Source: a virus. Taken from it: a stretch of 64,000 bases of DNA. Positions 1 through 64,000 of the stretch are shown one piece after another (positions within the stretch are counted from its first letter, which is position 1; each line of letters begins with the position of its first letter). Position numbers and translations under genes: made by a program. The stretch is taken from the IMG/VR virus record IMGVR_UViG_3300017917_001342, positions 124,001 through 188,000 of that record. The stretch is one strand, 5' to 3'. The notes under the pieces are model-generated. The model did not search any database. It saw nothing but the letters and a program-made list of their open reading frames with translations, and was not told the DNA's origin.

Positions 1-76
1 GGCTTAAAGCAGCGGTTTGCTAAACCGTCGAGGGTCGAAAGGCCCTCCACTGGTTCGAATCCAGTACGCTCCGCCA
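1..76 (+). tRNA. tRNA-Ser(GCU), 5' end cut by the window
   Basis: Anticodon stem GCGGT/ACCGT holds loop TTGCTAA, giving anticodon GCU for AGC/AGU. A long variable arm, a T-arm with TTCGAAT and an encoded CCA follow, as expected for a class II serine tRNA. The first acceptor bases lie outside the window. Confidence 0.9.
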
Positions 77-96
77 ATAAAGTTGTCATTAACCGG

Positions 97-125
97 TTGA
101 CACTGTAACCTAAACCATATAGTAA
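97..125 (+). promoter_or_regulatory. sigma70-type promoter
   Basis: TTGACA at 97-102, a 17-nt spacer and TAGTAA at 120-125 (TATAGT overlaps it with a 15-nt spacer). It lies 28 nt upstream of the small gene at 153. Confidence 0.6.
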
Positions 126-152
126 TATGGCTGTAGCAAACGGAGAACTGCA

Positions 153-239
153 ATGGATATGGACTTTGAAGACTATCTGAACTATGTTCGTCAACTGCTT
201 GAGCAAGCCGAAGAAGACGGCTTTGAGATTGACGGATAA
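153..239 (+). CDS. 28-residue acidic peptide
   Basis: Short ORF with GGAG at 142-145 and a promoter directly upstream. The product starts MDMDFEDYL and is rich in Asp and Glu, with one predicted amphipathic helix. Family not recognised. The promoter, ribosome site and start together support it more than its length does. Confidence 0.55.
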   Translation: MDMDFEDYLNYVRQLLEQAEEDGFEIDG

Positions 240-244
240 CTGAC

Positions 245-311
245 ACTCGGTACTGCTTGGCGGTTAAAGCAGCTAAGTCGCCTTTGTTCCTAGAGGTAGA
301 GCCACACACTT
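245..311 (+). ncRNA. structured RNA motif, copy 1
   Basis: CTGCT (253-257) can pair with AGCAG (268-272) while GGCG (259-263) can pair with CGCC, an H-type pseudoknot, followed by a small hairpin and GTAGAGCCACAC (296-307). Three sequence blocks of 8, 13 and 12 nt recur in the same order at 16991-17044. It may be an independent RNA or the leader of the tRNA-Tyr precursor. Confidence 0.45.
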
Positions 312-314
312 AAT

Positions 315-398
315 GGGTCGTACCCCGCAAGGTGCGGGAGCGGACTGTAACTCCGTCGGGGAAACCCACGCTTGGTTCGATTCCAAGACGACCCACCA
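315..398 (+). tRNA. tRNA-Tyr(GUA)
   Basis: Acceptor GGGTCGT/ACGACCC with discriminator A and encoded CCA. Anticodon arm GCGGA-CTGTAAC-TCCGT gives GUA. The long variable arm fits bacterial tyrosine tRNA. Confidence 0.92.
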
Positions 399-486
399 AA
401 TACTAGGTAAGGCCCAAGGTTGGATACACGGTTGTGTGAAGGTTTGGGAGAAGCAGCAGAGCGAGAGGATGGGGCTGCGTGCTGTA
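399..486 (+). ncRNA. possible structured RNA after tRNA-Tyr
   Basis: CCCAA/TTTGGG, ACAC-GGTT-GTGT and GCAGC/GCTGC hairpins can form in this 88-nt gap. There is no T-arm or CCA. It could be a trailer of the tRNA transcript or the 3' end of the opposing gene's mRNA. Confidence 0.3.
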
Positions 487-765
487 TTACTTTGCTTCTA
501 ATGTATCGAGACGATGCTCTAACACTGCAATGGCTTGTGAATTAGCTGCAATTAGTTCTTTGAGGTCAGCTCTAAGCTTTTCTCGTTCTAATTCGCTGTT
601 AACATTCATTGCCGGTTGATTGTCGTCTGTTACTACTACAGTGACTTTTGCTTTGAGATTGAGTATTTCTTCTTGCATGCTAATCATTGAGGATATAACG
701 TAGATAACACCCGATGTTAGCACTGGCAGAAATGCAAATACTACTTTTTCTAAAATACTACTCAT
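487..765 (-). CDS. small membrane-anchored coiled-coil protein
   Basis: About 92 residues. A hydrophobic segment at residues 4-30 is followed by a charged helical region with heptad-like spacing, so it is probably an N-in anchored coiled coil. The start at 765 is preferred over 777 because a TTGGAG ribosome site overlaps the upstream ATG. The topology resembles small phage lysis accessory proteins, but no family is recognised. It is one of only four - strand genes. Confidence 0.7.
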   Translation of the reverse strand: MSSILEKVVFAFLPVLTSGVIYVISSMISMQEEILNLKAKVTVVVTDDNQPAMNVNSELEREKLRADLKELIAANSQAIAVLEHRLDTLEAK

Positions 766-801
766 GCTATGCTCCAAATTGCATACATATTTAAAGATTT
801 T

Positions 802-878
802 TGTCCCTTAGCTCAGGTGGTTAGAGCGAAGAGCTGATAACTCTTAGGTCGGTGGTTCGAGTCCACCAGGGACAACCA
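802..878 (+). tRNA. tRNA-Ile(GAU)
   Basis: Acceptor TGTCCCT/AGGGACA, discriminator A, encoded CCA. Anticodon arm AAGAG-CTGATAA-CTCTT gives GAU. T-arm GGTGG-TTCGAGT-CCACC. Confidence 0.93.
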
Positions 879-893
879 AACTAGGAGATGTCA

Positions 894-1097
894 ATGCCAC
901 AATTTAACTGTGATAGAGAATGGTGGTCTACTTTAACCAAAGAAGAACAAGATCACTGGCTTGATTTTGCAGAAAGTTGTGGTGCGCCTAGAGAACCGTT
1001 TTTAGTTGATCGCAATCCGGATTATCCAGATTTGGTTTGCATGCCCTGTGTTACTGTTGATATAGACGATGACGAATTAATAGAATTACTCCCGTAG
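894..1097 (+). CDS. small acidic protein, overlaps tRNA-Glu
   Basis: 67 residues, start chosen at 894 because AGGAG (883-887) is then 6 nt away; the ATG at 888 would be too close. It has a WW-x-x-LT-x-EE-x-x-HWL segment and an acidic C-terminus. The TAG stop lies inside the acceptor strand of the next tRNA (9-nt overlap), so mRNA and tRNA maturation compete for one transcript. Family not recognised. Confidence 0.65.
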   Translation: MPQFNCDREWWSTLTKEEQDHWLDFAESCGAPREPFLVDRNPDYPDLVCMPCVTVDIDDDELIELLP

Positions 1098-1165
1098 GAC
1101 TACTCGGTGATGGTCGCTGGCCTTTCAAGTCGGAGAAATGGGTTCGAAACCCATACGGGGGACCA
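1089..1165 (+). tRNA. tRNA-Glu(UUC)
   Basis: Acceptor CTCCCGT/ACGGGGG (one G-U pair), discriminator A, encoded CCA. Anticodon loop CTTTCAA gives UUC. T-arm ATGGG-TTCGAAA-CCCAT. Its first 9 nt are the end of the preceding CDS. Confidence 0.88.
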
Positions 1166-1178
1166 AAATTACTATGTG

Positions 1179-1335
1179 CCTGCGATGGCGAAATTGGAGA
1201 GACGCACCGGCAGGTGAGGCCGGCGGGCTCTAAGGAGTAGCAGTGAGCGAATGGGAGTAGGTCCGGAACGAAACCGCTAGCAATAGAATGCGAAAGTTAC
1301 CCCACATGTAGGTTCAAATCCTACTCGCAGCACCA
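1179..1335 (+). tRNA. tRNA-like RNA with a greatly expanded variable region
   Basis: The 5' end reads like a leucine tRNA (TGGCGAAATTGG D-loop). The 3' end is a perfect T-arm (GTAGG-TTCAAAT-CCTAC), acceptor TCGCAGC (6 of 7 pairs with CCTGCGA), A73 and CCA. The middle arm CCGGC-AGGTGAG-GCCGG would read GUG and lacks U33. About 83 nt of extra hairpins stand between that arm and the T-arm. Total length is 157 nt. It could be an intron-bearing tRNA, a decoy or a degenerate gene; I cannot decide which. Confidence 0.5.
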
Positions 1336-1342
1336 TTATTAT

Positions 1343-1440
1343 TGTCGTGTAACCTCTGTACGCTGTCGACATACGGGGGTATAGATAGGCTAGCGCAAGC
1401 CTGAAAGTGTATGTGGGTGCAACTCCTACCACGACAGCCA
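1343..1440 (+). tRNA. tRNA-like RNA with enlarged D-arm
   Basis: A perfect 7-bp acceptor TGTCGTG/CACGACA, G73 and encoded CCA. The T-arm GTGGG-TGCAACT-CCTAC has an atypical loop. The D-arm position holds a larger hairpin (ACCTC...GGGGT), and the anticodon arm TAGGC/GCCTG has an 8-nt loop TAGCGCAA, so the anticodon is ambiguous. Length 98 nt. Confidence 0.5.
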
Positions 1441-1456
1441 AACAAAAGGTTCGAGA

Positions 1457-1621
1457 ATGAATGAAGAATTATTAAAACAAGCAGAAATTGCATTGGGATC
1501 GTCATTCCGTCTTATGGAACAATATTACTTCTTAAAAAAACGCGGCTGGCATTGTTATTGGAATCTAGATACTGCTATTGCGCATGCAGCAAAAAATGTT
1601 AAATCATTGATTTGGTGTTAA
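1457..1621 (+). CDS. 54-residue hypothetical protein
   Basis: MNEELLKQAEIALG start with a weak AGG ribosome site. The protein is helical with an aromatic centre (EQYYFLKKRGW, HCYWNL). It fills the gap between two RNA genes. Family not recognised. Confidence 0.6.
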   Translation: MNEELLKQAEIALGSSFRLMEQYYFLKKRGWHCYWNLDTAIAHAAKNVKSLIWC

Positions 1622-1631
1622 TACCAATCAT

Positions 1632-1707
1632 CCCTAGGTAGCTCAGTTGGTAGAGCACGTGCCTGAAGAGCATGGTGTCGGCGGTTCGATCCCGTCCCTA
1701 GGGGCCA
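1632..1707 (+). tRNA. tRNA-Phe(GAA)
   Basis: Acceptor CCCTAGG/CCTAGGG, G73, encoded CCA. Anticodon arm CGTGC-CTGAAGA-GCATG gives GAA. Canonical cloverleaf. Confidence 0.92.
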
Positions 1708-1709
1708 TT

Positions 1710-1744
1710 AGATCAAGTCTAGCTGATCTCGAAATAAGCTAGAC
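1710..1744 (+). ncRNA. H-type pseudoknot between tRNA-Phe and a mini tRNA-like RNA
   Basis: AGATCA (1710-1715) pairs with TGATCT (1724-1729) and GTCTAGC (1717-1723) pairs with GCTAGAC (1738-1744). The two perfect helices interleave. It could be a processing signal or part of the following element. Confidence 0.45.
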
Positions 1745-1746
1745 CC

Positions 1747-1814
1747 GCTCCTGCAAGAGGATATACAGTTGTTCGAGCGACTGTATGTGGGATCGTTCCC
1801 CACCAGGAGTATCA
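1747..1814 (+). tRNA. 68-nt mini tRNA-like RNA without a D-arm
   Basis: Acceptor GCTCCTG/CAGGAGT, a T-arm GTGGG-ATCGTTC-CCCAC, and a 3' end reading ATCA instead of NCCA. A single long hairpin (ATACAGT/ACTGTAT) stands in the anticodon position and there is no D-arm. The same unusual T-loop ATCGTTC occurs in the canonical tRNA-Gly at 5349, so the phage tolerates it. Confidence 0.45.
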
Positions 1815-1820
1815 AATATC

Positions 1821-1903
1821 GCGGGCGTGGTGGAATGGTAGACACAGGAGACTTAAAATCTCCCGCTTGATGCATGTCGGTTCGAGTCCGACCGCCCGCA
1901 CCA
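1821..1903 (+). tRNA. tRNA-Leu(UAA)
   Basis: Acceptor GCGGGCG/CGCCCGC, A73, encoded CCA. Anticodon arm GGAGA-CTTAAAA-TCTCC. Class II variable arm. Confidence 0.93.
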
Positions 1904-1948
1904 AAATATAAGGTACGATAAATACTCACATAATTGGGAGTATTGGTT

Positions 1949-2452
1949 ATGCCTAGTAGAGAATTGCCGTGGATAGCAGAAGGTAAAACTGTTTTTGGTT
2001 TACACGAAACCAATAATAATCGACAACTTAGAGAGTGGCTTGTAAGTGATCGTAAAACACTAGGCGACCCCAAAGCGTTACCGTGGTGCGGCGATTACGT
2101 TGAAACTGCTATTAAGAAAAGTTTACCAAAAGAACCATTTACTGGTCCGCTTGCAGACAACCCATATTGGGCAAGAAACTGGATGAGTTTTGGTGTAGCT
2201 ACTAAACCTGTATATGGTGCAGTTGCAGTTTTCCAAAGAGAAGGCGGCGGCGGCCATGTTGGGTTTCTAGTAGGTGAAGATGCTACAGACTATTATGTAC
2301 TAGGTGGTAACCAGTCAAATGCTGTTAACATTAGCAGAATAGATAAAAAGCGTTGTTTAGGTACAAGATGGCCGAGCAGTTACAACAATCTTGGATTGAC
2401 ATTGCCTAGACTTTCTGCTACTAATATACCGAAAACAACAAACGAATTTTAA
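1949..2452 (+). CDS. TIGR02594-type NlpC/P60-like peptidase, probable endolysin
   Basis: 167 residues with the LPWCGDYV motif (Cys47) and the GHVGFLVG motif (His103). These are the Cys/His pair of the TIGR02594 cell-wall peptidase family (NlpC/P60 or CHAP fold), often found in marine phages. There is no signal peptide, so export would need a holin; candidates are the small membrane proteins at 487 and 8697. Start 1949 is chosen for TTGGGAG 8 nt upstream. It probably cleaves peptidoglycan at lysis. Confidence 0.8.
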   Translation: MPSRELPWIAEGKTVFGLHETNNNRQLREWLVSDRKTLGDPKALPWCGDYVETAIKKSLPKEPFTGPLADNPYWARNWMSFGVATKPVYGAVAVFQREGGGGHVGFLVGEDATDYYVLGGNQSNAVNISRIDKKRCLGTRWPSSYNNLGLTLPRLSATNIPKTTNEF

Positions 2453-2458
2453 GACTAT

Positions 2459-2533
2459 TGGGAGATAGTTCAGTGGTAGAACACGGGTTTTTGGTACCCG
2501 GTGTCGGGGGTTCGAGCCCTCCTCTCCCAGCCA
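2459..2533 (+). tRNA. tRNA-Gln(UUG)
   Basis: Acceptor TGGGAGA/TCTCCCA, G73, encoded CCA. Anticodon loop TTTTGGT gives UUG. First of two UUG genes (second at 8268). Confidence 0.92.
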
Positions 2534-2540
2534 ATTATGT

Positions 2541-2617
2541 CAGGGTGTAGCTTAGCCTGGTAAAGTGCCGGACCTGGACTCCGGAGACCGTTGGTTCAAC
2601 TCCAACTACCCTGACCA
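2541..2617 (+). tRNA. tRNA-Pro(UGG) with C33
   Basis: Acceptor CAGGGTG/TACCCTG keeps C1-G72 and A73, as in bacterial proline tRNA; CCA is encoded. Anticodon arm CCGGA-CCTGGAC-TCCGG places UGG at 34-36 but has C instead of U at position 33. A normal tRNA-Pro(UGG) is present at 3162. Confidence 0.85.
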
Positions 2618-2625
2618 AACTATAT

Positions 2626-2702
2626 CTGGGTATAGCTCAGTCTGATAGAGTGCTGCACTCGGAATGCAGAGGCCGCTGGTTTGAATCCAGTTACCCAGAC
2701 CA
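2626..2702 (+). tRNA. tRNA-Pro(CGG)
   Basis: Acceptor CTGGGTA/TACCCAG, A73, encoded CCA. Anticodon arm CTGCA-CTCGGAA-TGCAG gives CGG. Confidence 0.9.
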
Positions 2703-2719
2703 AACACTATAAATACTGT

Positions 2720-3022
2720 ATGCTTATAAGAGAAATACTTTCAGAACTAACATTCATGGGCAGTCCTTGCACAAAGGATTGCAGCGGACACAAAGCTGGC
2801 TATGAATGGGGCATACGTCACAAAGGCAGAACTGCTAAAAGTTGGAGCAACAGTTTCAACAACGGCACGGATATTGCTAAACAAAAAATTGCAATGCGTC
2901 CACAAGGTGGGGGTAAGCTGCCGGGTTATGTAAGCCAAACACCTAGTGCAGTCCGTAAACGTGCTCAACGAGCAGCTAGACCTGCTGTAGCACAGCCGCC
3001 GCAAGCACCTGTTGCAGAATAA
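2720..3022 (+). CDS. phage protein with MLIREILSE start, basic C-terminus
   Basis: 100 residues from the ATG at 2720; upstream in-frame codons lie inside tRNA-Pro. The start MLIREILSEL resembles a leader shared by many marine phage proteins. The centre holds CTKDCSGHKAGYEWG, with two Cys and a His, then a KRAQRAARPAV basic tail with Pro and Gln. It may bind nucleic acid. No ribosome site is visible. Confidence 0.65.
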   Translation: MLIREILSELTFMGSPCTKDCSGHKAGYEWGIRHKGRTAKSWSNSFNNGTDIAKQKIAMRPQGGGKLPGYVSQTPSAVRKRAQRAARPAVAQPPQAPVAE

Positions 3023-3027
3023 ATTAT

Positions 3028-3116
3028 AGGCATCCGGCGACGATGGAGTGTCGTGCTGGTCTCCAAAACCAGTGTCTGTAAAGACTTAGCGAGTTCGAAT
3101 CTCGCGATGCCTGCCA
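3028..3116 (+). tRNA. class II tRNA with a CCA (Trp) anticodon
   Basis: Acceptor AGGCATC/GATGCCT, G73, encoded CCA. Anticodon arm CTGGT-CTCCAAA-ACCAG would read UGG. The variable region is a real long arm (GTCT-GTAA-AGAC), unlike tryptophan tRNAs. A long arm plus G73 is what SerRS recognises, so the charged amino acid is uncertain. A normal tRNA-Trp(CCA) lies at 15223. Confidence 0.8.
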
Positions 3117-3161
3117 AAAAAGAACTTGTATTAAACGAGTTAAATAGTATACTTAAAAAGT

Positions 3162-3238
3162 CGGAGTGTAGCTCAGTTTGGTAGAGCGCCTGGTTTGGGA
3201 CCAGGATGTCGTGGGTTCAAATCCTGCCACTCCGACCA
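3162..3238 (+). tRNA. tRNA-Pro(UGG)
   Basis: Acceptor CGGAGTG/CACTCCG with C1-G72 and A73, encoded CCA. Anticodon arm CCTGG-TTTGGGA-CCAGG. Canonical. Confidence 0.93.
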
Positions 3239-3263
3239 TTTTATTTTGTACTGTGGGGCAATA

Positions 3264-3410
3264 ATGTGTAAGTCTAGTATAGAATACGCAGAATTAGCAG
3301 GTATCAACATATCTGCGTCAAATCTTTCAGCAAAAAAAGACTTGACAAAAGACGAAGAAACTGTTTTAACTTGGCTTACAAAACGTGCAGAATATTTGAA
3401 AAAACTATAG
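3264..3410 (+). CDS. 48-residue hypothetical protein
   Basis: MCKSSIEYAELAG start at the ATG 3264, following GGGGCAAT. It is charged and helical, ending TWLTKRAEYLKKL. It ends in TAG four bases before tRNA-Arg. Family not recognised. Confidence 0.55.
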   Translation: MCKSSIEYAELAGINISASNLSAKKDLTKDEETVLTWLTKRAEYLKKL

Positions 3411-3414
3411 TTAC

Positions 3415-3491
3415 GCCTTCGTAGCTCAGTGGACTAGAGCGGTGCGCTTCGAACGCATTGGCCGGGGGTTCGAATCCCTCCGAGGGCTCCA
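3415..3491 (+). tRNA. tRNA-Arg(UCG)
   Basis: Acceptor GCCTTCG/CGAGGGC, T73, encoded CCA. Anticodon arm GTGCG-CTTCGAA-CGCAT gives UCG. Confidence 0.92.
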
Positions 3492-3556
3492 TTTTAACCT
3501 GTGAACACTGTGTTCACCCTGTATCAGTAAGCAGGCGCGGTATGTGAGAGGACAAT

Positions 3557-3817
3557 ATGAAAACACCCGATGAAAAACAAAAATTCTACGAAACATGCAG
3601 TGCAATATTGAACATTGCACATGAATATAATACTCCTGTAAGACGTAGAACAAGATGGAATACAAGACGACTTGGTAACGGTAGATATCCGGGCTTTGGA
3701 CTAATTCAATGCTTTGGCAGTACTGTGCGAGTTGTTAGTAAACAAGGTACGCGAATGTTCAAAACCTACGAAGAAGTTTATGAATATTTGCATAAAACTA
3801 TTAACATTATAGAATAA
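3557..3817 (+). CDS. 86-residue basic hypothetical protein
   Basis: Strong GAGAGGAC ribosome site. The N-terminal half is helical; the middle has RRRTRWNTRR and GNGRYPGFGLIQ, suggesting a small nucleic-acid-binding fold with a beta segment (STVRVVSKQGTRMF). Family not recognised. Confidence 0.7.
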   Translation: MKTPDEKQKFYETCSAILNIAHEYNTPVRRRTRWNTRRLGNGRYPGFGLIQCFGSTVRVVSKQGTRMFKTYEEVYEYLHKTINIIE

Positions 3818-3819
3818 AT

Positions 3820-3893
3820 GGCTGCGTGATGAAATGGTATCATACCGGATTGTCTATCCGAGGTCGTGGGTTCGATTCCCATCGCGGTCGCCA
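3820..3893 (+). tRNA. tRNA-Asp(GUC), copy 1
   Basis: Acceptor GGCTGCG/CGCGGTC with G-U pairs, G73, encoded CCA. Anticodon loop TTGTCTA gives GUC. Confidence 0.9.
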
Positions 3894-3900
3894 ATTTTTA

Positions 3901-3990
3901 GGATAGATGGCCGAGAGGCTTAAGGCGTTGCTCTCGAAAAGCAAAGGCGGGTAACACCGTCCGTGAGTTCGAATCTCACTCTATCCGCCA
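3901..3990 (+). tRNA. tRNA-Ser(CGA)
   Basis: Acceptor GGATAGA/TCTATCC, G73, encoded CCA. Anticodon arm TTGCT-CTCGAAA-AGCAA. Long variable arm. Confidence 0.93.
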
Positions 3991-4001
3991 TAGTGAATTT
4001 T

Positions 4002-4077
4002 GGGGTCTTAGCTCAGTTGGGAGAGCGGTAGCTTTGCAAGCTTCAGGTCATCGGTTCGATCCCGATAGGCTCCACCA
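4002..4077 (+). tRNA. tRNA-Ala(UGC), copy 1
   Basis: Acceptor GGGGTCT/AGGCTCC, A73, encoded CCA. Anticodon loop TTTGCAA gives UGC. Confidence 0.92.
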
Positions 4078-4080
4078 AAA

Positions 4081-4213
4081 TTAAAGTACTGCGAAAGTGG
4101 TCCTACGGGAGATACGGGTATCTTCCAGTTAAAACAAAAACCCTCCGACGAGTGGACGTAATGCGTCAGAAAACATGCTATTTGATACGACATGCAATGT
4201 CGCAGTACTTTAA
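4081..4213 (+). ncRNA. 133-nt structured RNA closed by a 14-bp perfect helix
   Basis: The ends 4081-4094 and 4200-4213 are perfect reverse complements. Inside, TCC-TACG-GGA (UNCG-type loop), GATA-CGGG-TATC and GACG-TAAT-GCGTC hairpins form a multibranched RNA. There is no T-arm or CCA and no plausible ORF. It lies between tRNA-Ala and tRNA-Thr, so it is probably excised from the tRNA transcript. Confidence 0.6.
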
Positions 4214-4221
4214 ACTATAAC

Positions 4222-4296
4222 GCCCTAATAGCTCAGTGGTAGAGCAACCGCCTTGTAAGCGGTAGGCCGGGAGTTCAAATCTCTCTTGGGGCACCA
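4222..4296 (+). tRNA. tRNA-Thr(UGU), copy 1
   Basis: Acceptor GCCCTAA/TTGGGGC, A73, encoded CCA. Anticodon arm ACCGC-CTTGTAA-GCGGT. Confidence 0.93.
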
Positions 4297-4302
4297 TAAT
4301 AT

Positions 4303-4377
4303 GCGGGATTAGCGCAGTGGTAGCGCACCTCCTTTACACGGAGAGGGTCGGGAGTTCGAATCTCTCATCCCGCACCA
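4303..4377 (+). tRNA. tRNA-Val(UAC), copy 1
   Basis: Acceptor GCGGGAT/ATCCCGC, A73, encoded CCA. Anticodon loop TTTACAC gives UAC. Confidence 0.93.
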
Positions 4378-4415
4378 TATTATCTGTATAACTAAGTTGT
4401 ATGCAGGATACCAAG

Positions 4416-5177
4416 ATGTCGTCTAACCTTTATATAGATAAATTCAAAAAAACCGTTTTAAATCCAAATATAGTTTGGGACACTGATGAAAATACTGACA
4501 TGTGGGTGTTAGATGTGTTTGGATTTGATCGAACTGGTACTTTTATCGATGCAGGTGCAGCCGGAAGAAGCAACAGTTACAACTTAGAAACACACTTTAA
4601 CTGGTCCGGTATTTGTTTAGAACCACACGAAAAATCCTATAAAGAACTAGTCGAATCTGGTAGAAAATTAGTATTAAACAAATGTCTATACGGATACAGC
4701 GGTGAAGTTGAATTCTATGAGTGCAATGGTATTGTACCCGGTAAAACTAACAAAAATGGTGGCGATTGGGTGTCTGATCAATTAAGCTGCATACCGCAAC
4801 ATATTATGCCATGGCATGAAAACGATGTAAAATCAACTGGTAAACTGGTTAGAAAAACTGCTGTTACAATTAGCGAATTACTAGCTACCTATAACATTCA
4901 AACACCTATAGAACTGTTATTGATGGACATCGAAGGGTCTGAAGAATCTGTAATAGAAACGTTACCGTTCGATAGTTGTGTATTTTTGTCAATGGTAATA
5001 GAAAACGGTTTACGATTTGCTGAGTTGCTGTATAATAACAATTACTATATGGTAGAAAATCCCTATAGAGAAAAACCCTACTACGATTATTACTTTTTAC
5101 ACGAGTCGATGATACAACAGTATCCACATAAAATTTACTCGTTAAGTGACATAATAAACATGCGAAATACAAATTAA
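4416..5177 (+). CDS. FkbM-family SAM-dependent methyltransferase
   Basis: 253 residues from 4416, where AGGA lies 7 nt upstream. The SAM-binding segment FIDAGAAGRSNSY is near residue 45, followed by LEPHEKSYKEL, the acidic loop of the Rossmann fold. LLLMDIEGSEESVIETLP is the FkbM signature. FkbM enzymes O-methylate sugars or small molecules; in phages they often sit among glycan or structural genes. No partner gene is nearby, so the substrate is unknown. Confidence 0.8.
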   Translation: MSSNLYIDKFKKTVLNPNIVWDTDENTDMWVLDVFGFDRTGTFIDAGAAGRSNSYNLETHFNWSGICLEPHEKSYKELVESGRKLVLNKCLYGYSGEVEFYECNGIVPGKTNKNGGDWVSDQLSCIPQHIMPWHENDVKSTGKLVRKTAVTISELLATYNIQTPIELLLMDIEGSEESVIETLPFDSCVFLSMVIENGLRFAELLYNNNYYMVENPYREKPYYDYYFLHESMIQQYPHKIYSLSDIINMRNTN

Positions 5178-5178
5178 T

Positions 5179-5254
5179 GGCCTGTTAGTCGAGTGGTTAA
5201 GACGCCTGCCTGTCACGCAGGAGAACACCGGTTCAATCCCGGTACAGGTCGCCA
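5179..5254 (+). tRNA. tRNA-Asp(GUC), copy 2
   Basis: Acceptor GGCCTGT/ACAGGTC, G73, encoded CCA. Anticodon arm CCTGC-CTGTCAC-GCAGG. Confidence 0.92.
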
Positions 5255-5257
5255 TTG

Positions 5258-5346
5258 GTGTTGAGACTGTCCCAACTTAGCGGTGGTTCTCCCTGGGATG
5301 AGATTACGTTCAATAGGGGCCCAGATCGACCACAGGCAGACTAACA
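5258..5346 (+). ncRNA. irregular long hairpin RNA between two tRNAs
   Basis: Nested helices TGTT/AACA, CTGTC/GGCAG, GTGGT/ACCAC and CTGGG/CCCAG are visible, with a loop reading ACGTTCAATAG that looks like a T-loop. There is no ORF and no CCA. Confidence 0.4.
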
Positions 5347-5348
5347 AT

Positions 5349-5422
5349 GCGGGTATCGTATAAAGGTATTACATCTGCTTGCCAAGCAGAAGAAATGGGA
5401 TCGTTCCCCATTACCCGCTCCA
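5349..5422 (+). tRNA. tRNA-Gly(GCC), copy 1, with T-loop ATCGTTC
   Basis: Acceptor GCGGGTA/TACCCGC, T73, encoded CCA. Anticodon arm TCTGC-TTGCCAA-GCAGA. The T-loop is ATCGTTC instead of TTCGANT, so the usual T54-A58 pair is missing. Confidence 0.9.
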
Positions 5423-5436
5423 ATAAATAGAATCAT

Positions 5437-5511
5437 GCTGCCATAGCTCAGTGGTAGAGCTACTGATTAGTAATCAGTGGGTCGGGAGTTCGAATCTCTC
5501 TGGCAGCACCA
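5437..5511 (+). tRNA. tRNA-Thr(AGU)
   Basis: Acceptor GCTGCCA/TGGCAGC, A73, encoded CCA. Anticodon arm ACTGA-TTAGTAA-TCAGT. A34 would need conversion to inosine to read more than ACU. Confidence 0.9.
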
Positions 5512-5518
5512 TAATCAC

Positions 5519-5593
5519 GGGTTTGTAGCTCAACGGTAGAGCAGGTGTCTCTAAAACATCGAGGTGTGGGTTCGAATCCCATCTTACCCGCCA
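5519..5593 (+). tRNA. amber suppressor tRNA(CUA)
   Basis: The cloverleaf is complete: D-arm GCTC/GAGC, anticodon arm GGTGT-CTCTAAA-ACATC with U33 and anticodon CUA, T-arm GTGGG-TTCGAAT-CCCAT, G73, encoded CCA. The acceptor GGGTTTG/CTTACCC has two U-U mismatches. It would decode UAG. UAG still ends about six genes here (894, 3264, 6695, 22211, 42131, 53316), so it is rare as a stop, not abolished. Confidence 0.85.
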
Positions 5594-5599
5594 ATTTTG

Positions 5600-5715
5600 T
5601 ATAAGTAACAATGAGATAGCATCAGAAGAGGAAAAGATGCCAAACGACGGTCATAGACTATAGCCATCAGGAACATGGTAGCTTGATCGACGCTCCCGTG
5701 CTCTTGATGGCGTTA
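5600..5715 (+). ncRNA. structured leader region
   Basis: GCCATCA and TTGATGGC near 5663 and 5703 can pair across about 35 nt; further short hairpins occur upstream. No ORF. It is probably the 5' leader of the following gene, whose AAGGAG site lies just after it. Confidence 0.35.
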
Positions 5716-5732
5716 ACATTAAGGAGCACGGA

Positions 5733-6062
5733 ATGAACCAGGCCATTCACACTGGATTTGATTTTCTTAGCAATTGGATTGCAAGAATAACAGGTAAACC
5801 GCAGAGTTTTTTAATTGCATGTGCAATAGTATTGTGTTGGGCAATAACAGGTCCGCTATTTCATTTTAGCGACACTTGGCAATTGGTCATCAACACAGGT
5901 ACTACTATCACAACATTCCTTATGGTATTTTTGCTGCAAAACACAGGCAACAGAACTATCGAAGAAATGCATGATAGACTGCGTATGTTGGAATCACAAA
6001 ACGCAGAAATTATTGCTGCGTTGAGAAAAATACCGGTTGACCACGCTGCTATAGAAGTGTAA
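5733..6062 (+). CDS. low-affinity iron permease-family small membrane protein
   Basis: 109 residues. Two membrane segments (about 22-42 and 50-70) flank a short loop; the segment INTGTTITTFLMVFLLQNTGNR is the signature of the low-affinity Fe/Cu permease family, and a coiled-coil tail follows. Ribosome site AAGGAGCACGGA is strong. In bacteria this family is linked to metal uptake only by homology. The membrane-plus-coil shape is also like that of the protein at 487. Confidence 0.75.
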   Translation: MNQAIHTGFDFLSNWIARITGKPQSFLIACAIVLCWAITGPLFHFSDTWQLVINTGTTITTFLMVFLLQNTGNRTIEEMHDRLRMLESQNAEIIAALRKIPVDHAAIEV

Positions 6063-6092
6063 GATACACACATAACAAAAGGGTACTACGCA

Positions 6093-6272
6093 ATGAAACG
6101 CAAAAACAAACCAGCGCCTAAAGAGCGCAATCCGTTTGTTCAGCATGCTATGTTCCGCAGCGGAGCAGGCGTGCATGACAAACCTCACAAAGTTAAACGT
6201 GCATCCGAAAAGGTTGCCATGAAGAAACGGGTCAGGGACGGATTCGACCCTGACTATCAAATTGCTGCATAA
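6093..6272 (+). CDS. 59-residue basic phage protein
   Basis: Starts MKRKNKPAPKERNPFVQHAM and continues FRSGAGVHDKPHK, a pattern I associate with short conserved proteins of marine phages. It is very basic and without hydrophobic core, so probably nucleic-acid- or virion-associated. It ends 3 nt before tRNA-Lys. Confidence 0.75.
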   Translation: MKRKNKPAPKERNPFVQHAMFRSGAGVHDKPHKVKRASEKVAMKKRVRDGFDPDYQIAA

Positions 6273-6275
6273 CAT

Positions 6276-6353
6276 GGACCAGTAGCTGAGTTGGTTTAGC
6301 GGGAGACTTTTAATCTCTGTCATACGTGAGTTCGATCCTCACCTGGTTCACCA
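6276..6353 (+). tRNA. tRNA-Lys(UUU)
   Basis: Acceptor GGACCAG/CTGGTTC, A73, encoded CCA. Anticodon arm GGAGA-CTTTTAA-TCTCT. Confidence 0.93.
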
Positions 6354-6454
6354 TTACTTTGACGATAACAGTATAGCAGATCTTGGGTGATTAAGTTCGC
6401 TTTAAAGTGGGATCAGGGATATGTTGCGAGCCCTGCTGTTATCTTCTAAGTAAT
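6353..6454 (+). ncRNA. 102-nt structured RNA with two-part closing helix
   Basis: ATTACTT (6353-6359) pairs with AAGTAAT (6448-6454) and GATAACAG (6364-6371) with CTGTTATC (6436-6443). An inner hairpin CAGGG/CCCTG closes a loop ATATGTTGCGAG. No CCA. It starts on the last base of tRNA-Lys, so release probably follows tRNA processing. Confidence 0.55.
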
Positions 6455-6455
6455 G

Positions 6456-6572
6456 ATTGTTTTGATGATATACTAAGTTGGGTTCCTAGCTTCGCTAGGC
6501 TACAGTGGGTGCCGGCTATCCTGTGAAAATCCGCCGGCACGTTGGATTTTCTTAGTATATCTTCAAAACAAT
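6456..6572 (+). ncRNA. 117-nt structured RNA with 20-bp closing helix
   Basis: ATTGTTTTG (6456-6464)/CAAAACAAT (6564-6572) and GATATACTAAG (6467-6477)/CTTAGTATATC (6551-6561) form the base. Inside are CCTAGC-TTC-GCTAGG and GTGCCGGC (6509-6516)/GCCGGCAC (6533-6540). It is the cleanest non-tRNA fold of the window. Confidence 0.65.
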
Positions 6573-6581
6573 TGTTTTTAT

Positions 6582-6664
6582 GATACACTTGTGGGCACCC
6601 AAGCGTCTTAGTGCGGTATCTGCGGATTGAAAGGGGAGACGGTTCAAATCCGTCGAAGTGTATC
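6582..6664 (+). ncRNA. tRNA-like RNA, extended acceptor, no CCA
   Basis: GATACACTT (6582-6590) pairs with AAGTGTATC (6656-6664). A perfect T-arm GACGG-TTCAAAT-CCGTC (6638-6654) sits next to it as in a tRNA. The D and anticodon regions are not canonical and no CCA is encoded. The start of the next CDS lies about 30 nt downstream. Confidence 0.55.
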
Positions 6665-6694
6665 TTAACAACAATTTGCAACAACAGGTGCAAC

Positions 6695-6997
6695 ATGGCA
6701 GAGTTTTGTTTTATTGGTAAAAAATGCGAAGACGCAGACAAAACTATGCTGTTTGCTGCAACTGATGACCTGCAACCAATTCTAGAAACAGACACATCTA
6801 TGGCACACTTGCTTGCACGTATTGGCAAGTTTAGCAGTGTTAAAGATGCTAAACGCAATGGCTGGGATAAACCAATCCCTAAAGGTTGGGCAGAGTTTAC
6901 TGTTGGTAAAGGTGTTAACAGAGTTGACATTTACATTTGGAACCCAACTACAACACTAGCGGAATTTGTCGAACAGGACGCTGCGACTGAGCAATAG
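6695..6997 (+). CDS. 100-residue conserved-looking hypothetical protein
   Basis: Start at 6695 (MAEFCFIGKKCEDAD). Alternating beta and helix segments: FCFIGKKC, then TMLFAATDDL, a helix ahead of KPIPKGWAEFTV, and RVDIYIWNPT. It ends in TAG; reading through would add 36 residues up to a TAA inside the next promoter region. Family not recognised. Confidence 0.7.
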   Translation: MAEFCFIGKKCEDADKTMLFAATDDLQPILETDTSMAHLLARIGKFSSVKDAKRNGWDKPIPKGWAEFTVGKGVNRVDIYIWNPTTTLAEFVEQDAATEQ

Positions 6998-7064
6998 GTA
7001 ATCCTAGTAGTAGGTACAACGCTCATGCAAATAGAAGCATTGTATTTGGGTGTTGATCTATTGC

Positions 7065-7093
7065 TTGACAAGTTTTTTAAACTGTGCTACAAC
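7065..7093 (+). promoter_or_regulatory. sigma70-type promoter
   Basis: TTGACA 7065-7070, a 17-nt spacer and TACAAC 7088-7093, 28 nt before the start of the SGNH hydrolase gene. Confidence 0.65.
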
Positions 7094-7120
7094 ACAATTC
7101 CAATTTAAGAGGACAGTGTG

Positions 7121-7522
7121 ATGCTAGAATGTTTGATCATGGGCGATAGTATTGCTGTTGGCATTGCTCAGCAACGCCCCGAATGTGTAGTTGAAGCCAA
7201 AATTGGTATCAACAGCATGGATTATGTTAATGGGTTGTACTTTTTCTATGCAGTACCAGATGCAAAGACTACCGTGATTAGTCTTGGTAGTAACGACTTT
7301 GACAATAGCGAAACTTATCCTGTGCTGTTGACACTGCGTGAAGAAATCAAGGGTAACGTGTTGTGGATTTTGCCTGCACGAAATGACGAGGCACGTAATG
7401 TTATGCTAACCATTGCTCGAGAGCGTGGTGACGCAGTTGCAGATACTCGTGCTTGGCCATTGTCACCAGACGGTGTTCATCCTACCGTAAAAGGATACAA
7501 AGGACTGGCACAGTCTTGGTAA
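7121..7522 (+). CDS. SGNH/GDSL-family hydrolase
   Basis: 133 residues, small for the family. Block I IMGDSIAVG carries the nucleophile Ser10, SLGSNDF carries Asn58 of the oxyanion hole, and DGVHPT carries Asp117 and His120, so the catalytic set is complete. Members hydrolyse esters of lipids, sugars or cell-wall acetyl groups; no signal peptide is present. AGAGG lies 8 nt before the ATG at 7121, which is preferred over GTG 7118. It could deacetylate surface glycans or act on the envelope. Confidence 0.8.
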   Translation: MLECLIMGDSIAVGIAQQRPECVVEAKIGINSMDYVNGLYFFYAVPDAKTTVISLGSNDFDNSETYPVLLTLREEIKGNVLWILPARNDEARNVMLTIARERGDAVADTRAWPLSPDGVHPTVKGYKGLAQSW

Positions 7523-7530
7523 AGAATAAT

Positions 7531-7612
7531 GCTCACGTATCCCCCTCCGCTACGAACGGAGAGTCAGGTAATTGGATGGAAGATGGGGGTTCGAGTCCCT
7601 CCGTGAGTACCA
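7531..7612 (+). tRNA. tRNA-Arg(ACG), D-arm missing
   Basis: Acceptor GCTCACG/CGTGAGT, A73, encoded CCA; anticodon arm CTCCG-CTACGAA-CGGAG is perfect and gives ACG; T-arm GGGGG-TTCGAGT-CCCTC. Only 7 nt join acceptor and anticodon stems, so there is no D-arm. Instead 23 nt with a GGTAATTGGAT segment, like a D-loop, follow the anticodon arm. The order of arms looks rearranged. Confidence 0.65.
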
Positions 7613-7630
7613 TATAAAGGAGAATGCACT

Positions 7631-7807
7631 ATGCATGGTTATCAATATCTATTGCCAGCATGTTTGATAGCATGGGCTGTTGCTGTTGTCACACTGTTTC
7701 AATGGCCGCCCTGTGCTAAAATGTATTGGGCAACAGATCAACGATTGAATTGTGTATTGACATCCTGGCACGGTCCTGTACTAAACAATGGTACGTGGAC
7801 CTGGTAA
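7631..7807 (+). CDS. 58-residue single-pass membrane protein
   Basis: AAAGGAGA ribosome site 7 nt upstream. One membrane helix at residues 6-24 (LLPACLIAWAVAVVTLFQW), then a short Cys- and Trp-containing outer part. Could be a lysis accessory or inner membrane protein; family not recognised. Confidence 0.65.
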   Translation: MHGYQYLLPACLIAWAVAVVTLFQWPPCAKMYWATDQRLNCVLTSWHGPVLNNGTWTW

Positions 7808-7812
7808 ATTTT

Positions 7813-7902
7813 GGACGGTTGTTAGAGTGGTTGATTATACGCCCCTGGAAAGGGCGTCTGGATGAAAGTCCAGCGGGGGTTCGAATCCCTCACCGTCCGC
7901 CA
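7813..7902 (+). tRNA. tRNA-Ser(GGA)
   Basis: Acceptor GGACGGT/ACCGTCC, G73, encoded CCA. Anticodon arm CGCCC-CTGGAAA-GGGCG. Long variable arm TGGA-TGAA-AGTCCA. Confidence 0.92.
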
Positions 7903-7924
7903 TTGATTAGTGAAAGGGCATATT

Positions 7925-8116
7925 ATGAAAATCATTGGATTTAAGAAAGGTGCTAACTCAATTAATGCTATAAAATCAGTAAGAAACCATACAGGTATGA
8001 GTCTTGCAGAAAGCAAACGTCTTATTGAAAGTGTACTCGAAGGTAAAATGGTAACACTTGATGAAGACATTGTGCTACGTGAAGAATTAACAGATCAGCT
8101 TTTTATTGTACATTGA
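7925..8116 (+). CDS. ribosomal L7/L12 C-terminal-domain-like small protein
   Basis: 63 residues. The segment AIKSVRNHTGMSLAESKRLI matches the L7/L12 C-terminal motif in which conserved Lys and helix residues contact translation factors (family knowledge). There is no N-terminal dimer domain. The ATG at 7925 follows GAAAGGG. If it folds like L12 CTD it could bind EF-Tu, EF-G or IF2, which would suit the 23S GTPase-centre mimic at 10.06 kb. Resemblance was judged by eye. Confidence 0.6.
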   Translation: MKIIGFKKGANSINAIKSVRNHTGMSLAESKRLIESVLEGKMVTLDEDIVLREELTDQLFIVH

Positions 8117-8156
8117 TTTTGTTCTTTGAAACGGTTAGCGAAAACAGATAAAACAA

Positions 8157-8264
8157 TTCTGTTTTCATCTATACACAAGGCGTAGGCCGCGCCGATGTTA
8201 TGGAAACAGGTTGGCATCAGCCGACTAGGTGGTTCGATTCCACAGTGTATAGTTGAAAACGGAA
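8157..8264 (+). ncRNA. tRNA-like cloverleaf with 16-bp acceptor/leader-trailer helix, no CCA
   Basis: GTTTTCA (8161-8167)/TGAAAAC (8254-8260) stacks on CTATACAC (8169-8176)/GTGTATAG (8245-8252). Inside are GGCG-TAGGCCG-CGCC in D-arm position, GTTGGC-ATCA-GCCGAC in place of the anticodon arm and a T-arm GTGG-TTCGATT-CCAC. It is shaped like a tRNA but has a 4-nt loop where the anticodon should be, so it cannot decode. Confidence 0.65.
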
Positions 8265-8267
8265 TAT

Positions 8268-8342
8268 TGGGGATTAGCCAAGTGGTAAGGCACCGGACTT
8301 TGATTCCGGCATACGGAGGTTCGACCCCTCCATCCCCAGCCA
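8268..8342 (+). tRNA. tRNA-Gln(UUG), copy 2
   Basis: Acceptor TGGGGAT/ATCCCCA, G73, encoded CCA. Anticodon arm CCGGA-CTTTGAT-TCCGG. Confidence 0.92.
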
Positions 8343-8348
8343 AATACT

Positions 8349-8423
8349 GCGCCGGTAGCTCAGAGGCAGAGCAGGGAGCTCTTAACTCCAAGGTCGGGAT
8401 TTCGAAATTCCCCCGGCACACCA
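8349..8423 (+). tRNA. tRNA-Lys(CUU)
   Basis: Anticodon loop CTCTTAA gives CUU. Acceptor GCGCCGG/CCGGCAC has one C-A mismatch at pair 2; A73 and CCA are encoded. The T-stem has a T-T mismatch next to the loop. Confidence 0.82.
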
Positions 8424-8428
8424 ATCTA

Positions 8429-8539
8429 GGGCTGTTACGTCAAACGGACAACACTGGGGCCTGTGTAATACCAAGACAGTAATGTCCTCTGGAGTCAGAT
8501 AACCTTGGGATATCGGTTCGATCCCGATACAGTCCACCA
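8429..8539 (+). tRNA. tRNA-like RNA with a 3-way-junction insertion
   Basis: Acceptor GGGCTGT/ACAGTCC, A73, CCA and T-arm ATCGG-TTCGATC-CCGAT are intact. The centre is about 35 nt too long: CCAAG/CTTGG encloses hairpins GACA-GTAA-TGTC and TCTG-GAGT-CAGA. An ACAC/GTGT stem-loop containing TGGGG could present GGG (Pro). Whether the insertion is removed is unknown. Confidence 0.5.
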
Positions 8540-8544
8540 TTGAT

Positions 8545-8665
8545 AAGCTGTATCTCTAGGGTTAGAGAGAACAGGGCAGAGTGGGTGAAGCGGGGTTCGA
8601 GTCCCCAAACGATGAGGTTCGACTCCAAATCGTGCAGGTGCAATAGACCGCTGTTTTGATCACTA
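8545..8665 (+). ncRNA. structured RNA with two T-arm-like hairpins
   Basis: CTCTA-GGGT-TAGAG, a GGGG-TTCGAGT-CCCC arm and a second hairpin ACGAT/ATCGT around GAGGTTCGACTC occur in series, with AACAG/CTGTT near the ends. There is no acceptor or CCA. Confidence 0.4.
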
Positions 8666-8670
8666 AATAT

Positions 8671-8687
8671 TCCTGTTAACAACAGGA
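8671..8687 (+). promoter_or_regulatory. hairpin overlapping a ribosome site
   Basis: TCCTGTT pairs with AACAGGA, burying the AGGAG of the holin-like gene at 8697. It may delay translation. Confidence 0.4.
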
Positions 8688-8696
8688 GTGTTTAAC

Positions 8697-8894
8697 ATGG
8701 AGTTTCTAAAAGGTTATAAAACTGTAATTTTTAACGTATTAGTATTAATTGCAGGGCTAGCACAAATAACAGATCTTGTTCAATTAGTTGCACCAGAATA
8801 TCTGCCAGCAGTAACGTTAGCAGTTGCAGTTGCAAATCTAATACTGCGTTGGGCAACTGATACTGGAATTTTTAAAACTACACCAACTGTGTGA
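8697..8894 (+). CDS. holin-like small membrane protein
   Basis: 65 residues with two hydrophobic segments (about 9-25 and 38-54) and short charged ends; starts MEFLKGYKTVIFN. Size and topology fit marine phage class II holins, which make the membrane lesion that lets endolysin out. The ATG at 8697 is chosen over GTG 8688 because of ACAGGAG spacing. The probable endolysin is 6 kb upstream, so the link is inference. Confidence 0.65.
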   Translation: MEFLKGYKTVIFNVLVLIAGLAQITDLVQLVAPEYLPAVTLAVAVANLILRWATDTGIFKTTPTV

Positions 8895-9005
8895 TTTAGA
8901 AGGTAAGAACAAAAGGGTAGCGGGCCGTGTGCCTACAGAGATGATGCTCTGCCGAGTAGGGACTACTGAAAGCTGTTTTAAGGTGTCAGCGACAAACCTT
9001 ATTTT
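8895..9005 (+). ncRNA. untranslated spacer with terminator-like end
   Basis: A GC-rich stretch with short hairpins ends in AAGGT/ACCTT followed by ATTTTTTT (8990-9008), a probable terminator before the next promoter. No ORF seen. Confidence 0.4.
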
Positions 9006-9020
9006 TTTACAAAATCATCA

Positions 9021-9047
9021 TTGACAAGTTAGATCAACTAGTATAGT
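9021..9047 (+). promoter_or_regulatory. sigma70-type promoter
   Basis: TTGACA 9021-9026 and TATAGT 9042-9047 with a 15-nt spacer, 36 nt ahead of the CDS at 9083. Confidence 0.55.
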
Positions 9048-9082
9048 TACAGTGTTGTAGAAACACACTAGGAGATACTACA

Positions 9083-9430
9083 ATGCCTTGCAGAGTTGAC
9101 GAAGACTGGGACACTACGCCGCGCCGCGTTGAACGTCACGGGATGGAACTTGCAGACTTTGAAGCTGCACTGTGCGGCGTTTTTACTGCCATTGAGCGGT
9201 GGGGTAATGATACTACCATTGAAGGTCGACTTAAACAGATGCTCGACAAAGTTGATTGGGATGAAGCTGGCGTCCGGCGCAAGACTGTTGAGACCTGGTG
9301 GAAAAAGCATAAAAAAGAAGACGAAGAACGCCGCGTTCGCGAAGCTGCTGCTCGTCGCAAAGAAGAACTCAAAGCTGCTGCAATCAGCAAGCTTTCTATG
9401 GAAGAACGTGCGGCGCTTGGTCTGCTGTAA
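9083..9430 (+). CDS. 115-residue charged helical protein
   Basis: AGGAGATACTACA ribosome site. A compact N-terminal part (residues 1-70, with VDWDEAGVRRKTVETWW) is followed by a highly charged helix KKHKKEDEERRVREAAARRK, likely a coiled coil. Third-position G/C is higher than in the surrounding RNA-rich part, so this frame is clearly the coding one. Function unknown. Confidence 0.75.
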   Translation: MPCRVDEDWDTTPRRVERHGMELADFEAALCGVFTAIERWGNDTTIEGRLKQMLDKVDWDEAGVRRKTVETWWKKHKKEDEERRVREAAARRKEELKAAAISKLSMEERAALGLL

Positions 9431-9457
9431 TAAAAACAATATAAGAAAGGTAGACGC

Positions 9458-9973
9458 ATGAAATACTTGGCATTTTTAGACATAGATGGCGTGTTTACGT
9501 CCAACCGTGTGCAATATGCGTCTGCCAATCCCAACGATATGTGGAATAAGTTTGATCCTATTGCAGTAGACTTTATGAACAAGCTTCACGATCGCGTAGA
9601 CGATTTGCATTTTGTTCTGATCTCTACATGGAAAGAATATCTGCGCGAAGCCGATGAGCAAACGTCACATTGGATAATTGCTGCATTTCGTAACGCAGGC
9701 TTCCGCGGCGAGTTTGCTTCGCCGTGGAAAACTAACCCAGAAAACTTCCCACGTTTTTATGAGCGTGGTATGACTCGTGCAAATGAAATCAAAGAATATC
9801 TTGAAGTCTATGCACCTAGTAACAAAGACTACATTATCTTTGATGATAATGATTACGGGTTTGAAAAGGTACTCGGTAAAAAACGTTGGGTGCATACAGA
9901 CCATGAAAACGGCATCCTTTGGAAACATCAACAACATGCAATGAGCATTGTTGGCCAGTGGGATCCAAAATAA
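9458..9973 (+). CDS. HAD-fold hydrolase of the RNA-repair (SAK-HAD) type
   Basis: 171 residues. FLDIDGVF (Asp8, Asp10) is HAD motif I; VLISTWK holds motif II Thr/Ser; IIFDDNDYGF holds the motif IV acidic residues. This arrangement fits the HAD domain known from Swiss-Army-Knife RNA repair proteins and phage polynucleotide phosphatases, though the wider HAD family is possible. It lies directly before tRNA-Thr and may remove terminal phosphates from broken RNA. Confidence 0.72.
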   Translation: MKYLAFLDIDGVFTSNRVQYASANPNDMWNKFDPIAVDFMNKLHDRVDDLHFVLISTWKEYLREADEQTSHWIIAAFRNAGFRGEFASPWKTNPENFPRFYERGMTRANEIKEYLEVYAPSNKDYIIFDDNDYGFEKVLGKKRWVHTDHENGILWKHQQHAMSIVGQWDPK

Positions 9974-9976
9974 TCT

Positions 9977-10050
9977 GCTCTAATGGTGTAGTGATAACGC
10001 AGGTCCTTGGTACGGACCAATCTCAGGTTTGATTCCTGGTTAGAGCACCA
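9977..10050 (+). tRNA. tRNA-Thr(GGU)
   Basis: Acceptor GCTCTAA/TTAGAGC, A73, encoded CCA. Anticodon arm GGTCC-TTGGTAC-GGACC. Confidence 0.92.
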
Positions 10051-10054
10051 AAAT

Positions 10055-10270
10055 AAAGTATCAGAAGGTTGGCTTAGAAGCAGCACATCCTTTAAAGAGT
10101 GGAACGAAGTACCACAGGAGCGAAAGATGCTATGTCGTACTGCATTGCAAGTGGCATAGTAAGATAGCTAAGTGGGAAAATACGGATAGCAACAGAGTCC
10201 CCAGAGAATACAATGGTATTACAACTGTAAGGCAACTGTTTTCCTTTGGCGTAACAGCACACTGATACTT
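10055..10270 (+). ncRNA. mimic of the 23S rRNA GTPase-associated centre
   Basis: After a closing helix AAGTATCAG/CTGATACTT the RNA reads GGTTGGCTTAGAAGCAGC (10067-10084), then CATCC-TTTAAAGAG, and near its end GCGTAACAGCACACTG (10249-10264). In bacterial 23S rRNA these blocks form helices 42-44 in the same order, the site of L11, L10-L12 stalk action and thiostrepton. In the phage the helix-44 loop is opened and filled with about 146 nt, which itself contains AGCTAAGTGGGAAA, similar to 23S sequence just upstream of helix 42. No ORF. It probably binds ribosomal protein L11 or stalk-dependent factors as a decoy or regulator. Confidence 0.8.
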
Positions 10271-10510
10271 AGAATTCGAACGTCGTAAAGGGCATTGATG
10301 TGAAGCTGTAAACTCAGTTTAACAAGCGAAGAACCTATGGACGGTGGCATTGGTCTATGACTTGGCCATGAATGAGATCTTGAAAAATTAGATACTGGGA
10401 ACCTTTTAAGCTAACCGGGAGCCGCTATCATTCACGTTCGATTATAAGAATGCTCCTTGCTGTGTTCTGCACATTTCACGGCGAGGGAAGGGGGACAGTG
10501 CAGGTCCCCC
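10271..10510 (+). ncRNA. untranslated region ending in a strong hairpin
   Basis: 240 nt without a credible ORF. Several short pairings are possible and it ends with GGGGGAC (10489)/GTCCCCC, a strong GC hairpin without a T-run that separates this unit from the next promoter. It may be the trailer of the rRNA-mimic transcript or a second RNA. Confidence 0.4.
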
Positions 10511-10517
10511 GAGAGAT

Positions 10518-10546
10518 TTGACAAACCGTACTGTTTACAGTAATCT
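10518..10546 (+). promoter_or_regulatory. sigma70-type promoter
   Basis: TTGACA 10518-10523, a 17-nt spacer, TAATCT 10541-10546, 21 nt before the macrodomain start. Confidence 0.7.
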
Positions 10547-10566
10547 ATAAAAAAGATAGGCACAAT

Positions 10567-11016
10567 ATGAAGATCGAATATCGCAAAGGCAACCTGTTTG
10601 ATACCGACATACTGCACATTGTACACGGTTGCAATGCACAGGGTGTAATGGGATCCGGTGTTGCTAAAATTGTCAAAGAACAGTACTTCGATGCATTTAA
10701 GTTCTATGCAGAACAGTATGATGAATCAGGTCTTAAACTAGGCGATGTTCAGTTTGTACCATCTAACGGTAAAGTAATTGTCAACGCTATTACTCAAGAA
10801 AATTTCGGTCGCGATGGTAAACGCTATGTCGACTATAATGCGATTACCGCTGCAATGACTACAATCAATCGCGTATTAAAACTCGGTGGATACACAGAAG
10901 TTGCTATGCCACAAATTGGTGCCGGTTTAGGCGGCGGCGATTGGGATAATGTTATTTCAGGATTAATTGAATACGCAATGACTGATGTTAAACCTGTGGT
11001 TTATGTTTTAGAATAA
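10567..11016 (+). CDS. macrodomain protein, ADP-ribose phosphatase-like
   Basis: 149 residues, the full size of one macrodomain. HGCNAQGVMGSGVA (20-33) is the ADP-ribose-binding loop and IGAGLGGGDW (about 117-126) the phosphate loop, closest in pattern to Poa1p-like enzymes that dephosphorylate ADP-ribose-1''-phosphate, a by-product of tRNA end repair. It could instead remove ADP-ribose from proteins or nucleic acids, countering host ADP-ribosylation defence. It has its own promoter. Confidence 0.85.
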   Translation: MKIEYRKGNLFDTDILHIVHGCNAQGVMGSGVAKIVKEQYFDAFKFYAEQYDESGLKLGDVQFVPSNGKVIVNAITQENFGRDGKRYVDYNAITAAMTTINRVLKLGGYTEVAMPQIGAGLGGGDWDNVISGLIEYAMTDVKPVVYVLE

Positions 11017-11072
11017 ACTATACAAACAATCATATAGATCATAAAATGTGTTAGACTTATGGAGTTTAACAC

Positions 11073-12017
11073 ATGGCTAGTTTACTAGACCCTGCAATAT
11101 TGTTTTTTATATTTGGTATTTTTGCGGGTTTGATTAAATCAAATCTAGCCATACCAGAACAGATTTCTAAATTTCTATCACTGTATTTGCTAATGGCATT
11201 AGGCCTTAAAGGTGGTTTTGCATTAGCTGCAAATGGCTTTACAGGCGAAATTGCATCGGTAATAGCAATAGGTTTACTATTAGCATTTGCTGTACCTATA
11301 TTAGGATATGCTGTGCTACGAACCAAATTAAATGGTTTTGACGCCGCAGCAGTTGCAGCAACTTACGGTTCAGTAAGTGCCGTCACATTTGTTACTGCAA
11401 CTCAATACTTGTCTATGGTTAACGTAGAATATGGCAGTTACATGGCAGCAGTAATGGCACTGATGGAATCACCTGCTATCATCATGGCTGTGGCATTAGC
11501 AGCGTATATCAGAGCAAGTAAGAGCGTTAGCATTAAACATGTATTGCACGAAAGCTTTACAGATGGTGCTCACATATTGCTGTTAGCAGCATTGGCTATT
11601 GGTTTTGTAACAGGTGCTAGTGGCGAAACAGTAATGAAACCATTTGTTGGTGACCTATTCAAAGGGCTGTTGGCATTCTTCCTGTTAGACATGGGACTAC
11701 AAGTTGCCAAGCGCATACCAGAACTTAGAGATAAAAGCATTGCATTGATAGTATATGCTGTTGCGTCTCCTATAGTTCATAGTATACTTGCATTAACACT
11801 GGCAGTGCTGTTTGGTGTATCTGTAGGCAACGCAATACTGTTAATGGTACTTGCTGCTAGTGCAAGTTACATTGCAGTACCAGCCGTATTAAAATTTGCC
11901 ATACCAGAAGCTAACCCTAGTGTTTACTTTGGATTGAGTTTAGGTATTACGTTCCCCTTTAACGTGCTAATAGGTATACCGTTGTATCATTGGCTAGCAT
12001 CATTAGTGATTGGATAA
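11073..12017 (+). CDS. SbtA-family transporter (DUF897), bicarbonate transporter superfamily
   Basis: 314 residues with about ten membrane helices, matching the size and two inverted five-helix repeats of SbtA-like proteins (ILFFIFGIFAGLIKSNL start; second repeat from about residue 165). Cyanobacterial SbtA is a Na+/HCO3- symporter; many bacterial relatives have unproven substrates. TATGGAG lies 8 nt upstream. It sits 95 nt before the alternative oxidase, suggesting a metabolic pair. I do not recall SbtA-like genes being common in phages. Confidence 0.85.
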   Translation: MASLLDPAILFFIFGIFAGLIKSNLAIPEQISKFLSLYLLMALGLKGGFALAANGFTGEIASVIAIGLLLAFAVPILGYAVLRTKLNGFDAAAVAATYGSVSAVTFVTATQYLSMVNVEYGSYMAAVMALMESPAIIMAVALAAYIRASKSVSIKHVLHESFTDGAHILLLAALAIGFVTGASGETVMKPFVGDLFKGLLAFFLLDMGLQVAKRIPELRDKSIALIVYAVASPIVHSILALTLAVLFGVSVGNAILLMVLAASASYIAVPAVLKFAIPEANPSVYFGLSLGITFPFNVLIGIPLYHWLASLVIG

Positions 12018-12112
12018 CAAATGAAATACATTCTAAAATTCTTCGCTACATCGACATCGGGTGATAAGAGTTCACACAGACTCTATACTACTAGGTATGA
12101 GGATCTCTGCCA

Positions 12113-12715
12113 ATGACAGAGCCACAACCAAAAGACTTTAGCGATAGATTTGCTTATAGTTTAACTATGTTCTTTCGTTGGTTTGCTGATACATTTTTTG
12201 CAAAACGCTACGGACACCGTGCAGTGGTTTTAGAAACTGTTGCCGGTGTACCCGGTATGGTTGCAGGCATGTGGCAGCATCTGCGCAGTCTACGTAAAAT
12301 GGAACCAGACAAGCGTGGATGGATTCACACACTGTTAGCAGAAGCTGAAAATGAACGTATGCATTTGATGATCTTTATTGAAATTGCAAAACCAAATTGG
12401 TTTGAACGATTGATTGTAATGTTTGCACAGTTTGTGTTTTGGCATTTCTATTTTGTGCTGTATGTGTTTTTTCCAAAAACTGCACATCGCATGGTTGGAT
12501 ACTTTGAAAATCAAGCAGTTGTAAGTTATACACATTACCTGGAAGAAATTGATGCAGGTCGAGCAGAAAACATACCTGCTCCTAAAATTGCAATTGATTA
12601 CTATCACTTGCATCCCGACGCAAGGTTACGTGATGTTGTTATCGCAGTGCGATTAGATGAACAAGGTCATGCAGATGTTAATCACAGCATGGCAAATGAA
12701 TTAAGCAACGTTTGA
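12113..12715 (+). CDS. aox: alternative oxidase (di-iron ubiquinol oxidase)
   Basis: 200 residues with the AOX four-helix pattern: LETVAGVPG (Glu41), AENERMH (Glu81, His84), and DEQGHADVNH (Glu183, His186). The third motif, normally LEEEA, reads FENQA at 131-135, so one carboxylate of the iron site may be shifted to Glu132 or lost. A hydrophobic helix near 100-122 would bind the inner membrane. AOX passes electrons from ubiquinol to oxygen without proton pumping, and could keep NADH turnover or redox balance during infection. Ribosome site AGGATCT. Confidence 0.88.
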   Translation: MTEPQPKDFSDRFAYSLTMFFRWFADTFFAKRYGHRAVVLETVAGVPGMVAGMWQHLRSLRKMEPDKRGWIHTLLAEAENERMHLMIFIEIAKPNWFERLIVMFAQFVFWHFYFVLYVFFPKTAHRMVGYFENQAVVSYTHYLEEIDAGRAENIPAPKIAIDYYHLHPDARLRDVVIAVRLDEQGHADVNHSMANELSNV

Positions 12716-12721
12716 TACAAT

Positions 12722-12799
12722 GCTTCCGTAGCTCAATGGAATTAGAGTAGCGAGCTTCTACCTCGTTGGTTGTGGGTTCGAGTCCTACCGGGAGCACCA
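12722..12799 (+). tRNA. tRNA-Arg(UCU), copy 1
   Basis: Acceptor GCTTCCG/CGGGAGC, A73, encoded CCA. Anticodon arm GCGAG-CTTCTAC-CTCGT. Confidence 0.92.
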
Positions 12800-12958
12800 A
12801 TATACTAAAGGATTACCCATCGTCCTCCCGCAAGGGTTTATATATGAGGTTGACTAGAGTGGCGTTTAGTTAGTAGCAGACTTCTAAAACTAGAGAGGTC
12901 ACTGGTGTTGTTCGAAATGACAACTAGGTAGCTGGCGCCGAATAAAGCCAGCACACTA
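12800..12958 (+). ncRNA. structured untranslated RNA after tRNA-Arg
   Basis: Contains GTTG/CAAC around TTCGAAATGA, and a strong GCTGGC/GCCAGC hairpin (12933-12954) near its end. A TTCTAAAA segment resembles an arginine anticodon loop but no cloverleaf forms. No ORF. Confidence 0.4.
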
Positions 12959-13027
12959 AATTTTTACTGTTGACAACCTAGACATTGTGTTGCAGTATAG
13001 TGTACAGATTTTCGAAAAGGAAAACTT

Positions 13028-13240
13028 ATGGAACTGATCTTTTTTCTCATTGGCATTGCACTGGTTGCATGGCTAAATCACTATCTTGCTACACAGCGCG
13101 GTCGTAACGCAGTGGGTTGGGCTATTGCGGGTGCAATTTTTGGCATTCTGTCAACAGTGCTATTGCTTATCCTAGGCAAGACTGAAGCACGTGAAGTTGA
13201 AATTACAAGCAAAGCAATCAACACTGCTAACAAAAACTAA
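13028..13240 (+). CDS. 70-residue two-helix membrane protein
   Basis: Membrane helices at about 2-18 and 29-50 separated by HYLATQRGRNAVGW, a loop pattern found in many small bacterial inner membrane proteins. AAAAGGAAAACTT precedes the start. TTGACA at 12970 with TATAGT 20 nt later may drive it. Function unknown. Confidence 0.7.
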   Translation: MELIFFLIGIALVAWLNHYLATQRGRNAVGWAIAGAIFGILSTVLLLILGKTEAREVEITSKAINTANKN

Positions 13241-13477
13241 TAGAAAAACGGCAACGGCTTCTGGTACACCGGTTAACATTCCGAGAAGAAGTGCGGGCTA
13301 GCGTGATTGAATGTGGTAGGAGTAATTACCCTGCCTACATGAGCGCCAAGTGCATAGTTGCCACCAATTTTGCTGGGTATGGCATGGTGCTGCTGAAGAG
13401 GTTGATCACTCCAAGGCGAAGTAGAGAAATGAAACGCTCAAGTGCTTCATCCCGTTCGAATCGGACGCCCGGCGCCA
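13241..13477 (+). ncRNA. very large tRNA-like RNA ending in CCA
   Basis: The 3' end has a weak T-arm around TTCGAAT (13455-13461) and GCCCGGCGCCA. The 5' part from about 13293 reads GCGGGC-TA like an acceptor and positions 8-9, then a D-arm-like region enlarged by the hairpin GGTAGG/CCTAC. GCCA/TGGC encloses a 7-nt loop ATTTTGC that could act as an anticodon arm. No standard tRNA forms; acceptor pairing is imperfect. Confidence 0.4.
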
Positions 13478-13492
13478 TTTAAGGAAATTACA

Positions 13493-13777
13493 ATGGAAGA
13501 ATTGCTTAATGCACATAGGTTTATGATGCGTAGATACAAGTCTATCATCTTAAACCGCAAACTAGAAGATCAAGAGTTTTTAGTAAACTTCTGTGATACT
13601 GCGCAGACTTTAACCAATCCAGACAAACTTAGCCGCTGGGTTGGTTACATACAAGGCATACTGATTGAACGCAAGATAATAGATACAGATTTTGAACGCG
13701 ATGTTAGTAGAGAAATCTACAAACCAATCTATGAACGGTTAGGTTACGATAGTTCAACAGTTGAGGTAACAAAATAA
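13493..13777 (+). CDS. 94-residue hypothetical phage protein
   Basis: Start at 13493 after TAAGGAAATTACA. Helical, with HRFMMRRYKSIILNRKLEDQ and RWVGYIQGILIERKIID, a pattern I associate with short conserved marine phage proteins of unknown role. Ends 7 nt before the next gene. Confidence 0.75.
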   Translation: MEELLNAHRFMMRRYKSIILNRKLEDQEFLVNFCDTAQTLTNPDKLSRWVGYIQGILIERKIIDTDFERDVSREIYKPIYERLGYDSSTVEVTK

Positions 13778-13783
13778 TTTAAC

Positions 13784-14059
13784 ATGCTGCAAACATATTT
13801 TGATCCTGTAACAGTTAATGGCACTGTATATCATCTTAGTACACACGGTGTTGTATTGGAAAGTGCAATAAAACAGAATGAAATACAGCTTGTGCCTGTT
13901 ATGCGTGTTTATGTAACTATCAATGGTGTTACACACAAACTGCATAATAAAGTTTGTTTTTATGACACGGAAGAAATATCATCAATGGATCTTTTTAAAG
14001 TTCAAAATGACTTTTATGCCAATGTTCAACAAGAAATAAAACACATTTTGTTAAACTAA
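13784..14059 (+). CDS. 91-residue hypothetical protein
   Basis: Beta-rich (TVNGTVYHLSTHGVVLE, RVYVTINGVTHKLHNKV) with a helical tail. No clear ribosome site, so translation is probably coupled to the gene before it. Family not recognised. Confidence 0.65.
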   Translation: MLQTYFDPVTVNGTVYHLSTHGVVLESAIKQNEIQLVPVMRVYVTINGVTHKLHNKVCFYDTEEISSMDLFKVQNDFYANVQQEIKHILLN

Positions 14060-14114
14060 CTATTGACACCAATCACAGTCCTATGCTATGTAAACTCAAG
14101 CAAAGGAGAACGTC

Positions 14115-14429
14115 ATGGGTTATGCATTTGAAAACTACTATCGCGGTGAGTTTGAGAATCACCGAGTTGAGATTTTCATTGGACGCGATTTGGACCTTGA
14201 TGTACTCAATGCTACCGGTGATGTTGTACCAGGTCGTATCAGAGACACACAGCTTTATGTTGATCTTGTGATTAACGGCGAAGTGTTGAAAGAAGATACT
14301 GTGTACGGTGATATTGTTGCTGGCGAGTTTCTGCGTGATGCAATTGGCTATGGGCCTGCAAAGGACATGCTTACAAAAATGAATCTACCTAAAAACAGCC
14401 TTATGTGGCGGCTAGGACAAAAGAGTTAA
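14115..14429 (+). CDS. 104-residue hypothetical protein
   Basis: AAAGGAGAACGTC ribosome site and TTGACA 50 nt upstream (14064). Acidic and beta-rich, with FIGRDLDLDVLNATG and YVDLVINGEVLK. Family not recognised. Confidence 0.7.
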   Translation: MGYAFENYYRGEFENHRVEIFIGRDLDLDVLNATGDVVPGRIRDTQLYVDLVINGEVLKEDTVYGDIVAGEFLRDAIGYGPAKDMLTKMNLPKNSLMWRLGQKS

Positions 14430-14432
14430 ATT

Positions 14433-14777
14433 ATGCGATTGGTTAATCGTCCGTTGGCAGAAATACAAAATAAAACGCCCGAACTTGCACGTGATATAAT
14501 CGAATGCATTTTTTCCAATTGGTTTGTTTACCATAAAAACAGCAAGACATTTACACGAATTCCCGTTATCAGATATGCAAATAATGATGCAAATATCAGC
14601 ATGGGATATTGCGCTGCTGAAAAAGCAGTATGGATAGCAGCAAGTAGTCCTAATGTAACTGCTCGCGATTTGCTACTAGTATGGCAGCTAACATTAGTTA
14701 AACACCAGATGTCATTACGTATTGACAATGTGCTTAAAAGCTGCTATAAACAGCTAGATAATTTGACAACGCCGTAA
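14433..14777 (+). CDS. 114-residue hypothetical protein
   Basis: Follows the previous stop by 3 nt. Contains AVWIAASSPNVTARDLLLVW and two Cys. It ends just before tRNA-His. Family not recognised. Confidence 0.65.
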   Translation: MRLVNRPLAEIQNKTPELARDIIECIFSNWFVYHKNSKTFTRIPVIRYANNDANISMGYCAAEKAVWIAASSPNVTARDLLLVWQLTLVKHQMSLRIDNVLKSCYKQLDNLTTP

Positions 14778-14787
14778 GGCTTAAAAT

Positions 14788-14863
14788 CCTGACTTAGTGA
14801 TAGCGGTTAGCACGTCGGTCTGTGGAACCGATAGGGGTGGTTCGAATCCACCAGTCAGGACCA
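14788..14863 (+). tRNA. tRNA-His(GUG) lacking G-1, with A73
   Basis: Acceptor CCTGACT/AGTCAGG, discriminator A, encoded CCA. The base before position 1 is T, so there is no G-1:C73 pair. Anticodon arm TCGGT-CTGTGGA-ACCGA. Loss of G-1 with A73 is known from a subset of Alphaproteobacteria with a matching HisRS. Confidence 0.9.
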
Positions 14864-14879
14864 ATAAACGGAGCATGAA

Positions 14880-15212
14880 ATGACTGCTGAAATGACAGAT
14901 GCACAAGTCGAATCAACTCTAATCAACATTGCCCTTGAAAAAGGCAATGATGATAAAGCTATAGTTGATTGGTTTTTGGCATTGCCTAATGAAACTAGGA
15001 CGCGAATTGGAAAATTTATCAGCGATGCAAATAACCGCGAAGGTTTCTATCCAGCATGGCAAGTTGAATACATGCGCATCAAACGTGATGTTCATGGTAA
15101 AAACATTTTTGTTCCTAAGAATCCAGAACTGTGGAAAGACTATTGGAACAAGCCCGGGTCAGCACCACAAGGCCATGTCGAATCTTTGCCGCGCACTGCG
15201 GTAAATAGTTGA
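14880..15212 (+). CDS. 110-residue hypothetical protein
   Basis: CGGAGCATGAA ribosome site. N-terminal helix (MTAEMTDAQVESTLINIALEKG), then an aromatic, charged C-terminal half with LWKDYWNKPGSAPQ. Ends shortly before tRNA-Trp. Family not recognised. Confidence 0.65.
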   Translation: MTAEMTDAQVESTLINIALEKGNDDKAIVDWFLALPNETRTRIGKFISDANNREGFYPAWQVEYMRIKRDVHGKNIFVPKNPELWKDYWNKPGSAPQGHVESLPRTAVNS

Positions 15213-15222
15213 TAGAATACGT

Positions 15223-15296
15223 AGGGGTGTGGTGAAATGGTATCACAGAAGTCTCCAAAACTTTTAGCGGGGGTTCGATTCCCTCCACCCCTGCCA
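15223..15296 (+). tRNA. tRNA-Trp(CCA)
   Basis: Acceptor AGGGGTG/CACCCCT, G73, encoded CCA. Anticodon arm GAAGT-CTCCAAA-ACTTT and a short variable loop, as normal for tryptophan. Confidence 0.93.
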
Positions 15297-15300
15297 TAAC

Positions 15301-15732
15301 TTACTTAGATTGAAAAGCGTTACAGCAGCCTTTTGCGTCAACTTTTTCGTTTAGATCAAATGCATCTGGCATTTTTTCATTTAGTAGTTTGAATAAGTCG
15401 CAAGCTGAATCTTTGAACCATACACAGTTTTCGCAGCGTACTTGACCTAACACATAGCCAGCTTGTTCCGGAGTCACTGCGCCCGATATAGGTTGATCAT
15501 CATGTGGTTTACCGTGCAGATACAATCCGCAACTTGCATTGGCAACTACTTTGTCATTTTTGCCAAAAATGCCGCAACGTTCTTTAGTTGGTAAAAACAA
15601 TTGGCAGGTACTGCACTGTGCAAATTCGTCTTTATCACCTTTAGGTGGCAAATAGATGAATGCATTCACTGTTAGCTTGTTTGAACCGCTATCAGTAGCT
15701 TCTAACAGATTTATAATACGTCGCATATCCAT
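15301..15732 (-). CDS. cysteine-rich protein, possible iron-sulfur or zinc protein
   Basis: 143 residues with about ten Cys in two similar blocks: CSTCQLF...CGIFG...CGLY and CENCVWF...CDLF...CCNAF. The spacing resembles high-potential iron-sulfur-like proteins but could equally bind zinc. Starts MDMRRIINLLEA (or at Met3). No signal peptide. It runs against the RNA genes around it. Confidence 0.7.
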   Translation of the reverse strand: MDMRRIINLLEATDSGSNKLTVNAFIYLPPKGDKDEFAQCSTCQLFLPTKERCGIFGKNDKVVANASCGLYLHGKPHDDQPISGAVTPEQAGYVLGQVRCENCVWFKDSACDLFKLLNEKMPDAFDLNEKVDAKGCCNAFQSK

Positions 15733-15816
15733 AAAGTTATTTATTACCTATAAACCATAGCGTTTGGACGCACAACCATTGGGTATAGTGTAGTCACTAA
15801 GTGGGGCACTTGTGCC

Positions 15817-15844
15817 GAACAGGGTTCGCGCCTGTTCTTTTTTT
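15817..15844 (+). terminator. intrinsic terminator
   Basis: GAACAGG (15817-15823), a 7-nt loop, CCTGTTC (15831-15837) and a run of T. It separates the upstream unit from the long RNA operon. Confidence 0.8.
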
Positions 15845-15876
15845 CAAAAAAACTGCATTTATTTTAAAAAATGCTG

Positions 15877-15905
15877 TTGACCATGCTGGCAAGAACAGCT
15901 ATGTT
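15877..15905 (+). promoter_or_regulatory. promoter of the first RNA operon
   Basis: TTGACC 15877-15882, a 17-nt spacer, TATGTT 15900-15905. Confidence 0.7.
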
Positions 15906-15911
15906 ATGTGA

Positions 15912-15943
15912 GTAAGCAAAACAGCTTACACGCTCTTTGACAA
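15912..15943 (+). promoter_or_regulatory. boxB-like hairpin and boxA, rRNA-type antitermination leader
   Basis: Hairpin GTAAGC (15912-15917)/GCTTAC (15924-15929) is followed after 2 nt by GCTCTTTGACAA, close to the rRNA boxA (GCTCTTTAACA). The same hairpin-boxA order occurs at 28834-28868. boxA recruits NusB/S10 to prevent early termination on long untranslated RNA (family knowledge). Confidence 0.8.
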
Positions 15944-15984
15944 GATAGAAAACACAATAGACTTGGTAGTGTGAGGAACACGTA

Positions 15985-16074
15985 AACCCAAGTTGCGTAA
16001 CGTGTGCTGTTACTACCGCGCGGTTCGGGATACTGTAAAGTATTACTCGTATTGCTAATTGTAGCAGCACACAC
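15985..16074 (+). ncRNA. stem-closed RNA element 1 of the operon
   Basis: GTGTGCTG (16002-16009) pairs with CAGCACAC (16065-16072); inside are ATACT-GTAA-AGTAT and a CGCGGTTCGGG segment like a T-arm. An upstream ACACG can compete for CGTGT. Confidence 0.45.
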
Positions 16075-16075
16075 T

Positions 16076-16237
16076 AAACAGAAACTGGTAGCTATAGCAT
16101 ATTGTTAATGCGCTATGATATCAGAGGAAGACAGTGTGGCGGCTGTCCAGAGCACTAGCTCTGCAAGCACAAATCAGCTAACATGTGTACTGATACTGGA
16201 GAAACCTGTCGATTCAGGTCAATGGCTGTTTCTGTTT
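16076..16237 (+). ncRNA. multibranched RNA element 2 of the operon
   Basis: AAACAGAAAC (16076-16085)/GTTTCTGTTT (16228-16237) close the element. Within it are ATAGC/GCTAT, TATCAG/CTGATA enclosing GACAG/CTGTC and CAGAGC-ACTA-GCTCTG, and a final ACCTG-TCGATT-CAGGT hairpin. The terminal helix resembles those at 17871 and 28915. Confidence 0.55.
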
Positions 16238-16473
16238 TTACTTGCAACCTGCCTATGTGGAATTGCGTGATAATCTGCTGCGTCAGGCCTGAAGGGACAA
16301 TTCCCGCGGCGCAATGGAAGAGCCACATTAGTCAAAACGTTGAGATTGTATCAAGATGCGAGTGGGTTGCAACTAAAAACAGAAAAGGCATTGACGTAGT
16401 AAATACGCGATGCTACATTAACTACGTAGACGGTAAACAGTTTACAGGTTCTTTGACAATTAGGGAATACTAA
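16183..16473 (+). CDS. doubtful ORF within the RNA operon
   Basis: 96 codons. The last 50 residues (from WKSHISQNVEIV to GSLTIREY) look protein-like, with alternating strands and normal codon choice, but there is no ribosome site and the first half overlaps the structured element 16076-16237. A shorter protein with a start near 16310 is possible. Confidence 0.3.
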   Translation: MCTDTGETCRFRSMAVSVFTCNLPMWNCVIICCVRPEGTIPAAQWKSHISQNVEIVSRCEWVATKNRKGIDVVNTRCYINYVDGKQFTGSLTIREY

Positions 16474-16576
16474 CAGTTGCGGTTGGGGCACAAGTGGTTG
16501 GCCTGAATCCATAAAACTCCTTGGGTGATGCCTGTCGGGAGCAAGCTGAGTTCGAATCTCAGACGCAACTGTTAGT
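16469..16576 (+). ncRNA. tRNA-like RNA with 13-bp perfect acceptor helix, no CCA
   Basis: ACTAACAGTTGCG (16469-16481) is the exact complement of CGCAACTGTTAGT (16564-16576). A perfect T-arm CTGAG-TTCGAAT-CTCAG lies one base inside. The D and anticodon areas do not fold canonically. Confidence 0.65.
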
Positions 16577-16584
16577 TAATAAAC

Positions 16585-16704
16585 AGCAACGCAAGTCTGT
16601 GTAATGCTAAGAGATCGGGGTTCAAATCCCCGGATTGCGGGGAAACCAGGCGAACTAGCTTAACTGGTAAAAGCGATTAGCGTAACAGGTATGCTTGCGT
16701 TGCT
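16585..16704 (+). tRNA. circularly permuted tRNA, element 1
   Basis: Arms occur in permuted order: GCTAA (16606-16610, anticodon 3' strand), 5-nt variable loop, T-arm CGGGG-TTCAAAT-CCCCG, acceptor 3' strand GATTGCG, an 8-10 nt bridge containing ACCA, acceptor 5' strand GGCGAAC, TA, D-arm GCTTAACTGGTAAAAGC, then TTAGC (16677-16681), which pairs with GCTAA. A helix CTGT/ACAG and a perfect 11-bp helix AGCAACGCAAG/CTTGCGTTGCT extend the anticodon stem. The acceptor has two mismatches. Mature ends would have to be made by joining the loop and cutting the bridge. The anticodon cannot be fixed by eye. Confidence 0.7.
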
Positions 16705-16705
16705 T

Positions 16706-16818
16706 TGATAATACAGGGTGTTGTTTGAATAACACTTGCCGGTGTCACGGGTTCGAGTCCCGTTCGGTCCATTGCGGGTCGATAGCTCAGTTGGTAGAGC
16801 ATGGTGAGAGTATCAAAC
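16706..16818 (+). tRNA. circularly permuted tRNA, element 2
   Basis: T-arm ACGGG-TTCGAGT-CCCGT (16747-16763) is followed by acceptor 3' strand TCGGTCC, A73, the bridge TTGC, acceptor 5' strand GGGTCGA (16776-16782), TA and a perfect D-arm GCTC-AGTTGGTA-GAGC. The two acceptor strands pair at all 7 positions (two G-U). TGCCG before the variable loop can pair with TGGTG after the D-arm, and GTTTGA (16723)/TCAAAC (16813) extends that helix. Without permutation these parts make no tRNA. Confidence 0.75.
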
Positions 16819-17370
16819 ATTCATCCTGTTGTAAACGACATGGGCCCGAACTAAGTATCGGATAATAAAATAAAAAGGCCATAAGCGCAGCAGCGCAACG
16901 TCTTAAGTGACCATTTGTAGCAGCCTAGGCTACACCGAGGCACATGTTAACTAGCGCAGGGTGACGAACCCGTAAGACGCAAGAATATTGGTACTGCTAC
17001 TTGAAATGCAGCTAAGTCGCTCGAATACGAGAGTAGAGCCACACGCAGGAGGGTCCAACTGAAAGAGAAGGCGCTACCAAGTACACCATCAACTAAGTTG
17101 AATGTTTGTGCGACTTTAGGTAGAGATGCTACCCAGCAGAGTTTGCAAATCTAATGAGCTCGCACTGAAATTGGAATACGGTGTTAAAAGTTGCAATACT
17201 GATTCAAACGTATTAGTATACCCATCTTAATACGTTGGTGTTAATGGCTTGTGGGTAACGGTAACTTAACTTAGCAATAGGTTAGACGCGGAGGGACTAT
17301 CAGCGAAAGCTTGCATACCCATAGATGTGATGCCGGGCTGGCAGGGAGGAATGAGACTCCCACTTTGATA
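16807..17370 (+). ncRNA. large ornate RNA 1
   Basis: CAAACATTCA (16814-16823) is the exact complement of TGAATGTTTG (17099-17108) 275 nt away. Further helices include GTGCGA/TCGCAC (17108/17160), GGTAG/CTACC, ACGTATTA/TAATACGT (17209/17228), CTATCA/TGATAG (17297/17365), TGCC/GGCA, GGGAG/CTCCC, and AGC-GAAA-GCT. No ORF of note. It includes copy 2 of the motif at 245-311 (16991-17044). Density of hairpins and GNRA loops suggests a compact folded RNA. Confidence 0.6.
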
Positions 17371-17376
17371 GATTTT

Positions 17377-17453
17377 GGGGGATTAGCTCAATTGGTTAGA
17401 GCGCCGGACTCATAATCCGTAGGTTGCTGGTTCGAGTCCTGCATTCCCTACCA
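17377..17453 (+). tRNA. tRNA-Met or tRNA-Ile2 (CAU)
   Basis: Acceptor GGGGGAT/ATTCCCT (two G-U), A73, encoded CCA. Anticodon loop CTCATAA gives CAU. With three CAU genes in the window, this or 18890 may be the lysidine-type isoleucine tRNA; the sequence alone does not decide it. Confidence 0.85.
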
Positions 17454-17476
17454 TGTTTTATTAGTTGGAGAACAAT

Positions 17477-17647
17477 ATGAAAGTTGAAGCAAAAACACTT
17501 GTTGAATTGAAACAAAAAATTCGCAACAAAATGAAATGGCCAGACCGACGTACATGGACTCAACAAGAAACTGAAGAATTTAACTCTAAGTTTACAATTG
17601 AAATGGATCGCGATAGATCCGTATTTTTTGTTAAACCAAAAGAATAA
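17477..17647 (+). CDS. 56-residue charged protein
   Basis: TTGGAGAACAAT precedes the ATG 17477. A Lys-rich helix (ETKTLVELKQKIRNK-like) and a short beta end (SKFTIEMDRDRSVFFV). Family not recognised. Confidence 0.65.
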   Translation: MKVEAKTLVELKQKIRNKMKWPDRRTWTQQETEEFNSKFTIEMDRDRSVFFVKPKE

Positions 17648-17649
17648 CA

Positions 17650-17765
17650 CGCCTGCTAGTCAAGAGTAGAAAAGCAATGAGACTAGTAGGTCCTTAGCGG
17701 GATAAACAAAGTAACCTGTGGCGCAGTGCTTGCGAGCATGGATGAAACGTAAGTGTTTAGACTAT
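17650..17765 (+). ncRNA. hairpin and spacer RNA
   Basis: CCTGCTAGTC (17652) and GACTAGTAGG (about 17681) pair with one mismatch over 10 bp. The rest up to 17765 contains no convincing fold or ORF. Confidence 0.35.
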
Positions 17766-17868
17766 AACTGATATGCATCTCCTCCTTCCCCGCTAGCTAG
17801 GACGGGTTGGTTGTAGATCTGATGCTGATCGAATGGTTCGAATCCTGGGAGAGCACTGCATATCAGTT
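17766..17868 (+). ncRNA. tRNA-like RNA with 12-bp perfect outer helix
   Basis: AACTGATATGCA (17766-17777)/TGCATATCAGTT (17857-17868) are exact complements. Next inside, TCTCC/GGGAGA forms an acceptor-like helix and TGG-TTCGAAT-CCT a weak T-arm. No CCA. Confidence 0.55.
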
Positions 17869-17870
17869 TA

Positions 17871-17994
17871 AATTCTGTTTTCACATGTACTATGTTCTGG
17901 GAACACTTTAACCAGGGTTAGAGTGCTGGGTTCGATTCCCGGGCGGGTTAAATGGGGGTTCGAGTCCCTCAGTAGTACAGTTGAAAGCAGAATT
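17871..17994 (+). ncRNA. tRNA-like cloverleaf with a nested second T-arm
   Basis: The outer helix 17871-17892/17973-17994 has about 20 of 22 pairs (AATTCTG-TTTTCA... with ...TGAAA-GCAGAATT). Inside are a D-arm-like GTTC-TGG-GAAC, an anticodon-position stem TTTAACC/GGGTTAAA that holds another hairpin CTGGG-TTCGATT-CCCGG, and a normal T-arm GGGGG-TTCGAGT-CCCTC. No CCA follows the acceptor. Confidence 0.6.
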
Positions 17995-17997
17995 TGC

Positions 17998-18153
17998 AAT
18001 TCGGTTTCTACCTGCATTAGACAGTGTAAAGGTGCATATACTTTGGGCGAACGTAGTAAGATAGGATGAAGTACAAGTCCCGTATCTGCTAGTAGTTTTT
18101 GGACAAGGTGGGGCCAGTTCGAATCTGGCACTGATGCAGTTAGAAACAGAATT
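17998..18153 (+). ncRNA. tRNA-like RNA, 20-bp outer helix
   Basis: AATTCGGTTTCTACCTGCAT (17998-18017) pairs with 18134-18153 at 18 of 20 positions, continuing into TAG/CTG. T-arm GCCAG-TTCGAAT-CTGGC (18113-18129) is perfect. The centre includes GTCC/GGAC around a long loop. No CCA. It ends 3 nt before the initiator-like tRNA. Confidence 0.6.
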
Positions 18154-18155
18154 TT

Positions 18156-18234
18156 TGCGGGGTAGAGAAGTCTGGTCGTTCTCGCCGGGCTCATAACTCG
18201 GAGATCAGTGGTTCAAATCCACTCCCCGCAACCA
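18156..18234 (+). tRNA. initiator-type tRNA-Met(CAU)
   Basis: Anticodon arm CGGG-CTCATAA-CTCG, with the G-rich stem of initiators, and the 3' part GGTTCAAATCC...CCCCGCAACCA. Position 1 is T and pairs with A72; bacterial initiators normally have an unpaired C1-A72, which matters for formylation. Confidence 0.85.
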
Positions 18235-18241
18235 ATATTAT

Positions 18242-18320
18242 GAGTGTGTAACCCGCGGAGGGTTGAAGATACAAGAAGCTGTTGTATCGAGCGAGGTCAT
18301 TCTTCAGCGCAGACTCACCA
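18242..18320 (+). ncRNA. 79-nt tRNA-sized RNA ending in CCA, no T-loop
   Basis: GAGTGTG pairs with CAGACTC (6 of 7) and ACCA ends the RNA. AACCC-GCGGA-GGGTT is in D-arm position and GATACAA-GAAGCTG-TTGTATC is a strong 7-bp hairpin with a 7-nt loop. A T-arm is not recognisable. Confidence 0.4.
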
Positions 18321-18324
18321 ATTA

Positions 18325-18540
18325 TAACTAAATGCGGATAGCACCGCTTGCATACTGAGTAAGTATTAGCACGCCGCATATATCCCACCAGAGTGTCGGT
18401 AAACCACGGTAAGGGGAAGGTGCTTGAAGACATTGTATTACGTGTGGCAAATACTAGAGTATTACCTACTCCCACTTATCAGGGAATTACCTGCGCTGTA
18501 CATCTTAGATGATAACGGTTGCAAACACGATAAGACGTAA
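18325..18540 (+). ncRNA. untranslated region with a small multibranched fold
   Basis: ATGCGG/CCGCAT (18332/18374) encloses ATACT/AGTAT. The remaining 150 nt show only weak pairings and no ORF; they may be the leader of the secreted protein gene. Confidence 0.35.
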
Positions 18541-18573
18541 TATAATTAAAACACTTATATAGGATATAATCCA

Positions 18574-18882
18574 ATGATTAAATCAATTATCGTTGTAGCA
18601 TTGCTTGCTGTTGCACCATTGTCTGCAAATGCAAACGAGTTAACAGCAGAACAAGAAAATTTTTGCATTAATATCGGTAAATTATCTGCTATGACTGCAA
18701 CACTTCGTGATACAGGACTCAGTGCATCTGATGTTTTTGGACTGTTATCCGATAAAGGTTTAAACGATAAACTTGCATTTATGGTAGTTAATATTGCATA
18801 TGAAAAAATGCCATATGCTTCACCTGATGCAGTTGCTGGTGTTACTCGCATTGCATGTGTGCAAGCTGTTAAAGAACAATAA
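18574..18882 (+). CDS. small secreted or periplasmic protein
   Basis: 102 residues with a signal peptide (MIKSIIVVALLAVAPLSANA, cleavage about residue 20). The mature part is helical with two Cys (near 29 and 96) that could form a disulfide. ATAGGATATAATCC precedes the start. Possible superinfection or periplasmic factor; family not recognised. Confidence 0.7.
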   Translation: MIKSIIVVALLAVAPLSANANELTAEQENFCINIGKLSAMTATLRDTGLSASDVFGLLSDKGLNDKLAFMVVNIAYEKMPYASPDAVAGVTRIACVQAVKEQ

Positions 18883-18889
18883 CAATTTC

Positions 18890-18966
18890 GGTGCCGTAGT
18901 TCAGATGGTTAGAACGCCTGGCTCATAACTAGGAGGTCGTTGGTTCGATTCCAACCGGCACTACCA
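18890..18966 (+). tRNA. tRNA-Met(CAU), elongator-like
   Basis: Acceptor GGTGCCG/CGGCACT, A73, encoded CCA. Anticodon arm CCTGG-CTCATAA-CTAGG. Confidence 0.88.
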
Positions 18967-19003
18967 AATAAATATCAAACACTAACACTGCATCGGAGAA
19001 ATT

Positions 19004-19222
19004 GTGTATACTGCAATAATAATGATGTGTTCTATGGATTTGCAGTGTTATACCATTGCAACTGACACTGGATATTTTGAAACCTATGCACAGTGTAAAC
19101 AAGCGATAAAAGAATTGATAACCGGCGAAGATTTTCAAACTACATACATGATTGAAAACGGTGAATACGTTTACTACGTGTACGGCGAACGATGTATAAA
19201 TTGGAATGACGTTGACGTTTAA
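19004..19222 (+). CDS. 72-residue protein with GTG start
   Basis: CGGAGAAATT lies before GTG 19004. Cys-containing (MMCSMDLQCYTIATDTGYF) and Tyr-rich at the end (GEYVYYVYGERC). It could be a short disulfide-bonded protein. Family not recognised. Confidence 0.6.
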   Translation: MYTAIIMMCSMDLQCYTIATDTGYFETYAQCKQAIKELITGEDFQTTYMIENGEYVYYVYGERCINWNDVDV

Positions 19223-19281
19223 AATATTTTTTGATATTGCATATATCAGAGATAAGTACTAACATAGTAAAGAGATAGCGT

Positions 19282-19356
19282 TCCCTAGTAGCTCAGGGGC
19301 AGAGCAGCTGACTGTTAATCAGCGGGTCGGTGGTTCGAAACCATCCTGGGGAGCCA
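19282..19356 (+). tRNA. tRNA-Asn(GUU)
   Basis: Acceptor TCCCTAG/CTGGGGA, G73, encoded CCA. Anticodon arm GCTGA-CTGTTAA-TCAGC. Confidence 0.93.
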
Positions 19357-19690
19357 AAATTTTCAAAAGGCAGTATAGTTTGCACGGATGAGTGTACCAA
19401 TGCAAATCAAACGCTTTGCGTTTTGAATGTTGTAAGTCGCCACATCGAGGTCGGGAAAATAGATGCTTTATATAGGGCCTTGCGGGGCGCTTATGTAGAC
19501 AACCTCTATTTGTAACCTTGGGAACCCGGATACTGAAAAGTGGATGCATACACGTTCCTTTTGATTTTGAATGGTCCGGAATCGCCTCTTAACAATGCGC
19601 ACCATTTATAGCAGGGATTTACCTGTGAACCCCGAGGACGCTCGGGACTACGGACATCCCGGGGTAATAAGCCCCATTTTATTATAAAAT
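19357..19690 (+). ncRNA. about 330-nt untranslated RNA with terminator
   Basis: No ORF is convincing. CCCGAG-GACG-CTCGGG (19631-19646) and GGGG (19661)/CCCC (19675) followed by ATTTTATT end the unit. CCTTGGGAACCCGG and other GC islands suggest more structure upstream. It may be one ncRNA or the trailer of tRNA-Asn. Confidence 0.45.
19661..19683 (+). terminator. probable intrinsic terminator
   Basis: GGGG-TAATAAG-CCCC followed by ATTTTATTAT, 53 nt before the radical SAM genes. Confidence 0.55.
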
Positions 19691-19735
19691 TTACACATAT
19701 ATCAAGTATAATTACTTGTAAAATATAGTGTGATA

Positions 19736-20971
19736 ATGGATCAATTTTTTCAAAAAACTGTAGGTAGCAATTTTGCATGCGGCTATAAATGGGCATGGAG
19801 TACCATACGGTTACAGACTAGAACAACAAATAGTTGTCATAGAACCGATCAAGACATTATCACACCAGAAACATTTGATTCATTTCATAACACACCAATT
19901 AAATTGCAAACTCGCAAAGCCATGTTAAATGGACAATGGCCGGGTCACGGTTGCGAGTACTGTAAACACATAGAAGATTCTGGTGGCATCAGTGATCGCA
20001 TGTATGCTAATGAACATATACACAACGCTTACATACCTCATGAACTAATAACTAATCCAAAATCGTTAAAAACTACACCCACTATGGTTGAGGTGTATTT
20101 TAGTAATCTTTGCAATATGAGTTGCATTTACTGTAATGAATCATTTAGCACAGTTTGGGAACAAGAAAAACTCAAACACAACGAGCCGATTGCATCTAAT
20201 TTACTGTCGATTAGTTCTGTCGATTACAAAAAAATGACAGACGCATTTTTTACTTGGTTAGATAAAAATATCTATTCGATATTTGAGCTAAACATTTTGG
20301 GCGGCGAACCATTCTTTCAACCAGAACTTGATAGAATGTTAGCATTTATAGAAACGCACCCAAATCCAGATCTAACACTTAAAATATTTTCTAACTTAAA
20401 AGTTCCTACACAAAAGTTTTCTACTATTCTACGTAAATTAGATAGTTTTATCGAATGTAATATAGTCAAACAAGTTGAAATAATAACCAGTATAGACTGT
20501 TGGGGGCCGGAACAAGAATACATACGTACAGGAATTTCTCTTCGTCAATGGGAAGAGAATTTTTCGTACATGGTAAAAAATCATCAAAATATTAACATAC
20601 GAACCCACGGTACCATCACCTGTCTTACCATTAAGACTATATATGGCTTAATTGAAAAAATTAACTTTTACAATAGTTTCAGATCTAACTCTGAGATAAT
20701 TTATTCGTCCGATTTGCTAGTAGAACCAGAGTTCTTACAGTCGGGTATATTCCCATCGGGTTTTTTCGACGATGATTTTGCTGCTATTTTACAAATAGTA
20801 CAAGAAGATTATACAAAAGAGAAAATAACCAATCATTGGTTATCTGTAAACAATCATCAGTATAAACCAGAACTTATTTCAAAACTAAAAGCATTTTTAA
20901 CAACACTTGATATCAGACGCAACACCAACTGGAAATCTACATTTAAATGGCTAGATGAGTTTCAAGTGTAA
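19736..20971 (+). CDS. radical SAM protein, twitch type (paralogue 1)
   Basis: 411 residues. CNMSCIYC (126-133) is the CX3CX2C motif that holds the radical [4Fe-4S] cluster, and ILGGEPFF the SAM-binding GGE motif. An N-terminal Cys-rich part (HRTDQD, GHGCEYCKHIEDSGGISDR) could hold a second cluster. The short barrel fits twitch-domain radical SAM proteins, reported in marine phages with unknown substrates. The start 19736 ATG is used, not GTG 19730. First of three tandem paralogues with 2- and 1-nt gaps. Confidence 0.82.
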   Translation: MDQFFQKTVGSNFACGYKWAWSTIRLQTRTTNSCHRTDQDIITPETFDSFHNTPIKLQTRKAMLNGQWPGHGCEYCKHIEDSGGISDRMYANEHIHNAYIPHELITNPKSLKTTPTMVEVYFSNLCNMSCIYCNESFSTVWEQEKLKHNEPIASNLLSISSVDYKKMTDAFFTWLDKNIYSIFELNILGGEPFFQPELDRMLAFIETHPNPDLTLKIFSNLKVPTQKFSTILRKLDSFIECNIVKQVEIITSIDCWGPEQEYIRTGISLRQWEENFSYMVKNHQNINIRTHGTITCLTIKTIYGLIEKINFYNSFRSNSEIIYSSDLLVEPEFLQSGIFPSGFFDDDFAAILQIVQEDYTKEKITNHWLSVNNHQYKPELISKLKAFLTTLDIRRNTNWKSTFKWLDEFQV

Positions 20972-20973
20972 AC

Positions 20974-22209
20974 ATGGAAAATATGTTTGAAAAATTAACA
21001 GGTTATCGTGCCGGATGTGCAGCTAAATGGAATTGGAGCACAGTTTTTTTAAACCAAGGCACAACTGCTAGCTGCCACAGAACCGATACTGATACTGTAG
21101 ATCATATATCTATACACAATTTTCATAATACCCCGCTAAAGTTGAAAACACGTCAACTGATGCAGCAAGGACAATGGCCAGGGCATGGGTGTGAGTATTG
21201 TAAACATATAGAAAACTCCGGTGGTATCAGCGACAGAATGAATTCAAATTCTCTGTTTAATGGCAAAAAGATTCCGCACGAATTGCTTGTTAATACAGAT
21301 GCAATACACACAACGCCCACGGTACTAGAAATAAATTTTACCAATTTATGTAACATGAGTTGTATATATTGCAGCGAAGGATGGAGTTCTGTATGGGAAC
21401 AGGAAAATATCAAATTCAATGATCGCATTGAACAAGCCCCTAGACTATTAAAAGGCGCAGAGTACGAAAGAATCCTGTTTGAATTCTTTCAATGGTTAGA
21501 CACAAACGTCGAACATTTGTCAGACCTACACATATTAGGTGGGGAACCATTTATTATGCCAGAATTTGACAAAACCGTCGAGTTTCTAAAAACACGCAAG
21601 TTGCCAGATTTGAATTTGGTAGTAATTACCAATTTGAAAATAACCAGAGACAAGCTAACTCAACACCTGTCGGTATTGAATTCGCTATTAGACAACAATG
21701 CCATTGGATCTGTAAGAATAGTTGCTAGTTTAGATTGTTGGGGACCGGAACAAGAGTATATACGTACTGGATTGTCCTTGCAGCAATGGGAAGACAACTT
21801 TGCATTTATAGTAAAAAACTATCGTAACATAGACATCAATGTACACAGTACAATCACAGGTCTTTCTATAAAGACCACCGACAGTTTAATAGACAAAATC
21901 AACTATTACAGGACATTGCTAGATAACAATAAAAACATTATTCATTCTAAGAATTTTGTTACAGGCTTTAGTTACTTGAGTCCAAAAATTTACCCTTATG
22001 GTTTTTTTGATAGCGATTTTGAAAAAATATTGACCAAAATAACTGATAGTTATGAGCTAGAAGAAATGAAAGGCTATAAATTATCAATTGATAACGAGCC
22101 ATATAACCCAGCTCTAATAGAAGATTTAAAACGATATCTAGATAAATTGGATTTTAGAAGAAACACAAATTGGCGTAACTATTTTTCATGGTTAGACGAG
22201 TTTAATTAA
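20974..22209 (+). CDS. radical SAM protein, twitch type (paralogue 2)
   Basis: 411 residues, colinear with its neighbours: CNMSCIYC near 126, LGGEPF near 190, SLDCWGPEQEYIRTG near 260 and the N-terminal GCEYCKHIENSGGISDR. All cluster residues are present, so it should be active. The C-terminus FRRNTNWRNYFSWLDEF is shared by all three. Expressed with paralogue 1 by translational coupling (2-nt gap). Confidence 0.82.
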   Translation: MENMFEKLTGYRAGCAAKWNWSTVFLNQGTTASCHRTDTDTVDHISIHNFHNTPLKLKTRQLMQQGQWPGHGCEYCKHIENSGGISDRMNSNSLFNGKKIPHELLVNTDAIHTTPTVLEINFTNLCNMSCIYCSEGWSSVWEQENIKFNDRIEQAPRLLKGAEYERILFEFFQWLDTNVEHLSDLHILGGEPFIMPEFDKTVEFLKTRKLPDLNLVVITNLKITRDKLTQHLSVLNSLLDNNAIGSVRIVASLDCWGPEQEYIRTGLSLQQWEDNFAFIVKNYRNIDINVHSTITGLSIKTTDSLIDKINYYRTLLDNNKNIIHSKNFVTGFSYLSPKIYPYGFFDSDFEKILTKITDSYELEEMKGYKLSIDNEPYNPALIEDLKRYLDKLDFRRNTNWRNYFSWLDEFN

Positions 22210-22210
22210 A

Positions 22211-23461
22211 ATGGAAGATCAGTTTTCAAAACTCACCAATGGAAAATTTGGATGTGGTTACAAATGGGCATGGAGCACAATTTTTTTACAGCAAGGGTCT
22301 AGCTCTAGTTGTCATCGTACTATGCAGGACTTTTTTGATGAACAAACTGTGCAACAGTTTCATAACTCTCCATTGAAGCTGCAAAGTCGTAAAGCCATGT
22401 TAGATGGTCAATGGCCGGGGCATGGTTGTGAATACTGCAAAAATATAGAGGCTGCTGGCGGTATTAGTGATAGACAACAAATAAACAAAAAATTTCAAGG
22501 TCTTATTGTACCTAAAGAACTGTTAACTGATTCTACTGCAATCAATGTATCGCCTACTATGATTGAATTGCATTTTAGTAATTTGTGTAATATGAGTTGC
22601 ATATATTGTAACCAACGATTCAGTTCGGTATGGGAACAAGAAAATTTAAAGCACGGCAACATATTTGCAGATACCGAATTTCTATTAAATCACAGTGCAA
22701 CCGGTCGTATGATAGATTCATTTTTTGATTGGCTGCACTACAATATAGGCAATTTAGTTAAAATTAACATACTTGGTGGTGAACCATTTTATCAATCTGA
22801 GTTTTATAGATTTATAGATTTCTTAGCCGAGCATCCAAATCCAAATTTAGACATTACTGTGTTTTCTAATTTAAAAGTTAATGAAAATAAATTTTCATCG
22901 GCATTGAAACGATTAGAAACTTTTGTAAAATCCAACATTGTCAAAAGTGTAGAAATAGTTGCTAGTTTAGATTGTTGGGGACCTGAACAAGAATACGTTA
23001 GAACTGGGCTGTCTTTACAACAATGGGAAGATAATTTTGCACTGTTGGTAAACAATTTTCAAGATATTGAAGTACAAATTCATGGCACAATATCAAGTTT
23101 GACTATTAAAACTATCCCAGATCTACTCAACAAGATTAATTTTTACAATAGTATGCGTAGTAAACACCCAATAAGTTACTCTAATAACATACTAGTGCAT
23201 CCAAATTGCTTACAACCTGGTATATTTCCTTTGGGGTTTTTTGATGATGATTTCAACAAAATACTGCCTCTTATACAAAATCAAGCAGAACACGATGAAA
23301 TGCAAGGCTATTTCAAAACCATTAACAATACAGACTACAATCCTCAATTGATAATTGAATTGAAACAATACCTAGACACGTTGGATATCAGACGACACAC
23401 AAATTGGAAAACAGTGTTTCCATGGTTAGATCAGTTCGATGTTGACAAACATCACAGTTAG
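22211..23461 (+). CDS. radical SAM protein, twitch type (paralogue 3)
   Basis: 416 residues with the same motifs (CNMSCIYC, ILGGEPFY, SLDCWGPEQEYVRTG). Starts 1 nt after paralogue 2. It ends with TAG directly followed by TGA, so amber suppression would not extend it. The three differ over most of their length, suggesting old duplication and distinct substrates. No obvious precursor peptide gene lies next to the set. Confidence 0.82.
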   Translation: MEDQFSKLTNGKFGCGYKWAWSTIFLQQGSSSSCHRTMQDFFDEQTVQQFHNSPLKLQSRKAMLDGQWPGHGCEYCKNIEAAGGISDRQQINKKFQGLIVPKELLTDSTAINVSPTMIELHFSNLCNMSCIYCNQRFSSVWEQENLKHGNIFADTEFLLNHSATGRMIDSFFDWLHYNIGNLVKINILGGEPFYQSEFYRFIDFLAEHPNPNLDITVFSNLKVNENKFSSALKRLETFVKSNIVKSVEIVASLDCWGPEQEYVRTGLSLQQWEDNFALLVNNFQDIEVQIHGTISSLTIKTIPDLLNKINFYNSMRSKHPISYSNNILVHPNCLQPGIFPLGFFDDDFNKILPLIQNQAEHDEMQGYFKTINNTDYNPQLIIELKQYLDTLDIRRHTNWKTVFPWLDQFDVDKHHS

Positions 23462-23470
23462 TGATAGTAT
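23442..23470 (+). promoter_or_regulatory. promoter inside the end of the radical SAM gene
   Basis: TTGACA near 23442 with TAGTAT 17 nt later, about 25 nt before the next gene. Confidence 0.45.
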
Positions 23471-23491
23471 CACTGTAGAAAGGGCTGTGTT

Positions 23492-23971
23492 ATGAATGAC
23501 GATTATTACAAGTTGCGAGCAGAAGCTGTAACACGAGAACATATTCAACGTGTAGCAGAGCTACTTGGCAAATGTGCAACAGAATTAATTGCTCGTGGAG
23601 TAAACCACGACAAATCTAAACTAGAAGATCCGGAATTGCCAATTCTAGCAACTGTACAAGAAATTGTTGATAAAAATGGCTATTCTGAATATGGATCACC
23701 AGAATACTACGAAGTAATGCGTATTCTAAAACCTATGCATGAACATCATTATGCAAACAATAGGCATCATCCCGAATATTACCCAGATGGTGTAAACGGA
23801 ATGACACTGTTCGACCTTATTGAAATGTTTATAGATTGGAAAGCTGCTAGTGATCGCGCAAATGATCCACTAATGCACATTAGTCATTCTACAAAACGCT
23901 ACGGTATCGACACACAACTAGCTACGATACTGCGTAACACTGCTGATTATTTAGATTTTAAACACAACTGA
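23492..23971 (+). CDS. DUF5662-like protein
   Basis: 159 residues; GAAAGGGCTGTGTT precedes the start. The pattern NHDKSKLEDPE, then HEHHYANNRHHPEYY and FDLIEMFIDWKAASDR is that of DUF5662, a helical family common in phages with His and Asp residues that may bind metal. Function unknown. Confidence 0.75.
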   Translation: MNDDYYKLRAEAVTREHIQRVAELLGKCATELIARGVNHDKSKLEDPELPILATVQEIVDKNGYSEYGSPEYYEVMRILKPMHEHHYANNRHHPEYYPDGVNGMTLFDLIEMFIDWKAASDRANDPLMHISHSTKRYGIDTQLATILRNTADYLDFKHN

Positions 23972-24056
23972 AACAACTTGATTTTTTCCTAAGTGTGTGT
24001 TAAATATATAAAGTGCGGTATAGATCCGTACTACACACACAGAGAAAGTTATTAAA

Positions 24057-24380
24057 ATGAATACACCAGATTATCAAAAAATGGCCAATGATGTTGCAGA
24101 AACTGTAAAAGCTGCATTGGTTCCTGAAATTAAATTCAGCAAAAACGGCTATGAAATCCGTAGCGACATTCTCAAAGAAGCCAAGGACTTGGTTGCTCAA
24201 GACTTCCACATGAAATGGCAAGGTTGGGAACTTACTGCGAAACGTGACGAAAAAACTGGTCAAATTGTTACAGCAGTTGGCATGCCTGAGTTTCCAGGAC
24301 TTGATAAGGTTCTAGAAACTGCTGAAAAAATGTACGAGTTTGTTAACTACGGCAAGCGCCGCGAAGATAACAAAAAGTAA
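24057..24380 (+). CDS. 107-residue hypothetical protein
   Basis: AGAGAAAGTTATTAAA before the start. Helical N-terminus, then EIKFSKNGYEIRSDILKEA and a basic tail KRREDNKK. Seems soluble. Family not recognised. Confidence 0.65.
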   Translation: MNTPDYQKMANDVAETVKAALVPEIKFSKNGYEIRSDILKEAKDLVAQDFHMKWQGWELTAKRDEKTGQIVTAVGMPEFPGLDKVLETAEKMYEFVNYGKRREDNKK

Positions 24381-24388
24381 TATCAACT

Positions 24389-24412
24389 GTAGTGGGCGTA
24401 ACTGCCCACTAC
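24389..24412 (+). terminator. strong hairpin, probable terminator or processing site
   Basis: GTAGTGGGC (24389-24397)/GCCCACTAC (24404-24412), perfect 9 bp, after the CDS. The following bases ACTTTAAC are only moderately T-rich. Confidence 0.5.
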
Positions 24413-24426
24413 ACTTTAACAAATTT

Positions 24427-24449
24427 GGTTCCTTAGCTCAGCTGGAACA
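24427..24449 (+). pseudogene. 5' fragment of a tRNA split by an insertion
   Basis: GGTTCCT-TA-GCTCAGCTGGA is an acceptor strand, positions 8-9 and most of a D-arm. GGTTCCT pairs at all 7 positions with AGGGACC at 24947-24953, about 500 nt downstream. The sequence between carries a complete tRNA-Arg and an HNH gene. Confidence 0.65.
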
Positions 24450-24463
24450 GGAAAACATATGCT

Positions 24464-24540
24464 GGTTCCGTAGCTCAGTTGGATAGAGCAGGGAACTTCT
24501 AATTCCAAGGTCGAGGGTTCGAATCCTTCCGGGACCGCCA
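24464..24540 (+). tRNA. tRNA-Arg(UCU), copy 2, within a leader-trailer helix
   Basis: Acceptor GGTTCCG/CGGGACC, G73, encoded CCA; anticodon loop CTTCTAA gives UCU. GGAAAACATATG upstream and CATATGTTTTCC, which includes the CA of CCA, pair perfectly in the precursor, so the CCA end would be buried until processing. Confidence 0.9.
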
Positions 24541-24586
24541 TATGTTTTCCATTGGTTAGAGATAAATACTCTAACCAGGAGCAATA

Positions 24587-24919
24587 ATGACATCATTCAC
24601 TTGTAGAACATGCGGCATAGAAGGTGAAGAAAACTTCTATAAAACTGCAAAGTATCAATGCAAGAAGTGCTGGAATCAGCGCACTTACAAAACAGGCATT
24701 GACAAGATCAATAAACTTAAATCTGAACTAGGCGGATGCTGTGCGCGATGCGGTTACGATAAGTATCTAGGCGCACTTGAGTTCCACCATTTGGATCCCA
24801 CAGTAAAAGAATTTGCACTAGGACACAAGAGGGGGCTGTCTGAAGAAGCACTTCGAAAAGAGATTAACAAGTGCATCCTACTGTGTGCGAACTGTCATAG
24901 AGAAGAACATCAAGTCTAA
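24587..24919 (+). CDS. HNH homing endonuclease
   Basis: 110 residues. CRTCG...CKKC and CARCGYDKYLGALEFHHLDP...CILLCANCHREEH are the zinc-ribbon and HNH parts; the catalytic His pair (EFHHLDP) and C-terminal His are present. Such small enzymes nick or cut a target and drive their own spread. The stop codon lies inside the 3' tRNA half, consistent with insertion there. Confidence 0.85.
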   Translation: MTSFTCRTCGIEGEENFYKTAKYQCKKCWNQRTYKTGIDKINKLKSELGGCCARCGYDKYLGALEFHHLDPTVKEFALGHKRGLSEEALRKEINKCILLCANCHREEHQV

Positions 24920-24957
24920 GCAGTGGGTCGCAGGTTCGAGTCCTGCAGGGACCGCCA
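24911..24957 (+). pseudogene. 3' fragment of the split tRNA
   Basis: Loop-like GTCTAA, a variable loop GGGTC, T-arm GCAGG-TTCGAGT-CCTGC, acceptor AGGGACC, G73 and CCA. UCU would be the anticodon if the loop is AGTCTAA. The matching 5' half is at 24427. Confidence 0.65.
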
Positions 24958-24963
24958 TTTTAA

Positions 24964-24992
24964 TTGACACAGTACAAGTTCTGTGCTATAAA
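24964..24992 (+). promoter_or_regulatory. consensus promoter of the tRNA-Gly unit
   Basis: TTGACA 24964-24969, exactly 17 nt, TATAAA 24987-24992, 9 nt before the tRNA-Gly gene. Confidence 0.8.
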
Positions 24993-25001
24993 TAAGTTAA
25001 T

Positions 25002-25076
25002 GCGGGTGTAACTCAGAGGTAGAGTGTCAGCCTTCCAAGCTGTTCGTCGTGGGTTCGATTCCCATCGCCCGCTCCA
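25002..25076 (+). tRNA. tRNA-Gly(UCC)
   Basis: Acceptor GCGGGTG/CGCCCGC (one mismatch-tolerant G-C set), T73, encoded CCA. Anticodon loop CTTCCAA gives UCC. Confidence 0.92.
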
Positions 25077-25082
25077 AATTAC

Positions 25083-25157
25083 AGACTGTTAGTTCATTAG
25101 TAGAACGCTTGCGTGACATGCAAGAGGTAGTGGGAGCGTAACCCACACAGTCTACCA
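25083..25157 (+). tRNA. tRNA-Val(GAC) with unusual T-loop
   Basis: Acceptor AGACTGT/ACAGTCT, A73, encoded CCA. Anticodon arm CTTGC-GTGACAT-GCAAG. The T-loop is AGCGTAA instead of TTCGANT. Confidence 0.88.
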
Positions 25158-25167
25158 GATAGAAAAC

Positions 25168-25839
25168 ATGTTCACATATCAACACATACGTAACGAAGTT
25201 AAACGACGCTGTAAAGCACAGCCGGCAACAATGATAGTGCCATGGGTATTAGATTATATCAATGCACACTTAGCAACACTGCCACCTAACAGTGTTATAG
25301 CAGAACTAGGTACATTTGTTGGTGGTACAGCAGTTTTATTTGCACAATCGCATCCATCGTTTGTGATACACACATATGATATAAACAAGTTTGACAATTT
25401 TGCCAACAGTTCAATGCTACAGTCATTAGATAAACGATACGACCTGCCATTGCTTAACAAAGATGATATTGTTGAAATTCAACGGTTGCATTTAGAAGAC
25501 TACCCTAATATAGTAATGCATGTTGAAGATTCGGCTAAGATCACAGTTGATAATTTATCAGCAGTACTAATAGACGATAATCGAGACGAGCACTCACTAT
25601 TTGAGTTGTTACACACTATTTGGCCGTTGTTGAATGATAACGGTATGATTTTTGCAGATGACGCAGATAATCCACATATACACAATGCGTTTTATAAATT
25701 TGCTAAAATCAAAGATTTAGAGTTGACAATATACAGTAAATGCATTAAATTAGTAAAAACAGCAGCAATGTCGGACAAAAGACAGTTTGATTTTAAAGAC
25801 ACCCTGTTGCACAGAATAACAATAGGAGACCACGTATGA
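25168..25839 (+). CDS. class I SAM-dependent methyltransferase
   Basis: 223 residues; IAELGTFVGGTAVLFA (about 44-59) is motif I, HTYDIN the acidic loop, and SAVLIDDNRD plus IFADDAD fit the Methyltransf_24 group. The target could be a small molecule or glycan. ATGA overlap with the next small gene shows co-translation. Confidence 0.75.
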   Translation: MFTYQHIRNEVKRRCKAQPATMIVPWVLDYINAHLATLPPNSVIAELGTFVGGTAVLFAQSHPSFVIHTYDINKFDNFANSSMLQSLDKRYDLPLLNKDDIVEIQRLHLEDYPNIVMHVEDSAKITVDNLSAVLIDDNRDEHSLFELLHTIWPLLNDNGMIFADDADNPHIHNAFYKFAKIKDLELTIYSKCIKLVKTAAMSDKRQFDFKDTLLHRITIGDHV

Positions 25840-25949
25840 GAAAAGCAGTTCACAAAGCAAACGTTAAGCGTCAGGCGCTTATGCTCAAGCGTGGTTGGGT
25901 AGGTCGAAAGAATCGCAAGCAAAAGCGCATGGCTGTTGCTGCAAGTTAA
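25836..25949 (+). CDS. 37-residue very basic peptide
   Basis: ATGA overlap with the methyltransferase and a good ATAGGAGACCACGT site. MRKAVHKANVKRQALMLKRG and RKNRKQKRM make it about 40% Lys/Arg. Probably binds nucleic acid or ribosomes; it resembles small basic ribosomal proteins only in composition. Confidence 0.7.
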   Translation: MRKAVHKANVKRQALMLKRGWVGRKNRKQKRMAVAAS

Positions 25950-25956
25950 ATTATTT

Positions 25957-26032
25957 GGGGTGTTAGCTCAGCTGGGAGAGCGGTAGCTTTGCAAGCTTCA
26001 GGTCAGGAGTTCGATCCTCCTACACTCCACCA
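25957..26032 (+). tRNA. tRNA-Ala(UGC), copy 2
   Basis: Acceptor GGGGTGT/ACACTCC, A73, encoded CCA. Anticodon loop TTTGCAA. Confidence 0.93.
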
Positions 26033-26050
26033 AAATATAAGGATGATATC

Positions 26051-26233
26051 ATGTTTGGTTTTTTGAATTCGACTCTTAAAGCAGCAGCAGCCGTAGTTGA
26101 TATTCCTGTTTCTATTGCAGCCGATGTGGTTACACTTGGCGGAGCATTGACAGATAAAGATACACTGTATACTACAGATGCAGCAAGTCGACTGGTTCAA
26201 AATGTCAAGAACATGACCGATCCAAAGGAATAA
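26051..26233 (+). CDS. 60-residue conserved-type phage protein
   Basis: AAGGATGATATC site. MFGFLNSTLKAAAAVVDIPV and ADVVTLGGALTDK form amphipathic segments typical of short phage proteins seen in many enterobacterial and marine phages. Function unknown. Confidence 0.7.
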   Translation: MFGFLNSTLKAAAAVVDIPVSIAADVVTLGGALTDKDTLYTTDAASRLVQNVKNMTDPKE

Positions 26234-26234
26234 T

Positions 26235-26309
26235 GCGGAATTAGCTCAGTGGTAGAGCGTCTCGTTTACACCGAGAATGTCGGGAGTTCGAAACTCTCAT
26301 TCCGCACCA
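26235..26309 (+). tRNA. tRNA-Val(UAC), copy 2
   Basis: Acceptor GCGGAAT/ATTCCGC, A73, encoded CCA. Anticodon arm TCTCG-TTTACAC-CGAGA. Confidence 0.93.
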
Positions 26310-26775
26310 TAAACTAGTTATAGAACAACTGTTGCGCGGCGCCAATCGGCGAAAGGTTGGGCAGTTGTCATAGCAAAATAGATTTGAGCGATAGAATGTT
26401 ATGCGCGGTGCACTCTGAATGCAACAGGCGATAACAACATGGCAATAATCAAATACCGTTCGTAACGATAGAATGTTATGCGCGATGCCCTTAGAAGGTA
26501 GCAGGCGATAACAACATGGTGAGAACAACAATAGAACATGCGATTTTACTGAATAGACTGCATGTCATTGTAAATTAGAAAGCAGAATACAACATAGTTG
26601 TTGCTATAGAATGTATTCTTTTTATATTAAAATAGACTGCTAAACACTATAGAGCCTGTGTATCACTAACAAAACATTATCTAGTAAGCACAGGCCATAG
26701 ACAAGAAAACTGTTGCTAAACCTATAGAGTAGCTTTTCTTTTAGATAGAAAGGATGCCATAGGAGGCAAAAATAA
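26310..26775 (+). repeat. array of stem-loops each preceded by (T)ATAGA
   Basis: At least six stem-loops occur in series: near 26323 (ACAACTG/CAGTTGT), 26391 and 26469 (two close copies, GATAGAATGTTATGCGCG ... GGCGATAACAACATGG), 26543 (ACATGC/GCATGT), 26583 (AGAATACA/TGTATTCT), 26654 (GCCTGTG/CACAGGC) and 26702 (AAGAAAA/TTTTCTT). Most begin with ATAGA or TATAGA and several end with CATAG or CATGG. No ORF. The regular layout suggests an array of small RNAs or of protein-binding sites. Confidence 0.6.
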
Positions 26776-26836
26776 ATTGCAAAATTATCGAATATTCTGC
26801 GTATGAATATCATAATTAGGCATAAATTAACTTAGT

Positions 26837-26912
26837 GCTGTCATAGCTCAGCTGGTAGAGCATCTGATTTGTAATCAGAGGGTCGGGAGTTCAAGTCTCT
26901 CTGGCAGCACCA
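26837..26912 (+). tRNA. tRNA-Thr(UGU), copy 2
   Basis: Acceptor GCTGTCA/TGGCAGC, A73, encoded CCA. Anticodon arm TCTGA-TTTGTAA-TCAGA. Confidence 0.92.
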
Positions 26913-26923
26913 TTCAATACAAT

Positions 26924-26998
26924 GTCGCGTTAGCAAAACGTTAATGCGCTGCCCCGCAAAGGTAGAGGACTGTGGTTAAATTCCCAGACGCGACTCCA
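26924..26998 (+). tRNA. tRNA-Cys(GCA) with C33
   Basis: Acceptor GTCGCGT/ACGCGAC, T73 as in cysteine tRNA, encoded CCA. Anticodon arm CTGCC-CCGCAAA-GGTAG gives GCA with C at 33. The T-stem has one mismatch. Confidence 0.82.
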
Positions 26999-27005
26999 AT
27001 TCAAT

Positions 27006-27089
27006 GCGACTGTGGTGGAATGGTAGACACGCTAGCTTGAGGTGCTAGTGGCGCAAGCCGTGGAAGTTCGAATCTTCTCAGTCGCACCA
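27006..27089 (+). tRNA. tRNA-Leu(GAG)
   Basis: Acceptor GCGACTG/CAGTCGC, A73, encoded CCA. Anticodon arm CTAGC-TTGAGGT-GCTAG. Long variable arm. Confidence 0.92.
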
Positions 27090-27129
27090 AATATTTCTCA
27101 ATAGTAGTTTTTTCACAGTAAATATCTTT

Positions 27130-28251
27130 ATGGAAAACACTGATAAAGATTTTTATTGTGCAGCACCGTTTGTGAATAGATCGTACGATCCAAACGGTAA
27201 AGTTAAACCTTGTTGCGAATGGCACAACTTAGATACAACTGTCGACGATGAACAACAGTTGATTTCTCTACGATCTCAATTTTTACAAAACAAACCAAAT
27301 CCCTGTTGTAAAGTCTGTCATAAAACAGAAGCTGCTGGGGTACAATCTACTAGAAATGATTTTAACAACAGGTACGGTAGACCAACTGTACCTGTGCTGC
27401 GTCATTTGGATCTAAGTCTAGGCAATCTATGTAATTTCAAATGTAGAATGTGCAGCAGTTTTTTTAGCACAAAATGGGCCAGTGACGAACAAGCATTGGG
27501 ATTGATTCCACACAAGTTGTACAGACGTACCTGGGATGAATTGAAACATTTAGACATATCAAATGTAGATATGATCAAGTTCAAAGGTGGCGAGCCTTTT
27601 CTAGAACAAGAAACAATGATCAATACCCTAACTGCAATCTTATCTCAAAAAGGCTCGTTAGAAAATATTACAGTTGTTGTAAACACAAATGGATCTATAG
27701 AAATAGAACCAAGATTGATAGAGTTGTTGTCTCTTTGCAAAACTGTTAACTTAACAGTTAGTATAGATGGATACGGTAAAGTAAACGAATATCAACGCAC
27801 AGGCGCAGTATGGAATGTAATAGAAAAAAATCTATTAGATTTTCAAAAAAATCTCAACAATAACTTTGACTTATCTATATGGTCTGTGTGGACTATACTC
27901 AACATTACTAACTTAAAAACACTGTTAGGCTGGGTTACAACCAACTTGCCTAGATACAAAATCTATGGTACTACGCTGCATTTTCCAGAAGAGTTTGCTA
28001 TACGCAATATACCAGACCAACTAAAAACGCAATTTTTTAATGACATTAGCAATTGGTGTGAACTCGATCACAACGACGGTGTGCTAGAAAACAAATTACA
28101 GATTTTAAATGAGTTACAACAACAGCCTATAAAAACGATCAACGAAGTTAAATCTTACATAGATAGCCTTGACAAAGTTAGAAATGAGTCGTTTTCTTTA
28201 ATAGATCCTGTGATGTATGCGGCATTTTTTGAATCAACTGTTGACATATGA
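27130..28251 (+). CDS. radical SAM protein, twitch type (separate subfamily)
   Basis: 373 residues. CNFKCRMC (101-108) and FKGGEPFL are the cluster and SAM motifs; an N-terminal CAAPF...KVKPCCEW and CCKVCHKTEAAG resemble the two-cluster (SPASM-like) region. It is distinct from the three paralogues at 19.7-23.5 kb in motif wording and length. No strong ribosome site. Substrate unknown. Confidence 0.82.
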   Translation: MENTDKDFYCAAPFVNRSYDPNGKVKPCCEWHNLDTTVDDEQQLISLRSQFLQNKPNPCCKVCHKTEAAGVQSTRNDFNNRYGRPTVPVLRHLDLSLGNLCNFKCRMCSSFFSTKWASDEQALGLIPHKLYRRTWDELKHLDISNVDMIKFKGGEPFLEQETMINTLTAILSQKGSLENITVVVNTNGSIEIEPRLIELLSLCKTVNLTVSIDGYGKVNEYQRTGAVWNVIEKNLLDFQKNLNNNFDLSIWSVWTILNITNLKTLLGWVTTNLPRYKIYGTTLHFPEEFAIRNIPDQLKTQFFNDISNWCELDHNDGVLENKLQILNELQQQPIKTINEVKSYIDSLDKVRNESFSLIDPVMYAAFFESTVDI

Positions 28252-28269
28252 TATAAGACCTATTATCTT
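28241..28269 (+). promoter_or_regulatory. sigma70-type promoter
   Basis: TTGACA 28241-28246, a 17-nt spacer, TATCTT 28264-28269, before the gene at 28307. Confidence 0.6.
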
Positions 28270-28306
28270 CTACGCTAATCATTGACAACCCTTGTGAGGT
28301 GACATT

Positions 28307-28693
28307 ATGGCTAGCAAAACTGATATGCTTATTGCTAAAGCACTTAGCACCGATAGCGAAGATGAAGCTATTGCATGCCTTAAAATGGCACGTAAACAAG
28401 GTGCATCTCATACCGCAGTTTCTACTAACAAGTCAACTCAAGACTGGGAAGCACTTGCACGCAAGTATCATAAAATTGCCTATGAAAATCAAGAAGACCT
28501 TAAACGTACCAAAGCTGCATTGAAATCACTGATGGTTTCAAAAACCATACATGCTGCGTACAGCAGTCTACAAGAAAACGATGCTGCTAAACTGCGTAAA
28601 CAGTTGTCGGCAGCAAAGAATGAAACTTACAAATGGAAAATGGTAAGTTTTGGTATACTGTGTTTTTGTACTTTTTTAATGTTTTTGATTTAA
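28307..28693 (+). CDS. DUF2786-like, C-terminally membrane-anchored coiled-coil protein
   Basis: 128 residues. The N-terminal 40 (TDMLIAKALSTDSEDEAIA, MARKQG) resemble DUF2786; a long charged helix follows and residues 108-128 are one membrane helix at the very C-terminus (tail anchor). Role unknown. Confidence 0.65.
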   Translation: MASKTDMLIAKALSTDSEDEAIACLKMARKQGASHTAVSTNKSTQDWEALARKYHKIAYENQEDLKRTKAALKSLMVSKTIHAAYSSLQENDAAKLRKQLSAAKNETYKWKMVSFGILCFCTFLMFLI

Positions 28694-28700
28694 TTTACTG

Positions 28701-28729
28701 TTGACAACGTTCAAGTAACACACTATATT
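28701..28729 (+). promoter_or_regulatory. promoter before a hairpin RNA
   Basis: TTGACA 28701-28706, 17-nt spacer, TATATT 28724-28729. Confidence 0.7.
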
Positions 28730-28736
28730 AACAACA

Positions 28737-28790
28737 TGAAGCAGCACAAATTGAGTTGAAAAACAAAAAAGTGCTGCTTCAAAAAAAATA
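28737..28790 (+). ncRNA. short hairpin RNA
   Basis: GAAGCAGCAC (28739) and GTGCTGCTTC (28771-28780) are exact complements around an A-rich loop. A 7-codon ORF (ATG AAG CAG ... TGA) starts in the same place, so it could be a leader peptide with attenuator. A poly-A run follows. Confidence 0.45.
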
Positions 28791-28798
28791 AAAAACAG

Positions 28799-28827
28799 TT
28801 GACACGCTGTACGTAAGGTGTTAAAGT
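28799..28827 (+). promoter_or_regulatory. promoter of the second RNA operon
   Basis: TTGACA 28799-28804, 17-nt spacer, TAAAGT 28822-28827. Confidence 0.7.
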
Positions 28828-28833
28828 AACTGA

Positions 28834-28868
28834 GTAAACAACAAAACGGTTTACATGCTCTTTAAAAA
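28834..28868 (+). promoter_or_regulatory. boxB-like hairpin and boxA, rRNA-type leader
   Basis: GTAAAC (28834-28839)/GTTTAC (28849-28854), then GCTCTTTAAAAA (28857-28868). Same order and spacing as at 15912-15943. Confidence 0.75.
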
Positions 28869-28914
28869 TTTACATGTGGTCCTAGCGCAAGCGATAATGG
28901 ACAAGAAGCGAAAG

Positions 28915-29036
28915 TTTCTGTTTACACATATTGTAACTGCTTTAGGTAATAGCATTTCGGTAATGCGCACTTGCTTAATCGAGTGAGATACGGTTCGAGT
29001 CCGCACCAAGCAAATTACAATAGCTGTAAACAGAAA
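28915..29036 (+). ncRNA. tRNA-like RNA with two-part outer helix, no CCA
   Basis: TTTCTGTTTAC (28915-28925)/GTAAACAGAAA (29026-29036), then ATTGTAA/TTACAAT and TGCTT/AAGCA. Inside are GCATT/AATGC, CACTTG-CTTAAT-CGAGTG and a T-arm around TTCGAGT. The centre could present UAA but the loop is 6 or 8 nt. Confidence 0.6.
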
Positions 29037-29079
29037 TTGCACGATATTAACGTTGTGAAACGTGGATGTTGTGTTTACG

Positions 29080-29921
29080 CATTGGGGGTTTAGCCTCAAC
29101 AGGATAAGTGCAGTGATGCACCCAAAGCTAGAAAGCCTACATACTAGCGCCAGCAGTGGTCCATCTAAACAAGCCTGAACTAGACTTGACTCGGGTTAAA
29201 CCGAAAGCAAGTCCCGTCCGTAGAAAGGCGGTAGGCAGTAAGTTAGGAATAGTGTCCGAAAGGATAGTTGCAGAGCCAGTCGGTGAGCGATAAGAGGGTT
29301 GGCGCCCAAACACTGTTCAGCCAAACTAACGAATGCTGAAAGTTAACAGGTAGGTACAGAGTCTGAGCCCGCAAGCAAAGGCATGGTACCATTTCGAGAG
29401 TGGAAGGGTTAGGCCCCGGATACTTGAAGAAACACTGATTAGTCCGCAAGACGAAAGGTATGAGGTGTGCTGTATTGGGTATGTCAAAAGCATATTCAGC
29501 AGCCGAGGTAGCACATCTCGGATAGGTTGCAAAATCAGCTAATGGTAAGCTAATTCCCTTCTAAGGAATCGATTGCAGGTTCAACTCCTGTTTTTGAAAA
29601 ATGCAAAGTCTACCTCGGTATGTAGTGTAAGGTGTCAAATACTTGAGGCGCAAGCCAATCAAGTTCAACAAAGCTCGCAAGGCAGCGTTGATTTGTGCTA
29701 GAAGTTTCGTAGCCCGCAAGGCTTAATGGTCCGCAAGATCAACGGAAAACAAGGTGCAGAATAGCTACATACGACGAGTCTACTGCCTGACTCTAAAAAC
29801 GGCGACACTGTTAATGGACTAGGTTACCGCAAGGGACTTAGTGGATGTCGGAAGAAAGCGGCTCGCAAGGCTGGCAATAATGTCCGAAGCGTTAACATCG
29901 AACGTGTAATCTCAGCGTTTG
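29080..29921 (+). ncRNA. large ornate RNA 2, GOLLD-like
   Basis: About 840 nt without an ORF, full of GNRA-capped hairpins (many GCAA loops such as CCCGCAAGC, CTCGCAAGG, CCGCAAGA). A tRNA-like domain sits inside a 9-bp helix CCGAGGTAG (29503-29511)/CTACCTCGG (29610-29618). Size, phage context, neighbouring tRNAs and an internal tRNA match the GOLLD RNA class described from bacterial and phage genomes. I identify it by these features, not by alignment. It starts after an rRNA-type leader and ends at a terminator. Confidence 0.6.
29528..29599 (+). tRNA. tRNA-Arg(UCU)-like domain inside the ornate RNA
   Basis: Acceptor TGCAAAA/TTTTGAA (6 of 7), D-arm AGCT/AGCT, anticodon arm ATTCC-CTTCTAA-GGAAT giving UCU, a 5-nt variable loop and T-arm GCAGG-TTCAACT-CCTGT. 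No CCA is encoded. Confidence 0.75.
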
Positions 29922-29926
29922 TTTTA

Positions 29927-29948
29927 AAAAGGTCCTTCGGGACCTTTT
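29927..29948 (+). terminator. terminator of the ornate RNA operon
   Basis: AAAAGGTCC-TTCG-GGACCTTTT followed by CT; UUCG tetraloop. Confidence 0.8.
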
Positions 29949-29999
29949 CTCATGACTGATGCATTGATAAATATTCTGCATTTTAAATGGTATATTACA

Positions 30000-30665
30000 A
30001 TGAGATACAACGAGATCATAGCAGAAGCAGAAGTACCACAAGTCGACATCGAACATCTGGGAAACTGGACGGTATCTCTGAGTAAAGAACCTATTATACT
30101 CAAGTCAGTAACTGGCGACAAACCACAATTTGTAGCCAGAATCACTAACAAACGAAAAACAGGCGTAGTATTCACAGGCGCGGGACCTACACAAGGTGCT
30201 GCTCGCGATGCAGCAATGGCAAATGCTGCAAAAATGGATAGACCCGAAACTGTGAAAAAATATTCACATATCGAATGCCTAATGAACGTAGATTTCATTA
30301 ATACGTACATAGATGACCTATCTAATACGTATTTTAAATTTGTTCGAGACGATAACGACCAAACTGAATTAGTACTTGCTAGCAAGCATTTTGCAAAAGT
30401 ATATGCTAAAGAATTGATTCAACAGGGTTTTATGAAAGCATATCCCCATGCAAATCGTACTGCATGTAGATTCCTAATTAACCAACAAATCATGGAAAAA
30501 TACGGTCTTGTACCAAATATGCGTTACATTCTCAGAGAAGGAGACACTGACGACTATGGTAACCAAATGTTCGAATTGGTACCAACATTTAGGTCACAAG
30601 GACCGTGGGACAGTTTATTGCTAAACACCCCCGGTATGACTATAGCTGCAATTCCAGAGAAATAA
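30000..30665 (+). CDS. 221-residue hypothetical phage protein
   Basis: Start at 30000 (MRYNEIIAEAEV, a leader pattern of marine phage proteins). The middle has GVVFTGAGPTQGAARDAAMAN and a helical region; the C-terminal part is mixed. Soluble, no motif I can name. An upstream in-frame ATG at 29952 lies in the terminator trailer. Confidence 0.7.
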   Translation: MRYNEIIAEAEVPQVDIEHLGNWTVSLSKEPIILKSVTGDKPQFVARITNKRKTGVVFTGAGPTQGAARDAAMANAAKMDRPETVKKYSHIECLMNVDFINTYIDDLSNTYFKFVRDDNDQTELVLASKHFAKVYAKELIQQGFMKAYPHANRTACRFLINQQIMEKYGLVPNMRYILREGDTDDYGNQMFELVPTFRSQGPWDSLLLNTPGMTIAAIPEK

Positions 30666-30729
30666 TCAAAATACTTAATCTTACACGATTGACAGACTGT
30701 GGTTCTTAGGACACACTATGTACATGATG

Positions 30730-30760
30730 TTGCTAATCGGACACAGACCGGTAGCAAATC
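30730..30760 (+). promoter_or_regulatory. leader hairpin
   Basis: TTGCTA...TAGCAA with CGG/CCG inside forms a stem in the leader of the ParB-like gene. TTGACA lies 40 nt upstream. Confidence 0.4.
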
Positions 30761-30796
30761 ATTACATAGCACACCAGAACAAAATGGAGAACCAAA

Positions 30797-32032
30797 ATGT
30801 CAAGTGCAACGACAACTCTTGTCGCTAATCCCACACGGACAAATGTAGCGGCAACTCAACCTGTTGCAGCAAACTCTACTCAGAGTTATGCTGCTGTTCG
30901 CAATAAGCGATTTTCTAACAAAAAAGGTCTTAGCGTTACTATTGCTAAACGTTGGAACGATCTTGTTGCAGCGATGACCCCAACTGAACAAGCATCAGTA
31001 CAACAGCAATTAAACAATGCAATTGCTGAATTTCAACGGCGCATGCCGCATGTTAAATCCTGGGACGATTTAGATCTAGTTGAATCTAAAACTGTAACAA
31101 TGACTGCAATCTATATCGATGTAACTATTCAGCGTCTATTAGATGTTAATTGGGTATTGAAGATACTGAACAAATTCAAAGAAACCATGGTAATGCCAAT
31201 ATCACTATACAAGGATGATAATGGGGTTTACCATGCTCGAGACGGGCAACACACACTTATCATGCTATGGTTAGTTGCTACTAAGATACTAGGACTAAAC
31301 CCTGACACTGTTCAAGTACCAGTTAACATCTACAAAGATAAAACTCGTGCAGAAGTTCGTGAAAACTTTATCACTAGCAACAGCGACGGTAAACTACCTC
31401 TTGATGCATTTGACATCTACGAGCAAAAAGTAACAGGTGTACGGGTAGATAACAGCAAGAACCCAGAGTGGATCGAAGCAGAACGTAAACAACAACATAT
31501 TGAAAACAACGGATTGTTTGTTACTTCTAAAAAGTTCGGCGATGAAAATCAACCAGGCGCAATTAGTCGTTTGCACGAAATTAACAAAATGACTGTAGAC
31601 GCTGTAAAGAATTGCTGTGAATATCTCAAACTAGTAGGTTGTGACAAGCGACCTGTTAAAGAAAAAGAAATGGTAATGATGGGTCAATTCTTTGATCGTT
31701 GTTATCATGCAGAACAAAAATACAAGTACAATAGAGAAGACGGTGATCCAAAAGTTGTTGTTAATACAGCATTTATTGCTGATCTTGCAACAACCACAAC
31801 AAAGCTTTGGGATGCAGATTTTGCACCAGAAAGCAAATTTTGGAAGAAGGGTGCTGTTGCATATGTGAACTGGCATAAGACTACTGGTATTAATACCAAG
31901 CCAAAGTTTCTAAGCGAACCTGTTCATGGCTTACCTTTTATGCTTGCTTGTTTGAATAAACATTTTGCACATGCGATACCGCAGAATCGCAGCACATCAG
32001 AATTTACTCCAGCAGAAAAGGATCTATTCTAA
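30797..32032 (+). CDS. ParB/Srx-like domain protein
   Basis: 411 residues. MPISLYKDDNGVYHARDGQH and the following helix match the ParB N-terminal fold, where DGQHR-type residues bind CTP or another nucleotide. The rest is helical and unlike plasmid ParB. ATGGAGAACCAAA site. Overlaps the next gene (TAATG). Such proteins in phages may act in partition-like or DNA-binding roles; the HNH gene next to it suggests a nuclease pair. Confidence 0.75.
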   Translation: MSSATTTLVANPTRTNVAATQPVAANSTQSYAAVRNKRFSNKKGLSVTIAKRWNDLVAAMTPTEQASVQQQLNNAIAEFQRRMPHVKSWDDLDLVESKTVTMTAIYIDVTIQRLLDVNWVLKILNKFKETMVMPISLYKDDNGVYHARDGQHTLIMLWLVATKILGLNPDTVQVPVNIYKDKTRAEVRENFITSNSDGKLPLDAFDIYEQKVTGVRVDNSKNPEWIEAERKQQHIENNGLFVTSKKFGDENQPGAISRLHEINKMTVDAVKNCCEYLKLVGCDKRPVKEKEMVMMGQFFDRCYHAEQKYKYNREDGDPKVVVNTAFIADLATTTTKLWDADFAPESKFWKKGAVAYVNWHKTTGINTKPKFLSEPVHGLPFMLACLNKHFAHAIPQNRSTSEFTPAEKDLF

Positions 32033-32517
32033 TGTTGTATGCAGAATATGATGTTGTAAAATCCGCTGCTGTGTTGCGTGCAGAAGTTGGTAAAATCTGT
32101 ATTGTACCAGGTTGTAATGGGCACTTAACTCAGATGCAAGGACCGGGTAGCGGAGTGCTATGTAGAACTCATCAGCTCAAGCAACGTGAATACGGCGGCA
32201 TGGGTAGGATTGACAGACCTTGGACATTCCATCGCAAAAAGCACTGTCAACAATGTGGGTTTAATCCGTTTGAAGATAGTAAAAACCAATACTTTCATCT
32301 CAGTGTTTCAGACCCAGATCTGTGGAATAGATTGTGTAGAAACAAGCTGATAGGTGATCACATTATTAGAAAAGCAGATGGCGGTGAGGACACAGAAGAA
32401 AACATACAAACACTGTGTCTTAACTGTAACAGCGACAAAACTATCTTTAACGAAGACTGGCGCAGACCTGATAAGAAAGTGTTGTTAGACGAAGACAACA
32501 ACGTTATCGAAGACTAA
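32032..32517 (+). CDS. HNH endonuclease, coupled to the ParB-like gene
   Basis: 161 residues. A zinc site CIVPGC...C/H precedes HCQQCGF, and LIGDHIIRKADGG plus LCLNCNSDKT is the HNH core with His and Asn. TAATG overlap makes it translationally coupled. The tight pairing suggests a functional unit rather than a lone homing enzyme. Confidence 0.85.
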   Translation: MLYAEYDVVKSAAVLRAEVGKICIVPGCNGHLTQMQGPGSGVLCRTHQLKQREYGGMGRIDRPWTFHRKKHCQQCGFNPFEDSKNQYFHLSVSDPDLWNRLCRNKLIGDHIIRKADGGEDTEENIQTLCLNCNSDKTIFNEDWRRPDKKVLLDEDNNVIED

Positions 32518-32520
32518 CTG

Positions 32521-32539
32521 AAAGGCGCTAAGCGCCTTT
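32521..32539 (+). terminator. hairpin terminator
   Basis: AAAGGCGC-TAA-GCGCCTTT directly after the HNH gene; the T-run is short (TTTCAT). Confidence 0.6.
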
Positions 32540-32543
32540 CATA

Positions 32544-32572
32544 TTGACAATAAGTTTTAAATTTGTTAACAT
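32544..32572 (+). promoter_or_regulatory. sigma70-type promoter
   Basis: TTGACA 32544-32549, 17-nt spacer, TAACAT 32567-32572, 23 nt before the gene. Confidence 0.6.
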
Positions 32573-32594
32573 AGACTGATTAAAGGATAACATC

Positions 32595-32804
32595 ATGGCT
32601 AAAAAATCTATTACTAAAATCAGCGATAAATTGGCTAAAGTAAACGAAAACTTCACTGTTAACATGTACGACAACGGATTTATGATCGAAGTCGGTGGTC
32701 GCGATCACGACGAAGAATGGGCAACAGTAAAGCTAATGGTAAGCACAGTAGACGAGCTAGTTGCACTAGTTCGTGAAACTGTTGATATGGATCGAGATAA
32801 TTAA
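32595..32804 (+). CDS. 69-residue hypothetical protein
   Basis: AAAGGATAACATC site. Lys-rich start, beta segment FTVNMYDNGFMIEVGG, then an acidic helix. Family not recognised. Confidence 0.65.
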   Translation: MAKKSITKISDKLAKVNENFTVNMYDNGFMIEVGGRDHDEEWATVKLMVSTVDELVALVRETVDMDRDN

Positions 32805-32811
32805 TACACAA

Positions 32812-32899
32812 GGACGGGTGCGAGAGTGGTTTAATCGAGCGGTCTTGAAAACCGTCGTACCGCAAGGTACCGTGGGTTCGAATCCCACCCCGTCCGCCA
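32812..32899 (+). tRNA. tRNA-Ser(UGA)
   Basis: Acceptor GGACGGG/CCCGTCC, G73, encoded CCA. Anticodon arm GCGGT-CTTGAAA-ACCGT. Variable arm GTACC-GCAA-GGTAC. Confidence 0.93.
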
Positions 32900-32914
32900 T
32901 AATCCCCGTACAAT

Positions 32915-33120
32915 AGTATTGAGGGTCTTATCAAAAACTGTGTTTGTGTAACAACGAGCGTGTTGACCACTAGTGTACATTAACACACGATAAGCGTATG
33001 CTGAAGTACGATAGCGTTCAGTAGGCTACATGATGTGAAGGTGGCAGTTGTGCAGCACAGCTAAAGGAGGATGATACCCCATGCTGCAATATTTGTTGAT
33101 TTTTTGTTTTTTAGACAGTA
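32915..33120 (+). ncRNA. about 200-nt structured untranslated RNA
   Basis: CTTATC (about 32926)/GATAAG (about 32990), TGTGTT/AACACA pairings, CTGAA/TTCAG and GCAGC/GCTGC hairpins are visible; a T-rich tract (TTTTTTGTTTTTTAG) near 33100-33115 may terminate it. No ORF. Confidence 0.45.
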
Positions 33121-33143
33121 ATATATGTATAAATAAATTTGAT

Positions 33144-33218
33144 GCGGGTGTAGCTCAGGGGTAGAGCGGCGGCTTGCCAAGCCTCAGGTCGTGGGTTCGA
33201 ATCCCATCGCCCGCTCCA
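33144..33218 (+). tRNA. tRNA-Gly(GCC), copy 2
   Basis: Acceptor GCGGGTG/CGCCCGC, T73, encoded CCA. Anticodon loop TTGCCAA. Confidence 0.92.
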
Positions 33219-33237
33219 TGAATCCAAAAGGTCTTAA

Positions 33238-33789
33238 ATGGAAATTAAACTTCCCACAATTGATCAACTTAGATCAATGGGAACACCTGCATACTTTGGT
33301 TTAGGATTTATCCAACTCAAAGTGGATCAGACCTATCGCTTTCATTTTTATCACAACAGTTTAGAACCTATTGTACCAGACGATGAAATACATGATCATC
33401 GTTACAATTTCAAAAGTCATGTACTGCAAGGTACTTTTACACAATATCTATTTGAACTTGTACCAAATCCCAATGGTGCATTTGAAATACAAAACGTAAA
33501 CTGTCAAGGTCCAACTGATCAAGTTTTTGAAAAAACCTACGGTAATCTAAAATTGCTTAATCAAAGTACTTATACTGCTGGTTCAAGTTACTGGATAAAC
33601 GGCGATGTGTTACATACTGTGTTTGCAAAAAATAATGCAATAACTCTGTTAGAACGCGAAGATATTAAAAAAGACTACGCAAGAGTTGCAAGACCTGTTG
33701 GTGTAGAAACAGTATGCCCGTTTTCACAACCCCTAGAAGAATCGCGTTGTTGGGAATTAATTGAAGACATGTTACCTAAACAGTCTTGA
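33238..33789 (+). CDS. cupin-like phage protein
   Basis: 183 residues, beta-rich. RFHFYHNSLEPIVPDDEIHDHRYNFKSHVLQG contains an H-x-H type metal motif and a second His comes from GDVLHTVFAKN, the spacing expected for a cupin barrel. It could be a dioxygenase, an isomerase or a structural beta protein. No ribosome site of note. Confidence 0.6.
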   Translation: MEIKLPTIDQLRSMGTPAYFGLGFIQLKVDQTYRFHFYHNSLEPIVPDDEIHDHRYNFKSHVLQGTFTQYLFELVPNPNGAFEIQNVNCQGPTDQVFEKTYGNLKLLNQSTYTAGSSYWINGDVLHTVFAKNNAITLLEREDIKKDYARVARPVGVETVCPFSQPLEESRCWELIEDMLPKQS

Positions 33790-33816
33790 CAATTTTGAAA
33801 TAAGTAGTAATATAAC
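33786..33816 (+). promoter_or_regulatory. promoter of tRNA-Leu(CAA)
   Basis: TTGACA 33786-33791 and TAATATAAC about 33808-33816, overlapping the end of the preceding CDS. Confidence 0.55.
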
Positions 33817-33827
33817 TGTTAACAAAC

Positions 33828-33911
33828 GCCCCAGTGGTGGAATGGTAGACGCGGTTGACTCAAAATCAATTGCCGAAAGGCGTGGGGGTTCAAGTCCCTC
33901 CTGGGGCACCA
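33828..33911 (+). tRNA. tRNA-Leu(CAA)
   Basis: Acceptor GCCCCAG/CTGGGGC, A73, encoded CCA. Anticodon arm GTTGA-CTCAAAA-TCAAT. Long variable arm. Confidence 0.92.
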
Positions 33912-33932
33912 TACACTGAATCGAGAACCTAA

Positions 33933-34145
33933 TTGGAAGCTGTAGTAGGGCTATTTTTTATAGTAGCAATCATAGTAGGTCTTATCGTCGGCGGTATACA
34001 GACATTCCAACGACATTGGGTTGTAGCACTGCTGCTTTTGATATTTTTCACACCGTTGTGGATTTGTTGGGCAATAGTAGAACTATTTCTACCAAAACCA
34101 GTCAAGAAACCATTGCACATAACTGTAACCCATCACTACAAATAA
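33933..34145 (+). CDS. 70-residue membrane protein, TTG start
   Basis: TTG 33933 preceded by GAGAACC. Two hydrophobic segments (3-22 and 29-52) and a basic tail. Function unknown. Confidence 0.55.
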   Translation: MEAVVGLFFIVAIIVGLIVGGIQTFQRHWVVALLLLIFFTPLWICWAIVELFLPKPVKKPLHITVTHHYK

Positions 34146-34160
34146 TTACCTAGGTGATAC

Positions 34161-34646
34161 ATGAAACTTGTTCGTCAAAGCCGTGCTGTACGCAAAAATC
34201 AAGTCGTAGCTTCTTTCCTTGAACGTCAAGCTGAATATGCAGAAGCAAAAACTGCGTATGACAGTGCTTATGCAAAACTCAAAGCTGAAGCTACTAGAGT
34301 GCTAAAACTCTATGTACCGCTAAAAAATGCAGTCAGTGATCGCAACTGGTCTAACAAAACCATTGATAAAATCAAAATTAAAAAAAGTGGTCGAGTTATT
34401 GAACTAGAACTATATCTAAGCAGTAGGTATGGTGACGAGCATCTATCATATTGGGAATTTCCGTCCTGGATGATCGGTGCTACCGACGAGCGCATTGTTG
34501 AAGGTCTTAACCAGATCATTGAAGAAGACGGCCGAAGATTTGCTCGCAAAGAACAGGAACGTCAAGCACAGATTCGCGCAGCAGAACTTGCCAAACTTGA
34601 AGAACTAAAACAAAAATACAGTGAGAGTGAAAATGTCGTATCGTAA
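34161..34646 (+). CDS. 161-residue charged helical protein
   Basis: CTAGGTGATAC precedes the start. Two long helices with a beta segment between (KSGRVIELELYLSS), ending in KEQERQAQIRAAELAKLEEL, probably a coiled coil. Overlaps the next gene by 14 nt. Family not recognised. Confidence 0.65.
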   Translation: MKLVRQSRAVRKNQVVASFLERQAEYAEAKTAYDSAYAKLKAEATRVLKLYVPLKNAVSDRNWSNKTIDKIKIKKSGRVIELELYLSSRYGDEHLSYWEFPSWMIGATDERIVEGLNQIIEEDGRRFARKEQERQAQIRAAELAKLEELKQKYSESENVVS

Positions 34647-34821
34647 GATAGAAGTAGACGGTAAAGAATACCAATATGTAGTTGGCAAAAGCAATGTCAA
34701 AGTCAAAGGCGTAGGCGTCTGGGGCAAGCATGAGATTGGCTATGTTATTGATGATCGCGAAGTTCGTGTGCAGCCTTCGCATGTTGTTGATGCAATTCGT
34801 AAAACAGTAAATAGTCATTGA
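34633..34821 (+). CDS. 62-residue beta-rich protein
   Basis: Start at 34633 (MSYRKIEVDGKEY) within the end of the preceding gene. KVKGVGVWGKHEIGYVIDDREVRVQPSHV suggests a small beta barrel of the OB or SH3 type. Family not recognised. Confidence 0.6.
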   Translation: MSYRKIEVDGKEYQYVVGKSNVKVKGVGVWGKHEIGYVIDDREVRVQPSHVVDAIRKTVNSH

Positions 34822-34845
34822 CAACTGTGTAATAGGCTGTAATAT
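34818..34845 (+). promoter_or_regulatory. promoter of tRNA-Leu(UAG)
   Basis: TTGACA 34818-34823 and TAATAT 34840-34845 (16-nt spacer), starting on the stop codon of the gene before. Confidence 0.65.
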
Positions 34846-34860
34846 ATAGATAAGAAATAT

Positions 34861-34945
34861 GCGGGTATGGCGGAATTGGCAGACGCACTGGATTTAGGTT
34901 CCAGCGCCGCAAGGCGTGAAGGTTCGACCCCTTTTACCCGCACCA
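34861..34945 (+). tRNA. tRNA-Leu(UAG)
   Basis: Acceptor GCGGGTA/TACCCGC, A73, encoded CCA. Anticodon arm CTGGA-TTTAGGT-TCCAG. Long variable arm. Confidence 0.93.
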
Positions 34946-34962
34946 AGTTTAAAGGAAACAGT

Positions 34963-35190
34963 TTGAAGTGGCGTTGTTTAATTACCGATCCGCCAACTGG
35001 TGATGAATATGCTGTTTTGCTGTTTCCTTTAAAGACAGATTGTGGTGTGCTTTACACTGTGAGTAATCCTCATTATGCTCGTGGAAAGTATGCATTAGAT
35101 CAGGGATACACACATTGGTGTGAATTTGAATTAGCGCCAGACCACGATAAATGGGAAGAATGGCAAAATAATTTAATTTCGGAGCATTGA
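34963..35190 (+). CDS. 75-residue protein with TTG start
   Basis: AAAGGAAACAG precedes TTG 34963; the longer frame runs back into tRNA-Leu and is rejected. MKWRCLITDPPTGDEYAVLL start, Trp-rich acidic C-terminus. Family not recognised. Confidence 0.6.
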   Translation: MKWRCLITDPPTGDEYAVLLFPLKTDCGVLYTVSNPHYARGKYALDQGYTHWCEFELAPDHDKWEEWQNNLISEH

Positions 35191-35192
35191 CT

Positions 35193-35393
35193 ATGGCAAA
35201 ACCCCAATTCGGTAAAGGTAGCGTAGTACAACTTGCAAGTGGTGGTCCTACAATGACTGTTATGGAACATTACACCGATTATAGCAAACCCGGTCTCTAT
35301 GGTACCGACACTGTGAGATGTGGTTGGTTTGATAACGAAAATAATTACCGTGAAGGTAAATTTACAACCGAATCTGTACTTTGGATAAAATGA
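35193..35393 (+). CDS. DUF2158 (YodC-like) protein
   Basis: 66 residues. FGKGSVVQLASGGPTMTV is the family's hallmark and RCGWFDNENNYREGKF its second half. DUF2158 proteins are small SH3-like beta folds of unknown role found in phages and bacteria. Confidence 0.8.
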   Translation: MAKPQFGKGSVVQLASGGPTMTVMEHYTDYSKPGLYGTDTVRCGWFDNENNYREGKFTTESVLWIK

Positions 35394-35411
35394 ATTTATA
35401 ATGACTATAAT

Positions 35412-35496
35412 GCCCGCTTGGTGAAACAGGTAGACACAAGAGACTTAAAATCTCTCGCTTTATTGCGTGCCGGTTCGACCCCGGCAGCGGGCACCA
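35412..35496 (+). tRNA. tRNA-Leu(UAA), copy 2
   Basis: Acceptor GCCCGCT/AGCGGGC, A73, encoded CCA. Anticodon loop CTTAAAA. Confidence 0.92.
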
Positions 35497-35517
35497 ATTA
35501 ATAAAAATGAAAATGAA

Positions 35518-35754
35518 ATGACACCTCAAGAAATTGCAGACTACAAACAACAATGGCTTAGCAAAGGCGGTTATGTTGTAGATACACACAGTGATCTAGA
35601 TGTTGCAGGTAAAGATTGGTGTAGACGCAATATCGGTAGGCACGAGTGGACATTTAAACCGCACACTGCTGTATATCAACACACATTTTGTTTTGAATCC
35701 AAAACACATGCTGAGCAGTTTGCAACGCATTTTAACGCAAAGGTTTCAACATGA
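35518..35754 (+). CDS. 78-residue hypothetical protein
   Basis: MTPQEIADYKQQWLSKGGY start; upstream frame lies in tRNA. DVAGKDWCRRNIGRHEWTF is followed by an aromatic end. ATGA overlap with the next gene. The adjacent gene has a similar size and aromatic composition, suggesting related partners. Confidence 0.65.
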   Translation: MTPQEIADYKQQWLSKGGYVVDTHSDLDVAGKDWCRRNIGRHEWTFKPHTAVYQHTFCFESKTHAEQFATHFNAKVST

Positions 35755-36005
35755 AATTAGATCTTGATAAACTCACAGTGACATTCAACTACGCACCATA
35801 TCATCACGTGTTAGTTGAGCCAGGACCAAAAGACTATGATTGGGTGTTTACACAGCAATTTAAAAGTTGGTTAAGCACTAATATGATCAAAGTGTTTACT
35901 GATTTTGATTGTGGTGACAGCGGTGATCATAGTCCAATTACCACACTGCGATTTCAAACGCCACAAGATGCACAAGAGTTTTATAACACTTGGAACAGAG
36001 AATGA
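35751..36005 (+). CDS. 84-residue hypothetical protein
   Basis: MKLDLDKLTVTFNYAPYHHV start, C-terminal helix with LRFQTPQDAQEFYNTW, an RRM-like beta-alpha-beta pattern. Followed by a bidirectional terminator. Confidence 0.65.
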   Translation: MKLDLDKLTVTFNYAPYHHVLVEPGPKDYDWVFTQQFKSWLSTNMIKVFTDFDCGDSGDHSPITTLRFQTPQDAQEFYNTWNRE

Positions 36006-36031
36006 AAAAGACGGGCAATGCCCGTCTTTTT
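36005..36031. terminator. bidirectional terminator
   Basis: AAAAAGACGGGC-AAT-GCCCGTCTTTTT between convergent genes. Confidence 0.9.
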
Positions 36032-36049
36032 ATTTGACCTGTGTTACAG

Positions 36050-36301
36050 TTAGTTGATAACTGCGGTTTCGCGTTCTGCCATAGCTTCTGCAATTTCAGC
36101 TTGCGCAATTTCCTGCATCAGCAAGGACATTTCCGCTTGAATTTCTGCTTGGAATCGGTCTTTGTGCTTGTGAACAATGTACTTGATAGGTTCAAAGTCG
36201 CCCAGCATACCCATGATGCCAATTGCTTGAATAGCAACATCTGGCTCTGTAACCAGTTCGTCAAGCAACAGCTTTTGCGTTTCAGTAAGATCAAAAAACA
36301 T
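36050..36301 (-). CDS. 83-residue helical protein
   Basis: Strong AGGAG site on the - strand and an own promoter at 36334-36361. All-helical, acidic, starting MFFDLTETQKLLLDEL and ending in a charged helix. Function unknown. Confidence 0.75.
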   Translation of the reverse strand: MFFDLTETQKLLLDELVTEPDVAIQAIGIMGMLGDFEPIKYIVHKHKDRFQAEIQAEMSLLMQEIAQAEIAEAMAERETAVIN

Positions 36302-36333
36302 CTTAGTCTCCTGCGTTGTGCTACATGTTCATA

Positions 36334-36361
36334 TACATAGCAGGCTCTGTTATAGTGTCAA
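36334..36361 (-). promoter_or_regulatory. - strand promoter
   Basis: On the - strand TTGACA (36356-36361), 16 nt, TATGTA (36334-36339). Confidence 0.6.
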
Positions 36362-36458
36362 CCATAAAATAAGAAATTTTGTTCTTGCAAGTTGTTTATA
36401 ACGAGTATATGTTGATCATATCGAAATTGACTATCTATACCTGAGAAAGGGTTGAACT

Positions 36459-37028
36459 ATGATTGATGTTGCATTTGCCGCTTTTGGTGGTGCTTGGCTT
36501 GCAATTTTTATGCTGGCCTTTGTTGTTGTTGGTGTGATTGCTAACGAACTTGACAGCTTCTTTATGGGTGCTGCTACACTGTTGGTTGGCTTTGTGGGTC
36601 TGCAATGGATGTTTGGCTTGCCAATTTGGCAAACAGTTGCAGCCAATCCGTTCGTGCTGATCCTCTACGTTGCAGTGTATGTTGCAATTGGTGCACTTAT
36701 TACTGGTCTTTGGAGTTGGCCTAACTATATCCGAGAGAATGCCGACAATATCAAATATGCGTTTGAAGAGCATGTGCGAGCACAGAAGCGCGGCGGCCAC
36801 GAAGTTACGTTTGATCAGTTTCTTGTGTCGATTAGCTATCCATACAAAGCTAGCAAAAACAAAGACCGTCTTGCTGCCTGGGTACTGATGTGGCCGTTCG
36901 GTTTGCTGTGGGATCTGATTCATCGCCCTGCACGTTGGATTTGGAACGTTGCTTACTTTGGGCTTGGTGATGTGTTCGAAACTATCAGCAAGAACACTGC
37001 TCGCAAGGTTTACGAACGCAGCAAATGA
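36459..37028 (+). CDS. phage integral membrane protein
   Basis: 189 residues. Three membrane helices at about 3-27, 33-53 and 65-87, then an amphipathic cytoplasmic part with two more hydrophobic stretches (AAWVLMWPFGLLWDLI). GAAAGGGTTGAACT site. Function unknown. Confidence 0.7.
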   Translation: MIDVAFAAFGGAWLAIFMLAFVVVGVIANELDSFFMGAATLLVGFVGLQWMFGLPIWQTVAANPFVLILYVAVYVAIGALITGLWSWPNYIRENADNIKYAFEEHVRAQKRGGHEVTFDQFLVSISYPYKASKNKDRLAAWVLMWPFGLLWDLIHRPARWIWNVAYFGLGDVFETISKNTARKVYERSK

Positions 37029-37213
37029 GCTATACCTGTAGACTTAATGAAGATCTTACAGTTACGTATGCAGGCAGCGATGTCTGCATACGTTATAATG
37101 ACCATTACTGGAGTCATACACCAGAGCAGACAGTGACTATACCCATTGACAAACTCAATATGTTGATTGCTGCACTTAACGACATTAAAACAATACGAAG
37201 CAAAGAGTGGTAA
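37025..37213 (+). CDS. 62-residue hypothetical protein
   Basis: ATGA overlap with the membrane protein. Beta-rich (MSYTCRLNEDLTVTYAGSDVCIRY) with a terminal helix. Family not recognised. Confidence 0.6.
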   Translation: MSYTCRLNEDLTVTYAGSDVCIRYNDHYWSHTPEQTVTIPIDKLNMLIAALNDIKTIRSKEW

Positions 37214-37214
37214 T

Positions 37215-37568
37215 ATGAGCGAATTAAAACAAATGATTGTAATGCGCAAAGATTTGAATATGCGCAAAGGTAAACTTGTTGCCCAAGGTGCTCACGCAGC
37301 TATGAAAGCCACGCTGAAAAACTTTGGTCATCCAAATGTAGCCAAATGGCTAGAAGGCAAGTTTACTAAAATCGCTGTCAGTGTAGACAGTGAAGAAGAA
37401 CTGTTTGCTGTGATGAACAAAGCCAAAGACGCAGGTCTTATTGTAGAGTTGATCACTGATGCAGGTCTTACTGAATTCAATGGTGTACCTACCAATACCT
37501 GCATTGCCGTAGGCCCAGCTACTCACGAAGATCTGCTACCAATCACCGGCCATCTAAAATTATTATAA
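37215..37568 (+). CDS. pth2: peptidyl-tRNA hydrolase, Pth2 type
   Basis: 117 residues, full Pth2 length. MIVMRKDLNMRKGKLVAQGAHAAM (from residue 7) is the family's N-terminal signature with catalytic Lys/Gln-His residues; TNTCIAVGPATHEDLLPITG is the C-terminal part. Pth2 cleaves peptides from peptidyl-tRNA released by stalled ribosomes, recycling tRNA. It is the archaeal/eukaryotic type, not bacterial Pth. In a phage with a full tRNA set it may protect that pool. Start 37215. Confidence 0.88.
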   Translation: MSELKQMIVMRKDLNMRKGKLVAQGAHAAMKATLKNFGHPNVAKWLEGKFTKIAVSVDSEEELFAVMNKAKDAGLIVELITDAGLTEFNGVPTNTCIAVGPATHEDLLPITGHLKLL

Positions 37569-37579
37569 AGGTTTAATCA

Positions 37580-38545
37580 ATGGAAATTTTAACGACACTG
37601 GTTTTAGGAACACCTGCTTGGATGTGGTTGGTGTTTTTATCAACTGTAATTGTACTACTGGTATTTGATCTAGGTGTTCTGCACAAGGATTCACATGAGA
37701 TTGGAGTTGCAGAAAGTCTTAAACTGTCTGCGGTATACATTGCTATCGGACTAGCATTTGCTGGCTTTGTTTGGTATCAGATCGGTGAAGCACAGGCATT
37801 TGAATATCTCACAGCGTTTGTTGTAGAAAAGACTCTGGCACTTGACAACATCTTTGTTATTGCGCTGATTTTTGGATTCTTTGCTATACCGCGTGAATAT
37901 CAGCATCGTGTGTTGTTTTGGGGTATTCTAGGTGTTATTGTTCTACGCGGTATTATGATTGGGCTTGGTGCTACACTAGTAGCAGAGTTTGGTTGGATAC
38001 TTTATATATTTGCCGCATTCTTAATTGTCACCGGTATTAAGATGCTGTTTGTTAAAGAAAAGGAAAACAATCTAGAAAACAACATTGCTCTAAAGTTTAT
38101 GCGTAAACGTTTTAACGTTACTGATAAACTACACGGTCAGAAGTTTCTAGTAAAGATTGCAGACAAATGGTTTGTGACACCACTGTTTTTGGCATTGGTA
38201 TTAGTTGAATTTGCAGATGTCATTTTTGCTGTAGACAGTGTACCAGCGGTTTTTGCAATTACTACTGATCCATTTATTGTGTATACCAGCAACATCTTTG
38301 CAATTCTTGGACTGCGAGCATTGTACTTTGCACTGGATGCAGTACTGCATCGTTTCCACTATCTAAAATCTGCACTGTCTATACTGTTGGTGTTTATTGG
38401 TAGCAAGATCTTTATAGCAGACTTCCTTGGATTAGAAAAGTTTCCAGCTGAATGGTCTCTAGGTATCACTTTTGCTATACTCGGTGCAGGTGTGATCTAT
38501 TCGTTGATTAAGACACGAACCAAGACGGAGATTACAAATGGGTAA
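37580..38545 (+). CDS. terC: TerC-family integral membrane protein
   Basis: 321 residues with about eight membrane helices. EKTLALDNIFVIALIF and EFADVIFAVDSVPAVFAI are the two diagnostic acidic helices, thought to bind metal ions (Mn2+ export or tellurite resistance in bacteria). AAAGGTTTAATCA site. TelA-like and Clp genes at 60-64 kb complete a tellurium-type set. Role in a phage is unproven; envelope protection or metal homeostasis are possible. Confidence 0.88.
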   Translation: MEILTTLVLGTPAWMWLVFLSTVIVLLVFDLGVLHKDSHEIGVAESLKLSAVYIAIGLAFAGFVWYQIGEAQAFEYLTAFVVEKTLALDNIFVIALIFGFFAIPREYQHRVLFWGILGVIVLRGIMIGLGATLVAEFGWILYIFAAFLIVTGIKMLFVKEKENNLENNIALKFMRKRFNVTDKLHGQKFLVKIADKWFVTPLFLALVLVEFADVIFAVDSVPAVFAITTDPFIVYTSNIFAILGLRALYFALDAVLHRFHYLKSALSILLVFIGSKIFIADFLGLEKFPAEWSLGITFAILGAGVIYSLIKTRTKTEITNG

Positions 38546-38729
38546 AAAAGTCAAAGATCCATTTAAAGTTTGGACTAAAACACTATGTCATCATAACTTC
38601 ACAGCAGTAGATCCCAGACAGCCTTGCGATAGGGCTGTCTGTGTCTGCAACCAGTCATATAATCATAGACTCGAAGTTAGTAGACAACGACGTAGAGAAC
38701 ACAAAGTAAAAACTTCGGAAAATGCATAA
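38538..38729 (+). CDS. 63-residue basic Cys-containing protein
   Basis: Overlaps the end of terC by 8 nt. Contains CHHNF...CDRAVCVCNQSYNH, four Cys and two His that could bind zinc, and a basic tail. Confidence 0.6.
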   Translation: MGKKVKDPFKVWTKTLCHHNFTAVDPRQPCDRAVCVCNQSYNHRLEVSRQRRREHKVKTSENA

Positions 38730-38737
38730 TTAATTAT

Positions 38738-38965
38738 ATGTACAAAGTAATAGTCATAGGCAATGACGGATACACTATAAAATTAGCAGACTGGGATAAT
38801 AAGCCAGATTGCGAAGATGTGGTCTGTTTTAGTGGCGACGATACAGATCTTGTACCTCATGTTTATGAAAATCCCAATTCCGAATCTGCTATAGAAAAAC
38901 GCAATTGGGCAATTAAAAATGAATGTCAACAACGAATGTTTAAAGCCTACTACGACAAAAAATAA
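38738..38965 (+). CDS. 75-residue acidic hypothetical protein
   Basis: MYKVIVIGNDGYTIKLADW start; acidic middle with three Cys; helical end. No strong ribosome site. Family not recognised. Confidence 0.6.
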   Translation: MYKVIVIGNDGYTIKLADWDNKPDCEDVVCFSGDDTDLVPHVYENPNSESAIEKRNWAIKNECQQRMFKAYYDKK

Positions 38966-38968
38966 CTG

Positions 38969-39003
38969 TTGCATTTTTAACTGCACTGTGCTATAGTGAG
39001 TTA
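38969..39003 (+). promoter_or_regulatory. promoter of a structured leader RNA
   Basis: TTGCAT, 17-nt spacer, TATAGT (about 38970-38998). Confidence 0.55.
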
Positions 39004-39009
39004 TTGATT

Positions 39010-39190
39010 ATGCGAAAAAAGGTTCGTAGTAGCGGCTAGTAATCCAGGAACCTTGCGGCAAATAAGGTGAGAACGCCCGCCTCACACACCAGCAATGGTA
39101 AAGTAGCGAAAGCGAAGAGATGTAGGAATCTTGTCTATATGGCAAGTTGAAAACAGGGACCCTACTATTTGCCAATACCCATTAAGATCG
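39010..39190 (+). ncRNA. structured leader RNA
   Basis: AAGGTTC/GAACCTT, GGCAAATA (about 39056)/TATTTGCC (about 39167) and GTGAG-AACGCCCGC-CTCAC fold within the 180 nt before the DUF3307 gene. It could be an independent ncRNA or a riboswitch-like leader. Confidence 0.45.
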
Positions 39191-39225
39191 TCTGTAGGCT
39201 AGCCAAATTTTTAAAAAGGTGTGTT

Positions 39226-39663
39226 ATGCAGCTAGAGCTATTGTTGGTATTACAAATATTATTTGCACATTGGGTCAGCGACTTTGTGTTGCAAAGCCAT
39301 TGGATGGCAACAAATAAAAGCCGTGATTGGCTGGCACTAACTGCCCATGCTGTGACTTACACTGTGAGTATGTTGTTGATAATGTTTGTTTTTATCACTG
39401 CAACTATGTATTTTAATACAGAACCGGGAACACTAGGTTCAATATTGTTTGTGTTTTTTCCAGTCACAGTTGCATATTTTGTTGCAGTATGGGCAGTTAT
39501 CAACGGTGTGTTACATTTTATAACTGACGCTGTGACAAGTAGAATTACATCTAAGCTGTGGCAAAAAGGCGACATGCATAACTTTTTTGTAGTAGTTGGA
39601 TTTGATCAACTCTTGCATTATGTGTGTTTATTTGCTACGTTGACCGCATTGTGGAATTATTAA
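39226..39663 (+). CDS. DUF3307 membrane protein
   Basis: 145 residues, start at 39226 after AAAGGTGTGTT. LLLVLQILFAHWVSDFVLQSHWMA is the DUF3307 start; four membrane helices follow, with a conserved HFITDAV segment. Function unknown. Confidence 0.75.
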   Translation: MQLELLLVLQILFAHWVSDFVLQSHWMATNKSRDWLALTAHAVTYTVSMLLIMFVFITATMYFNTEPGTLGSILFVFFPVTVAYFVAVWAVINGVLHFITDAVTSRITSKLWQKGDMHNFFVVVGFDQLLHYVCLFATLTALWNY

Positions 39664-39675
39664 GAGGATATAGGA

Positions 39676-40230
39676 ATGAGTAGATATAAAGATGAACAAA
39701 GGTTTTCGGCGGGCGACACTGTTATTGCAATCAACGGCAAGCGTCCTTTTAGAGTAACATCTACATGGGGTAATCGTGTGTCTGGTCGTTATTTGCACAG
39801 TGACAACCCTGCAAACTTTTACACAGACCAAGTAAAGCTTTACGAAGAAAACGATACAGATGAAGGAAAGAAAATGAGTCAATCCATTTACAAAGTTACA
39901 CTAGATAACGGCGAAGTTACTTTTGGTACCAAAGCTGGTGCAACTGCACAAGGCATGGTACTGATTGAAGAAAAAGGTACAGGCAAGATTCTGATTGTCA
40001 ATGACGGTCAACTTGAAGAACAACTGCCGTACACTTTTGCAGTACGTACACAAGGCAACACTCAACACTACATTGGCAAGCCGGGTATTGTTGAAAAGGG
40101 CGACATTGTGATCGTCATGGATCAAGGTGTTGACAAGTTTGTTGTTGGTATGGTTTCGGCCGTTGATACCAAGAACAAGAGCGCAACTAAGACTTTCAAG
40201 GGCCGCAAGGTACTAACAGAAGATCTTTAA
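39676..40230 (+). CDS. two-part beta-rich protein with a possible internal start
   Basis: 184 residues from AGAGGATATAGGA-ATG. Residues 1-66 look like a small SH3-like domain (RFSAGDTVIAINGKRPFRV). Residue 67 is Met with its own GAAGGAAAGAAA site, so residues 67-184 may also be made separately. The second part (SIYKVTLDNGEVTFGTKAG) is beta-rich. A fusion of two genes or a dual-start gene. Confidence 0.65.
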   Translation: MSRYKDEQRFSAGDTVIAINGKRPFRVTSTWGNRVSGRYLHSDNPANFYTDQVKLYEENDTDEGKKMSQSIYKVTLDNGEVTFGTKAGATAQGMVLIEEKGTGKILIVNDGQLEEQLPYTFAVRTQGNTQHYIGKPGIVEKGDIVIVMDQGVDKFVVGMVSAVDTKNKSATKTFKGRKVLTEDL

Positions 40231-40254
40231 GATAAGGCGGGCAACCGCCTTATC
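40231..40254 (+). terminator. strong hairpin terminator
   Basis: GATAAGGCGG-GCAA-CCGCCTTATC, perfect 10 bp. Confidence 0.75.
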
Positions 40255-40275
40255 TACAACATAAAGGAACACACT

Positions 40276-40527
40276 ATGTCTAAACCACAGATGGAAATTA
40301 TCTTTGCACCCGGATGCTTTGATGAGTTTGAAGGTACGCAAGAAGAACTAGAAGCCTTTATAGCTGAGATCACTGAAACATTGTTGTCCGGTAATATTCA
40401 AGAAGACTGTGTAGTCAGTGATGAATTCGTTGCTACACGACATGTAGTTGAAGACGACGAAGATGAGTTTGATATTGCTGCATCAATTGAGCAGATGACG
40501 CAAGCACGAAAGCGTATGCTGAACTAA
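40276..40527 (+). CDS. 83-residue acidic protein
   Basis: AAAGGAACACACT site. MSKPQMEIIFAPGCFDEFEGTQ start, then a helix of the pattern EELEAFIAEI. Very acidic. Common among marine phages by my recollection of this start; function unknown. Confidence 0.65.
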   Translation: MSKPQMEIIFAPGCFDEFEGTQEELEAFIAEITETLLSGNIQEDCVVSDEFVATRHVVEDDEDEFDIAASIEQMTQARKRMLN

Positions 40528-40535
40528 ATAACTGC

Positions 40536-40688
40536 ATGAGACTGCATGAGATCAAATCAAAGCCTCAGACTATTGCGTCTGCAACTGGCAAAAACGGTAT
40601 GATAAACCGTAAAAAATCTGCTGCGGCAGTGGACCCACGTGGCTATTTCAAAAATACCAAAAGTGCTTTTAAAAACGTTAAAGAGTAA
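40536..40688 (+). CDS. 50-residue basic phage peptide
   Basis: MRLHEIKSKPQTIASATGKN start of the type seen in small marine phage proteins, Lys-rich end (KNTKSAFKNVKE). Stops 1 nt before tRNA-Thr. A second ATG lies 10 nt in. Confidence 0.6.
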   Translation: MRLHEIKSKPQTIASATGKNGMINRKKSAAAVDPRGYFKNTKSAFKNVKE

Positions 40689-40763
40689 GCCTTGTTAGTT
40701 CAAGTGGTATAACAGCGGATTCGTAACCCGCGGTCAACAGTTCGATTCTGTTACAAGGCACCA
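40689..40763 (+). tRNA. tRNA-Thr(CGU)
   Basis: Acceptor GCCTTGT/ACAAGGC, A73, encoded CCA. Anticodon loop TTCGTAA with one A-C mismatch in the stem. Confidence 0.9.
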
Positions 40764-41048
40764 TTACAGCAATGGATCATCTAACCACCGCATAATTGCA
40801 AATTTAAGCATAGACACAGCACGGTCTGGTGTAAGATTAAACCATTCACCTTTCAATCGCAAATACCCAAGTTCTGTGTGTAGTTTGCGTTCTAGTATAC
40901 GTACACGATGTTCTGGTACTGGTTCAGTATGATGAATTTTTAGTGGTGTAGGGTTGCCAGTTTGCAAAGTTTTCAAACGCTTTGCAACGTCTTTGCTAAA
41001 TCCAATTTTCTGGCGATCAGTGTCAGTGCCTATAATATACAAGTACAT
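40764..41048 (-). CDS. T5orf172 (GIY-YIG-like) protein
   Basis: 94 residues. MYLYIIGTDTDRQKIGFSKD and RLKTLQTGNPTPL are the signature of the T5orf172/MUG113 group of GIY-YIG nucleases; RILERKLHTELG follows. The frame extends upstream only over the next gene, so Met 41048 is the likely start. Possibly a homing or RNA/DNA repair nuclease. Confidence 0.75.
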   Translation of the reverse strand: MYLYIIGTDTDRQKIGFSKDVAKRLKTLQTGNPTPLKIHHTEPVPEHRVRILERKLHTELGYLRLKGEWFNLTPDRAVSMLKFAIMRWLDDPLL

Positions 41049-41084
41049 GAAGATACTTATACAGTGTCGAGACCAAGTTAATGG

Positions 41085-41114
41085 TTGACACTGTGAAAAT
41101 CTTTGTGCTATACG
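41085..41114 (+). promoter_or_regulatory. sigma70-type promoter
   Basis: TTGACA 41085-41090, 18-nt spacer, TATACG 41109-41114. Confidence 0.55.
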
Positions 41115-41150
41115 TCTGTTTGTCATAACGTATTCAATAAAGGACATCAC

Positions 41151-42131
41151 ATGCAAGATGTAACTATCCTCAACGGTAGCTATCGCAACCAACCTCTCAC
41201 TGATGTTCGTTGCACACTGGTCCGTCCTATCAAAATTGGTAGCCGCGGTTGGTATGGCAACTTTCAAATCACTGGCATGGGTAACATTCGTGTTCAACTG
41301 CCCGACGAAAACAGCCTGATCTATCACGGCACTATCAAGTCAAAGAATTCAGATGCAGTTGCAGCAGAAGAAGCTACAGATGAGCAGATTGCAAATCGCA
41401 TTGAGGATCGTTTTAAGATCCTTGAAGAAATCACCGCAGGTGTTGCAAGCGACAATGTTCGCAGTCTGATTGTCAGCGGTGCGCCTGGTATGGGTAAAAG
41501 CGTTGGCATTCAAAACGTTCTCGATAACAACGACGACCTTGAATACAACAAGGTCAGTGGTTCTATCGCCAGTGCGTTCCAACTGTATCAACTGCTGTTT
41601 GACAATGCAGAGCATCACAATGTGTTGATCCTCGATGACTGCGACAGCCTGTTGTTTGACGGCGACTGTGTTAACCTGCTCAAAGCTGCACTTGAAAGCG
41701 GTGATCGTCCTCGCATTGTGAACTATAACAGCGAAAGTGTTGTCAAGCTGGGTATGCCCAAAAGCTTTGAGTTCAATGGGCGTGTGATTTTCATCACTAA
41801 CCTGGACTTCCAACAGATCATTGACAAAGACCGCGGTGCTGCAAAACACATTGCTGCACTGGTTGACCGTAGCCTGTATCTTGACTTGAGCATGCATACA
41901 CGCCGCGAAATTTGGTGCAGGATCGAAACCATGGTGCGTAAGCACAAGATGTTGAAGACCTTTGGTCTCGACGATGATATGATTGAACTGCTGCTGGAAT
42001 ATGTCAAAGAGCGTCGCGATGATTTCCGTCGCCTTAGCCTGCGCACAGTGGTTCAACTTGCACAGTTTGCTAAGACTAGCCCGGATGGTTGGCGCCGTAT
42101 GAGCGAAGCGTTCCAAATGAGGCCGCGGTAA
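41151..42131 (+). CDS. AAA-type ATPase 1
   Basis: 326 residues. GAPGMGKS (110-117) is the P-loop and LILDDCD (159-165) Walker B; FITNLDF fits sensor 1. The N-terminal 100 residues hold a beta-rich domain. A P-loop in the middle with a helical C-terminal lid fits AAA ATPases of DnaC or T4 type. ATAAAGGACATCAC site. Substrate unknown; gene 48812 is a second member. Confidence 0.8.
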   Translation: MQDVTILNGSYRNQPLTDVRCTLVRPIKIGSRGWYGNFQITGMGNIRVQLPDENSLIYHGTIKSKNSDAVAAEEATDEQIANRIEDRFKILEEITAGVASDNVRSLIVSGAPGMGKSVGIQNVLDNNDDLEYNKVSGSIASAFQLYQLLFDNAEHHNVLILDDCDSLLFDGDCVNLLKAALESGDRPRIVNYNSESVVKLGMPKSFEFNGRVIFITNLDFQQIIDKDRGAAKHIAALVDRSLYLDLSMHTRREIWCRIETMVRKHKMLKTFGLDDDMIELLLEYVKERRDDFRRLSLRTVVQLAQFAKTSPDGWRRMSEAFQMRPR

Positions 42132-42406
42132 TGCCCGCTAGACAGGACCCGCGATTCCTAACTGCACAAGAGCATCGTAGAACCTTTGAGGAAACTGCTA
42201 AACAGTTTCCTCACTGTGTCACGGTCAAGGCTCTCAAAATTGCAAACGGTAAACGTCTTCGTGTAAGAGAATGGTTCCATGATCATAACCTCAGAGTATA
42301 TCAACTCTACGGTGACCGCGCTGATGTGTTGTGGAATACTAAATGGAACCAATTCTATTTCAAGAACAAAGAACACGCTTTACAATTTGCACTAACATGG
42401 TCATAG
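42131..42406 (+). CDS. 91-residue protein ending in UAG
   Basis: TAATG overlap with the ATPase. Basic and aromatic (REWFHDHNLRVYQLYGDR, WNQFYFKNKEHALQFA). The UAG stop is followed in frame by the gene at 42416 with no other stop, so suppression would fuse the two. Confidence 0.7.
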   Translation: MPARQDPRFLTAQEHRRTFEETAKQFPHCVTVKALKIANGKRLRVREWFHDHNLRVYQLYGDRADVLWNTKWNQFYFKNKEHALQFALTWS

Positions 42407-42415
42407 GAGGACTGT

Positions 42416-43069
42416 ATGTCAGACACTGTTAAGCGCCATTGGCGCATTGCTATTCACGGTTGGGGTGGAGAGATTGTATTCGATCCCAGCACTGAAGAAG
42501 AATATGAATATTGGAACAGTGATCAACCATATATTGATATGGATATTGATCCAGCTGAAGAAGAAAGCGCACTTGCGTATTATGTTTGGGAAAATAGCTG
42601 TGAGCCAGGTATGTTTCCCAATGTCCCAGATCAGTTTCAAAACGACAACAACTGGTTTGATAGAGACACACTGCTTCATATCAACGGAGCAGATTTTGAA
42701 TCTGCATATATAACCATTGAAGAAGTCAACGGCGATGATTGGGATGCTGATCCAATTGCAGAACTTGTTGAAAACATGGGGCTTGGCGACTATGCTGAAC
42801 AAAACAGTGTGGCATTTGAACAAGTAGACTTTGAACCAGACGAAGAGTATCTTTTCCATGGTTTTAGCGAAGAAAAAGGTACGTTTTTCAATGGCATAGT
42901 TTCCACAGATGGCGAGTTTAACCCGTACAAGCTGAGTTTTGTTATTACCAACACCCCTGTTGGTTACAGTATTGTATCCGAAGTAAAATATGACGGAGAA
43001 TTTGTGGAGAATTCTCTAGGGTCTGATACCGATGGTAAAGGCATGACCATCGAGATTATCAGCAACTAA
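42416..43069 (+). CDS. 217-residue acidic protein
   Basis: GGAGGACTGT site. Very acidic (about 25% Asp/Glu), with HWRIAIHGWGGEIVFDP and a beta-rich C-terminus. In frame with the preceding gene across UAG-GAG-GAC-TGT. Could be a DNA mimic by charge, but no family is recognised. Confidence 0.7.
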   Translation: MSDTVKRHWRIAIHGWGGEIVFDPSTEEEYEYWNSDQPYIDMDIDPAEEESALAYYVWENSCEPGMFPNVPDQFQNDNNWFDRDTLLHINGADFESAYITIEEVNGDDWDADPIAELVENMGLGDYAEQNSVAFEQVDFEPDEEYLFHGFSEEKGTFFNGIVSTDGEFNPYKLSFVITNTPVGYSIVSEVKYDGEFVENSLGSDTDGKGMTIEIISN

Positions 43070-43211
43070 CTGTCATAAATCTGTTACAAAAACGCATAGC
43101 TGGTATCAATAAAATATAGAGAACATGCATATCAGCTATGCATTTGCAGCAATTGTTTTTTGCACCGCAGCATGATATATAGTATGTACACAGAGACAGA
43201 AGGATATCATT

Positions 43212-43424
43212 ATGATTAGAAAAATCATTGCAATTGTGGCTGCAAATCTTGCAGAACGTAGTACTATCAGAGAACTTAATAGACTAAGTGATCGCGAACT
43301 CAATGACATTGGCATCAGCCGTTGGGACATTCCAAACCTTGCTAAGCAAGAAGCCAATGCAAAGTTTAGCGAATTTTTTTCGTATAAAACACCTGTTAGA
43401 GCAAACGGTGTTACACATGCATAA
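43212..43424 (+). CDS. DUF1127 protein
   Basis: 70 residues. LNRLSDRELNDIGISRWDIP is the DUF1127 signature, a motif typical of alpha- and gammaproteobacterial small proteins, some of which bind RNA and affect phosphate or growth control. Probably host-derived. Confidence 0.85.
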   Translation: MIRKIIAIVAANLAERSTIRELNRLSDRELNDIGISRWDIPNLAKQEANAKFSEFFSYKTPVRANGVTHA

Positions 43425-43590
43425 TTTTGTGCTAGCGTTTTTTAACGCATTTACAAATATGTTTGGTCGTAGCGACTACCGATCCGAACAACAAAAGTTA
43501 GAACGCTTTTTAGGTCAAGCTGAAAATCGTTATCATCTAGAACAACTGGAACGTGAATATTTCAGTAAAGCAGGAAACACATGGCGCTGA
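43417..43590 (+). CDS. DUF3563-like protein
   Basis: 57 residues, overlapping DUF1127 by 8 nt. SEQQKLERFLGQAENRYHLEQLEREY matches the short DUF3563 pattern. The two small families together point to an alphaproteobacterial source. Confidence 0.7.
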   Translation: MHNFVLAFFNAFTNMFGRSDYRSEQQKLERFLGQAENRYHLEQLEREYFSKAGNTWR

Positions 43591-43607
43591 ACAGCGCCAT
43601 GTTTTTT
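43580..43607 (+). terminator. intrinsic terminator
   Basis: CATGGCGCTG-AA-CAGCGCCATG then TTTTTT, overlapping the end of the DUF3563 gene. Confidence 0.9.
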
Positions 43608-43623
43608 ATTAGGGAATTGTATC

Positions 43624-43695
43624 ATGTGGCCATATAATGACGACGAATGGGATTTTATAAGCAAGCCAAGAAACAAAGGCAAGCAACCCAAGTAA
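43624..43695 (+). CDS. 23-residue peptide
   Basis: MWPYNDDEWDF start, basic end NKGKQPK; weak GGGAATTGT site. Kept because it fills the gap in frame and is acidic-basic like real phage peptides, but it may be chance. Confidence 0.35.
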   Translation: MWPYNDDEWDFISKPRNKGKQPK

Positions 43696-43800
43696 TCTAA
43701 CACTGTAACATACTGTAACAGAACGTGTAGATTAAATGTTTACTTTATTATGAGTTGAGTTGACTTTTAGTCATAAATTAAACATACTAACGCATACAAA

Positions 43801-43827
43801 AAGGGTGCTAAGTCGACTCACACCCTT
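43801..43827 (+). promoter_or_regulatory. leader hairpin before the porin
   Basis: AAGGGTG/CACCCTT around CTAAGTCGACT; the loop sequence GCTAAGTCG is also part of the RNA motif at 269 and 17008. Confidence 0.45.
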
Positions 43828-43855
43828 ATGTGTAAATTTTACAAAGGAAAAATCA

Positions 43856-44413
43856 ATGAAAAAGACTATGATTGCTGTTGCTGCATTTGCAGCGTTTGCC
43901 GCTACTGCTGCTGTTGCTGAAACTACAGTTGCACTAACTTACGGTCAAGATTTCACTGCTGCTGGTTTCGGTGAAAAGACTTCTGACACTGTGGGTATCG
44001 CTGTTGCACATGATCTTGGTGCTTACACACTCGGCGCTTCTTACAGCGGTGATGCAGATGCACAAAACCTCGAAGCAACTGTTGGCCGTCACTTTGCAGT
44101 TAACGATCAACTCAGCATCGGTGCTGCACTTGGTGTTGGCCAGCGTTTTGACACCAACGACTTTGCATACTACACTGTTTCTGCAGATGCAGATGTTAAG
44201 GTCACTGACAAGCTGAGCTGGACTGCTGTTGAGTACCGTTATCGTAACGCATTTGACACTGCTAACGATTACGAATCGCATCGTCTTGGCACAGGTGTTA
44301 GCTATGCACTTACAGACGCTGTTGCTGTAAACGCAAGTGTTTACCGTAACTTTGACGGTGATCTTGATGCAACCGGCAATGCTGCATCAGTTGGTCTTGC
44401 TTACAAGTTCTAA
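43856..44413 (+). CDS. outer membrane beta-barrel protein (porin-like)
   Basis: 185 residues with a clear signal peptide (MKKTMIAVAAFAAFAATAAVA, cut about residue 21), alternating beta strands and a C-terminal Phe (YKF), the recognition end for the BAM complex. It resembles small alphaproteobacterial porins. A phage-encoded outer membrane protein could block superinfection or alter uptake. AAAGGAAAAATCA site, strong terminator after. Confidence 0.8.
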   Translation: MKKTMIAVAAFAAFAATAAVAETTVALTYGQDFTAAGFGEKTSDTVGIAVAHDLGAYTLGASYSGDADAQNLEATVGRHFAVNDQLSIGAALGVGQRFDTNDFAYYTVSADADVKVTDKLSWTAVEYRYRNAFDTANDYESHRLGTGVSYALTDAVAVNASVYRNFDGDLDATGNAASVGLAYKF

Positions 44414-44439
44414 TAGCAGACACAGCTAAAACTAAAGAG

Positions 44440-44468
44440 CCCTGGGGTAACACCCAGGGTTTCTTTTT
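44440..44468 (+). terminator. intrinsic terminator
   Basis: CCCTGGG-GTAACA-CCCAGGG then TTTCTTTTT. Confidence 0.88.
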
Positions 44469-44473
44469 GACCA

Positions 44474-44502
44474 TTGACAAGTTGTCTATCACTGTATATT
44501 AT
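44474..44502 (+). promoter_or_regulatory. consensus promoter
   Basis: TTGACA 44474-44479, 17-nt spacer, TATTAT 44497-44502. Confidence 0.75.
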
Positions 44503-44528
44503 GTGATAATGAACAATGGTAAGAGAAA

Positions 44529-44738
44529 ATGAAAACTCTAATTGAAGTTGTAGATAGACTAGCACCCATTGGCATTGCAACTTGGTTGATTATGGATATG
44601 GTTTCTTATCCAGAACATGCGTTGATTGCAGTAGCTGGTATTGGTGGTTGGCTGTGTTATGTGCATGAGCGTAGACGCAGTTTTTTACTTGCAATTCAAT
44701 TAGCACATCTATTGAAAGAAATAAGAAAAAATGCTTGA
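44529..44738 (+). CDS. 69-residue membrane protein
   Basis: Two hydrophobic segments (10-27, 33-47) and a basic C-terminus (HERRRSF, KEIRKNA). Overlaps the next gene by 8 nt. Function unknown. Confidence 0.65.
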   Translation: MKTLIEVVDRLAPIGIATWLIMDMVSYPEHALIAVAGIGGWLCYVHERRRSFLLAIQLAHLLKEIRKNA

Positions 44739-45294
44739 TGTAATTACAAACTCCGTTAAGGACATTTGGTTTATCAGTGACACACATTTTGGTCACTCAA
44801 ACTTCCTTAACTTCAAAGACTCAAACGGTAATCAAATCCGTAAGTTTGCTAACGTGAACGAAATGGATGATTTTATGATCACCAATTGGAACGAAAATAT
44901 CAAACCTGGTGACAAGGTTTATCACCTTGGTGATGTTGCTATGGGCAATCCTGCCGCAGCAAATACACTAGGTAAACTGCACGGTCATAAGCGACTGATT
45001 CTTGGTAACCACGACATTGTTAATCAAGATCTTACTAAACATTTCCGTAAGATCAGCATGTGGCGTGTGTTCCGCGAATATGACTTTATCTGTAGTCATG
45101 TACCGCTGCGTGAAGATTCAATGATGACTACGTTTAACCTGCACGGTCATATTCACCAAAATCCCAGCCCGAGCAATCGGCATATGAATCTCTGCGTAGA
45201 GCATACTGGTTACAAGCCCGTGCATCTAGAAGACATTCTCACTGAACTGGAACGTCGTCGTCCTGAAATTGGCGAGATTGCCCGTGCATATTAA
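44731..45294 (+). CDS. calcineurin-like metallophosphoesterase
   Basis: 187 residues with all core motifs: FISDTHFGH, GDVAMG, LGNHDI and HGHIH, giving the two-metal site. Members of this size cleave phosphodiesters of nucleotides, cyclic nucleotides or nucleic-acid ends. It lies near the RNA-repair-like genes 45575 and 46017, so RNA end processing is one option. Confidence 0.85.
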   Translation: MLDVITNSVKDIWFISDTHFGHSNFLNFKDSNGNQIRKFANVNEMDDFMITNWNENIKPGDKVYHLGDVAMGNPAAANTLGKLHGHKRLILGNHDIVNQDLTKHFRKISMWRVFREYDFICSHVPLREDSMMTTFNLHGHIHQNPSPSNRHMNLCVEHTGYKPVHLEDILTELERRRPEIGEIARAY

Positions 45295-45520
45295 TCTGTT
45301 TACCGCCAATGGCTATTTGGTAGTACAACTGTTAGAAGGTAATCTAGTTGTAAGTGAAAGCAGTATTTCAGTAAGGGATCTACTTGCTGCTGTACCTAAC
45401 AATGCAATGCCTACAGATGATCTCTATATTCATGGTGCACCAAGACACAATCAGCAGATACTGACTAGAGAACAAAACGAAGCACTGCTTTTAGCAGAAC
45501 TTAAAAACAAAACCACTTGA
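45284..45520 (+). CDS. 78-residue protein with GTG start
   Basis: GTG 45284 overlaps the stop of the preceding gene; MHINLFTANGYLVVQLLEGN start. Mixed alpha/beta. Family not recognised. Confidence 0.55.
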   Translation: MHINLFTANGYLVVQLLEGNLVVSESSISVRDLLAAVPNNAMPTDDLYIHGAPRHNQQILTREQNEALLLAELKNKTT

Positions 45521-45544
45521 CACTGCTTTTATCTATGCTATTGT
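45517..45544 (+). promoter_or_regulatory. sigma70-type promoter
   Basis: TTGACA 45517-45522, 16-nt spacer, TATTGT 45539-45544. A near copy stands before 46648 (TTGACT...TATTGT). Confidence 0.65.
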
Positions 45545-45574
45545 CTGCATAGAACAGCACAATAGGAAACTGAG

Positions 45575-46015
45575 ATGAGCAAAGTAATTGTATTTGATGT
45601 TGATGGCACGCTGGCCGACATGGAGCACCGCCGTCATTGGGTTGCAGAAAAACCCAAGAACTGGCCTGCATTTAATGCTGGTATGATTCGTGACACTACG
45701 CATGAAGACATTGTATGGCTCGCTCAACTGTTTGCTGCACAGGGTCACACTATCATCATCTGTTCTGGGCGTGGCGACGAAACTCGCAATGTAACTGAGC
45801 AATGGCTGCGTGATAACAGCGTACCGTTCACTCAGGTCTACATGCGTAGCTTCAAAGACTATCGCCAAGACAGCATTGTCAAAGTTGAACTGCTGGCACA
45901 GATTCGCGAACAACATGGCGAGCCTTGGCTGTGGTTTGATGATCGTCAACAGGTTGTTGATGCTATTCGTGCAGAAGGCGTTCGTGTTCTGCAAGTTGCA
46001 CCGGGGAATTTCTAA
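45575..46015 (+). CDS. HAD polynucleotide 3'-phosphatase-like protein
   Basis: 146 residues. FDVDGTLADMEHR (Asp8, Asp10), IIICSGRGDETR and WFDDRQQVV are HAD motifs I, II and IV, in the wording of the phosphatase half of T4-type polynucleotide kinase. No kinase half is attached. It would remove 3' phosphate or cyclic phosphate from RNA or DNA breaks. Next gene starts 1 nt after its stop. Confidence 0.8.
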   Translation: MSKVIVFDVDGTLADMEHRRHWVAEKPKNWPAFNAGMIRDTTHEDIVWLAQLFAAQGHTIIICSGRGDETRNVTEQWLRDNSVPFTQVYMRSFKDYRQDSIVKVELLAQIREQHGEPWLWFDDRQQVVDAIRAEGVRVLQVAPGNF

Positions 46016-46016
46016 A

Positions 46017-46391
46017 ATGACTTACAAACTGTTTCTCGATGATTACCGTCATCCTCCGTTTCTTGATATCAAAGGGTTTAGCTATCCACATCAGGGCGAA
46101 TGGATAATTGCTCGTAGCATGGATCAGGCAATCCAAATTGTTAAAAATCGTGGGTTGCCCGACTTCATTGCTTTTGATCATGATCTCGAAGATCAACACT
46201 ATGATGGCGAACTTGGCCAGGAACGCACTGGTTATGAATTTGCCAAATGGTTTGCTGATTATGTGCTTGACAATAACCTCGAACTGCCTGCACACTTTGA
46301 TTACGTAGTTCACAGCATGAATCCTGCTGGTGCCGAAAACATTCGCGCATACATGCGTAACTTCATGCGATTTTATCAAAGTGGTAGGTAA
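46017..46391 (+). CDS. cyclic-phosphate-processing receiver-like domain (cREC)
   Basis: 124 residues. LFLDDYRHP (Asp8, Asp9), FDHDL (His55, Asp56) and HSMNPAGAENI are the cREC signature, a receiver-like fold predicted to process 2',3'-cyclic phosphates in RNA repair systems. Co-transcribed with the phosphatase gene. Together they could heal cut tRNA before ligation; a ligase is not visible in the window. Confidence 0.78.
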   Translation: MTYKLFLDDYRHPPFLDIKGFSYPHQGEWIIARSMDQAIQIVKNRGLPDFIAFDHDLEDQHYDGELGQERTGYEFAKWFADYVLDNNLELPAHFDYVVHSMNPAGAENIRAYMRNFMRFYQSGR

Positions 46392-46588
46392 TGAAGTTTT
46401 CAGAAAAGCAGCGTGATTGGTTTCATGTTATGAAACTGTGGGTCCGTGTTAATACATTCTTTCCGCCTAGTGCGATGGTTTTTACTCTCATGGACCCACA
46501 TGTACAACAATGCTTTCGAGATGCGTTAAAAGAATACGATGCTGCGTTAGCTGCATATAATCTAAAATATCCTAAGAAATGGTATTGA
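46391..46588 (+). CDS. 65-residue hypothetical protein
   Basis: TAATG overlap with the cREC gene. Helical, aromatic, with FFPPSAMVFTLMDPHVQQC. Family not recognised. Confidence 0.6.
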   Translation: MKFSEKQRDWFHVMKLWVRVNTFFPPSAMVFTLMDPHVQQCFRDALKEYDAALAAYNLKYPKKWY

Positions 46589-46647
46589 CTGTATCTACAT
46601 TGATGCTATTGTCTATGTATAGGATTTAGCACACTGGAGCGTTTGCT

Positions 46648-47046
46648 ATGAAACTCGGCGAAAAACTGGCTAAAACTGTTGACGAACTTGAGGCTGCAAA
46701 GATCAAAAAGCTTGAAGAACAAGCTGCGGCTGACCTTGCAAAGGTTCGCAAAGAACGTCAAGAGCTTCACAATTTTGTCGATGATTTCCGTCAGTATCTG
46801 ATTGATACTATCACGGCTGACAAAGTACCTGCACAGAAGGTTAAAAACTACGAACGGCAGCAGTGGATTCGCGATGCCGTTAAAGGCACTGCTAAGCATC
46901 AGGACATTTGGAATGGCCTGCGCAATTGGGCTCGTGAACAAGCGTTGACAATCATTGCTCGCGAAGATCACGACGGCATGGGTATGGAAAGCTGGATCAC
47001 GCTCACTGCTGATGCAGTTCGTCCAGGTACTAGGGGTCTGTATTGA
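46648..47046 (+). CDS. 132-residue helical protein
   Basis: Lys/Glu-rich coiled-coil start (KTVDELEAAKIKKLEEQAA), then ADKVPAQKVKNYERQQW. Promoter TTGACT/TATTGT 60 nt upstream. Function unknown. Confidence 0.65.
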   Translation: MKLGEKLAKTVDELEAAKIKKLEEQAAADLAKVRKERQELHNFVDDFRQYLIDTITADKVPAQKVKNYERQQWIRDAVKGTAKHQDIWNGLRNWAREQALTIIAREDHDGMGMESWITLTADAVRPGTRGLY

Positions 47047-47291
47047 GTGATGTAATTAAATCTGCAAGACTAAGTGTTTCAAATCTTGGCGGCAGCGAGT
47101 TAAAAGCCGTTGCTGCCAATGAAGGTCTTCAAGAACTTTTTAAACAAAAACAAGCGTTGATGGCAGAAATGAATGTTGCTAAAAGAGCAGCAGCAGATGC
47201 CGCCGCAGTCCCATATTTAGAAGCAATTGCAGAAGTAGATCAAATGTATGCAATGCTGCTAGCAATGCTAGGGGACAACAAAGATGGCTAA
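47043..47291 (+). CDS. 82-residue helical protein, TTG start
   Basis: TTGA overlap: TTG 47043 shares bases with the preceding stop. All-helical, Ala-rich (KRAAADAAAVPYLEAIA). Overlaps the next gene by 8 nt. Confidence 0.6.
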   Translation: MSDVIKSARLSVSNLGGSELKAVAANEGLQELFKQKQALMAEMNVAKRAAADAAAVPYLEAIAEVDQMYAMLLAMLGDNKDG

Positions 47292-47523
47292 GACCATTAT
47301 ACATGTCAATCAACATGTAATTAGAAGTAATCACAAAACTGGCGAACGCAATCCCACGCTAACTGTAAAGCGTGGCAAGACCAATACCTATGCTAGTGAA
47401 GTTGTAATCAACGGTCCTAGCAGAGTTGTATACAGTCCAGATAAGCCGCTTAGCTGTGGCGCAAAAGTATGGATTGAAACTGAAAGCGAAGTATCATTTA
47501 TAGGCGATCATAAGGAACTCTAA
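47284..47523 (+). CDS. 79-residue beta-rich protein
   Basis: MAKTIIHVNQHVIRSN start, beta strands with KTNTYASEVVINGPS. Stops 3 nt before the next gene. Family not recognised. Confidence 0.6.
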   Translation: MAKTIIHVNQHVIRSNHKTGERNPTLTVKRGKTNTYASEVVINGPSRVVYSPDKPLSCGAKVWIETESEVSFIGDHKEL

Positions 47524-47526
47524 TCA

Positions 47527-48747
47527 ATGGCAATCAACAGCATTAAAATTCCAGCTAAGCACTATGTTGGCATGGTTAAACGACAGACTGAAAAAATCCC
47601 TCTTGGTTTTATTACACCTTGGGGAGAAGATGCTGCTGCAAAGAAACGTATGGACACTGTCGATAGTTGGTCCAAACAGAGTTACTATGGTAATAAAGCG
47701 TTGCCAGCAATGGTAATTGACAACGTGCCAATGGCTGGATTTAAGATGACTACTGACATTCGCAGTAGCAGCTATGGCGGCGTTGACAAATGGCGCATTG
47801 AAGATCCACGTGGTTTTGAGTTGGAAATCACCAGTCACAACCTTGCACAACTGCTCAGTGTTGGTATGATCGATCGTGGCGAAATTATGGATACCTGTGT
47901 TTGGGCTCGCAATGGTCAACAGAATGTACTGCTCAGTACTAACACTGATGAATATAAGGAGGCTGTAGAAAACACTGCTGTTGCTAATATGAAGGCAGAA
48001 TGGAAAGACGTCAAAGTCGGAAATAAGATTCTGTTGCAAAATAACATCACTGGTGTTTGGCTTGGACGTATGCATCAGCTGGGCTGGAATAGCAGTCATT
48101 ATGACGAAGCGGCCTGGACTAAGAACGAAGTTGTATCAGCTGATAAAAGTCAACACATCATCTATGTAGAAACCGCAGATAGCGAAGAACTACATGTTAT
48201 TGCAAGTCCAAAACTCGCAGCTATTGTAGAATCTACTACAATGACTGATGCAGATGCAGAACTGTTTGCAAATCGCAAACTCGTAAATCCAAAATGCAAA
48301 ACTGTTACTAATGGATACAGCACAATTCTTGCACTCACAGTTGGTAGTGTTAAAGCTGGAAAAACTATGACGTTTGAACTAACGCCAACTGATATCGGTA
48401 CCGAAGCAGAATTGCAGGCACATGTAAAAAATCGTCGCAGCAGCACAGCTATTTTTATTGATGCAGGTGACAAGGGCATTGTTAAACTGTTTGATCAAAG
48501 CTATTACGGCCGCACTAACACTACTCCAATTGGTGCAGTTGTGTATCTAAAGGATCGATTTGCAGCACATGAACTAGTGCCGCATACAACACAAGAACTA
48601 AATGACAACTATTACAACCGTCGCTATTATACTAAACAGCTAAGCTACAATTTTCAGTGGACTGATAATTGCGTTGGTAAACTCTGCACACTGACTATCA
48701 AATTGCAGACTAAAACTGGCAACATTATCCGTTGCACACTGCAATAA
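47527..48747 (+). CDS. 406-residue hypothetical phage protein
   Basis: Long beta-rich protein: KIPLGFITPWGEDAAAKKRM near residue 23, a repeated aromatic pattern and YYNRRYYTKQLSYNFQW near the end. No signal or membrane helix. Size and composition could suit a structural or DNA-associated protein; no family recognised. Confidence 0.7.
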   Translation: MAINSIKIPAKHYVGMVKRQTEKIPLGFITPWGEDAAAKKRMDTVDSWSKQSYYGNKALPAMVIDNVPMAGFKMTTDIRSSSYGGVDKWRIEDPRGFELEITSHNLAQLLSVGMIDRGEIMDTCVWARNGQQNVLLSTNTDEYKEAVENTAVANMKAEWKDVKVGNKILLQNNITGVWLGRMHQLGWNSSHYDEAAWTKNEVVSADKSQHIIYVETADSEELHVIASPKLAAIVESTTMTDADAELFANRKLVNPKCKTVTNGYSTILALTVGSVKAGKTMTFELTPTDIGTEAELQAHVKNRRSSTAIFIDAGDKGIVKLFDQSYYGRTNTTPIGAVVYLKDRFAAHELVPHTTQELNDNYYNRRYYTKQLSYNFQWTDNCVGKLCTLTIKLQTKTGNIIRCTLQ

Positions 48748-48750
48748 CAG

Positions 48751-48779
48751 TTGACACACTCAAACTATCCTGCTATAAC
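48751..48779 (+). promoter_or_regulatory. consensus promoter
   Basis: TTGACA 48751-48756, 17 nt, TATAAC 48774-48779, 33 nt before the ATPase gene. Confidence 0.75.
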
Positions 48780-48811
48780 TCACACATCGAAAACAACACA
48801 CAGAGGCTAAA

Positions 48812-49885
48812 ATGACTCATTACCTTAAGAACGGCAACGCCTACAAAGTAGCTGACGAAAACAGCATGGAAATGTATAGCAAGTTGCCAGTAGGTAACTA
48901 TATTATCGGACAGGATATGTTTGGTAATTTCTATCTTGAACAAGTTGATTCGTTCACTGCACCGTCGCGTATCTACGGTGATACCACTAAGATGGTTGAT
49001 CGTATTCTGCGCACTTACCAAAGCCGTCCGGCTAGCACTGGTGTTATGCTTACTGGCGAAAAGGGTTCCGGTAAGACTCTGCTCAGCAAGATGCTTAGCA
49101 TTGTTGGAGCCGAACAGGGCATTCCCACAATTATCATCAACAGCGCCTGGAAAGGTGATGCATTCAACAAGCTGATGCAAGACATTGATCAGCCGTGCAT
49201 TGTTGTTTTCGATGAATTTGAGAAAGTCTACGACAGCAATGAGCAGGAAGCTATCCTTACGCTGCTCGACGGTGTGTTTCCCAGCAAGAAACTGTTTGTG
49301 CTGACTTGCAACGACAAATGGCGTGTTGACCAACATATGCGTAACCGTCCGGGACGTATTTTTTACATGCTGGACTACACTGGTCTTGATCAGGGATTTG
49401 TTCGCGAGTACTGCGAAGAAAACCTCGACGACAAAACTCAAATCGACGCTGTGTGCAATGCTGCTAGCCTGTTTACCAGCTTCAACTTTGACATGCTCAA
49501 GGCAGTTGTTGAGGAAATGAACCGCTACAACGAAACTCCGCAGCAAGTGCTTAAGTACCTCAATGCTAAGCCAGAGTTCATCAATGCTGACAGCTTTACT
49601 GTTGAAGCTGTTGTTGACGGCGAGCCGATCAAGCGTGCTGACATTTCGCCGGAAACTTGGCGCGGTAACCCACTGCGTGACGAGCTTAACATCAGCGTTA
49701 AGCGTGTGCTCGAAAATGTCGATGAAGACGAAGACGAGTACGAATGGGTTGACATTGAGATGAACAATGGCAACCTTAAGAAAGTCGACGGCAACAACGG
49801 TCGCTTTGTGTTTACCAACGAGGATGGCACTATCATCCTTACTCGTGTGCAAGCACCGAAAGTTGATTACTGGGGTGTGCTCTAA
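48812..49885 (+). CDS. AAA-type ATPase 2
   Basis: 357 residues. GEKGSGKT (82-89) Walker A, IVVFDEFE (130-137) Walker B, LTCNDKW sensor 1 and RPGRIFY, an arginine-finger-like segment. After the AAA core comes an acidic C-terminal extension (DEDEDEYEW). Own promoter and terminator, so a single-gene unit. A remodelling or motor protein of unknown target. Confidence 0.82.
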   Translation: MTHYLKNGNAYKVADENSMEMYSKLPVGNYIIGQDMFGNFYLEQVDSFTAPSRIYGDTTKMVDRILRTYQSRPASTGVMLTGEKGSGKTLLSKMLSIVGAEQGIPTIIINSAWKGDAFNKLMQDIDQPCIVVFDEFEKVYDSNEQEAILTLLDGVFPSKKLFVLTCNDKWRVDQHMRNRPGRIFYMLDYTGLDQGFVREYCEENLDDKTQIDAVCNAASLFTSFNFDMLKAVVEEMNRYNETPQQVLKYLNAKPEFINADSFTVEAVVDGEPIKRADISPETWRGNPLRDELNISVKRVLENVDEDEDEYEWVDIEMNNGNLKKVDGNNGRFVFTNEDGTIILTRVQAPKVDYWGVL

Positions 49886-49901
49886 GTTATCACTAACACC
49901 A

Positions 49902-49925
49902 ATCAGGGCGCTTCGGCGCCCTGAT
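49902..49925 (+). terminator. hairpin terminator
   Basis: ATCAGGGCGC-TTCG-GCGCCCTGAT, perfect 10 bp with UUCG loop. Confidence 0.85.
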
Positions 49926-49948
49926 TCTATTTCGTATAGGAGTTCGAT

Positions 49949-50620
49949 TTGATACAACCATTTATACACAAGGACGACGTACTGATTGTAGAAAGACTAT
50001 GCAGTGTTAGATCTAATTTTTGGATTGCTGGCGGTGCACCTTTAAATTGGTATCAAAATATACCAGCAGACAGCGACATAGATTTATATTTCAAAAGCCA
50101 AAAAGATTACAACACATTAAACGATGCGTTATCCGCTGCATATGAGTCCGACGAGCATGTAGCAACAGACGGATACTTTACACTGTTTAGCAGTGCAACA
50201 AAGAAAAAAGCAAGACTGTTTAAAAACGATATTGTAGTCCAACACCGACACAATACAGAAAACGCAGTTACCTACACACTAGGTGTTGCTACTAAAACCG
50301 GTGACATAGACGAAGACTTTCCTATTTGGAAAGTTCAGTTGATCAAACGTAAATTCTACGATACCGTACAAGAAGTCATTGATGATTTTGATATTACTGT
50401 GTGTCAAATTGCACTAGACGTGCTTGTTAGACCCGTCACTGGTAAACTGTTTGCAGAAGATGTTGCTGCTAAACGTTTGAGATTTAATCGTCTATCACCT
50501 GGCAGCGCAAAAAGATTGATAAAATATTGGACCTATGGCTATACTCCCAGCGATGAGGTATTACAATCAGTTATTGATCATCCAGACCTAGATCTGCGTG
50601 TATCGGGAGATGACTACTAA
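49949..50620 (+). CDS. nucleotidyltransferase-fold protein, TTG start
   Basis: 223 residues; AGGAG 8 nt before TTG 49949. FWIAGGAPLNWYQN and DSDIDLYF carry the GG/GS and DxD motifs of the pol-beta nucleotidyltransferase fold, in the wording of phage relatives of CCA-adding enzyme. The rest is shorter than CCA enzymes and lacks their tRNA-binding domains as far as I can see. Adding nucleotides to RNA ends, perhaps CCA to CCA-less tRNA-like RNAs, is speculative. Confidence 0.7.
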   Translation: MIQPFIHKDDVLIVERLCSVRSNFWIAGGAPLNWYQNIPADSDIDLYFKSQKDYNTLNDALSAAYESDEHVATDGYFTLFSSATKKKARLFKNDIVVQHRHNTENAVTYTLGVATKTGDIDEDFPIWKVQLIKRKFYDTVQEVIDDFDITVCQIALDVLVRPVTGKLFAEDVAAKRLRFNRLSPGSAKRLIKYWTYGYTPSDEVLQSVIDHPDLDLRVSGDDY

Positions 50621-51024
50621 TGAGTACGCAAAGACATCAAGCTGCTTGGAGCAAACTCAGTCCAGTTCCAACTATGCATTATCATCCGCCTAGTGCTAGT
50701 CACATTGTCTATTGGAATGGTGTTGGTATGGTACGCAGCACTGCATTAATACTGTTAGGCACATGGTGGAACGTAATGTGGCCAACACCTAAGATGCGAG
50801 ACAAATCCTATGAAGAGTTTATCAAAGCATATAGACTGGGCGCATTTGGTGATGTAGACTGGGACAATATCATCCCACGTGATCCCAAACAATATTATGC
50901 GTTAATTACCAAATGGATAAACAAACACCAAGACCAACCTCCGCATCAACTAAAAGAACAATATACATTCCAAGAAGCATTGGCTTGGTTTAAAACAGAT
51001 AACGAAACTGTAATTGACGACTAA
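50620..51024 (+). CDS. 134-residue hypothetical protein
   Basis: ATG overlaps the preceding stop by 1 nt. Trp- and Pro-rich, with ALILLGTWWNVMWPTPKMRD and a helical end. Family not recognised. Confidence 0.6.
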   Translation: MSTQRHQAAWSKLSPVPTMHYHPPSASHIVYWNGVGMVRSTALILLGTWWNVMWPTPKMRDKSYEEFIKAYRLGAFGDVDWDNIIPRDPKQYYALITKWINKHQDQPPHQLKEQYTFQEALAWFKTDNETVIDD

Positions 51025-51069
51025 CATGGTCGTAAGGTATAGTTATAGATTAACTCAATAGGAGAATAT

Positions 51070-52167
51070 ATGTCGTACCTTTTCACTAGTGAAAGTGTCA
51101 GCGAAGGGCATCCGGACAAAGTAGCAGATGCTATTAGTGATGCTGTTTTAGACATGGTAATGAGTCATAAAGATTCAGCAATGCGTTGTGCATGTGAAAC
51201 CCTGGTTACTACTAATCGTGTTGTGATTGCAGGCGAATACAAAGGCGTACTAGGTTCTAGCGCAGTTGATGACACTGTACGCAGTGTTATTAGACAAATA
51301 GGTTATGAACAACCAGGGTTTGATTGGCGTACCGTAGAAATTACAAACCTCATGCACGGCCAAAGTGCTGATATTGCACTTGGCACTGATAATTTTGGTG
51401 CAGGTGATCAAGGTCTTATGTTTGGCTATGCTTGCAACGAAAACAGCAACTACATGCCAAGTGCAATCTACTACAGTCACCGTATCGTAGAAGAACTAAC
51501 TAGACTGCGCAAGCTAGGCGGCGAAGAAAGCTGGCTTGGCCCAGACGCAAAAAGTCAAGTTACATTTGAATACGACGACAACAATAAACCTGTGCGTATT
51601 GCCAAAGTTGTTTGTAGTACACAGCATAGCGAGTCAGTTGACATTGTTCGTGTACGCGAAGTAGTAGAAACTATCATACGCGGTGTATTGCCTGCTAATC
51701 TAGTTGATACTAATACAGAATTCTACATTAACCCAACTGGACGTTTTGTTATCGGCGGACCAGATGGTGACACAGGCTTAACCGGTCGTAAGATCATTGT
51801 TGATACCTATGGTGGTTATGCACCGCACGGTGGTGGTGCGTTTAGTGGTAAAGATCCTACCAAAGTTGATCGCAGTGCTGCATATATGATGCGTTATCTT
51901 GCAAAGAACATTGTGGCAAGTGGTCGTGCTGATTGGGCAACTGTACAGGTCAGCTATGCTATTGGTGTTAAAGATCCAATGAGTTTCTACGTAGAAAGCA
52001 ACGGCGATAGCAGAGCTCTTACTGCATGGATTAAAGACAATGTTGATCTAACTCCCGCAGGAATTATTAAACATTTCGACTTGTTCAGACCTATCTATAG
52101 TGCTACAACTAACTACGGACACTTCGGCAAGAATGGCTTGCCATGGGAAAAGGTAGATCTATTCTAA
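51070..52167 (+). CDS. metK: S-adenosylmethionine synthetase
   Basis: 365 residues, slightly shorter than the 380-400 of bacterial enzymes. SESVSEGHPDKVADAISDA (ATP/metal site), MFGYAC, GPDGDTGLTGRKIIVDTYGG and GGGAFSGKDPTKVDRSAAY are intact, so it should make SAM from ATP and methionine. ATAGGAGAATAT site. It would feed the two methyltransferases and four radical SAM enzymes of this window, and could replenish SAM removed by phage-induced metabolism. Confidence 0.92.
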   Translation: MSYLFTSESVSEGHPDKVADAISDAVLDMVMSHKDSAMRCACETLVTTNRVVIAGEYKGVLGSSAVDDTVRSVIRQIGYEQPGFDWRTVEITNLMHGQSADIALGTDNFGAGDQGLMFGYACNENSNYMPSAIYYSHRIVEELTRLRKLGGEESWLGPDAKSQVTFEYDDNNKPVRIAKVVCSTQHSESVDIVRVREVVETIIRGVLPANLVDTNTEFYINPTGRFVIGGPDGDTGLTGRKIIVDTYGGYAPHGGGAFSGKDPTKVDRSAAYMMRYLAKNIVASGRADWATVQVSYAIGVKDPMSFYVESNGDSRALTAWIKDNVDLTPAGIIKHFDLFRPIYSATTNYGHFGKNGLPWEKVDLF

Positions 52168-53192
52168 TGACAAACTCTTCAATCAAGCGCATTGGTTTTG
52201 CTTGCAAATGGCTCGACAGCGACATTGCTGCACGAAATGATGATCTTAACACAAGTACTACCACTGTGGCTTGGTTGAACAGGCAAACTCGAGACGTCGC
52301 AGAACAGCGTCTTTGGGATCTTATGATTCACAACATTCGATCTGCTAGACTGCTAGTGGAAGCAGTTGCTAAACTAGCGCCGCAATTGCGTATGGTACGA
52401 CTGGGCAGCGATATTTTGCCAGTATATACTGAATCAACTTGGAGTTATTTTTGGTCTAAGCCAGATGTCATTGCCTACGCTGAACGTGAGTTTGCTCGTG
52501 TAGGTGAAGCAGCTCGTGTCAATGATGTTCGATTGAGCATGCACCCTGGCCAGTTCACTGTGCTTGCTAGCGACAATCCTGATATTGTCAATCGCAGTAT
52601 TGCAGAATTTGAATATCATGTTGACATGGCTCGTTGGATGGGCTATGGTCAACGTTTCCAAGATTTTAAAATCAATGTGCATATCAGTGGCAAACAAGGT
52701 CCGGCGGGTATTCGTGCAGTACTGCCGCGCCTTTCAATTGAAGCACGTAACTGTATTACCATTGAGAACGACGAGAACGGTTGGGGGCTCGATGCTAGTC
52801 TTGAACTAGAACGAGACGTCCCGCTTGTGCTTGATATCCACCATCATTGGGTTCGCTCAGGTGAATATATTCAAGCCAACGACGATCGTGTTAAGCGTGT
52901 GATTGATAGTTGGCGCGGTGTACGTCCTGCAATGCATTACAGTGTTAGCAGAGAAGACTATGTGGTTAACCACGATGTTAACAATCTTCCTGATATGGAA
53001 TCTTTGTTGTCAACTGGTTACAAGAAACAGAAACTGCGGGCGCATAGCGACTACTATTGGAATGTTGCTGCCAACAATTGGGCGCTGAGTTTCAACGAAA
53101 ATTTTGATATTATGTGCGAAAGCAAGGCAAAGAATCTTGCTAGCAAAAAACTATTTGAATACGCAAATCAGACCGGCATACTGCTAGTCTAA
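52167..53192 (+). CDS. uvsE: UV damage endonuclease (UvdE/UvsE)
   Basis: 341 residues, TIM-barrel family. RIGFACKWL start; MHPGQFTVL and HISGK hold metal-binding His, ENDENGWG and DIHHHW the acidic and His ligands. It nicks DNA 5' of UV photoproducts and some other lesions. TAATG overlap with metK makes it coupled. Useful for a phage in sunlit water. Confidence 0.9.
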   Translation: MTNSSIKRIGFACKWLDSDIAARNDDLNTSTTTVAWLNRQTRDVAEQRLWDLMIHNIRSARLLVEAVAKLAPQLRMVRLGSDILPVYTESTWSYFWSKPDVIAYAEREFARVGEAARVNDVRLSMHPGQFTVLASDNPDIVNRSIAEFEYHVDMARWMGYGQRFQDFKINVHISGKQGPAGIRAVLPRLSIEARNCITIENDENGWGLDASLELERDVPLVLDIHHHWVRSGEYIQANDDRVKRVIDSWRGVRPAMHYSVSREDYVVNHDVNNLPDMESLLSTGYKKQKLRAHSDYYWNVAANNWALSFNENFDIMCESKAKNLASKKLFEYANQTGILLV

Positions 53193-53315
53193 CTTTGTAG
53201 AACACTGCTGATAACCTGACCCGGGTGGTTGAATTGGGTGGCTCACCTTCAGGATAGGAGGGACGCCAGTGTGCAGCAGCACGGCTGATTTTCACTACCC
53301 ACTGATGGTGGATGA
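53193..53315 (+). ncRNA. untranslated, GC-rich spacer
   Basis: Short hairpins such as GGTGGTT and CTCACC pairings, no ORF and no terminator T-run. Function not visible. Confidence 0.3.
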
Positions 53316-53504
53316 GTGAAGTCCACCAAAGTGGTTCCGTATTACAAATCAAACTTCCTGAACTTCAGCGCAAAAAGCAAGCAAACGGTAAAAGCTTCGA
53401 AAGAAGCACTTGAGATATTAGGCGGTAATCTCACGTCTATGATTATCAGTGGTGGTGTGTCCGAGGGTCACTGGTATAGACGAGCAGGCATTAAGCGTAA
53501 TTAG
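53316..53504 (+). CDS. 62-residue possible protein, GTG start
   Basis: GGTGGATGA precedes GTG 53316. Protein-like pattern with KSKQTVKASKEALEILGGN and a basic end; stops with TAG. Codon use is like its neighbours but there is no overlap or operon link. Confidence 0.45.
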   Translation: MKSTKVVPYYKSNFLNFSAKSKQTVKASKEALEILGGNLTSMIISGGVSEGHWYRRAGIKRN

Positions 53505-53825
53505 GGAGGCAATCGTAACAGCCCCTATCCTGTAACAAGGTGGTGAACAGATGGACAGGTGAAATGACTCAGCGAATAGCATTTTATTTTTTACACGGTG
53601 GCAAAGTTGTCGCCGTGTGGCTAGAGATCTAGCGAATAACAATAGAATATTAATTCATTATCAATAAGATAAAAGCGATTGAGTTTATGAGTGCAGCTTG
53701 CGAAACGACATAAACGAAAGGCGCATTGAGTCTTTAGACTCAATATCAAACTGATTTACACTTTAATGAATAATTCTGATTTAACTTTTTTGGTTTAGCA
53801 GCTACAATAGAAAAAAGGAAAGCAT
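53505..53825 (+). ncRNA. 320-nt untranslated region with hairpins
   Basis: ACACGG/CCGTGT (about 53591), GTTTAT/ATAAAC (53687/53709) and ATTGAGTC-TTTA-GACTCAAT (53726-53745) are visible; no ORF. AT content rises toward the next gene. It may be the edge of an insertion. Confidence 0.4.
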
Positions 53826-54539
53826 ATGAAATACGGCAATGTTGTTAAGTTTAATCTAGATGTATCGGGTACTATTTTGTCTGTAAAAGACATGTACGAA
53901 CCTAACACAGTAAAAGACATAAAAGAAAAAATCGCCAATCGAGAAGTTGGTAAACAAGTTGATCGTTGGGCTAGTTATACATTTAAAAATTATAATCATG
54001 GTAAAGGTGCAGATACTTCATTTAACGGTATCCCTCTTGAGATTAAAAGTAGGTGGGATCAAGCCAAACTTAATAGCACTGTATCTATAGGTAACATTAC
54101 AGAAAATGCAATTAAAACGAATAGATATAGTAACTTAGTTGATATTAAAAACAAGCTACAATATATGGTAATGGTTCATTACAAACTAGTATTAGTTAAT
54201 AACGTCATTGATCATGATCATATAGAAATAACAGGACATGATTTCTATAATCTAACCAGTAACGAAATACAAGCTGAACTAGAACACTTGCTTAACTGTG
54301 CTATTGATGCCTATAACAATAAAAATATAAAGCCGGTAACTAATGAGTGTTTAACACCTGTTAGCGATGATAATACAACACATTGGTATAAGTTTGGGGA
54401 TACGTCTAAGCTGTATATTGAAACTGAAATTAATTCAGGTAGACTTGCTGTTAAAATGTCATATTCATATCTACTTAGCTTAGGCAGACAAGTGCAAAAT
54501 ATTCGAGTTTTAAACAAAAACCCTTGTTTTGAATATTAA
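53826..54539 (+). CDS. putative PD-(D/E)XK endonuclease
   Basis: 237 residues. Asp63 followed by PLEIKSR (Glu72, Lys74) fits a PD-(D/E)XK active site; VGKQVDRWASYTF resembles the entry helix of type II restriction enzymes. The gene is more AT-rich than its flanks and sits alone after a 320-nt gap, suggesting transfer. Could be a homing, repair or host-DNA-degrading nuclease. Based on motif only. Confidence 0.5.
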   Translation: MKYGNVVKFNLDVSGTILSVKDMYEPNTVKDIKEKIANREVGKQVDRWASYTFKNYNHGKGADTSFNGIPLEIKSRWDQAKLNSTVSIGNITENAIKTNRYSNLVDIKNKLQYMVMVHYKLVLVNNVIDHDHIEITGHDFYNLTSNEIQAELEHLLNCAIDAYNNKNIKPVTNECLTPVSDDNTTHWYKFGDTSKLYIETEINSGRLAVKMSYSYLLSLGRQVQNIRVLNKNPCFEY

Positions 54540-54550
54540 AAGATAAAACT

Positions 54551-54790
54551 ATGTTCTGGGATCAAGAACCAAGCGATTTTGTTGTAGACTCTGTGCATAC
54601 CAGTCATGTGATGCACTACACTAATGAAACTTGGTATGATAAATTCTGCATCAATTGTGGAGAAACCAATCAAGTACCGAAAGGATTGAGCAAGCTTGTA
54701 TTGCTCTGTCCTAACGAACCAGAACAGCATCGTATCGCCCGACTGCTGGGAGCAAGTGATGAATTTATTAAATCTACGGAGCAAACATGA
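54551..54790 (+). CDS. 79-residue zinc-ribbon-like protein
   Basis: FCINCGET and LLCPNEPEQH hold three Cys and a His in zinc-ribbon spacing. Overlaps the next gene by 4 nt (ATGA). Function unknown. Confidence 0.6.
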   Translation: MFWDQEPSDFVVDSVHTSHVMHYTNETWYDKFCINCGETNQVPKGLSKLVLLCPNEPEQHRIARLLGASDEFIKSTEQT

Positions 54791-55395
54791 TAGATTACAA
54801 CCAGATTGCCGCAGCTATAGATTTTTATGCTAACAAGGGGTTTCAGCGTATCGAAACCCCTTGGCTAGTGTCTAAAGATATTGCAGATCTAACAAAACCG
54901 TTAGATGCTAGCACTTACATTGTTCAAAAAGACAGTGAACGTAAACAAAAAGCGTTTGTTGCCAGCGGTGAACAGAGTTTTCTCTATTTGATCAACAAAG
55001 GGCATTTGCCTTCGAGTGGTCGGTATCAAACTGTGACACCTTGCTTAAGAGATGATGCGTGGGATACAACTCACATGAAAAACTTTATCAAACTTGAATT
55101 GATAGAGTATATCACCTACAGCGATTATTCAAACATCAAACTAAACACTATTACTGCTGTGCATCGCATGGTTGATCAAGCACTGAGTTTCTTTTCAACC
55201 AAAGTAGATGCATCACTGCTGTCAGTGATAAACACTTCTACAAAAGATTCTGTATCATTTGATATCAACCTTGACGGCGTTGAAATTGGCAGTTATGGTT
55301 ACAGAAACAGTATGTTCTGTGAATGGATCTACGGCACAGGCATAGCAGAACCCAGATTTTCAAGATTAGTTAACAGTGTAAAAAGGAAACGATAA
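54787..55395 (+). CDS. stand-alone class II aminoacyl-tRNA synthetase-like domain
   Basis: 202 residues. GFQRIETPWL (Pro25) fits class II motif 1; TPCLRDDAWDTTHMKNFIKLELIEY (Arg88 to about 108) reads like motif 2, the R...rHxxEF...LE pattern; GTGIAEPRFSRL (Arg190) is motif 3. No anticodon-binding domain. Similar minimal catalytic domains can act as HisZ-like regulators, amide ligases or amino-acid-activating enzymes. With odd tRNAs nearby, charging or modifying tRNA is attractive but unproven. Confidence 0.68.
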   Translation: MIDYNQIAAAIDFYANKGFQRIETPWLVSKDIADLTKPLDASTYIVQKDSERKQKAFVASGEQSFLYLINKGHLPSSGRYQTVTPCLRDDAWDTTHMKNFIKLELIEYITYSDYSNIKLNTITAVHRMVDQALSFFSTKVDASLLSVINTSTKDSVSFDINLDGVEIGSYGYRNSMFCEWIYGTGIAEPRFSRLVNSVKRKR

Positions 55396-55655
55396 TGGCT
55401 GGATATCATCTACGAGAGATTCCACGCGGTGAATACGGCGAAGTATCTAAAATCAAAGAAGAATATGAAGAATTCTTAGAAAGTCTCGAACAGAACAATC
55501 CCATAATGGCCCTGGTAGAACTCAGTGATCTCATTGGCGCAATCGAAGGCTACGCTAAGAAACACTATAACATATCACTAGATGAAATTATGGCATTGAA
55601 AAATGCTACAGAACGTGCATTTAAATCAGGATGCCGTACACCCAAACGCTATTGA
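55395..55655 (+). CDS. mazG: MazG-like nucleotide pyrophosphohydrolase
   Basis: 86 residues. EEYEEFLESLEQ and ELSDLIGAIEGYA carry the EExxE and ExxD metal ligands of the MazG fold. Phage MazG proteins hydrolyse dNTPs or alarmones. ATG overlaps the preceding stop. Confidence 0.82.
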   Translation: MAGYHLREIPRGEYGEVSKIKEEYEEFLESLEQNNPIMALVELSDLIGAIEGYAKKHYNISLDEIMALKNATERAFKSGCRTPKRY

Positions 55656-55681
55656 CACTGTGCAACGACTGTGTTATATAC
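55653..55681 (+). promoter_or_regulatory. consensus promoter
   Basis: TTGACA 55653-55658, 17 nt, TATATA 55676-55681, overlapping the mazG stop. Confidence 0.75.
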
Positions 55682-55714
55682 CAAGCATCGTAACCGAATA
55701 TAGAGGATATTCGA

Positions 55715-56287
55715 ATGTCTAAGATTAAGTTTGTTCTTGCAATTGTGTTTACACTGTTTGCTACCAACATCGCAGTAGCAGGTTCGTGTGATCAACTAGA
55801 AGTGCCAGGCATGACTGACAGTCAACTGATTGATCTCAAGAAAAAGTGTGTTGACATGTCTGGGACTGGATCTGCTACTGTATCTGCTAACAACATGGCA
55901 GAATATGCAGAACTTGGCAAAAAGTATGGCATTGCACTTAGCGAAGTTGCAAAGAGCATTGGCACTACTGTAAACGAACTTGCACAAACCCCGGTTGGTA
56001 AGTTTATGCTGGTTATGGTTGCGTATCAGGTTCTTGGCAACGATCTGCTTGGTATTGTGGGTAGCTTCCTGTGGTTTGGTATTATGATCCCGCTGTGGGT
56101 TTACATGTTCCACCGCATGGTATTAAGCACTCGCAAAACATATGAAAACTTTGATGCCAACGGCAAACTGACCAAGCGTGAGATTCAGCCAGTTAACTGG
56201 AGTGATGCGCCGGGTGTCATTGCTATTGTGATGATGTTTGTAATGCTGTTCATCTGCGTTAGCGGCTTCTTTATGGCGTTTGGTTAA
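55715..56287 (+). CDS. secreted-type membrane protein
   Basis: 190 residues: signal peptide or first helix (1-22), a mature part with two Cys, then membrane helices near 102-131 and 165-188. Periplasmic domain plus two-helix anchor. Role unknown. Confidence 0.65.
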   Translation: MSKIKFVLAIVFTLFATNIAVAGSCDQLEVPGMTDSQLIDLKKKCVDMSGTGSATVSANNMAEYAELGKKYGIALSEVAKSIGTTVNELAQTPVGKFMLVMVAYQVLGNDLLGIVGSFLWFGIMIPLWVYMFHRMVLSTRKTYENFDANGKLTKREIQPVNWSDAPGVIAIVMMFVMLFICVSGFFMAFG

Positions 56288-56297
56288 TAGGTGTAAA

Positions 56298-56792
56298 GTG
56301 AAAGAAGAACTGCAAACTCAACTAGAAACACGGTATCCGCTGATTTTTTCACAACGTTGTGAAATCTCATGTGGTGACGGCTGGTTTAATCTAGTTAATA
56401 CTCTGTGTCATACTATCCAAGGTCACATTGACAGTCGTGCTAGACAACGCGATTGGGCGATCAAACAGAATGAACGTCGTGAGCAGCGTATCGCTGCTGG
56501 TGAAACTGCGGTACAAGCAGAATACGACATACCAGAAGTTGTTGAGCAAGCAATTGCTCAACAGATCAAAGAAAAGTTCGGTACACTGCGTTTTTATATC
56601 ACAGGCGGTGACGATTACATCCATGGTGCAATTAATCTAGCTGATCATCTTAGCGAAACTATTTGCGAAGAATGTGGCAACGTTGGTCAACGACGTAATG
56701 GCAGTTGGATTAGAACACTGTGTGATGACCATCATGTGGCAAAGAGTCTTGGTGCGCATAGTGGCTTTTTGAATAAGATTGACAACCAATAA
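56298..56792 (+). CDS. 164-residue protein with GTG start
   Basis: AGGTGTAAA precedes GTG 56298. CEISCGDGWFNLV start and ICEECGNVGQRR zinc-like pair, with FGTLRFYITGGDDY between; this pattern recurs in many phage genomes. Function unknown. Confidence 0.7.
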   Translation: MKEELQTQLETRYPLIFSQRCEISCGDGWFNLVNTLCHTIQGHIDSRARQRDWAIKQNERREQRIAAGETAVQAEYDIPEVVEQAIAQQIKEKFGTLRFYITGGDDYIHGAINLADHLSETICEECGNVGQRRNGSWIRTLCDDHHVAKSLGAHSGFLNKIDNQ

Positions 56793-56856
56793 ACTAGACA
56801 ATATAAATAACTGCGCAACGGGATAGACCCAACGCATAACAATAGTAGGATTTACT

Positions 56857-57954
56857 ATGGACAAAAAATATGATATGGCTGTATTCATCGGCCGCCTTGA
56901 GCCCTTTACTGAAGCACACCGTCGAAATGTGCAAACTGCGCTCAACAATGCAAAAAAAGTCACTGTGATTATTGGCTCTGCAAATGCGCCACGCAGTCAT
57001 CGTTTGCCTTTTACTTTTGAAGAACGTGCAGCAATGGTCAAAGCTGCGTTTCCGGCAGATGCAGATCGTATCTACTGCGAACCTGTTGAAGATACTATCT
57101 ACAACGACGAACAGTGGGTTAAAAACGTACAAGCTGCTGTGAAGCATGCGTTTACTGCTGCATTTGGTGCTTGGCATCCACTGGCAAAAGTTGCACTGGT
57201 TGGGCACGGCAAAGACAGCACTAGCTTTTACCTAAAACTGTTTCCACAGTGGGAAAGCATCAACGTACCTAATCACAAAAATATCAATGCAACTGATGTT
57301 CGTAAAAAGTTTTTCAGCGTTGATTCGATGTATGAACCAATTATGAATGTGCTGTCGCTAGACGAACTTCCGCAGTCGACTATTGATTTTCTACACAAAT
57401 TTTCTATGTCGCCTGACTACAGCAACATTGTAGATGAATACGAATTTGTTAAAAAGTATCGCAGTGCATGGGATGCTGCACCGTTTCCTCCGACATTTGT
57501 CACTGTTGACAGTGTGATTGTGCAGAGTGGTCACATCTTGCTTGTAGAACGTGGTGCTCGTCCTGGTAAAGGACTTTGGGCATTGCCGGGTGGGTTCCTT
57601 CGTGCATACGACGAACTTGACAGCAAATCTGGTAAGATGAAGCCAGCAGACAAGACTATGCTCGACGGTGCTATCCGCGAACTGCGTGAAGAAACTAAGA
57701 TCAAAGTGCCAGAACCAGTTCTGCGTGGCAATGTAAAAGCATCACAGGTGTTTGCTGATCCGAACCGCAGCAGCCGCGGGCGTACTATTACACATGCGTT
57801 TCTTATTCATCTTCCGCCAAACGAAGAACTGCCTAAAGTCAAAGGCAGCGACGATGCAAAGAAAGCCAAATGGGTACCGCTTGCAGACGTTAAACGCAAT
57901 ATGATGTTTGAAGATCACTATGACATCATTTTGTCTATGACTGCACTGATCTAA
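56857..57954 (+). CDS. nadM: bifunctional NMN adenylyltransferase and Nudix hydrolase
   Basis: 365 residues. GRLEPFTEAH (12-21) is the nucleotidylyltransferase motif and residues 1-170 the NMNAT domain, which joins NMN and ATP to NAD+. The C-terminal half is a Nudix domain: GGFLRAYDEL ... GAIRELREETKI, with an insertion before the RELREE part; it would hydrolyse ADP-ribose. NMNAT-Nudix fusions are known in bacteria and phages. With NAMPT (59057) it restores NAD+. Confidence 0.9.
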   Translation: MDKKYDMAVFIGRLEPFTEAHRRNVQTALNNAKKVTVIIGSANAPRSHRLPFTFEERAAMVKAAFPADADRIYCEPVEDTIYNDEQWVKNVQAAVKHAFTAAFGAWHPLAKVALVGHGKDSTSFYLKLFPQWESINVPNHKNINATDVRKKFFSVDSMYEPIMNVLSLDELPQSTIDFLHKFSMSPDYSNIVDEYEFVKKYRSAWDAAPFPPTFVTVDSVIVQSGHILLVERGARPGKGLWALPGGFLRAYDELDSKSGKMKPADKTMLDGAIRELREETKIKVPEPVLRGNVKASQVFADPNRSSRGRTITHAFLIHLPPNEELPKVKGSDDAKKAKWVPLADVKRNMMFEDHYDIILSMTALI

Positions 57955-57965
57955 GGACAAAGAAA

Positions 57966-58196
57966 ATGGCACATTACACTCAGGGTGACAAAAGTCGAGC
58001 AATATGCGAAGACTGTAATCGCATTGTTACTACTACATTTGAAATTCGTGATGTGCCATTTTTTGACGGATCTGGCCTAGCAGAAAATGTTCTTGTTGCT
58101 GTATGCGATGATTGTAACAGTGTAGTAGCAATACCTGCACAATCTGCATTGGAAATACGAGCAGCTTGGGATAAAACAAGATTGGAATCAAAATGA
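57966..58196 (+). CDS. 76-residue zinc-ribbon protein
   Basis: CEDCN and CDDCN form a four-Cys knuckle. Ends overlapping the SLOG gene (ATGA). It may be a small binding partner in the NAD cluster. Confidence 0.6.
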   Translation: MAHYTQGDKSRAICEDCNRIVTTTFEIRDVPFFDGSGLAENVLVAVCDDCNSVVAIPAQSALEIRAAWDKTRLESK

Positions 58197-58594
58197 AAAT
58201 TGGTGTTACAGGTACTCGCAGCGGAATGAATGAAACACAATTTGCCGAAGTGCAAAACTATCTAAGTCAGTTTGATCCTGCTACTACAGAACTACATCAC
58301 GGTGACTGTGTTGGCGTAGATGCCGAAGTAGCTGTTCTTGCAAAATCGTTGGGTATGCGTGTTGTATGTCATCCACCTGAGAAGGATGATCTTCGTGCAT
58401 TCGTTGAAAGTGACGAATCTAAAACGCCGCTAAGCTACTTTGCTCGTAACCGTAACATTGTAGATGAAACTGATCAATTGCTAGTTGTGCCATATCAAGA
58501 TAAACATCAGCCCAATGGTGGTACTTGGTACACACATGACTATGCAAAGAAAAAACATAAAAACACCATTGTGTTTTTTCCTAAAAGAGACTAA
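58193..58594 (+). CDS. SLOG-family (DUF2493-like) protein
   Basis: 133 residues. GVTGTRSG, LHHGDCVGVDAEVAVLA, CHPPEKDD and YFARNRNIV are the SLOG fold's nucleotide-binding segments. SLOG proteins bind or cleave NAD-, cADPR- or nucleotide-like ligands in defence systems; here one sits between NMNAT-Nudix and NAMPT, so it may bind or remove a NAD-derived signal. Confidence 0.75.
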   Translation: MKIGVTGTRSGMNETQFAEVQNYLSQFDPATTELHHGDCVGVDAEVAVLAKSLGMRVVCHPPEKDDLRAFVESDESKTPLSYFARNRNIVDETDQLLVVPYQDKHQPNGGTWYTHDYAKKKHKNTIVFFPKRD

Positions 58595-58650
58595 ATTATA
58601 GTATAAGTCCTCGAAATAGATTGAGGCAGCAACGTCAAGGGATACTTGAA

Positions 58651-58995
58651 ATGACCGTTAAACCTATTAAGCCGAGCGAACTGCCGGCTGTGCGACTAAA
58701 ACAAATTCCAGACACTGTGATTGACTGCTGGAATAACATTATCGCAAAAAACTGGAACCCCACAAACAAGCGCAGTTGTGTACTGCAAAAGGATATTGTC
58801 GCGCTTATCCTCGAACAGCATCCAGATATTGAACGTCATACTGTATTTGACGAGCATTGGCTGGATATCGAAGATCTCTATCGCGAACAGGGTTGGCTTG
58901 TAAAATATGACAAGCCACACTACACTGAAAGCTACGAAGCTAATTTTGAATTCCGTGAAAATCCTGTGCCTGATCTAAGTGACAGGCAACGCTAA
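58651..58995 (+). CDS. 114-residue hypothetical protein
   Basis: Start at 58651 after AAGGGATACTTGAA. Helical, acidic, with ADVVALILEQHPD-like segments. It shares its leader pattern with the following NAMPT gene (AAGGGAGACTTGAAAA). Confidence 0.65.
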   Translation: MTVKPIKPSELPAVRLKQIPDTVIDCWNNIIAKNWNPTNKRSCVLQKDIVALILEQHPDIERHTVFDEHWLDIEDLYREQGWLVKYDKPHYTESYEANFEFRENPVPDLSDRQR

Positions 58996-59056
58996 CAGTT
59001 ACTAACCAAGTCCAACTGATAGACAGTTGGCATCTAACTCAAGGGAGACTTGAAAA

Positions 59057-60436
59057 ATGACTAACCTAATCCTAAACACAGACAGCTACAAAGCCAGCCA
59101 TTGGGGACAATACCCTAAAGGCACTGAAAACGTTTTCAGCTACATCGAAAGCCGCGGTGGCATCTTTGATCGCACAGTGGTATTTGGACCGCAGATGTTT
59201 GTCAAAAACACGCTGATGAAAGGTGTCACAGTAGACAACGTTAAAGAAGCCAAAGAAATGTGGACTGCACATGGCGAGCCTTTTAACGAAGACGGCTGGA
59301 TGGACATTGCAACACGACTCGGTGGTAAACTACCTCTGCTAATCAAAGCTGTACCCGAAGGCACTGTGCTACCAACTCACAACGCTATGGTTACAGTTGA
59401 AGCTACTGATCCCAAGCACTACTGGTTGACCAGCTACGTTGAAACACCACTGCTTCGTGCAGTTTGGTACCCAACTACAGTTGCTACTCTCAGCTGGCAT
59501 ATCAAGCAGTTGATCAAAGCTGCAATTGAAAAGACTAGTGATGTTCCTGAACAGATTGCATTCAAACTGCATGACTTTGGTGCTCGCGGTGTCAGCAGCG
59601 AAGAAACTGCTATGATCGGTGGCGCTGCACACCTTGTCAACTTCATGGGTACTGACACTATGAGCGGCATTGTTGCTGCTAAGCGTTTCTATCATGAACC
59701 CATGGCAGGTTTCAGTATTCCTGCTGCTGAACACAGCACTATGACTAGCTGGGAACGCGATCACGAAGTAGATGCGTATGCAAACATGATTGATCTCTAT
59801 GCTAAGCCTGGTGCACTGTTTGCAGTTGTTAGCGACAGCTATGACTTTTGGAATGCTGTTAGCAACATCTGGGGCGAGCAACTGCGAGAACGTGTGATCA
59901 ACAGTGGTGCAACACTGGTAGTGCGTCCTGATAGCGGTGATCCTACTACTGTGCCTGTTAAAGCTATTCAGTTGCTTGCTGAAAAGTTTGGTTACACTGT
60001 AAACAGCAAAGGTTACAAAGTTCTGCCTAGCTGTGTGCGAGTGATCCAAGGTGACGGTATCACACTGGACAGCATCAAAGTTATCATCAAGAATCTCACT
60101 GATGCTGGCTTTGCTATTGACAACCTTGCATTTGGTATGGGCGGCGGACTTGGTCAGATGGTCAACCGTGACACACTGAAGTTTGCACAGAAAGCCAGTG
60201 CTGCTAAAGTCAACGGTGTATGGCGCGATGTCTACAAAGACCCCGTAACTGACCACGGTAAGCGTAGCAAGCGCGGTCGTCTTGCACTGGTACGTGACCG
60301 TGGACACTGGGAAACTGTACGCGAAGAAGATCGCATGGGTGTTGATTACCTGGAACCAATCTTCTGCAACGGCGAACTGCTGCGTGACCAAACCTTTGCA
60401 GATATTCGCGCTCGTAGCGAAATTGCACAAGACTAA
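59057..60436 (+). CDS. nadV: nicotinamide phosphoribosyltransferase (NAMPT)
   Basis: 459 residues. DSYKASHWGQYPKGTENVFS start, LHDFGARGVSSEETAM, PAAEHSTMTSWERDHE (catalytic His) and LVVRPDSGDP are the NAMPT motifs. It makes NMN from nicotinamide and PRPP, which NMNAT (56857) converts to NAD+. This pair matches the two-enzyme NAD+ reconstitution route (NARP2) reported to counter NAD-depleting defence. Strong AAGGGAGACTTGAAAA site. Confidence 0.93.
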   Translation: MTNLILNTDSYKASHWGQYPKGTENVFSYIESRGGIFDRTVVFGPQMFVKNTLMKGVTVDNVKEAKEMWTAHGEPFNEDGWMDIATRLGGKLPLLIKAVPEGTVLPTHNAMVTVEATDPKHYWLTSYVETPLLRAVWYPTTVATLSWHIKQLIKAAIEKTSDVPEQIAFKLHDFGARGVSSEETAMIGGAAHLVNFMGTDTMSGIVAAKRFYHEPMAGFSIPAAEHSTMTSWERDHEVDAYANMIDLYAKPGALFAVVSDSYDFWNAVSNIWGEQLRERVINSGATLVVRPDSGDPTTVPVKAIQLLAEKFGYTVNSKGYKVLPSCVRVIQGDGITLDSIKVIIKNLTDAGFAIDNLAFGMGGGLGQMVNRDTLKFAQKASAAKVNGVWRDVYKDPVTDHGKRSKRGRLALVRDRGHWETVREEDRMGVDYLEPIFCNGELLRDQTFADIRARSEIAQD

Positions 60437-60442
60437 AACTTT

Positions 60443-60475
60443 AGTAGAGAGTGTAATAACTCTCTACTATCTTTT
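60443..60475 (+). terminator. intrinsic terminator
   Basis: AGTAGAGAGT-GTAATA-ACTCTCTACT followed by ATCTTTTTC. Confidence 0.85.
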
Positions 60476-60488
60476 TCTAAAGTAACTA

Positions 60489-60517
60489 TTGACACCATTC
60501 AAAATAACTGCTATAAA
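60489..60517 (+). promoter_or_regulatory. consensus promoter
   Basis: TTGACA 60489-60494, 17 nt, TATAAA 60512-60517, 40 nt before the TelA-like gene. Confidence 0.8.
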
Positions 60518-60556
60518 TCAACTCTTAGATTAACAACTCATACGAGGTCGAATACC

Positions 60557-62221
60557 ATGAGTGCTAGCGCATCACTATCGCGTAAACAACAACTTGAAGA
60601 AATTCTTGCCGTTCGCGGCAAGGCTGCACCAACTGCTAAGCAAAAAGAAGAAGTTGCTGCAAAAGATTCTCGATTTGCAAAGATTGAAACTAATCCTTTC
60701 TTTCAAGCAATTTTCGACGAATCACTAAGCCCTGAACAAAAGCAAGCTGCTGTTACCAAGCTGCTTACATTCACAGGTACACGAGAAGAAAATCGTGAAC
60801 GTGTTAAGGCGTTTGACCTGTTCAAAGAATATCTGCAAAGTGAACGCGAAGTTATGGCTACGCAGATCATCAAGATGAGCGATACCAAAAACTTTGCCAC
60901 GCTGAAAACTACGTTTGAAGATATCAACTCGTCGCTGATTCAGTTTGAAAACGACATGAAGCCGTTGACAGACATTATCGACGCACTGCATGAACTGCGG
61001 GCTGATAACCAAACACTTGATGCGTTCCGTGAAATCAAAGATGAAGAAGCTCGTGCTGCTGCTATTGCAAAGCGTGATGCCGAAATCACTGACCAGATTA
61101 ATGCTGTGCAGGCACGTATCAATGAACTCAAAACTCAAAACAAAGTTGAAGAACAAAAGAAAGGTTTCTTTGGCTTTGGTGGGTTGAAGCCCGATGCGAT
61201 CCAAAACATCGCACGTAACAATGTAGCTATTGAAAACGCTGCTGCTGAACTGCAAAAAATGGCAGACGAGGCCAAAGCCAATGCTGCAAAAAATACCAAC
61301 ACTGAAAGCAAAGTTACTAATCTTGCAGCTAAAGAAAAGCTGAAAGAAATGCTTAACCTTGCCACTGATGAACATCAGCAACGTTCGCAGAACTTGATCA
61401 ATAGTGCTGTTAACTTTGTTCAAACTTCTAAGAGCAAGATTGAAACTATTCGTGAACACCTGTCTAACATGGGTGGGCAGATTCAAAATCTCGATGATGC
61501 TAACAGCCAAATGAGTTTCATCTATGCTATCCTTGGTGAAGGTGTCAAGGGTGCAGAAAATGAAAACAAAAAGCTGCGCGAATCTGTACTGCAAGCACCT
61601 GAAACTGAAAACATGGTTGAGAAACTGACACGCGAATCCAAACAGCGTGATCTCAATGAGCATATTCAAATGCTTGAAGTCAGTGCTGCTGATACCACTG
61701 CAACGGTTGCGGACTTGACCAGTGCTAGCATTCGTATTAAGAATATGAATGACGCTAACCAAAGTCAGATCCAAATGGCTCGTGACATGCATGCTCGCGG
61801 TGTTGCTGGTGTTGCAGACCGACTGAGTACTGTTATCCAAGCTGTTGGTGCTGCTGCAATTGCCGAGTCTAATGCTATGACTGCTGAAACACTGCACACT
61901 ATGTCTACTAACACTGACATTATTGCGCAGAAAGAGTCGATGCGTATCGCAATGGGTCTGCAGGATCGCAACAACGACATGGTTCGTGCTATCGAAAGCC
62001 TTGCACAGTATGGCGAAGTCAACAAGGTTGCTACCGAGTTTACACGTCAAGGTATCGAAACGCTGCGTGAAAATCTTAACTTGATGGAACAGACTGCCCG
62101 AGAGGTTGCAGAAACTGTGCTTGAAAGCAAGAGCGTAGTTGCTGATGTTGTCATGGGTAAGAATGCCGATGACAACAAAGCAGTTGAAACCAAAAAAGCC
62201 AAAAGCCCGTTTAACCTCTAA
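60557..62221 (+). CDS. TelA-family (toxic anion resistance) protein
   Basis: 554 residues, longer than bacterial TelA (about 380). It is almost wholly helical with coiled coils; the region from about 330 (LHTMSTNTDIIAQKESM, QGIETLRENLNLMEQTAR) is the TelA part and the first 200 residues are an added domain. TelA proteins act with TerC and Clp-like genes; in phages such cassettes are known but their role is unclear. TACGAGGTCGAATACC leads the start. Confidence 0.78.
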   Translation: MSASASLSRKQQLEEILAVRGKAAPTAKQKEEVAAKDSRFAKIETNPFFQAIFDESLSPEQKQAAVTKLLTFTGTREENRERVKAFDLFKEYLQSEREVMATQIIKMSDTKNFATLKTTFEDINSSLIQFENDMKPLTDIIDALHELRADNQTLDAFREIKDEEARAAAIAKRDAEITDQINAVQARINELKTQNKVEEQKKGFFGFGGLKPDAIQNIARNNVAIENAAAELQKMADEAKANAAKNTNTESKVTNLAAKEKLKEMLNLATDEHQQRSQNLINSAVNFVQTSKSKIETIREHLSNMGGQIQNLDDANSQMSFIYAILGEGVKGAENENKKLRESVLQAPETENMVEKLTRESKQRDLNEHIQMLEVSAADTTATVADLTSASIRIKNMNDANQSQIQMARDMHARGVAGVADRLSTVIQAVGAAAIAESNAMTAETLHTMSTNTDIIAQKESMRIAMGLQDRNNDMVRAIESLAQYGEVNKVATEFTRQGIETLRENLNLMEQTAREVAETVLESKSVVADVVMGKNADDNKAVETKKAKSPFNL

Positions 62222-62237
62222 TTAAGGGACTATAACA

Positions 62238-64000
62238 ATGCAATTTCTGATTTCGGGTCGCGAAGTTCTTGAACGTAACAAAGACTTTAAACTAGTAGGA
62301 CGCGACAACGATCTCAAGCGTTTGTCCTCGGTACTGATGCGGACCAAAGCCGCATCAGTAATCCTAGTTGGTCCTGGCGGTGTAGGTGTTACTGCACTGT
62401 GCATGGGGCTACAAGCTGCTAAAGAAGATCCTAACGTTGCCTTTGACATTGTTAGCAAGCGTATCTTCTGGCTTAAAACAGATGAACTGTTTGGCCAAGG
62501 CAATATGGAAGCTATCAACAAAGGCTTTACCAGTGTTCTAAATATTCTCAAACGTACACCTGATAGTATCCTTGTAATTGAAGACACTCGTGATTTTATC
62601 GAAGCTGCTCGCAACAACGGTTGCAGCCACTTTATCAACGGTCTTAACTCTGTAGTAAAGAATGGTGAAAGTCAGGTTATTCTTGAAGCAAAAGATCAAG
62701 ACTTGGATATGATCTTTGCTGCACACAGCGACATGCGTCAATGCTACACTATGATTGACATCAGCGAACCGTTTGGTAATGATCTCAAAGAGATTGTAAA
62801 AACAAATGCTGCATCACTTGAACAGCATCACGGTATTCGTATTGAGCCGGATGCTATTGATACTGCAATTGATCTTACAAACAAGTATCGTACTCGTGAT
62901 GCTAGCCTTAGTCGTGCTCAACCAGAACGCAGCTATAACCTGCTAGACCGTGCTCTTGCAACATATCGTCTTGAAGCACATAAGCGTCATCCAAAGATTG
63001 ATCTGCTGCTCAGCAAAGGTGTGCCAGCTGATTCTGCTGAAATTCTTCAACTAGAAACTGAGTTTGCAAAAACTCAAGCTAGGATTAAAGAACTCTACAA
63101 TCTACAGCGTGAAGGCGAGATTGCAGTGATCAACCTAGAAGAGCAAATTGCTAAGCAAAAGCAACTAGATGACGAAGCTGCTGCTCGTGGTGAAACAGTA
63201 GAAGAAGAGCAGCCACAGCGTCGTATTCAAATGTTCAGCAGTGTTGCTAAAGCTGCGGGCTTTGAAAGCGCAAAAGTTCGTGCGCTGCGTGAAGAAGTTC
63301 GTCGCTTCCAAGCAGTGATCAACGAAAATCGTGCAGAGTTTGATGTGCTTACAGAAGCTATCAACGAACAACTGTGTCTTACCAAAGACATTGTGCTTGC
63401 AGAGTTTAGTCGTTTGAGCGGTATCCCTGCTAACAAGCTAAACGAAGATGAACGCGAAAAACTGCGTAATCTTGAAGCTACACTAAATGGTCGTGTGTTT
63501 GGTCAAAGCACAGTTATTGCTAAGATTGCCAATGCTATCAAAGTTGCACGTATTGGTCGTCGCAATGGTAACAAGCCGCAGGCTAGCTTCTTGATCATGG
63601 GCCCAAGTGGTACTGGTAAGACTGAAGTCTGTAAAGCACTGGCACATGCACTGAAAGATGATGAAGCTGCACTTACTCGCTTTGACATGAGTGAATACAT
63701 GGAAAAGCACAGTGTTGCTAAACTGATTGGTGCACCTGCAGGTTACGAAGGCAGCGAGCGCGGTGGTATTCTTACCAACGCAATGCGTCAGAATCCAAAC
63801 CGTATCATTCTGTTTGATGAAATTGAAAAAGCTGACCCCGCAGTGTTTGACCTGTTCCTACAGATTCTCAGTGATGGTCGACTGACTGATAACCATGGGC
63901 GTACTGTTAACTTCAGTGAGTCTATGATTATCATGACTACTAACATAGGGCAAACATTCTTCCTCAATGACAGCCTTAGCGATGAAGAAAGCGAACGTCT
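62238..64000 (+). CDS. ClpA/ClpB-type AAA+ ATPase, 3' end beyond the window
   Basis: At least 587 residues. NBD1 has GPGGVGVT (45-52) in which the P-loop Lys is Val, and LVIED for Walker B, so it should not hydrolyse ATP. A coiled-coil middle domain (about 255-370) and NBD2 with intact GPSGTGKT (about 455), FDEIEKAD and SMIIMTTN follow. NBD2 gives the ClpB/A signature. A two-domain disaggregase with a dead first ring, following TelA by 16 nt. Confidence 0.85.
   Translation, partial: MQFLISGREVLERNKDFKLVGRDNDLKRLSSVLMRTKAASVILVGPGGVGVTALCMGLQAAKEDPNVAFDIVSKRIFWLKTDELFGQGNMEAINKGFTSVLNILKRTPDSILVIEDTRDFIEAARNNGCSHFINGLNSVVKNGESQVILEAKDQDLDMIFAAHSDMRQCYTMIDISEPFGNDLKEIVKTNAASLEQHHGIRIEPDAIDTAIDLTNKYRTRDASLSRAQPERSYNLLDRALATYRLEAHKRHPKIDLLLSKGVPADSAEILQLETEFAKTQARIKELYNLQREGEIAVINLEEQIAKQKQLDDEAAARGETVEEEQPQRRIQMFSSVAKAAGFESAKVRALREEVRRFQAVINENRAEFDVLTEAINEQLCLTKDIVLAEFSRLSGIPANKLNEDEREKLRNLEATLNGRVFGQSTVIAKIANAIKVARIGRRNGNKPQASFLIMGPSGTGKTEVCKALAHALKDDEAALTRFDMSEYMEKHSVAKLIGAPAGYEGSERGGILTNAMRQNPNRIILFDEIEKADPAVFDLFLQILSDGRLTDNHGRTVNFSESMIIMTTNIGQTFFLNDSLSDEESER

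Follow-up and report, generated by a model that had tools for sequence, protein, structure and literature searches.

Between a tRNA-Thr gene and a macro-domain gene, a non-coding stretch of phage DNA is predicted to encode a free-standing structured RNA whose secondary and tertiary pairing is that of the GTPase-associated centre (GAC) of 23S rRNA and which carries a further domain grafted into helix 44 (H44). The stretch lies in a window of 64,000 nucleotides (64 kb), the whole piece of DNA analysed here, which contains 46 tRNA genes and comes from a virus record of 518,643 bases. The GAC is a classic RNA-protein switch with which elongation factors and the RelA complex make contact, and thiopeptide antibiotics target it. 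The 58-nt H43-H44 region of 23S rRNA folds autonomously and is the binding site of L11 (PMC4409310). At least about 130 distinct copies of the phage RNA (GAC RNA) were collected, all of one architecture. Judged by their sequences, many unrelated large phages carry the RNA, and in all copies a covarying stem closes the two retained halves of the 23S GAC, H43 and the H44 hairpin. As to function, we lean slightly towards a stable RNA that serves as decoy or handle for host uL11.

Direct reading of the window gave AGGTTGGCTTAGAAGCAGCaCATCCTTTAAAGAGT at 10066-10100, GCGTAACAGCACAC at 10249-10262 as the 3' half and remaining H44 strand, and a closing stem of 9 bp (Table 1). Compared with 23S, the H43-like hairpin of this copy has one additional base near 10085; its equivalent of A1067 is at 10076. 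The closest full-length relatives are L009/L014 (73% over 203 nt), followed by L141/L154. Positions 1098-1144 of the Rfam bacterial LSU model aligned to 10066-10116 (16.3 bits, E 0.0088), which in E. coli numbering corresponds to H43 and the H44 5' strand, and in another copy, L053, the model itself bridges the insert (33.2 bits, E 1.7e-8). Both scores come from only ~50-70 model positions and are below the gathering score of 50, and an Rfam search of the whole window for a bacterial 23S rRNA gene gave no LSU match at or above that score. Over 9960-10580, Rfam returned only the tRNA, the sub-threshold LSU match and a chance match to mir-324, and GAC RNA gave no gathering-score match to GOLLD, ROOL or any other family of Rfam 15. 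No group I or group II intron core was matched by Rfam in the window, and inserts in the family are as short as 18 nt. Folding energy was not used as evidence, because the minimum free energy of the window unit folded alone was unremarkable (z -1.76). Elsewhere in the window, a GOLLD RNA at 29462-29918 (234 bits) contains a tRNA-Arg at 29527-29600, and a skipping-rope RNA lies at 39057-39173 (46.9 bits).

Table 1. Parts of the GAC RNA and neighbouring features in the window (numbers such as 1082 are 23S equivalents)
Feature	Position	Strand	Basis or remark
Whole GAC RNA unit	10056..10270	+	First to last closing-stem base; full-length relatives L009/L014
Closing stem, 5' strand	10056..10064	+	Pairs with 10262-10270; upper-H42 position, equivalents ~1047-1055
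H43-like hairpin (1057-1081)	10066..10091	+	LSU model match; 1058-1080 and 1057-1081 covary
Junction 1082-1090 (TTTAAAGAGT minus its first T)	10092..10100	+	Tertiary pair 1082-1086 is U10092-A10096; 1056 covaries with 1082
Inserted variable domain, 144 nt	10101..10244	+	Closed by G10101-C10244 and G10102-C10243; subgroup motifs and insert alignment
UUUG linker (family: UUUR)	10245..10248	+	UUUG or UUUA in the 5'-anchored, 3'-unbiased set
H44 hairpin half GC-GUAACA-GC-ACA (1091-1103)	10249..10261	+	A1095 equivalent at 10253
Closing stem, 3' strand	10262..10270	+	Pairs with 10056-10064
tRNA-Thr(GGT), directly upstream of GAC RNA	9977..10050	+	ARAGORN; Rfam tRNA 53 bits
HAD_SAK_2 protein (HAD domain of RNA-repair proteins), flanks GAC RNA	9458-9973		
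Macro-domain gene, flanks GAC RNA	10567-11016		
68-aa protein, partial L7/L12 C-terminal-domain match	7910-8116		26.1 bits, cut-off 25.9

The initial annotation of this DNA had described 10055-10270 as a copy of the 23S GTPase-associated centre, and both the LSU model alignment and the ribosomal fold kept by covariation (below) bear this out. Its coordinates were also right, the 5' half, 3' half and closing stem being read at 10056-10270. Two structural details are revised. The H44 loop, said to be opened by about 146 nt, is intact (GUAACA), and 148 nt (10101-10248) instead enter the H44 5' strand between the equivalents of U1090 and G1091. The closing CAG/CTG helix had been likened to that of the ribosome; this match is incidental, and across the family it is the pairing of this stem that is conserved, while its sequence varies. 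The closing stem was taken as the end of the unit because the next 301 nt downstream match no other collected locus; an extension of GAC RNA through 10271-10570 was rejected, as that stretch matches nothing else collected. As a separate observation, about 300 nt of non-coding DNA at 10271-10566, also without a match to any collected locus, end in a GGGGGAC..GTCCCCC hairpin and may be another RNA.

Relatives were collected by several routes. A blastn search against phage records located the element, outside a 23S context, in Pseudomonas phages UNO-G1W1, pf16, Milchi and Astolliot and in Aeromonas phage 4_4572, where it lies near annotated tRNA genes and is either unannotated or beneath a small hypothetical ORF. 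Searching with a shorter query also recovered Xanthomonas phages XacN1 and XbC2, Cronobacter phage GAP32, Pectobacterium phage CBB, Serratia phage BF, Erwinia SNUABM phages and Kaldavass. An RNA annotation for the element is absent from every phage carrier record inspected. Matches in IME250 and cp21 were dropped (E ~4; in IME250 within a hypothetical ORF), and a match in Paenibacillus Pd_22F, which resembles a true 23S stretch, was set aside. Further copies came from pattern scans of IMG/VR, two of which fix only the 5' half. Among 53 loci with the 5' half, a matching 3' half was present downstream in all 52 that are not cut by a contig end. Since patterns for the 5' half alone still recover the 3' half, the association of the two halves was not made by the search.

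The element is rare in cellular genomes: a 21-base 3' pattern matched 49 stretches in IMG/VR versus 9 in 84,980 bacterial and archaeal species genomes, and six of the nine were rejected as chance matches, since they lie outside any GAC element and read as protein-coding. With a fixed probe, three genuine copies (L171, L174 and L177) were found among the 84,980 genomes, with genes for RtcB/Thg1, a helicase and HNH endonucleases among their neighbours; these copies probably sit in phage or mobile DNA. Copies L030, L053 and L059, from huge phages, keep more of H42 (GACAGCCAGG..CTGGCCGAG) towards its kink-turn, and this extra part is possibly the L10 site.

Covariation was assessed in 88 representatives with less than 90% identity and without indels in the core. 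The strongest mutual information was found for nine pairs of the expected structure (1058-1080, 1051-1108, 1082-1086, x1-x1', 1054-1105, 1053-1106, 1052-1107, 1050-1109 and 1057-1081), with MI-APC values of 0.28-1.0 versus a maximum of 0.128 in column shuffles, which do not preserve relatedness. Five of the six stem pairs 1050-1055/1104-1109 are among these top pairs, and all six are Watson-Crick or G-U in 84-100% of the representatives. The GAC helix pairs 1058-1080, 1057-1081, 1062-1076 and 1064-1074 form standard pairs in 95-100%, with covariation. The pair 1082-1086 occurs as UA in 47 of the 88, as CG in 27 and as AU in 10, and position 1056 changes along with it (1056/1082: GU in 39, AC in 27); in the ribosomal GAC, these positions form the tertiary pair and its base triple. 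The insert-closing pair x1-x1' is Watson-Crick or G-U in 88/88 and occurs in four Watson-Crick types. The choice of copies scored stem and x1/x2 pairing as a small part and leans towards those pairs, but this lean does not touch 1057-1081, 1058-1080, 1082-1086 or 1056, and the same pairing was also seen in an alignment whose copy choice used no pairing. Furthermore, nearly every phage RNA can form a U1090-A1101 pair; in the 23S genes sampled, position 1101 is U.

Taken together, the fold that covariation predicts for GAC RNA is the ribosomal GAC fold, tertiary pair 1082-1086 included. Because the GAC helices and 1082-1086/1056 covary, and the window copy and L053 score below the LSU gathering score, this fold is under selection outside any 23S gene. 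The blastn relatives, the 52/52 3' halves and the nine covarying pairs above the shuffle maximum exclude a chance origin. The same data bear on whether the element is a functionless captured or contaminating 23S fragment, or an intron-broken rRNA gene. Its 5' half is highly identical to 23S, as such a fragment would be. However, compensatory changes are found in all helices, the UUUR linker, A1101 and the insert site are phage-specific, and the window holds neither a gathering-score LSU match nor an intron family. Covariation already refutes this explanation, and we regard its probability as negligible.

Across the family, the insert enters H44 between 1090 and 1091, with the conserved UUUR linker. 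Its length varies from 18 to 360 nt, and inserts of different lineages mostly cannot be aligned. About 40 copies, including that of the window, share CGAAG..ACC near the start, GGATAGT, and CACCCC-GNAA-GGTAAGG before the UUUR linker; in the window these motifs read CGAAG-ACC, GGATAG and (C)CCC-GTAAGG. A nearly constant scaffold around so variable an insert, and a subgroup with common insert motifs (CACCCC-GNAA-GGTAAGG, GGATAG, CGAAG-ACC), could mean that the GAC fold is only a stable, L11-capped support and that the hypervariable insert does the work, for example by binding host RNA or protein. However, no insert is common to all copies, and the shortest, of 18-41 nt (L160, L158), are too small for much function. 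We consider this explanation unlikely.

The positions that are kept in GAC RNA were compared with 23S rRNA from 69 bacterial genomes of two phyla, using a probe that leaves 1067-1070 free and demands their surroundings. Among the matches listed, A1067, G1068, A1069 and A1070 are invariant in the 23S of the 69 genomes. In the phage set (n=88), A1067 is A in 75 representatives versus 69/69 genomes (Fisher p 6e-4), and G1068 is kept in 77%, A1069 in 94% and A1070 in 80%. A1095 is A in 49 of 52 5'-anchored copies, some of them near-duplicates. Near-invariant phage positions include 1059, 1060, 1063, 1072-1075, 1077, 1079, 1084, 1085 and 1087-1090; by the crystal structures, these presumably form the L11 face, and many are also simply positions of the fold. 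The initial annotation had held that homologues with the flanks kept but the L11-contact bases lost would speak against mimicry. For the most part this objection does not apply, as nearly all copies retain the A1095 equivalent, but the A1067 equivalent is retained only in part.

Because of this difference at A1067, the tip of the thiostrepton loop is under weaker constraint than in ribosomes. This speaks more for a role of the fold and the L11 face than for contacts of factors, thiostrepton or the RelA-bound tRNA at that site. Thiostrepton and the RelA-bound tRNA elbow both contact the H43 tip (PMC4409310, PMC5829649), and in the RelA complex A1067 stacks on the tRNA elbow (PMC5829649). By the substitutions in the phage set, this tip is less strictly conserved than the fold and the 1093-1098 loop. 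GAC RNA could also compete for translation factors (EF-G, IF2, RF1/RF2, or RelA with tRNA) through A1067 and A1095, without L11, and for example alter termination or the stringent response. The stacking of A1067 in the RelA complex (PMC5829649) and the retention of A1095 and the 1093-1098 loop would fit such competition. However, A1067 is not A in 13/88 representatives versus 0/69 genomes' 23S, and factor contacts on the ribosome also need other sites, which are absent from GAC RNA; competition of this kind seems very unlikely.

A tRNA gene lies at most 200 nt away in 58 of 121 loci, versus 33.8 expected from random placement within the same loci, and it is on the same strand in 58/58. Linkage to tRNAs is thus common, yet not required, because 40/121 loci have no tRNA within the fetched stretch. 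The frequent same-strand neighbours could point to a processing or stability element of tRNA-operon transcripts whose rRNA-like fold is coincidental. That explanation does not fit the 40 loci without a tRNA and leaves the conservation of the GAC tertiary pair unexplained, and we hold it to be highly improbable. Among the tRNA genes of the window, one with a CTA anticodon at 5519-5593 (tRNA-Pyl according to ARAGORN) is a possible amber suppressor, and similar genes occur in L018, L024 and L072. In L062, a tmRNA of the permuted/alpha type (1931-2241) lies ~110 nt upstream of a GAC 3' half, and tmRNAs are also found near the copies in L040 and L043.

No recurrent protein family was found beside GAC RNA in 93 flanking ORFs searched against Pfam and PHROGs. 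Repeats consisted of two Rad52-type Pfam matches and of scattered PHROGs for homing endonucleases, transposases and NAD synthetases, none with more than two members. An operon partner was rejected, as the nearest flanking ORFs hold no recurrent family. The two protein genes that flank the window copy (Table 1) have RNA-repair or ADP-ribose counterparts elsewhere as single cases: a 2'-5' RNA ligase (XacN1), RtcB and Thg1 (L171), an RNA ligase, NADAR and SIR2. It is possible that the surroundings of GAC RNA form an RNA-damage or ADP-ribose island. These neighbours, HAD_SAK_2 and the macro domain in the window included, and the association with tRNA genes would suit a decoy against host effectors directed at the GAC, such as a nuclease or a modifying toxin, with L11 beside the point; GAC RNA would then do for rRNA what phage tRNA arrays supposedly do for cleaved tRNAs. 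However, each such neighbour occurs once, no family recurs and the loop tip is relaxed at A1067. We also know of no defence enzyme aimed at H43/H44, which counts further against this decoy, and we rate it as quite improbable.

The initial annotation also proposed a phage protein resembling the L7/L12 C-terminal domain as a partner. The window match lies close to its cut-off (Table 1) and PF00542 is matched in just 5 of 48 records with GAC RNA, so this link was dropped. A second, stronger PF00542 match lies elsewhere in the record, at 9780-9983. An L11 gene was found in 0/47 GAC-RNA phage records, with control genomes positive in 14/14, and any L11 target would thus be that of the host.

uL11 is proposed as the target of GAC RNA because it binds the isolated 58-nt version of the ribosomal GAC. 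An RNA acting on a host factor would also fit, since no conserved protein neighbour lies beside GAC RNA. We suggest that GAC RNA would be transcribed, in many phages together with neighbouring tRNAs, and would bind host uL11. Off the ribosome, GAC RNA would then sequester uL11 or display a uL11-RNA copy of the factor-docking site, and would weaken host responses that depend on reading this site, for example RelA activation, factor control or GAC-directed toxins. The hypervariable insert, as tuner or payload, may tune or extend the effect in each phage. Since uL11 is held on many thousands of ribosomes, such a decoy must be abundant or act on free or new L11. A broader proposal is more doubtful, but possible: phages of many lineages might use a free-standing rRNA domain to draw uL11, or even the entire stalk-base site, off the host ribosome. 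A rapidly evolving RNA domain would dock onto what is captured, disarming L11-dependent responses such as RelA signalling. If true, this phage RNA would be the ribosomal counterpart of RNA anti-CRISPRs.

No description of the GAC RNA family was found in the open-access PMC literature, and a viral RNA that copies a functional rRNA domain on its own is, as far as could be checked, of a new kind. A phage RNA family with a GAC fold that evolved apart from the ribosome offers a natural mutational record of which parts of the fold serve which function, as when A1067 is relaxed and the tertiary pair 1082-1086 is kept. Such a family would in addition suggest that phages interfere with translation or the stringent response in an unsuspected way. 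Some carriers have named hosts, such as pf16 on Pseudomonas putida PpG1, which makes these proposals directly testable.

The closest known system is the 23S GAC itself (the 58-nt L11-binding domain, within Rfam RF02541), which the phage RNA matches in the pair 1082-1086, in A1095 and, by both sequence and secondary structure, in H43 and the H44 hairpin. Unlike the 23S GAC, it is free-standing outside any 23S gene and has a closing stem of arbitrary sequence, an insert of 18-360 nt at 1090/1091 with the UUUR linker, A1101 instead of U, and relaxed A1067, G1068 and A1070. Leaders of ribosomal-protein operons, for example the L10 and L1 leaders, imitate rRNA binding sites. They are alike in being natural mRNA elements that imitate a protein site of rRNA, whereas no gene family recurs downstream of GAC RNA and the 47 phage records lack an L11 gene. 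Phage RNA anti-CRISPRs (Racrs) imitate CRISPR repeats and follow the same strategy, a phage RNA that copies the protein-binding part of a host RNA; GAC RNA differs in target and sequence, and its decoy action is proposed. GOLLD and ROOL, large structured RNAs of phage and bacterial origin, can likewise sit among phage tRNA genes (PMC12286853), but GAC RNA has no Rfam match to either. Phages also intervene at the host ribosome by means of proteins, among them phage-encoded bS21 (PMC9723584), the ribosome-targeting protein PhiKZ014 (PMC10914614) and the ribosomal-protein set of PhiMa05, which includes uL11 (PMC13157829). In view of the latter we make no claim that phages in general lack L11. PhiMa05 thus involves the same protein as that proposed here, uL11; these systems are proteins, whereas in the GAC-RNA phages, where L11 is absent, it is the rRNA side that is copied.

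Follow-up and report, generated by a model that had tools for sequence, protein, structure and literature searches.

The rrn operons of E. coli carry boxB, boxA and boxC just after promoter P2, and their transcripts form long leader-trailer helices that are closed and processed (PMC10250234). The boxA element, for which the published gamma-proteobacterial consensus is GYTCTTTAANA (PMC5725501), is necessary and sufficient for assembly of the rrn antitermination complex (PMC10250234). NusB and S10 bind boxA, and the assembled complex is resistant to Rho and helps the RNA to fold (PMC6614801). Control by Nus factors through boxA is usually seen as a system of rRNA operons and lambdoid nut sites, to which CRISPR arrays and some 5' UTRs have been added recently. 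boxA works before non-ribosomal transcripts and recruits SuhB outside rRNA (PMC4807359), and a boxA before a long CRISPR array raises array RNA approximately 10-fold (PMC7862264). A survey of boxA targets published in 2017 states that non-coding RNAs were outside its scope (PMC5725501). Here, leaders of promoter, hairpin and boxA are described in front of non-coding RNA units of a phage and compared with those of other phages.

Leaders in the phage window

The window is the whole stretch of DNA that was analysed, 64,000 nucleotides (64 kb) of a 518,643-bp phage record. The initial annotation had placed a consensus promoter, a hairpin and a boxA, in that order, at 15877 and again at 28799, as leaders of two non-coding operons. 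Both leaders were recovered in this order (Table 1). The promoters are sigma70-like, with 9 (site 1) and 10 (site 2) of the 12 consensus bases matched, and the term consensus was thus somewhat generous for site 1. Unit 1 is really two units (1a and 1b), since a further promoter, hairpin and boxA are present at 16391-16459. Besides this leader, the initial annotation had missed a leader 1.8 kb upstream of the window, the second promoter of unit 2, the identity of unit 2 as GOLLD RNA, and a helix behind boxA.

Table 1. Leader elements and non-coding RNA features, in window coordinates.
Feature	Positions	Strand	Details	Basis
Unit 1a promoter, sigma70-type	15877-15905	+	TTGACC-17-TATGTT	Promoter motif scan, sequence
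Unit 1a boxB-like hairpin	15912-15929	+	GTAAGC-aaaaca-GCTTAC	Sequence, fold, covariation across phages
Unit 1a boxA	15932-15943	+	GCTCTTTGACAA; 2-nt spacer after hairpin	Motif search
Unit 1a structured non-coding RNA	15912-16390	+		Fold, ORF check
Unit 1b promoter	16391-16419	+	TTGACG-17-TACATT, TG-extended	Promoter motif scan
Unit 1b boxB-like hairpin	16433-16445	+	GTAAA-cag-TTTAC, then AG spacer	Sequence
Unit 1b boxA	16448-16459	+	GTTCTTTGACAA	Motif search
Unit 1b structured non-coding RNA	16460-17376	+	Helix-closed modules with tRNA-like T-arms; leads to tRNA-Met	
tRNA-Met (cat)	17377-17453	+		tRNA and Rfam searches
Three helix-closed T-arm modules in a row	17766-18153	+	17766-17868, 17871-17994, 17998-18153; then tRNA-Met at 18156	
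Unit 2 upstream promoter	28701-28729	+	TTGACA-17-TATATT	Promoter motif scan
Unit 2 downstream promoter	28799-28827	+	TTGACA-17-TAAAGT	Promoter motif scan
Unit 2 boxB-like hairpin	28834-28854	+	GTAAAC-aacaaaacg-GTTTAC	Sequence, covariation across phages
Unit 2 boxA	28857-28868	+	GCTCTTTAAAAA; 2-nt spacer after hairpin	Motif search
Domain closed by conserved post-boxA helix	28913-29038	+	Contains T-arm; arms 28913-28936 / 29015-29038, 2x2 CA/GC internal loop	
GOLLD RNA 5' domain	29050-29461	+	Kept in at least 8 other phage loci, 70-86% identity	
GOLLD RNA 3' domain, RF02032	29462-29918	+	234.1 bits vs gathering 150	
tRNA-Arg (tct) in GOLLD linker	29527-29600	+		tRNA search
Terminator-like hairpin, end of unit 2	29927-29948	+	AAAAGGTCC-TTCG-GGACCTTTT	Sequence, fold

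The boxA 12-mer GCTCTTTRAMAA occurs three times in the whole record, always on the + strand. Two copies are in the window, at 15932 and 28857, and the third, at record position 122175, belongs to the leader outside it. All three copies head tRNA or non-coding RNA units, each behind a promoter and a hairpin. At record position 122175 the promoter reads TTGACA-17-TAAGTT, and the hairpin behind it, which differs in sequence (GTTAGC-agtt-GCTAAC), is separated from boxA by 2 nt. The chance expectation for the 12-mer was 0.12 per 64-kb window, and 1 of 100 shuffles reached two copies. In 50 other phage records, picked via an unrelated protein, six copies were found (approximately 1 per Mb), compared with three for the reversed control.

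The boxA of unit 2 matches the gamma-proteobacterial consensus exactly. Units 1a and 1b and the leader outside the window differ from it only at position 8 (A to G), and G occupies this position in most phage leaders. Some rrn boxA sequences from outside the gamma-proteobacteria may also have G at position 8. The hairpin of site 1 yielded a folding z-score of -2.43. That of site 2 is weak alone, the minimum free energy fold of an isolated 58-nt piece favouring another pairing (z of -0.13); folding energy was therefore not counted as evidence there, and the case for this hairpin is made by covariation across phages.

Conservation across phages

Leaders were collected through three mutually independent selections: a promoter and boxA scan, GOLLD sequence alone, and the post-boxA helix alone. 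Promoter, boxA and ATTT were found together in at least 120 stretches of viral contigs, as opposed to 8 for the reversed boxA. Among the promoter-boxA matches listed, 60 of 129 had a tRNA within 1.5 kb downstream on the same strand; the corresponding count was 0 on the opposite strand and 0 of 8 for the reversed controls. The scan also recovered enterobacterial rrn leaders (promoter, hairpin, AC(T), GCTCTTTAACAATTT). The likeness to rrn leaders put forward in the initial annotation is borne out by this comparison, as boxB-boxA order, promoter-proximal position and 2-nt spacing match the enterobacterial rrn P2 leader from the same scan.

When GOLLD loci were chosen regardless of boxA, 15 of the 22 independent ones had hairpin and boxA within 700 nt upstream, compared with 1 of 22 on the opposite strand and 0 of 22 and 1 of 22 for the reversed motif. 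Two of the remaining seven loci carry recognisable degenerate forms, while five begin straight at the promoter without boxA. Similarly, when post-boxA helices were picked without boxA, 16 of 19 proved to have a boxA no more than 250 nt upstream, whereas both controls gave 0 of 19; each of the 19 loci sits among same-strand tRNAs. A sigma70-type promoter lies 40-75 nt upstream of boxA in 39 of 46 leaders; most of these had been searched for with a TTGAC box in the pattern, but those selected through GOLLD had not. In the closest relative (NAMPT protein 86% identical), the contig contains boxA versions GCTCTTTATAAA and GCTCTTTGAAAC, both preceded by the same kind of hairpin arms. Conservation of boxA in related phages had been named as a test of the initial proposal, and the proposal withstood it: hairpin and boxA are conserved before GOLLD and before tRNA and non-coding RNA arrays in many independent lineages. 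No match to the GOLLD region or to three other leader and RNA queries was found among INPHARED annotated phages, and no relatives were found via a 411-aa neighbour protein. A bacterial genome scan for the exact hairpin-boxA pattern gave three matches, with no rRNA or other Rfam family nearby and hence no clue to the host.

Order and spacing of promoter, hairpin and boxA are conserved, both hairpins covary, and the leader is linked with non-coding arrays. Of 50 dissimilar leaders, 31 have a hairpin with 5 or more Watson-Crick pairs whose 3' end is 0-3 nt from boxA; chimeras joining 5' and 3' halves gave a mean of 5.4 and a maximum of 13. Where a simple hairpin is missing, some leaders show, by eye, a longer stem with internal mismatches, and many of the hairpins are capped by GNRA-like tetraloops (gaaa, gaga, gcaa). 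A new element, a covarying helix shortly 3' of boxA, closes an RNA domain. This helix is comprised of approximately 10 bp, a 2x2 CA/GY internal loop, and approximately 7 bp, and usually starts 13-108 nt after boxA; the enclosed domain varies between phages and often holds a T-arm. Across 32 distinct helices, 99.3% of cells were paired, a percentage that leans upwards because the helices were collected by requiring most pairs, with the range of pair types unaffected. Both sides had changed in 15 of 17 pairs, and slid controls collapsed.

Not every phage tRNA array has the leader, and the leader is not confined to RNA genes. In the first 50 kb of T5, which includes the tRNA region, no boxA was found at the tRNA and stable-RNA promoters, and the single exact boxA is located in the pre-early operon; the first 50 kb of ICP1 contains no exact boxA. 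Related Vibrio and Salmonella phages have hairpin and boxA before coding genes. Hairpin-AC-boxA is found in the pre-early region of T5-like phages, upstream of coding genes (T5 AY543070 position 4988, - strand; STWB21, L272:2033, 2516; Vibrio phage VspSw_1, L263:4115). The pre-early boxA of T5-like phages provides a culturable test case with a laboratory host.

RNAs behind the leaders

The units were initially described as untranslated structured RNA, and this description is supported. Their longest + strand ORFs are 45-56 aa, not longer than in shuffles, and folding z-scores are -4.66 (15912-16400) and -3.44 (16425-17376). No rRNA was found in the 64-kb window, where the cargo behind the leaders is GOLLD, tRNAs and other RNAs. 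Unit 1a has a closing helix (16229-16249 / 16365-16385), and its 3' domain (approximately 16233-16387) shares 78% identity over 157 nt with a locus of another phage (L123), in which the copy sits directly behind a boxA leader. T-arm modules of unit 1b are located at 16469-16576, 16585-16704, and 16722-16822. By covariance model, unit 2 is GOLLD RNA (RF02032), full length (positions 1-416) and above the gathering threshold, while no Rfam match was found for the helix-closed element at 28913-29038.

Helix-closed T-arm modules with a CTGTTTTCA-CA-TG / CA-GY-TGAAAACAG stem recur in phage tRNA arrays (window 17766-18153, L002, L003, L005, L007, L111, and others), and the middle module of the window (17871-17994) has the conserved CTGTTTTCA-CA-TG / CA-GT-TGAAA motif. 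The window copies checked had no Rfam match, and the modules may represent a new class of RNA, similar in type to T5 RNAI, RNA1, and RNA2. A reading of the T-arm modules as YrlA / Y RNA (RF02553) was rejected, with 44.8 bits at 16722-16822 against a gathering threshold of 69. A second sub-threshold match reached 27.6 bits (16586-16706), tRNA-tRNA junctions elsewhere scored 21-26 bits against the same model, and no Ro60/TROVE protein was found in the phage or among 23 phage records searched.

Several further features were observed. A 46-kb phage contig contains four tandem boxA-headed short structured RNAs (L006:13300-14000, - strand), at least three of the four with an apparent closing helix behind boxA; these are candidate Nus-factor sponges. 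By eye, a GIY-YIG-like ORF (L008:1500-2740) and an HNH-like ORF (L003:10500-10560) interrupt or abut tRNA genes at the anticodon region. The array in the window also contains a tRNA-Thr (AGT; 5437-5511) and, at 5519-5593, a possible amber suppressor that was called as tRNA-Pyl (CTA). The window further encodes three consecutive radical-SAM domain proteins of similar length (19730-23461), a fourth just before the GOLLD unit (27130-28251), and a skipping-rope RNA (RF02924; 39057-39173) at 46.9 bits, above threshold.

Proposed function and comparison with known systems

The leaders are probably (roughly 0.75) rrn-type leaders for antitermination and folding, dependent on host Nus factors and reused by phages. 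Points that weigh against this reading are the G at boxA position 8 in three of the four leaders, the five GOLLD loci that lack boxA, its absence from the T5 tRNA and stable-RNA promoters, and its presence before coding genes in related Vibrio and Salmonella phages. The use of rRNA-type transcription control by the phage, as initially suggested, is supported at the level of sequence by the conserved order and spacing and by hairpin and boxA ahead of non-coding RNA arrays. The same leader in many unrelated phages suggests that phages borrow the host rRNA transcription machinery for their own non-coding RNAs. For the phage leaders we infer Nus binding, antitermination and assistance in folding. 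Transcription of each unit would begin at a sigma70 promoter of host type, with predicted starts up to approximately 10 nt before the hairpin (near 15911 and 28833). The boxB-like hairpin and then boxA, the NusB/S10 binding sequence, would take up the initial 35-45 nt of RNA. Host NusB-S10 together with NusA, NusG, and SuhB would assemble on boxA and travel with RNA polymerase through the untranslated array; no NusB or S10 genes are encoded in the phage, so host factors would be needed. The complex would block Rho and keep the 5' end close to the exit channel, and long-range helices, first the covarying post-boxA helix, would close while the RNA emerges. Processing would then release the tRNAs, T-arm modules and GOLLD RNA. 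Since rRNA in E. coli for the most part withstands Rho when Nus factors are missing (PMC4807359), the main benefit may not lie in antitermination, and co-transcriptional folding help may matter as much.

Tentatively, and at odds somewhat below even, many huge phages could carry 'pseudo-rrn' units, in which a promoter, boxB and boxA are followed by a covarying leader-trailer-like helix around a non-coding RNA domain. The host rRNA antitermination complex would then serve beyond Rho, in co-transcriptional folding and processing of giant RNAs, for example the GOLLD nanocage with its tRNA arrays. If phage arrays of tRNAs and giant RNAs recurrently bear an rrn-style leader, this would supply a production route for puzzling RNAs and would suggest that these RNAs are made like rRNA. 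ROOL, a comparable giant RNA, attains 16S-like abundance (PMC12286853). Furthermore, with phage leaders one could test directly if the rrn complex helps large RNAs in general to fold, and the leader is a sequence handle to find new phage RNA units.

Abundant boxA-headed phage RNAs might instead be decoys that titrate NusB/S10 and weaken host rRNA synthesis, with antitermination of the arrays secondary. High-level lambda nutL RNA does titrate Nus factors and lower rRNA expression (PMC4807359), and the four tandem RNAs of L006 are too short to need antitermination. However, where readable, the leaders mostly head long tRNA arrays or GOLLD and not free-standing short RNAs, and a single boxA per transcript is a weak sponge, so that a decoy function appears unlikely. 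It is quite improbable that boxA only assists a boxB hairpin recognised by an N-like protein of the phage, a kind of protein that is short and divergent. The GNRA-like tetraloops of many hairpins are such as an N-binding boxB might have. Against this, the hairpin precedes boxA, the opposite of lambda nut sites (PMC6614801), and stem and loop vary among leaders of one genome (aaaaca, aacaaaacg, agtt, cag), a variation that speaks against an N-like reader with sequence specificity.

The post-boxA helix, approximately two turns with an internal loop, resembles RNase III processing stems and closely co-occurs with boxA, as it would if the conserved block were a 5' processing or stability element (an RNase III-type stem and a single-stranded boxA-like tract) with no Nus link; this explanation is very improbable, as it leaves unexplained both a tract that agrees with the rrn boxA consensus over 12 nt and lies where rrn leaders have it, and the boxA before coding genes. 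Chance matches in AT-rich DNA, despite the two copies together in 1% of shuffles, have a negligible probability and are refuted by the record-wide, promoter-boxA, tRNA, GOLLD, hairpin and helix tests with controls.

As probable rrn-type leaders, the phage elements can be set beside several known systems. No report of boxA before phage GOLLD or tRNA arrays was found in full-text literature that includes few subscription papers or preprints. In the boxA before bacterial CRISPR arrays (Stringer et al., cited in PMC7862264), boxA likewise heads a long untranslated array and is thought to keep polymerase going; those are host immune arrays, for which the text consulted describes no hairpin-boxA-helix architecture. 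Lambda nut sites (boxA-boxB) share phage use of boxA and, as predicted here, of host Nus factors, whereas they have the opposite element order, are N-dependent, and drive protein-coding early operons. Identity with a lambda nut site was rejected, as boxA comes after the hairpin both in this phage and in its relatives. The T5 stable RNAs (RNAI, RNAIII, RNA1, RNA2, RNA2H, RNAX) are annotated among the phage tRNA genes as stable and in part tRNA-like, with no function assigned, and share T-arm sequences and 5' hairpins, but have promoters without boxA. With GOLLD RNA (RF02032), unit 2 shares a full-length match, a tRNA in the linker, and a location near tRNA genes.

The bacterial rrn leader (boxB-boxA-boxC; rrnTAC with NusA/B/E/G, SuhB, and S4) shares with the phage leaders a promoter-proximal hairpin, a 2-3 nt spacer and boxA, and with the phage units a long helix after boxA closing non-coding RNA, sometimes tandem promoters, and tRNAs in the transcript. 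No exact copy of rrn boxC, which lies 18-19 nt after boxA and pairs with the trailer, was found by eye in the phage leaders; the covarying helix follows boxA instead. In contrast to bacterial rrn, the phage leaders precede GOLLD, T-arm RNAs and tRNA arrays and not rRNA, G is common at boxA position 8, and the helix encloses fewer than 200 nt as opposed to the whole 16S rRNA.
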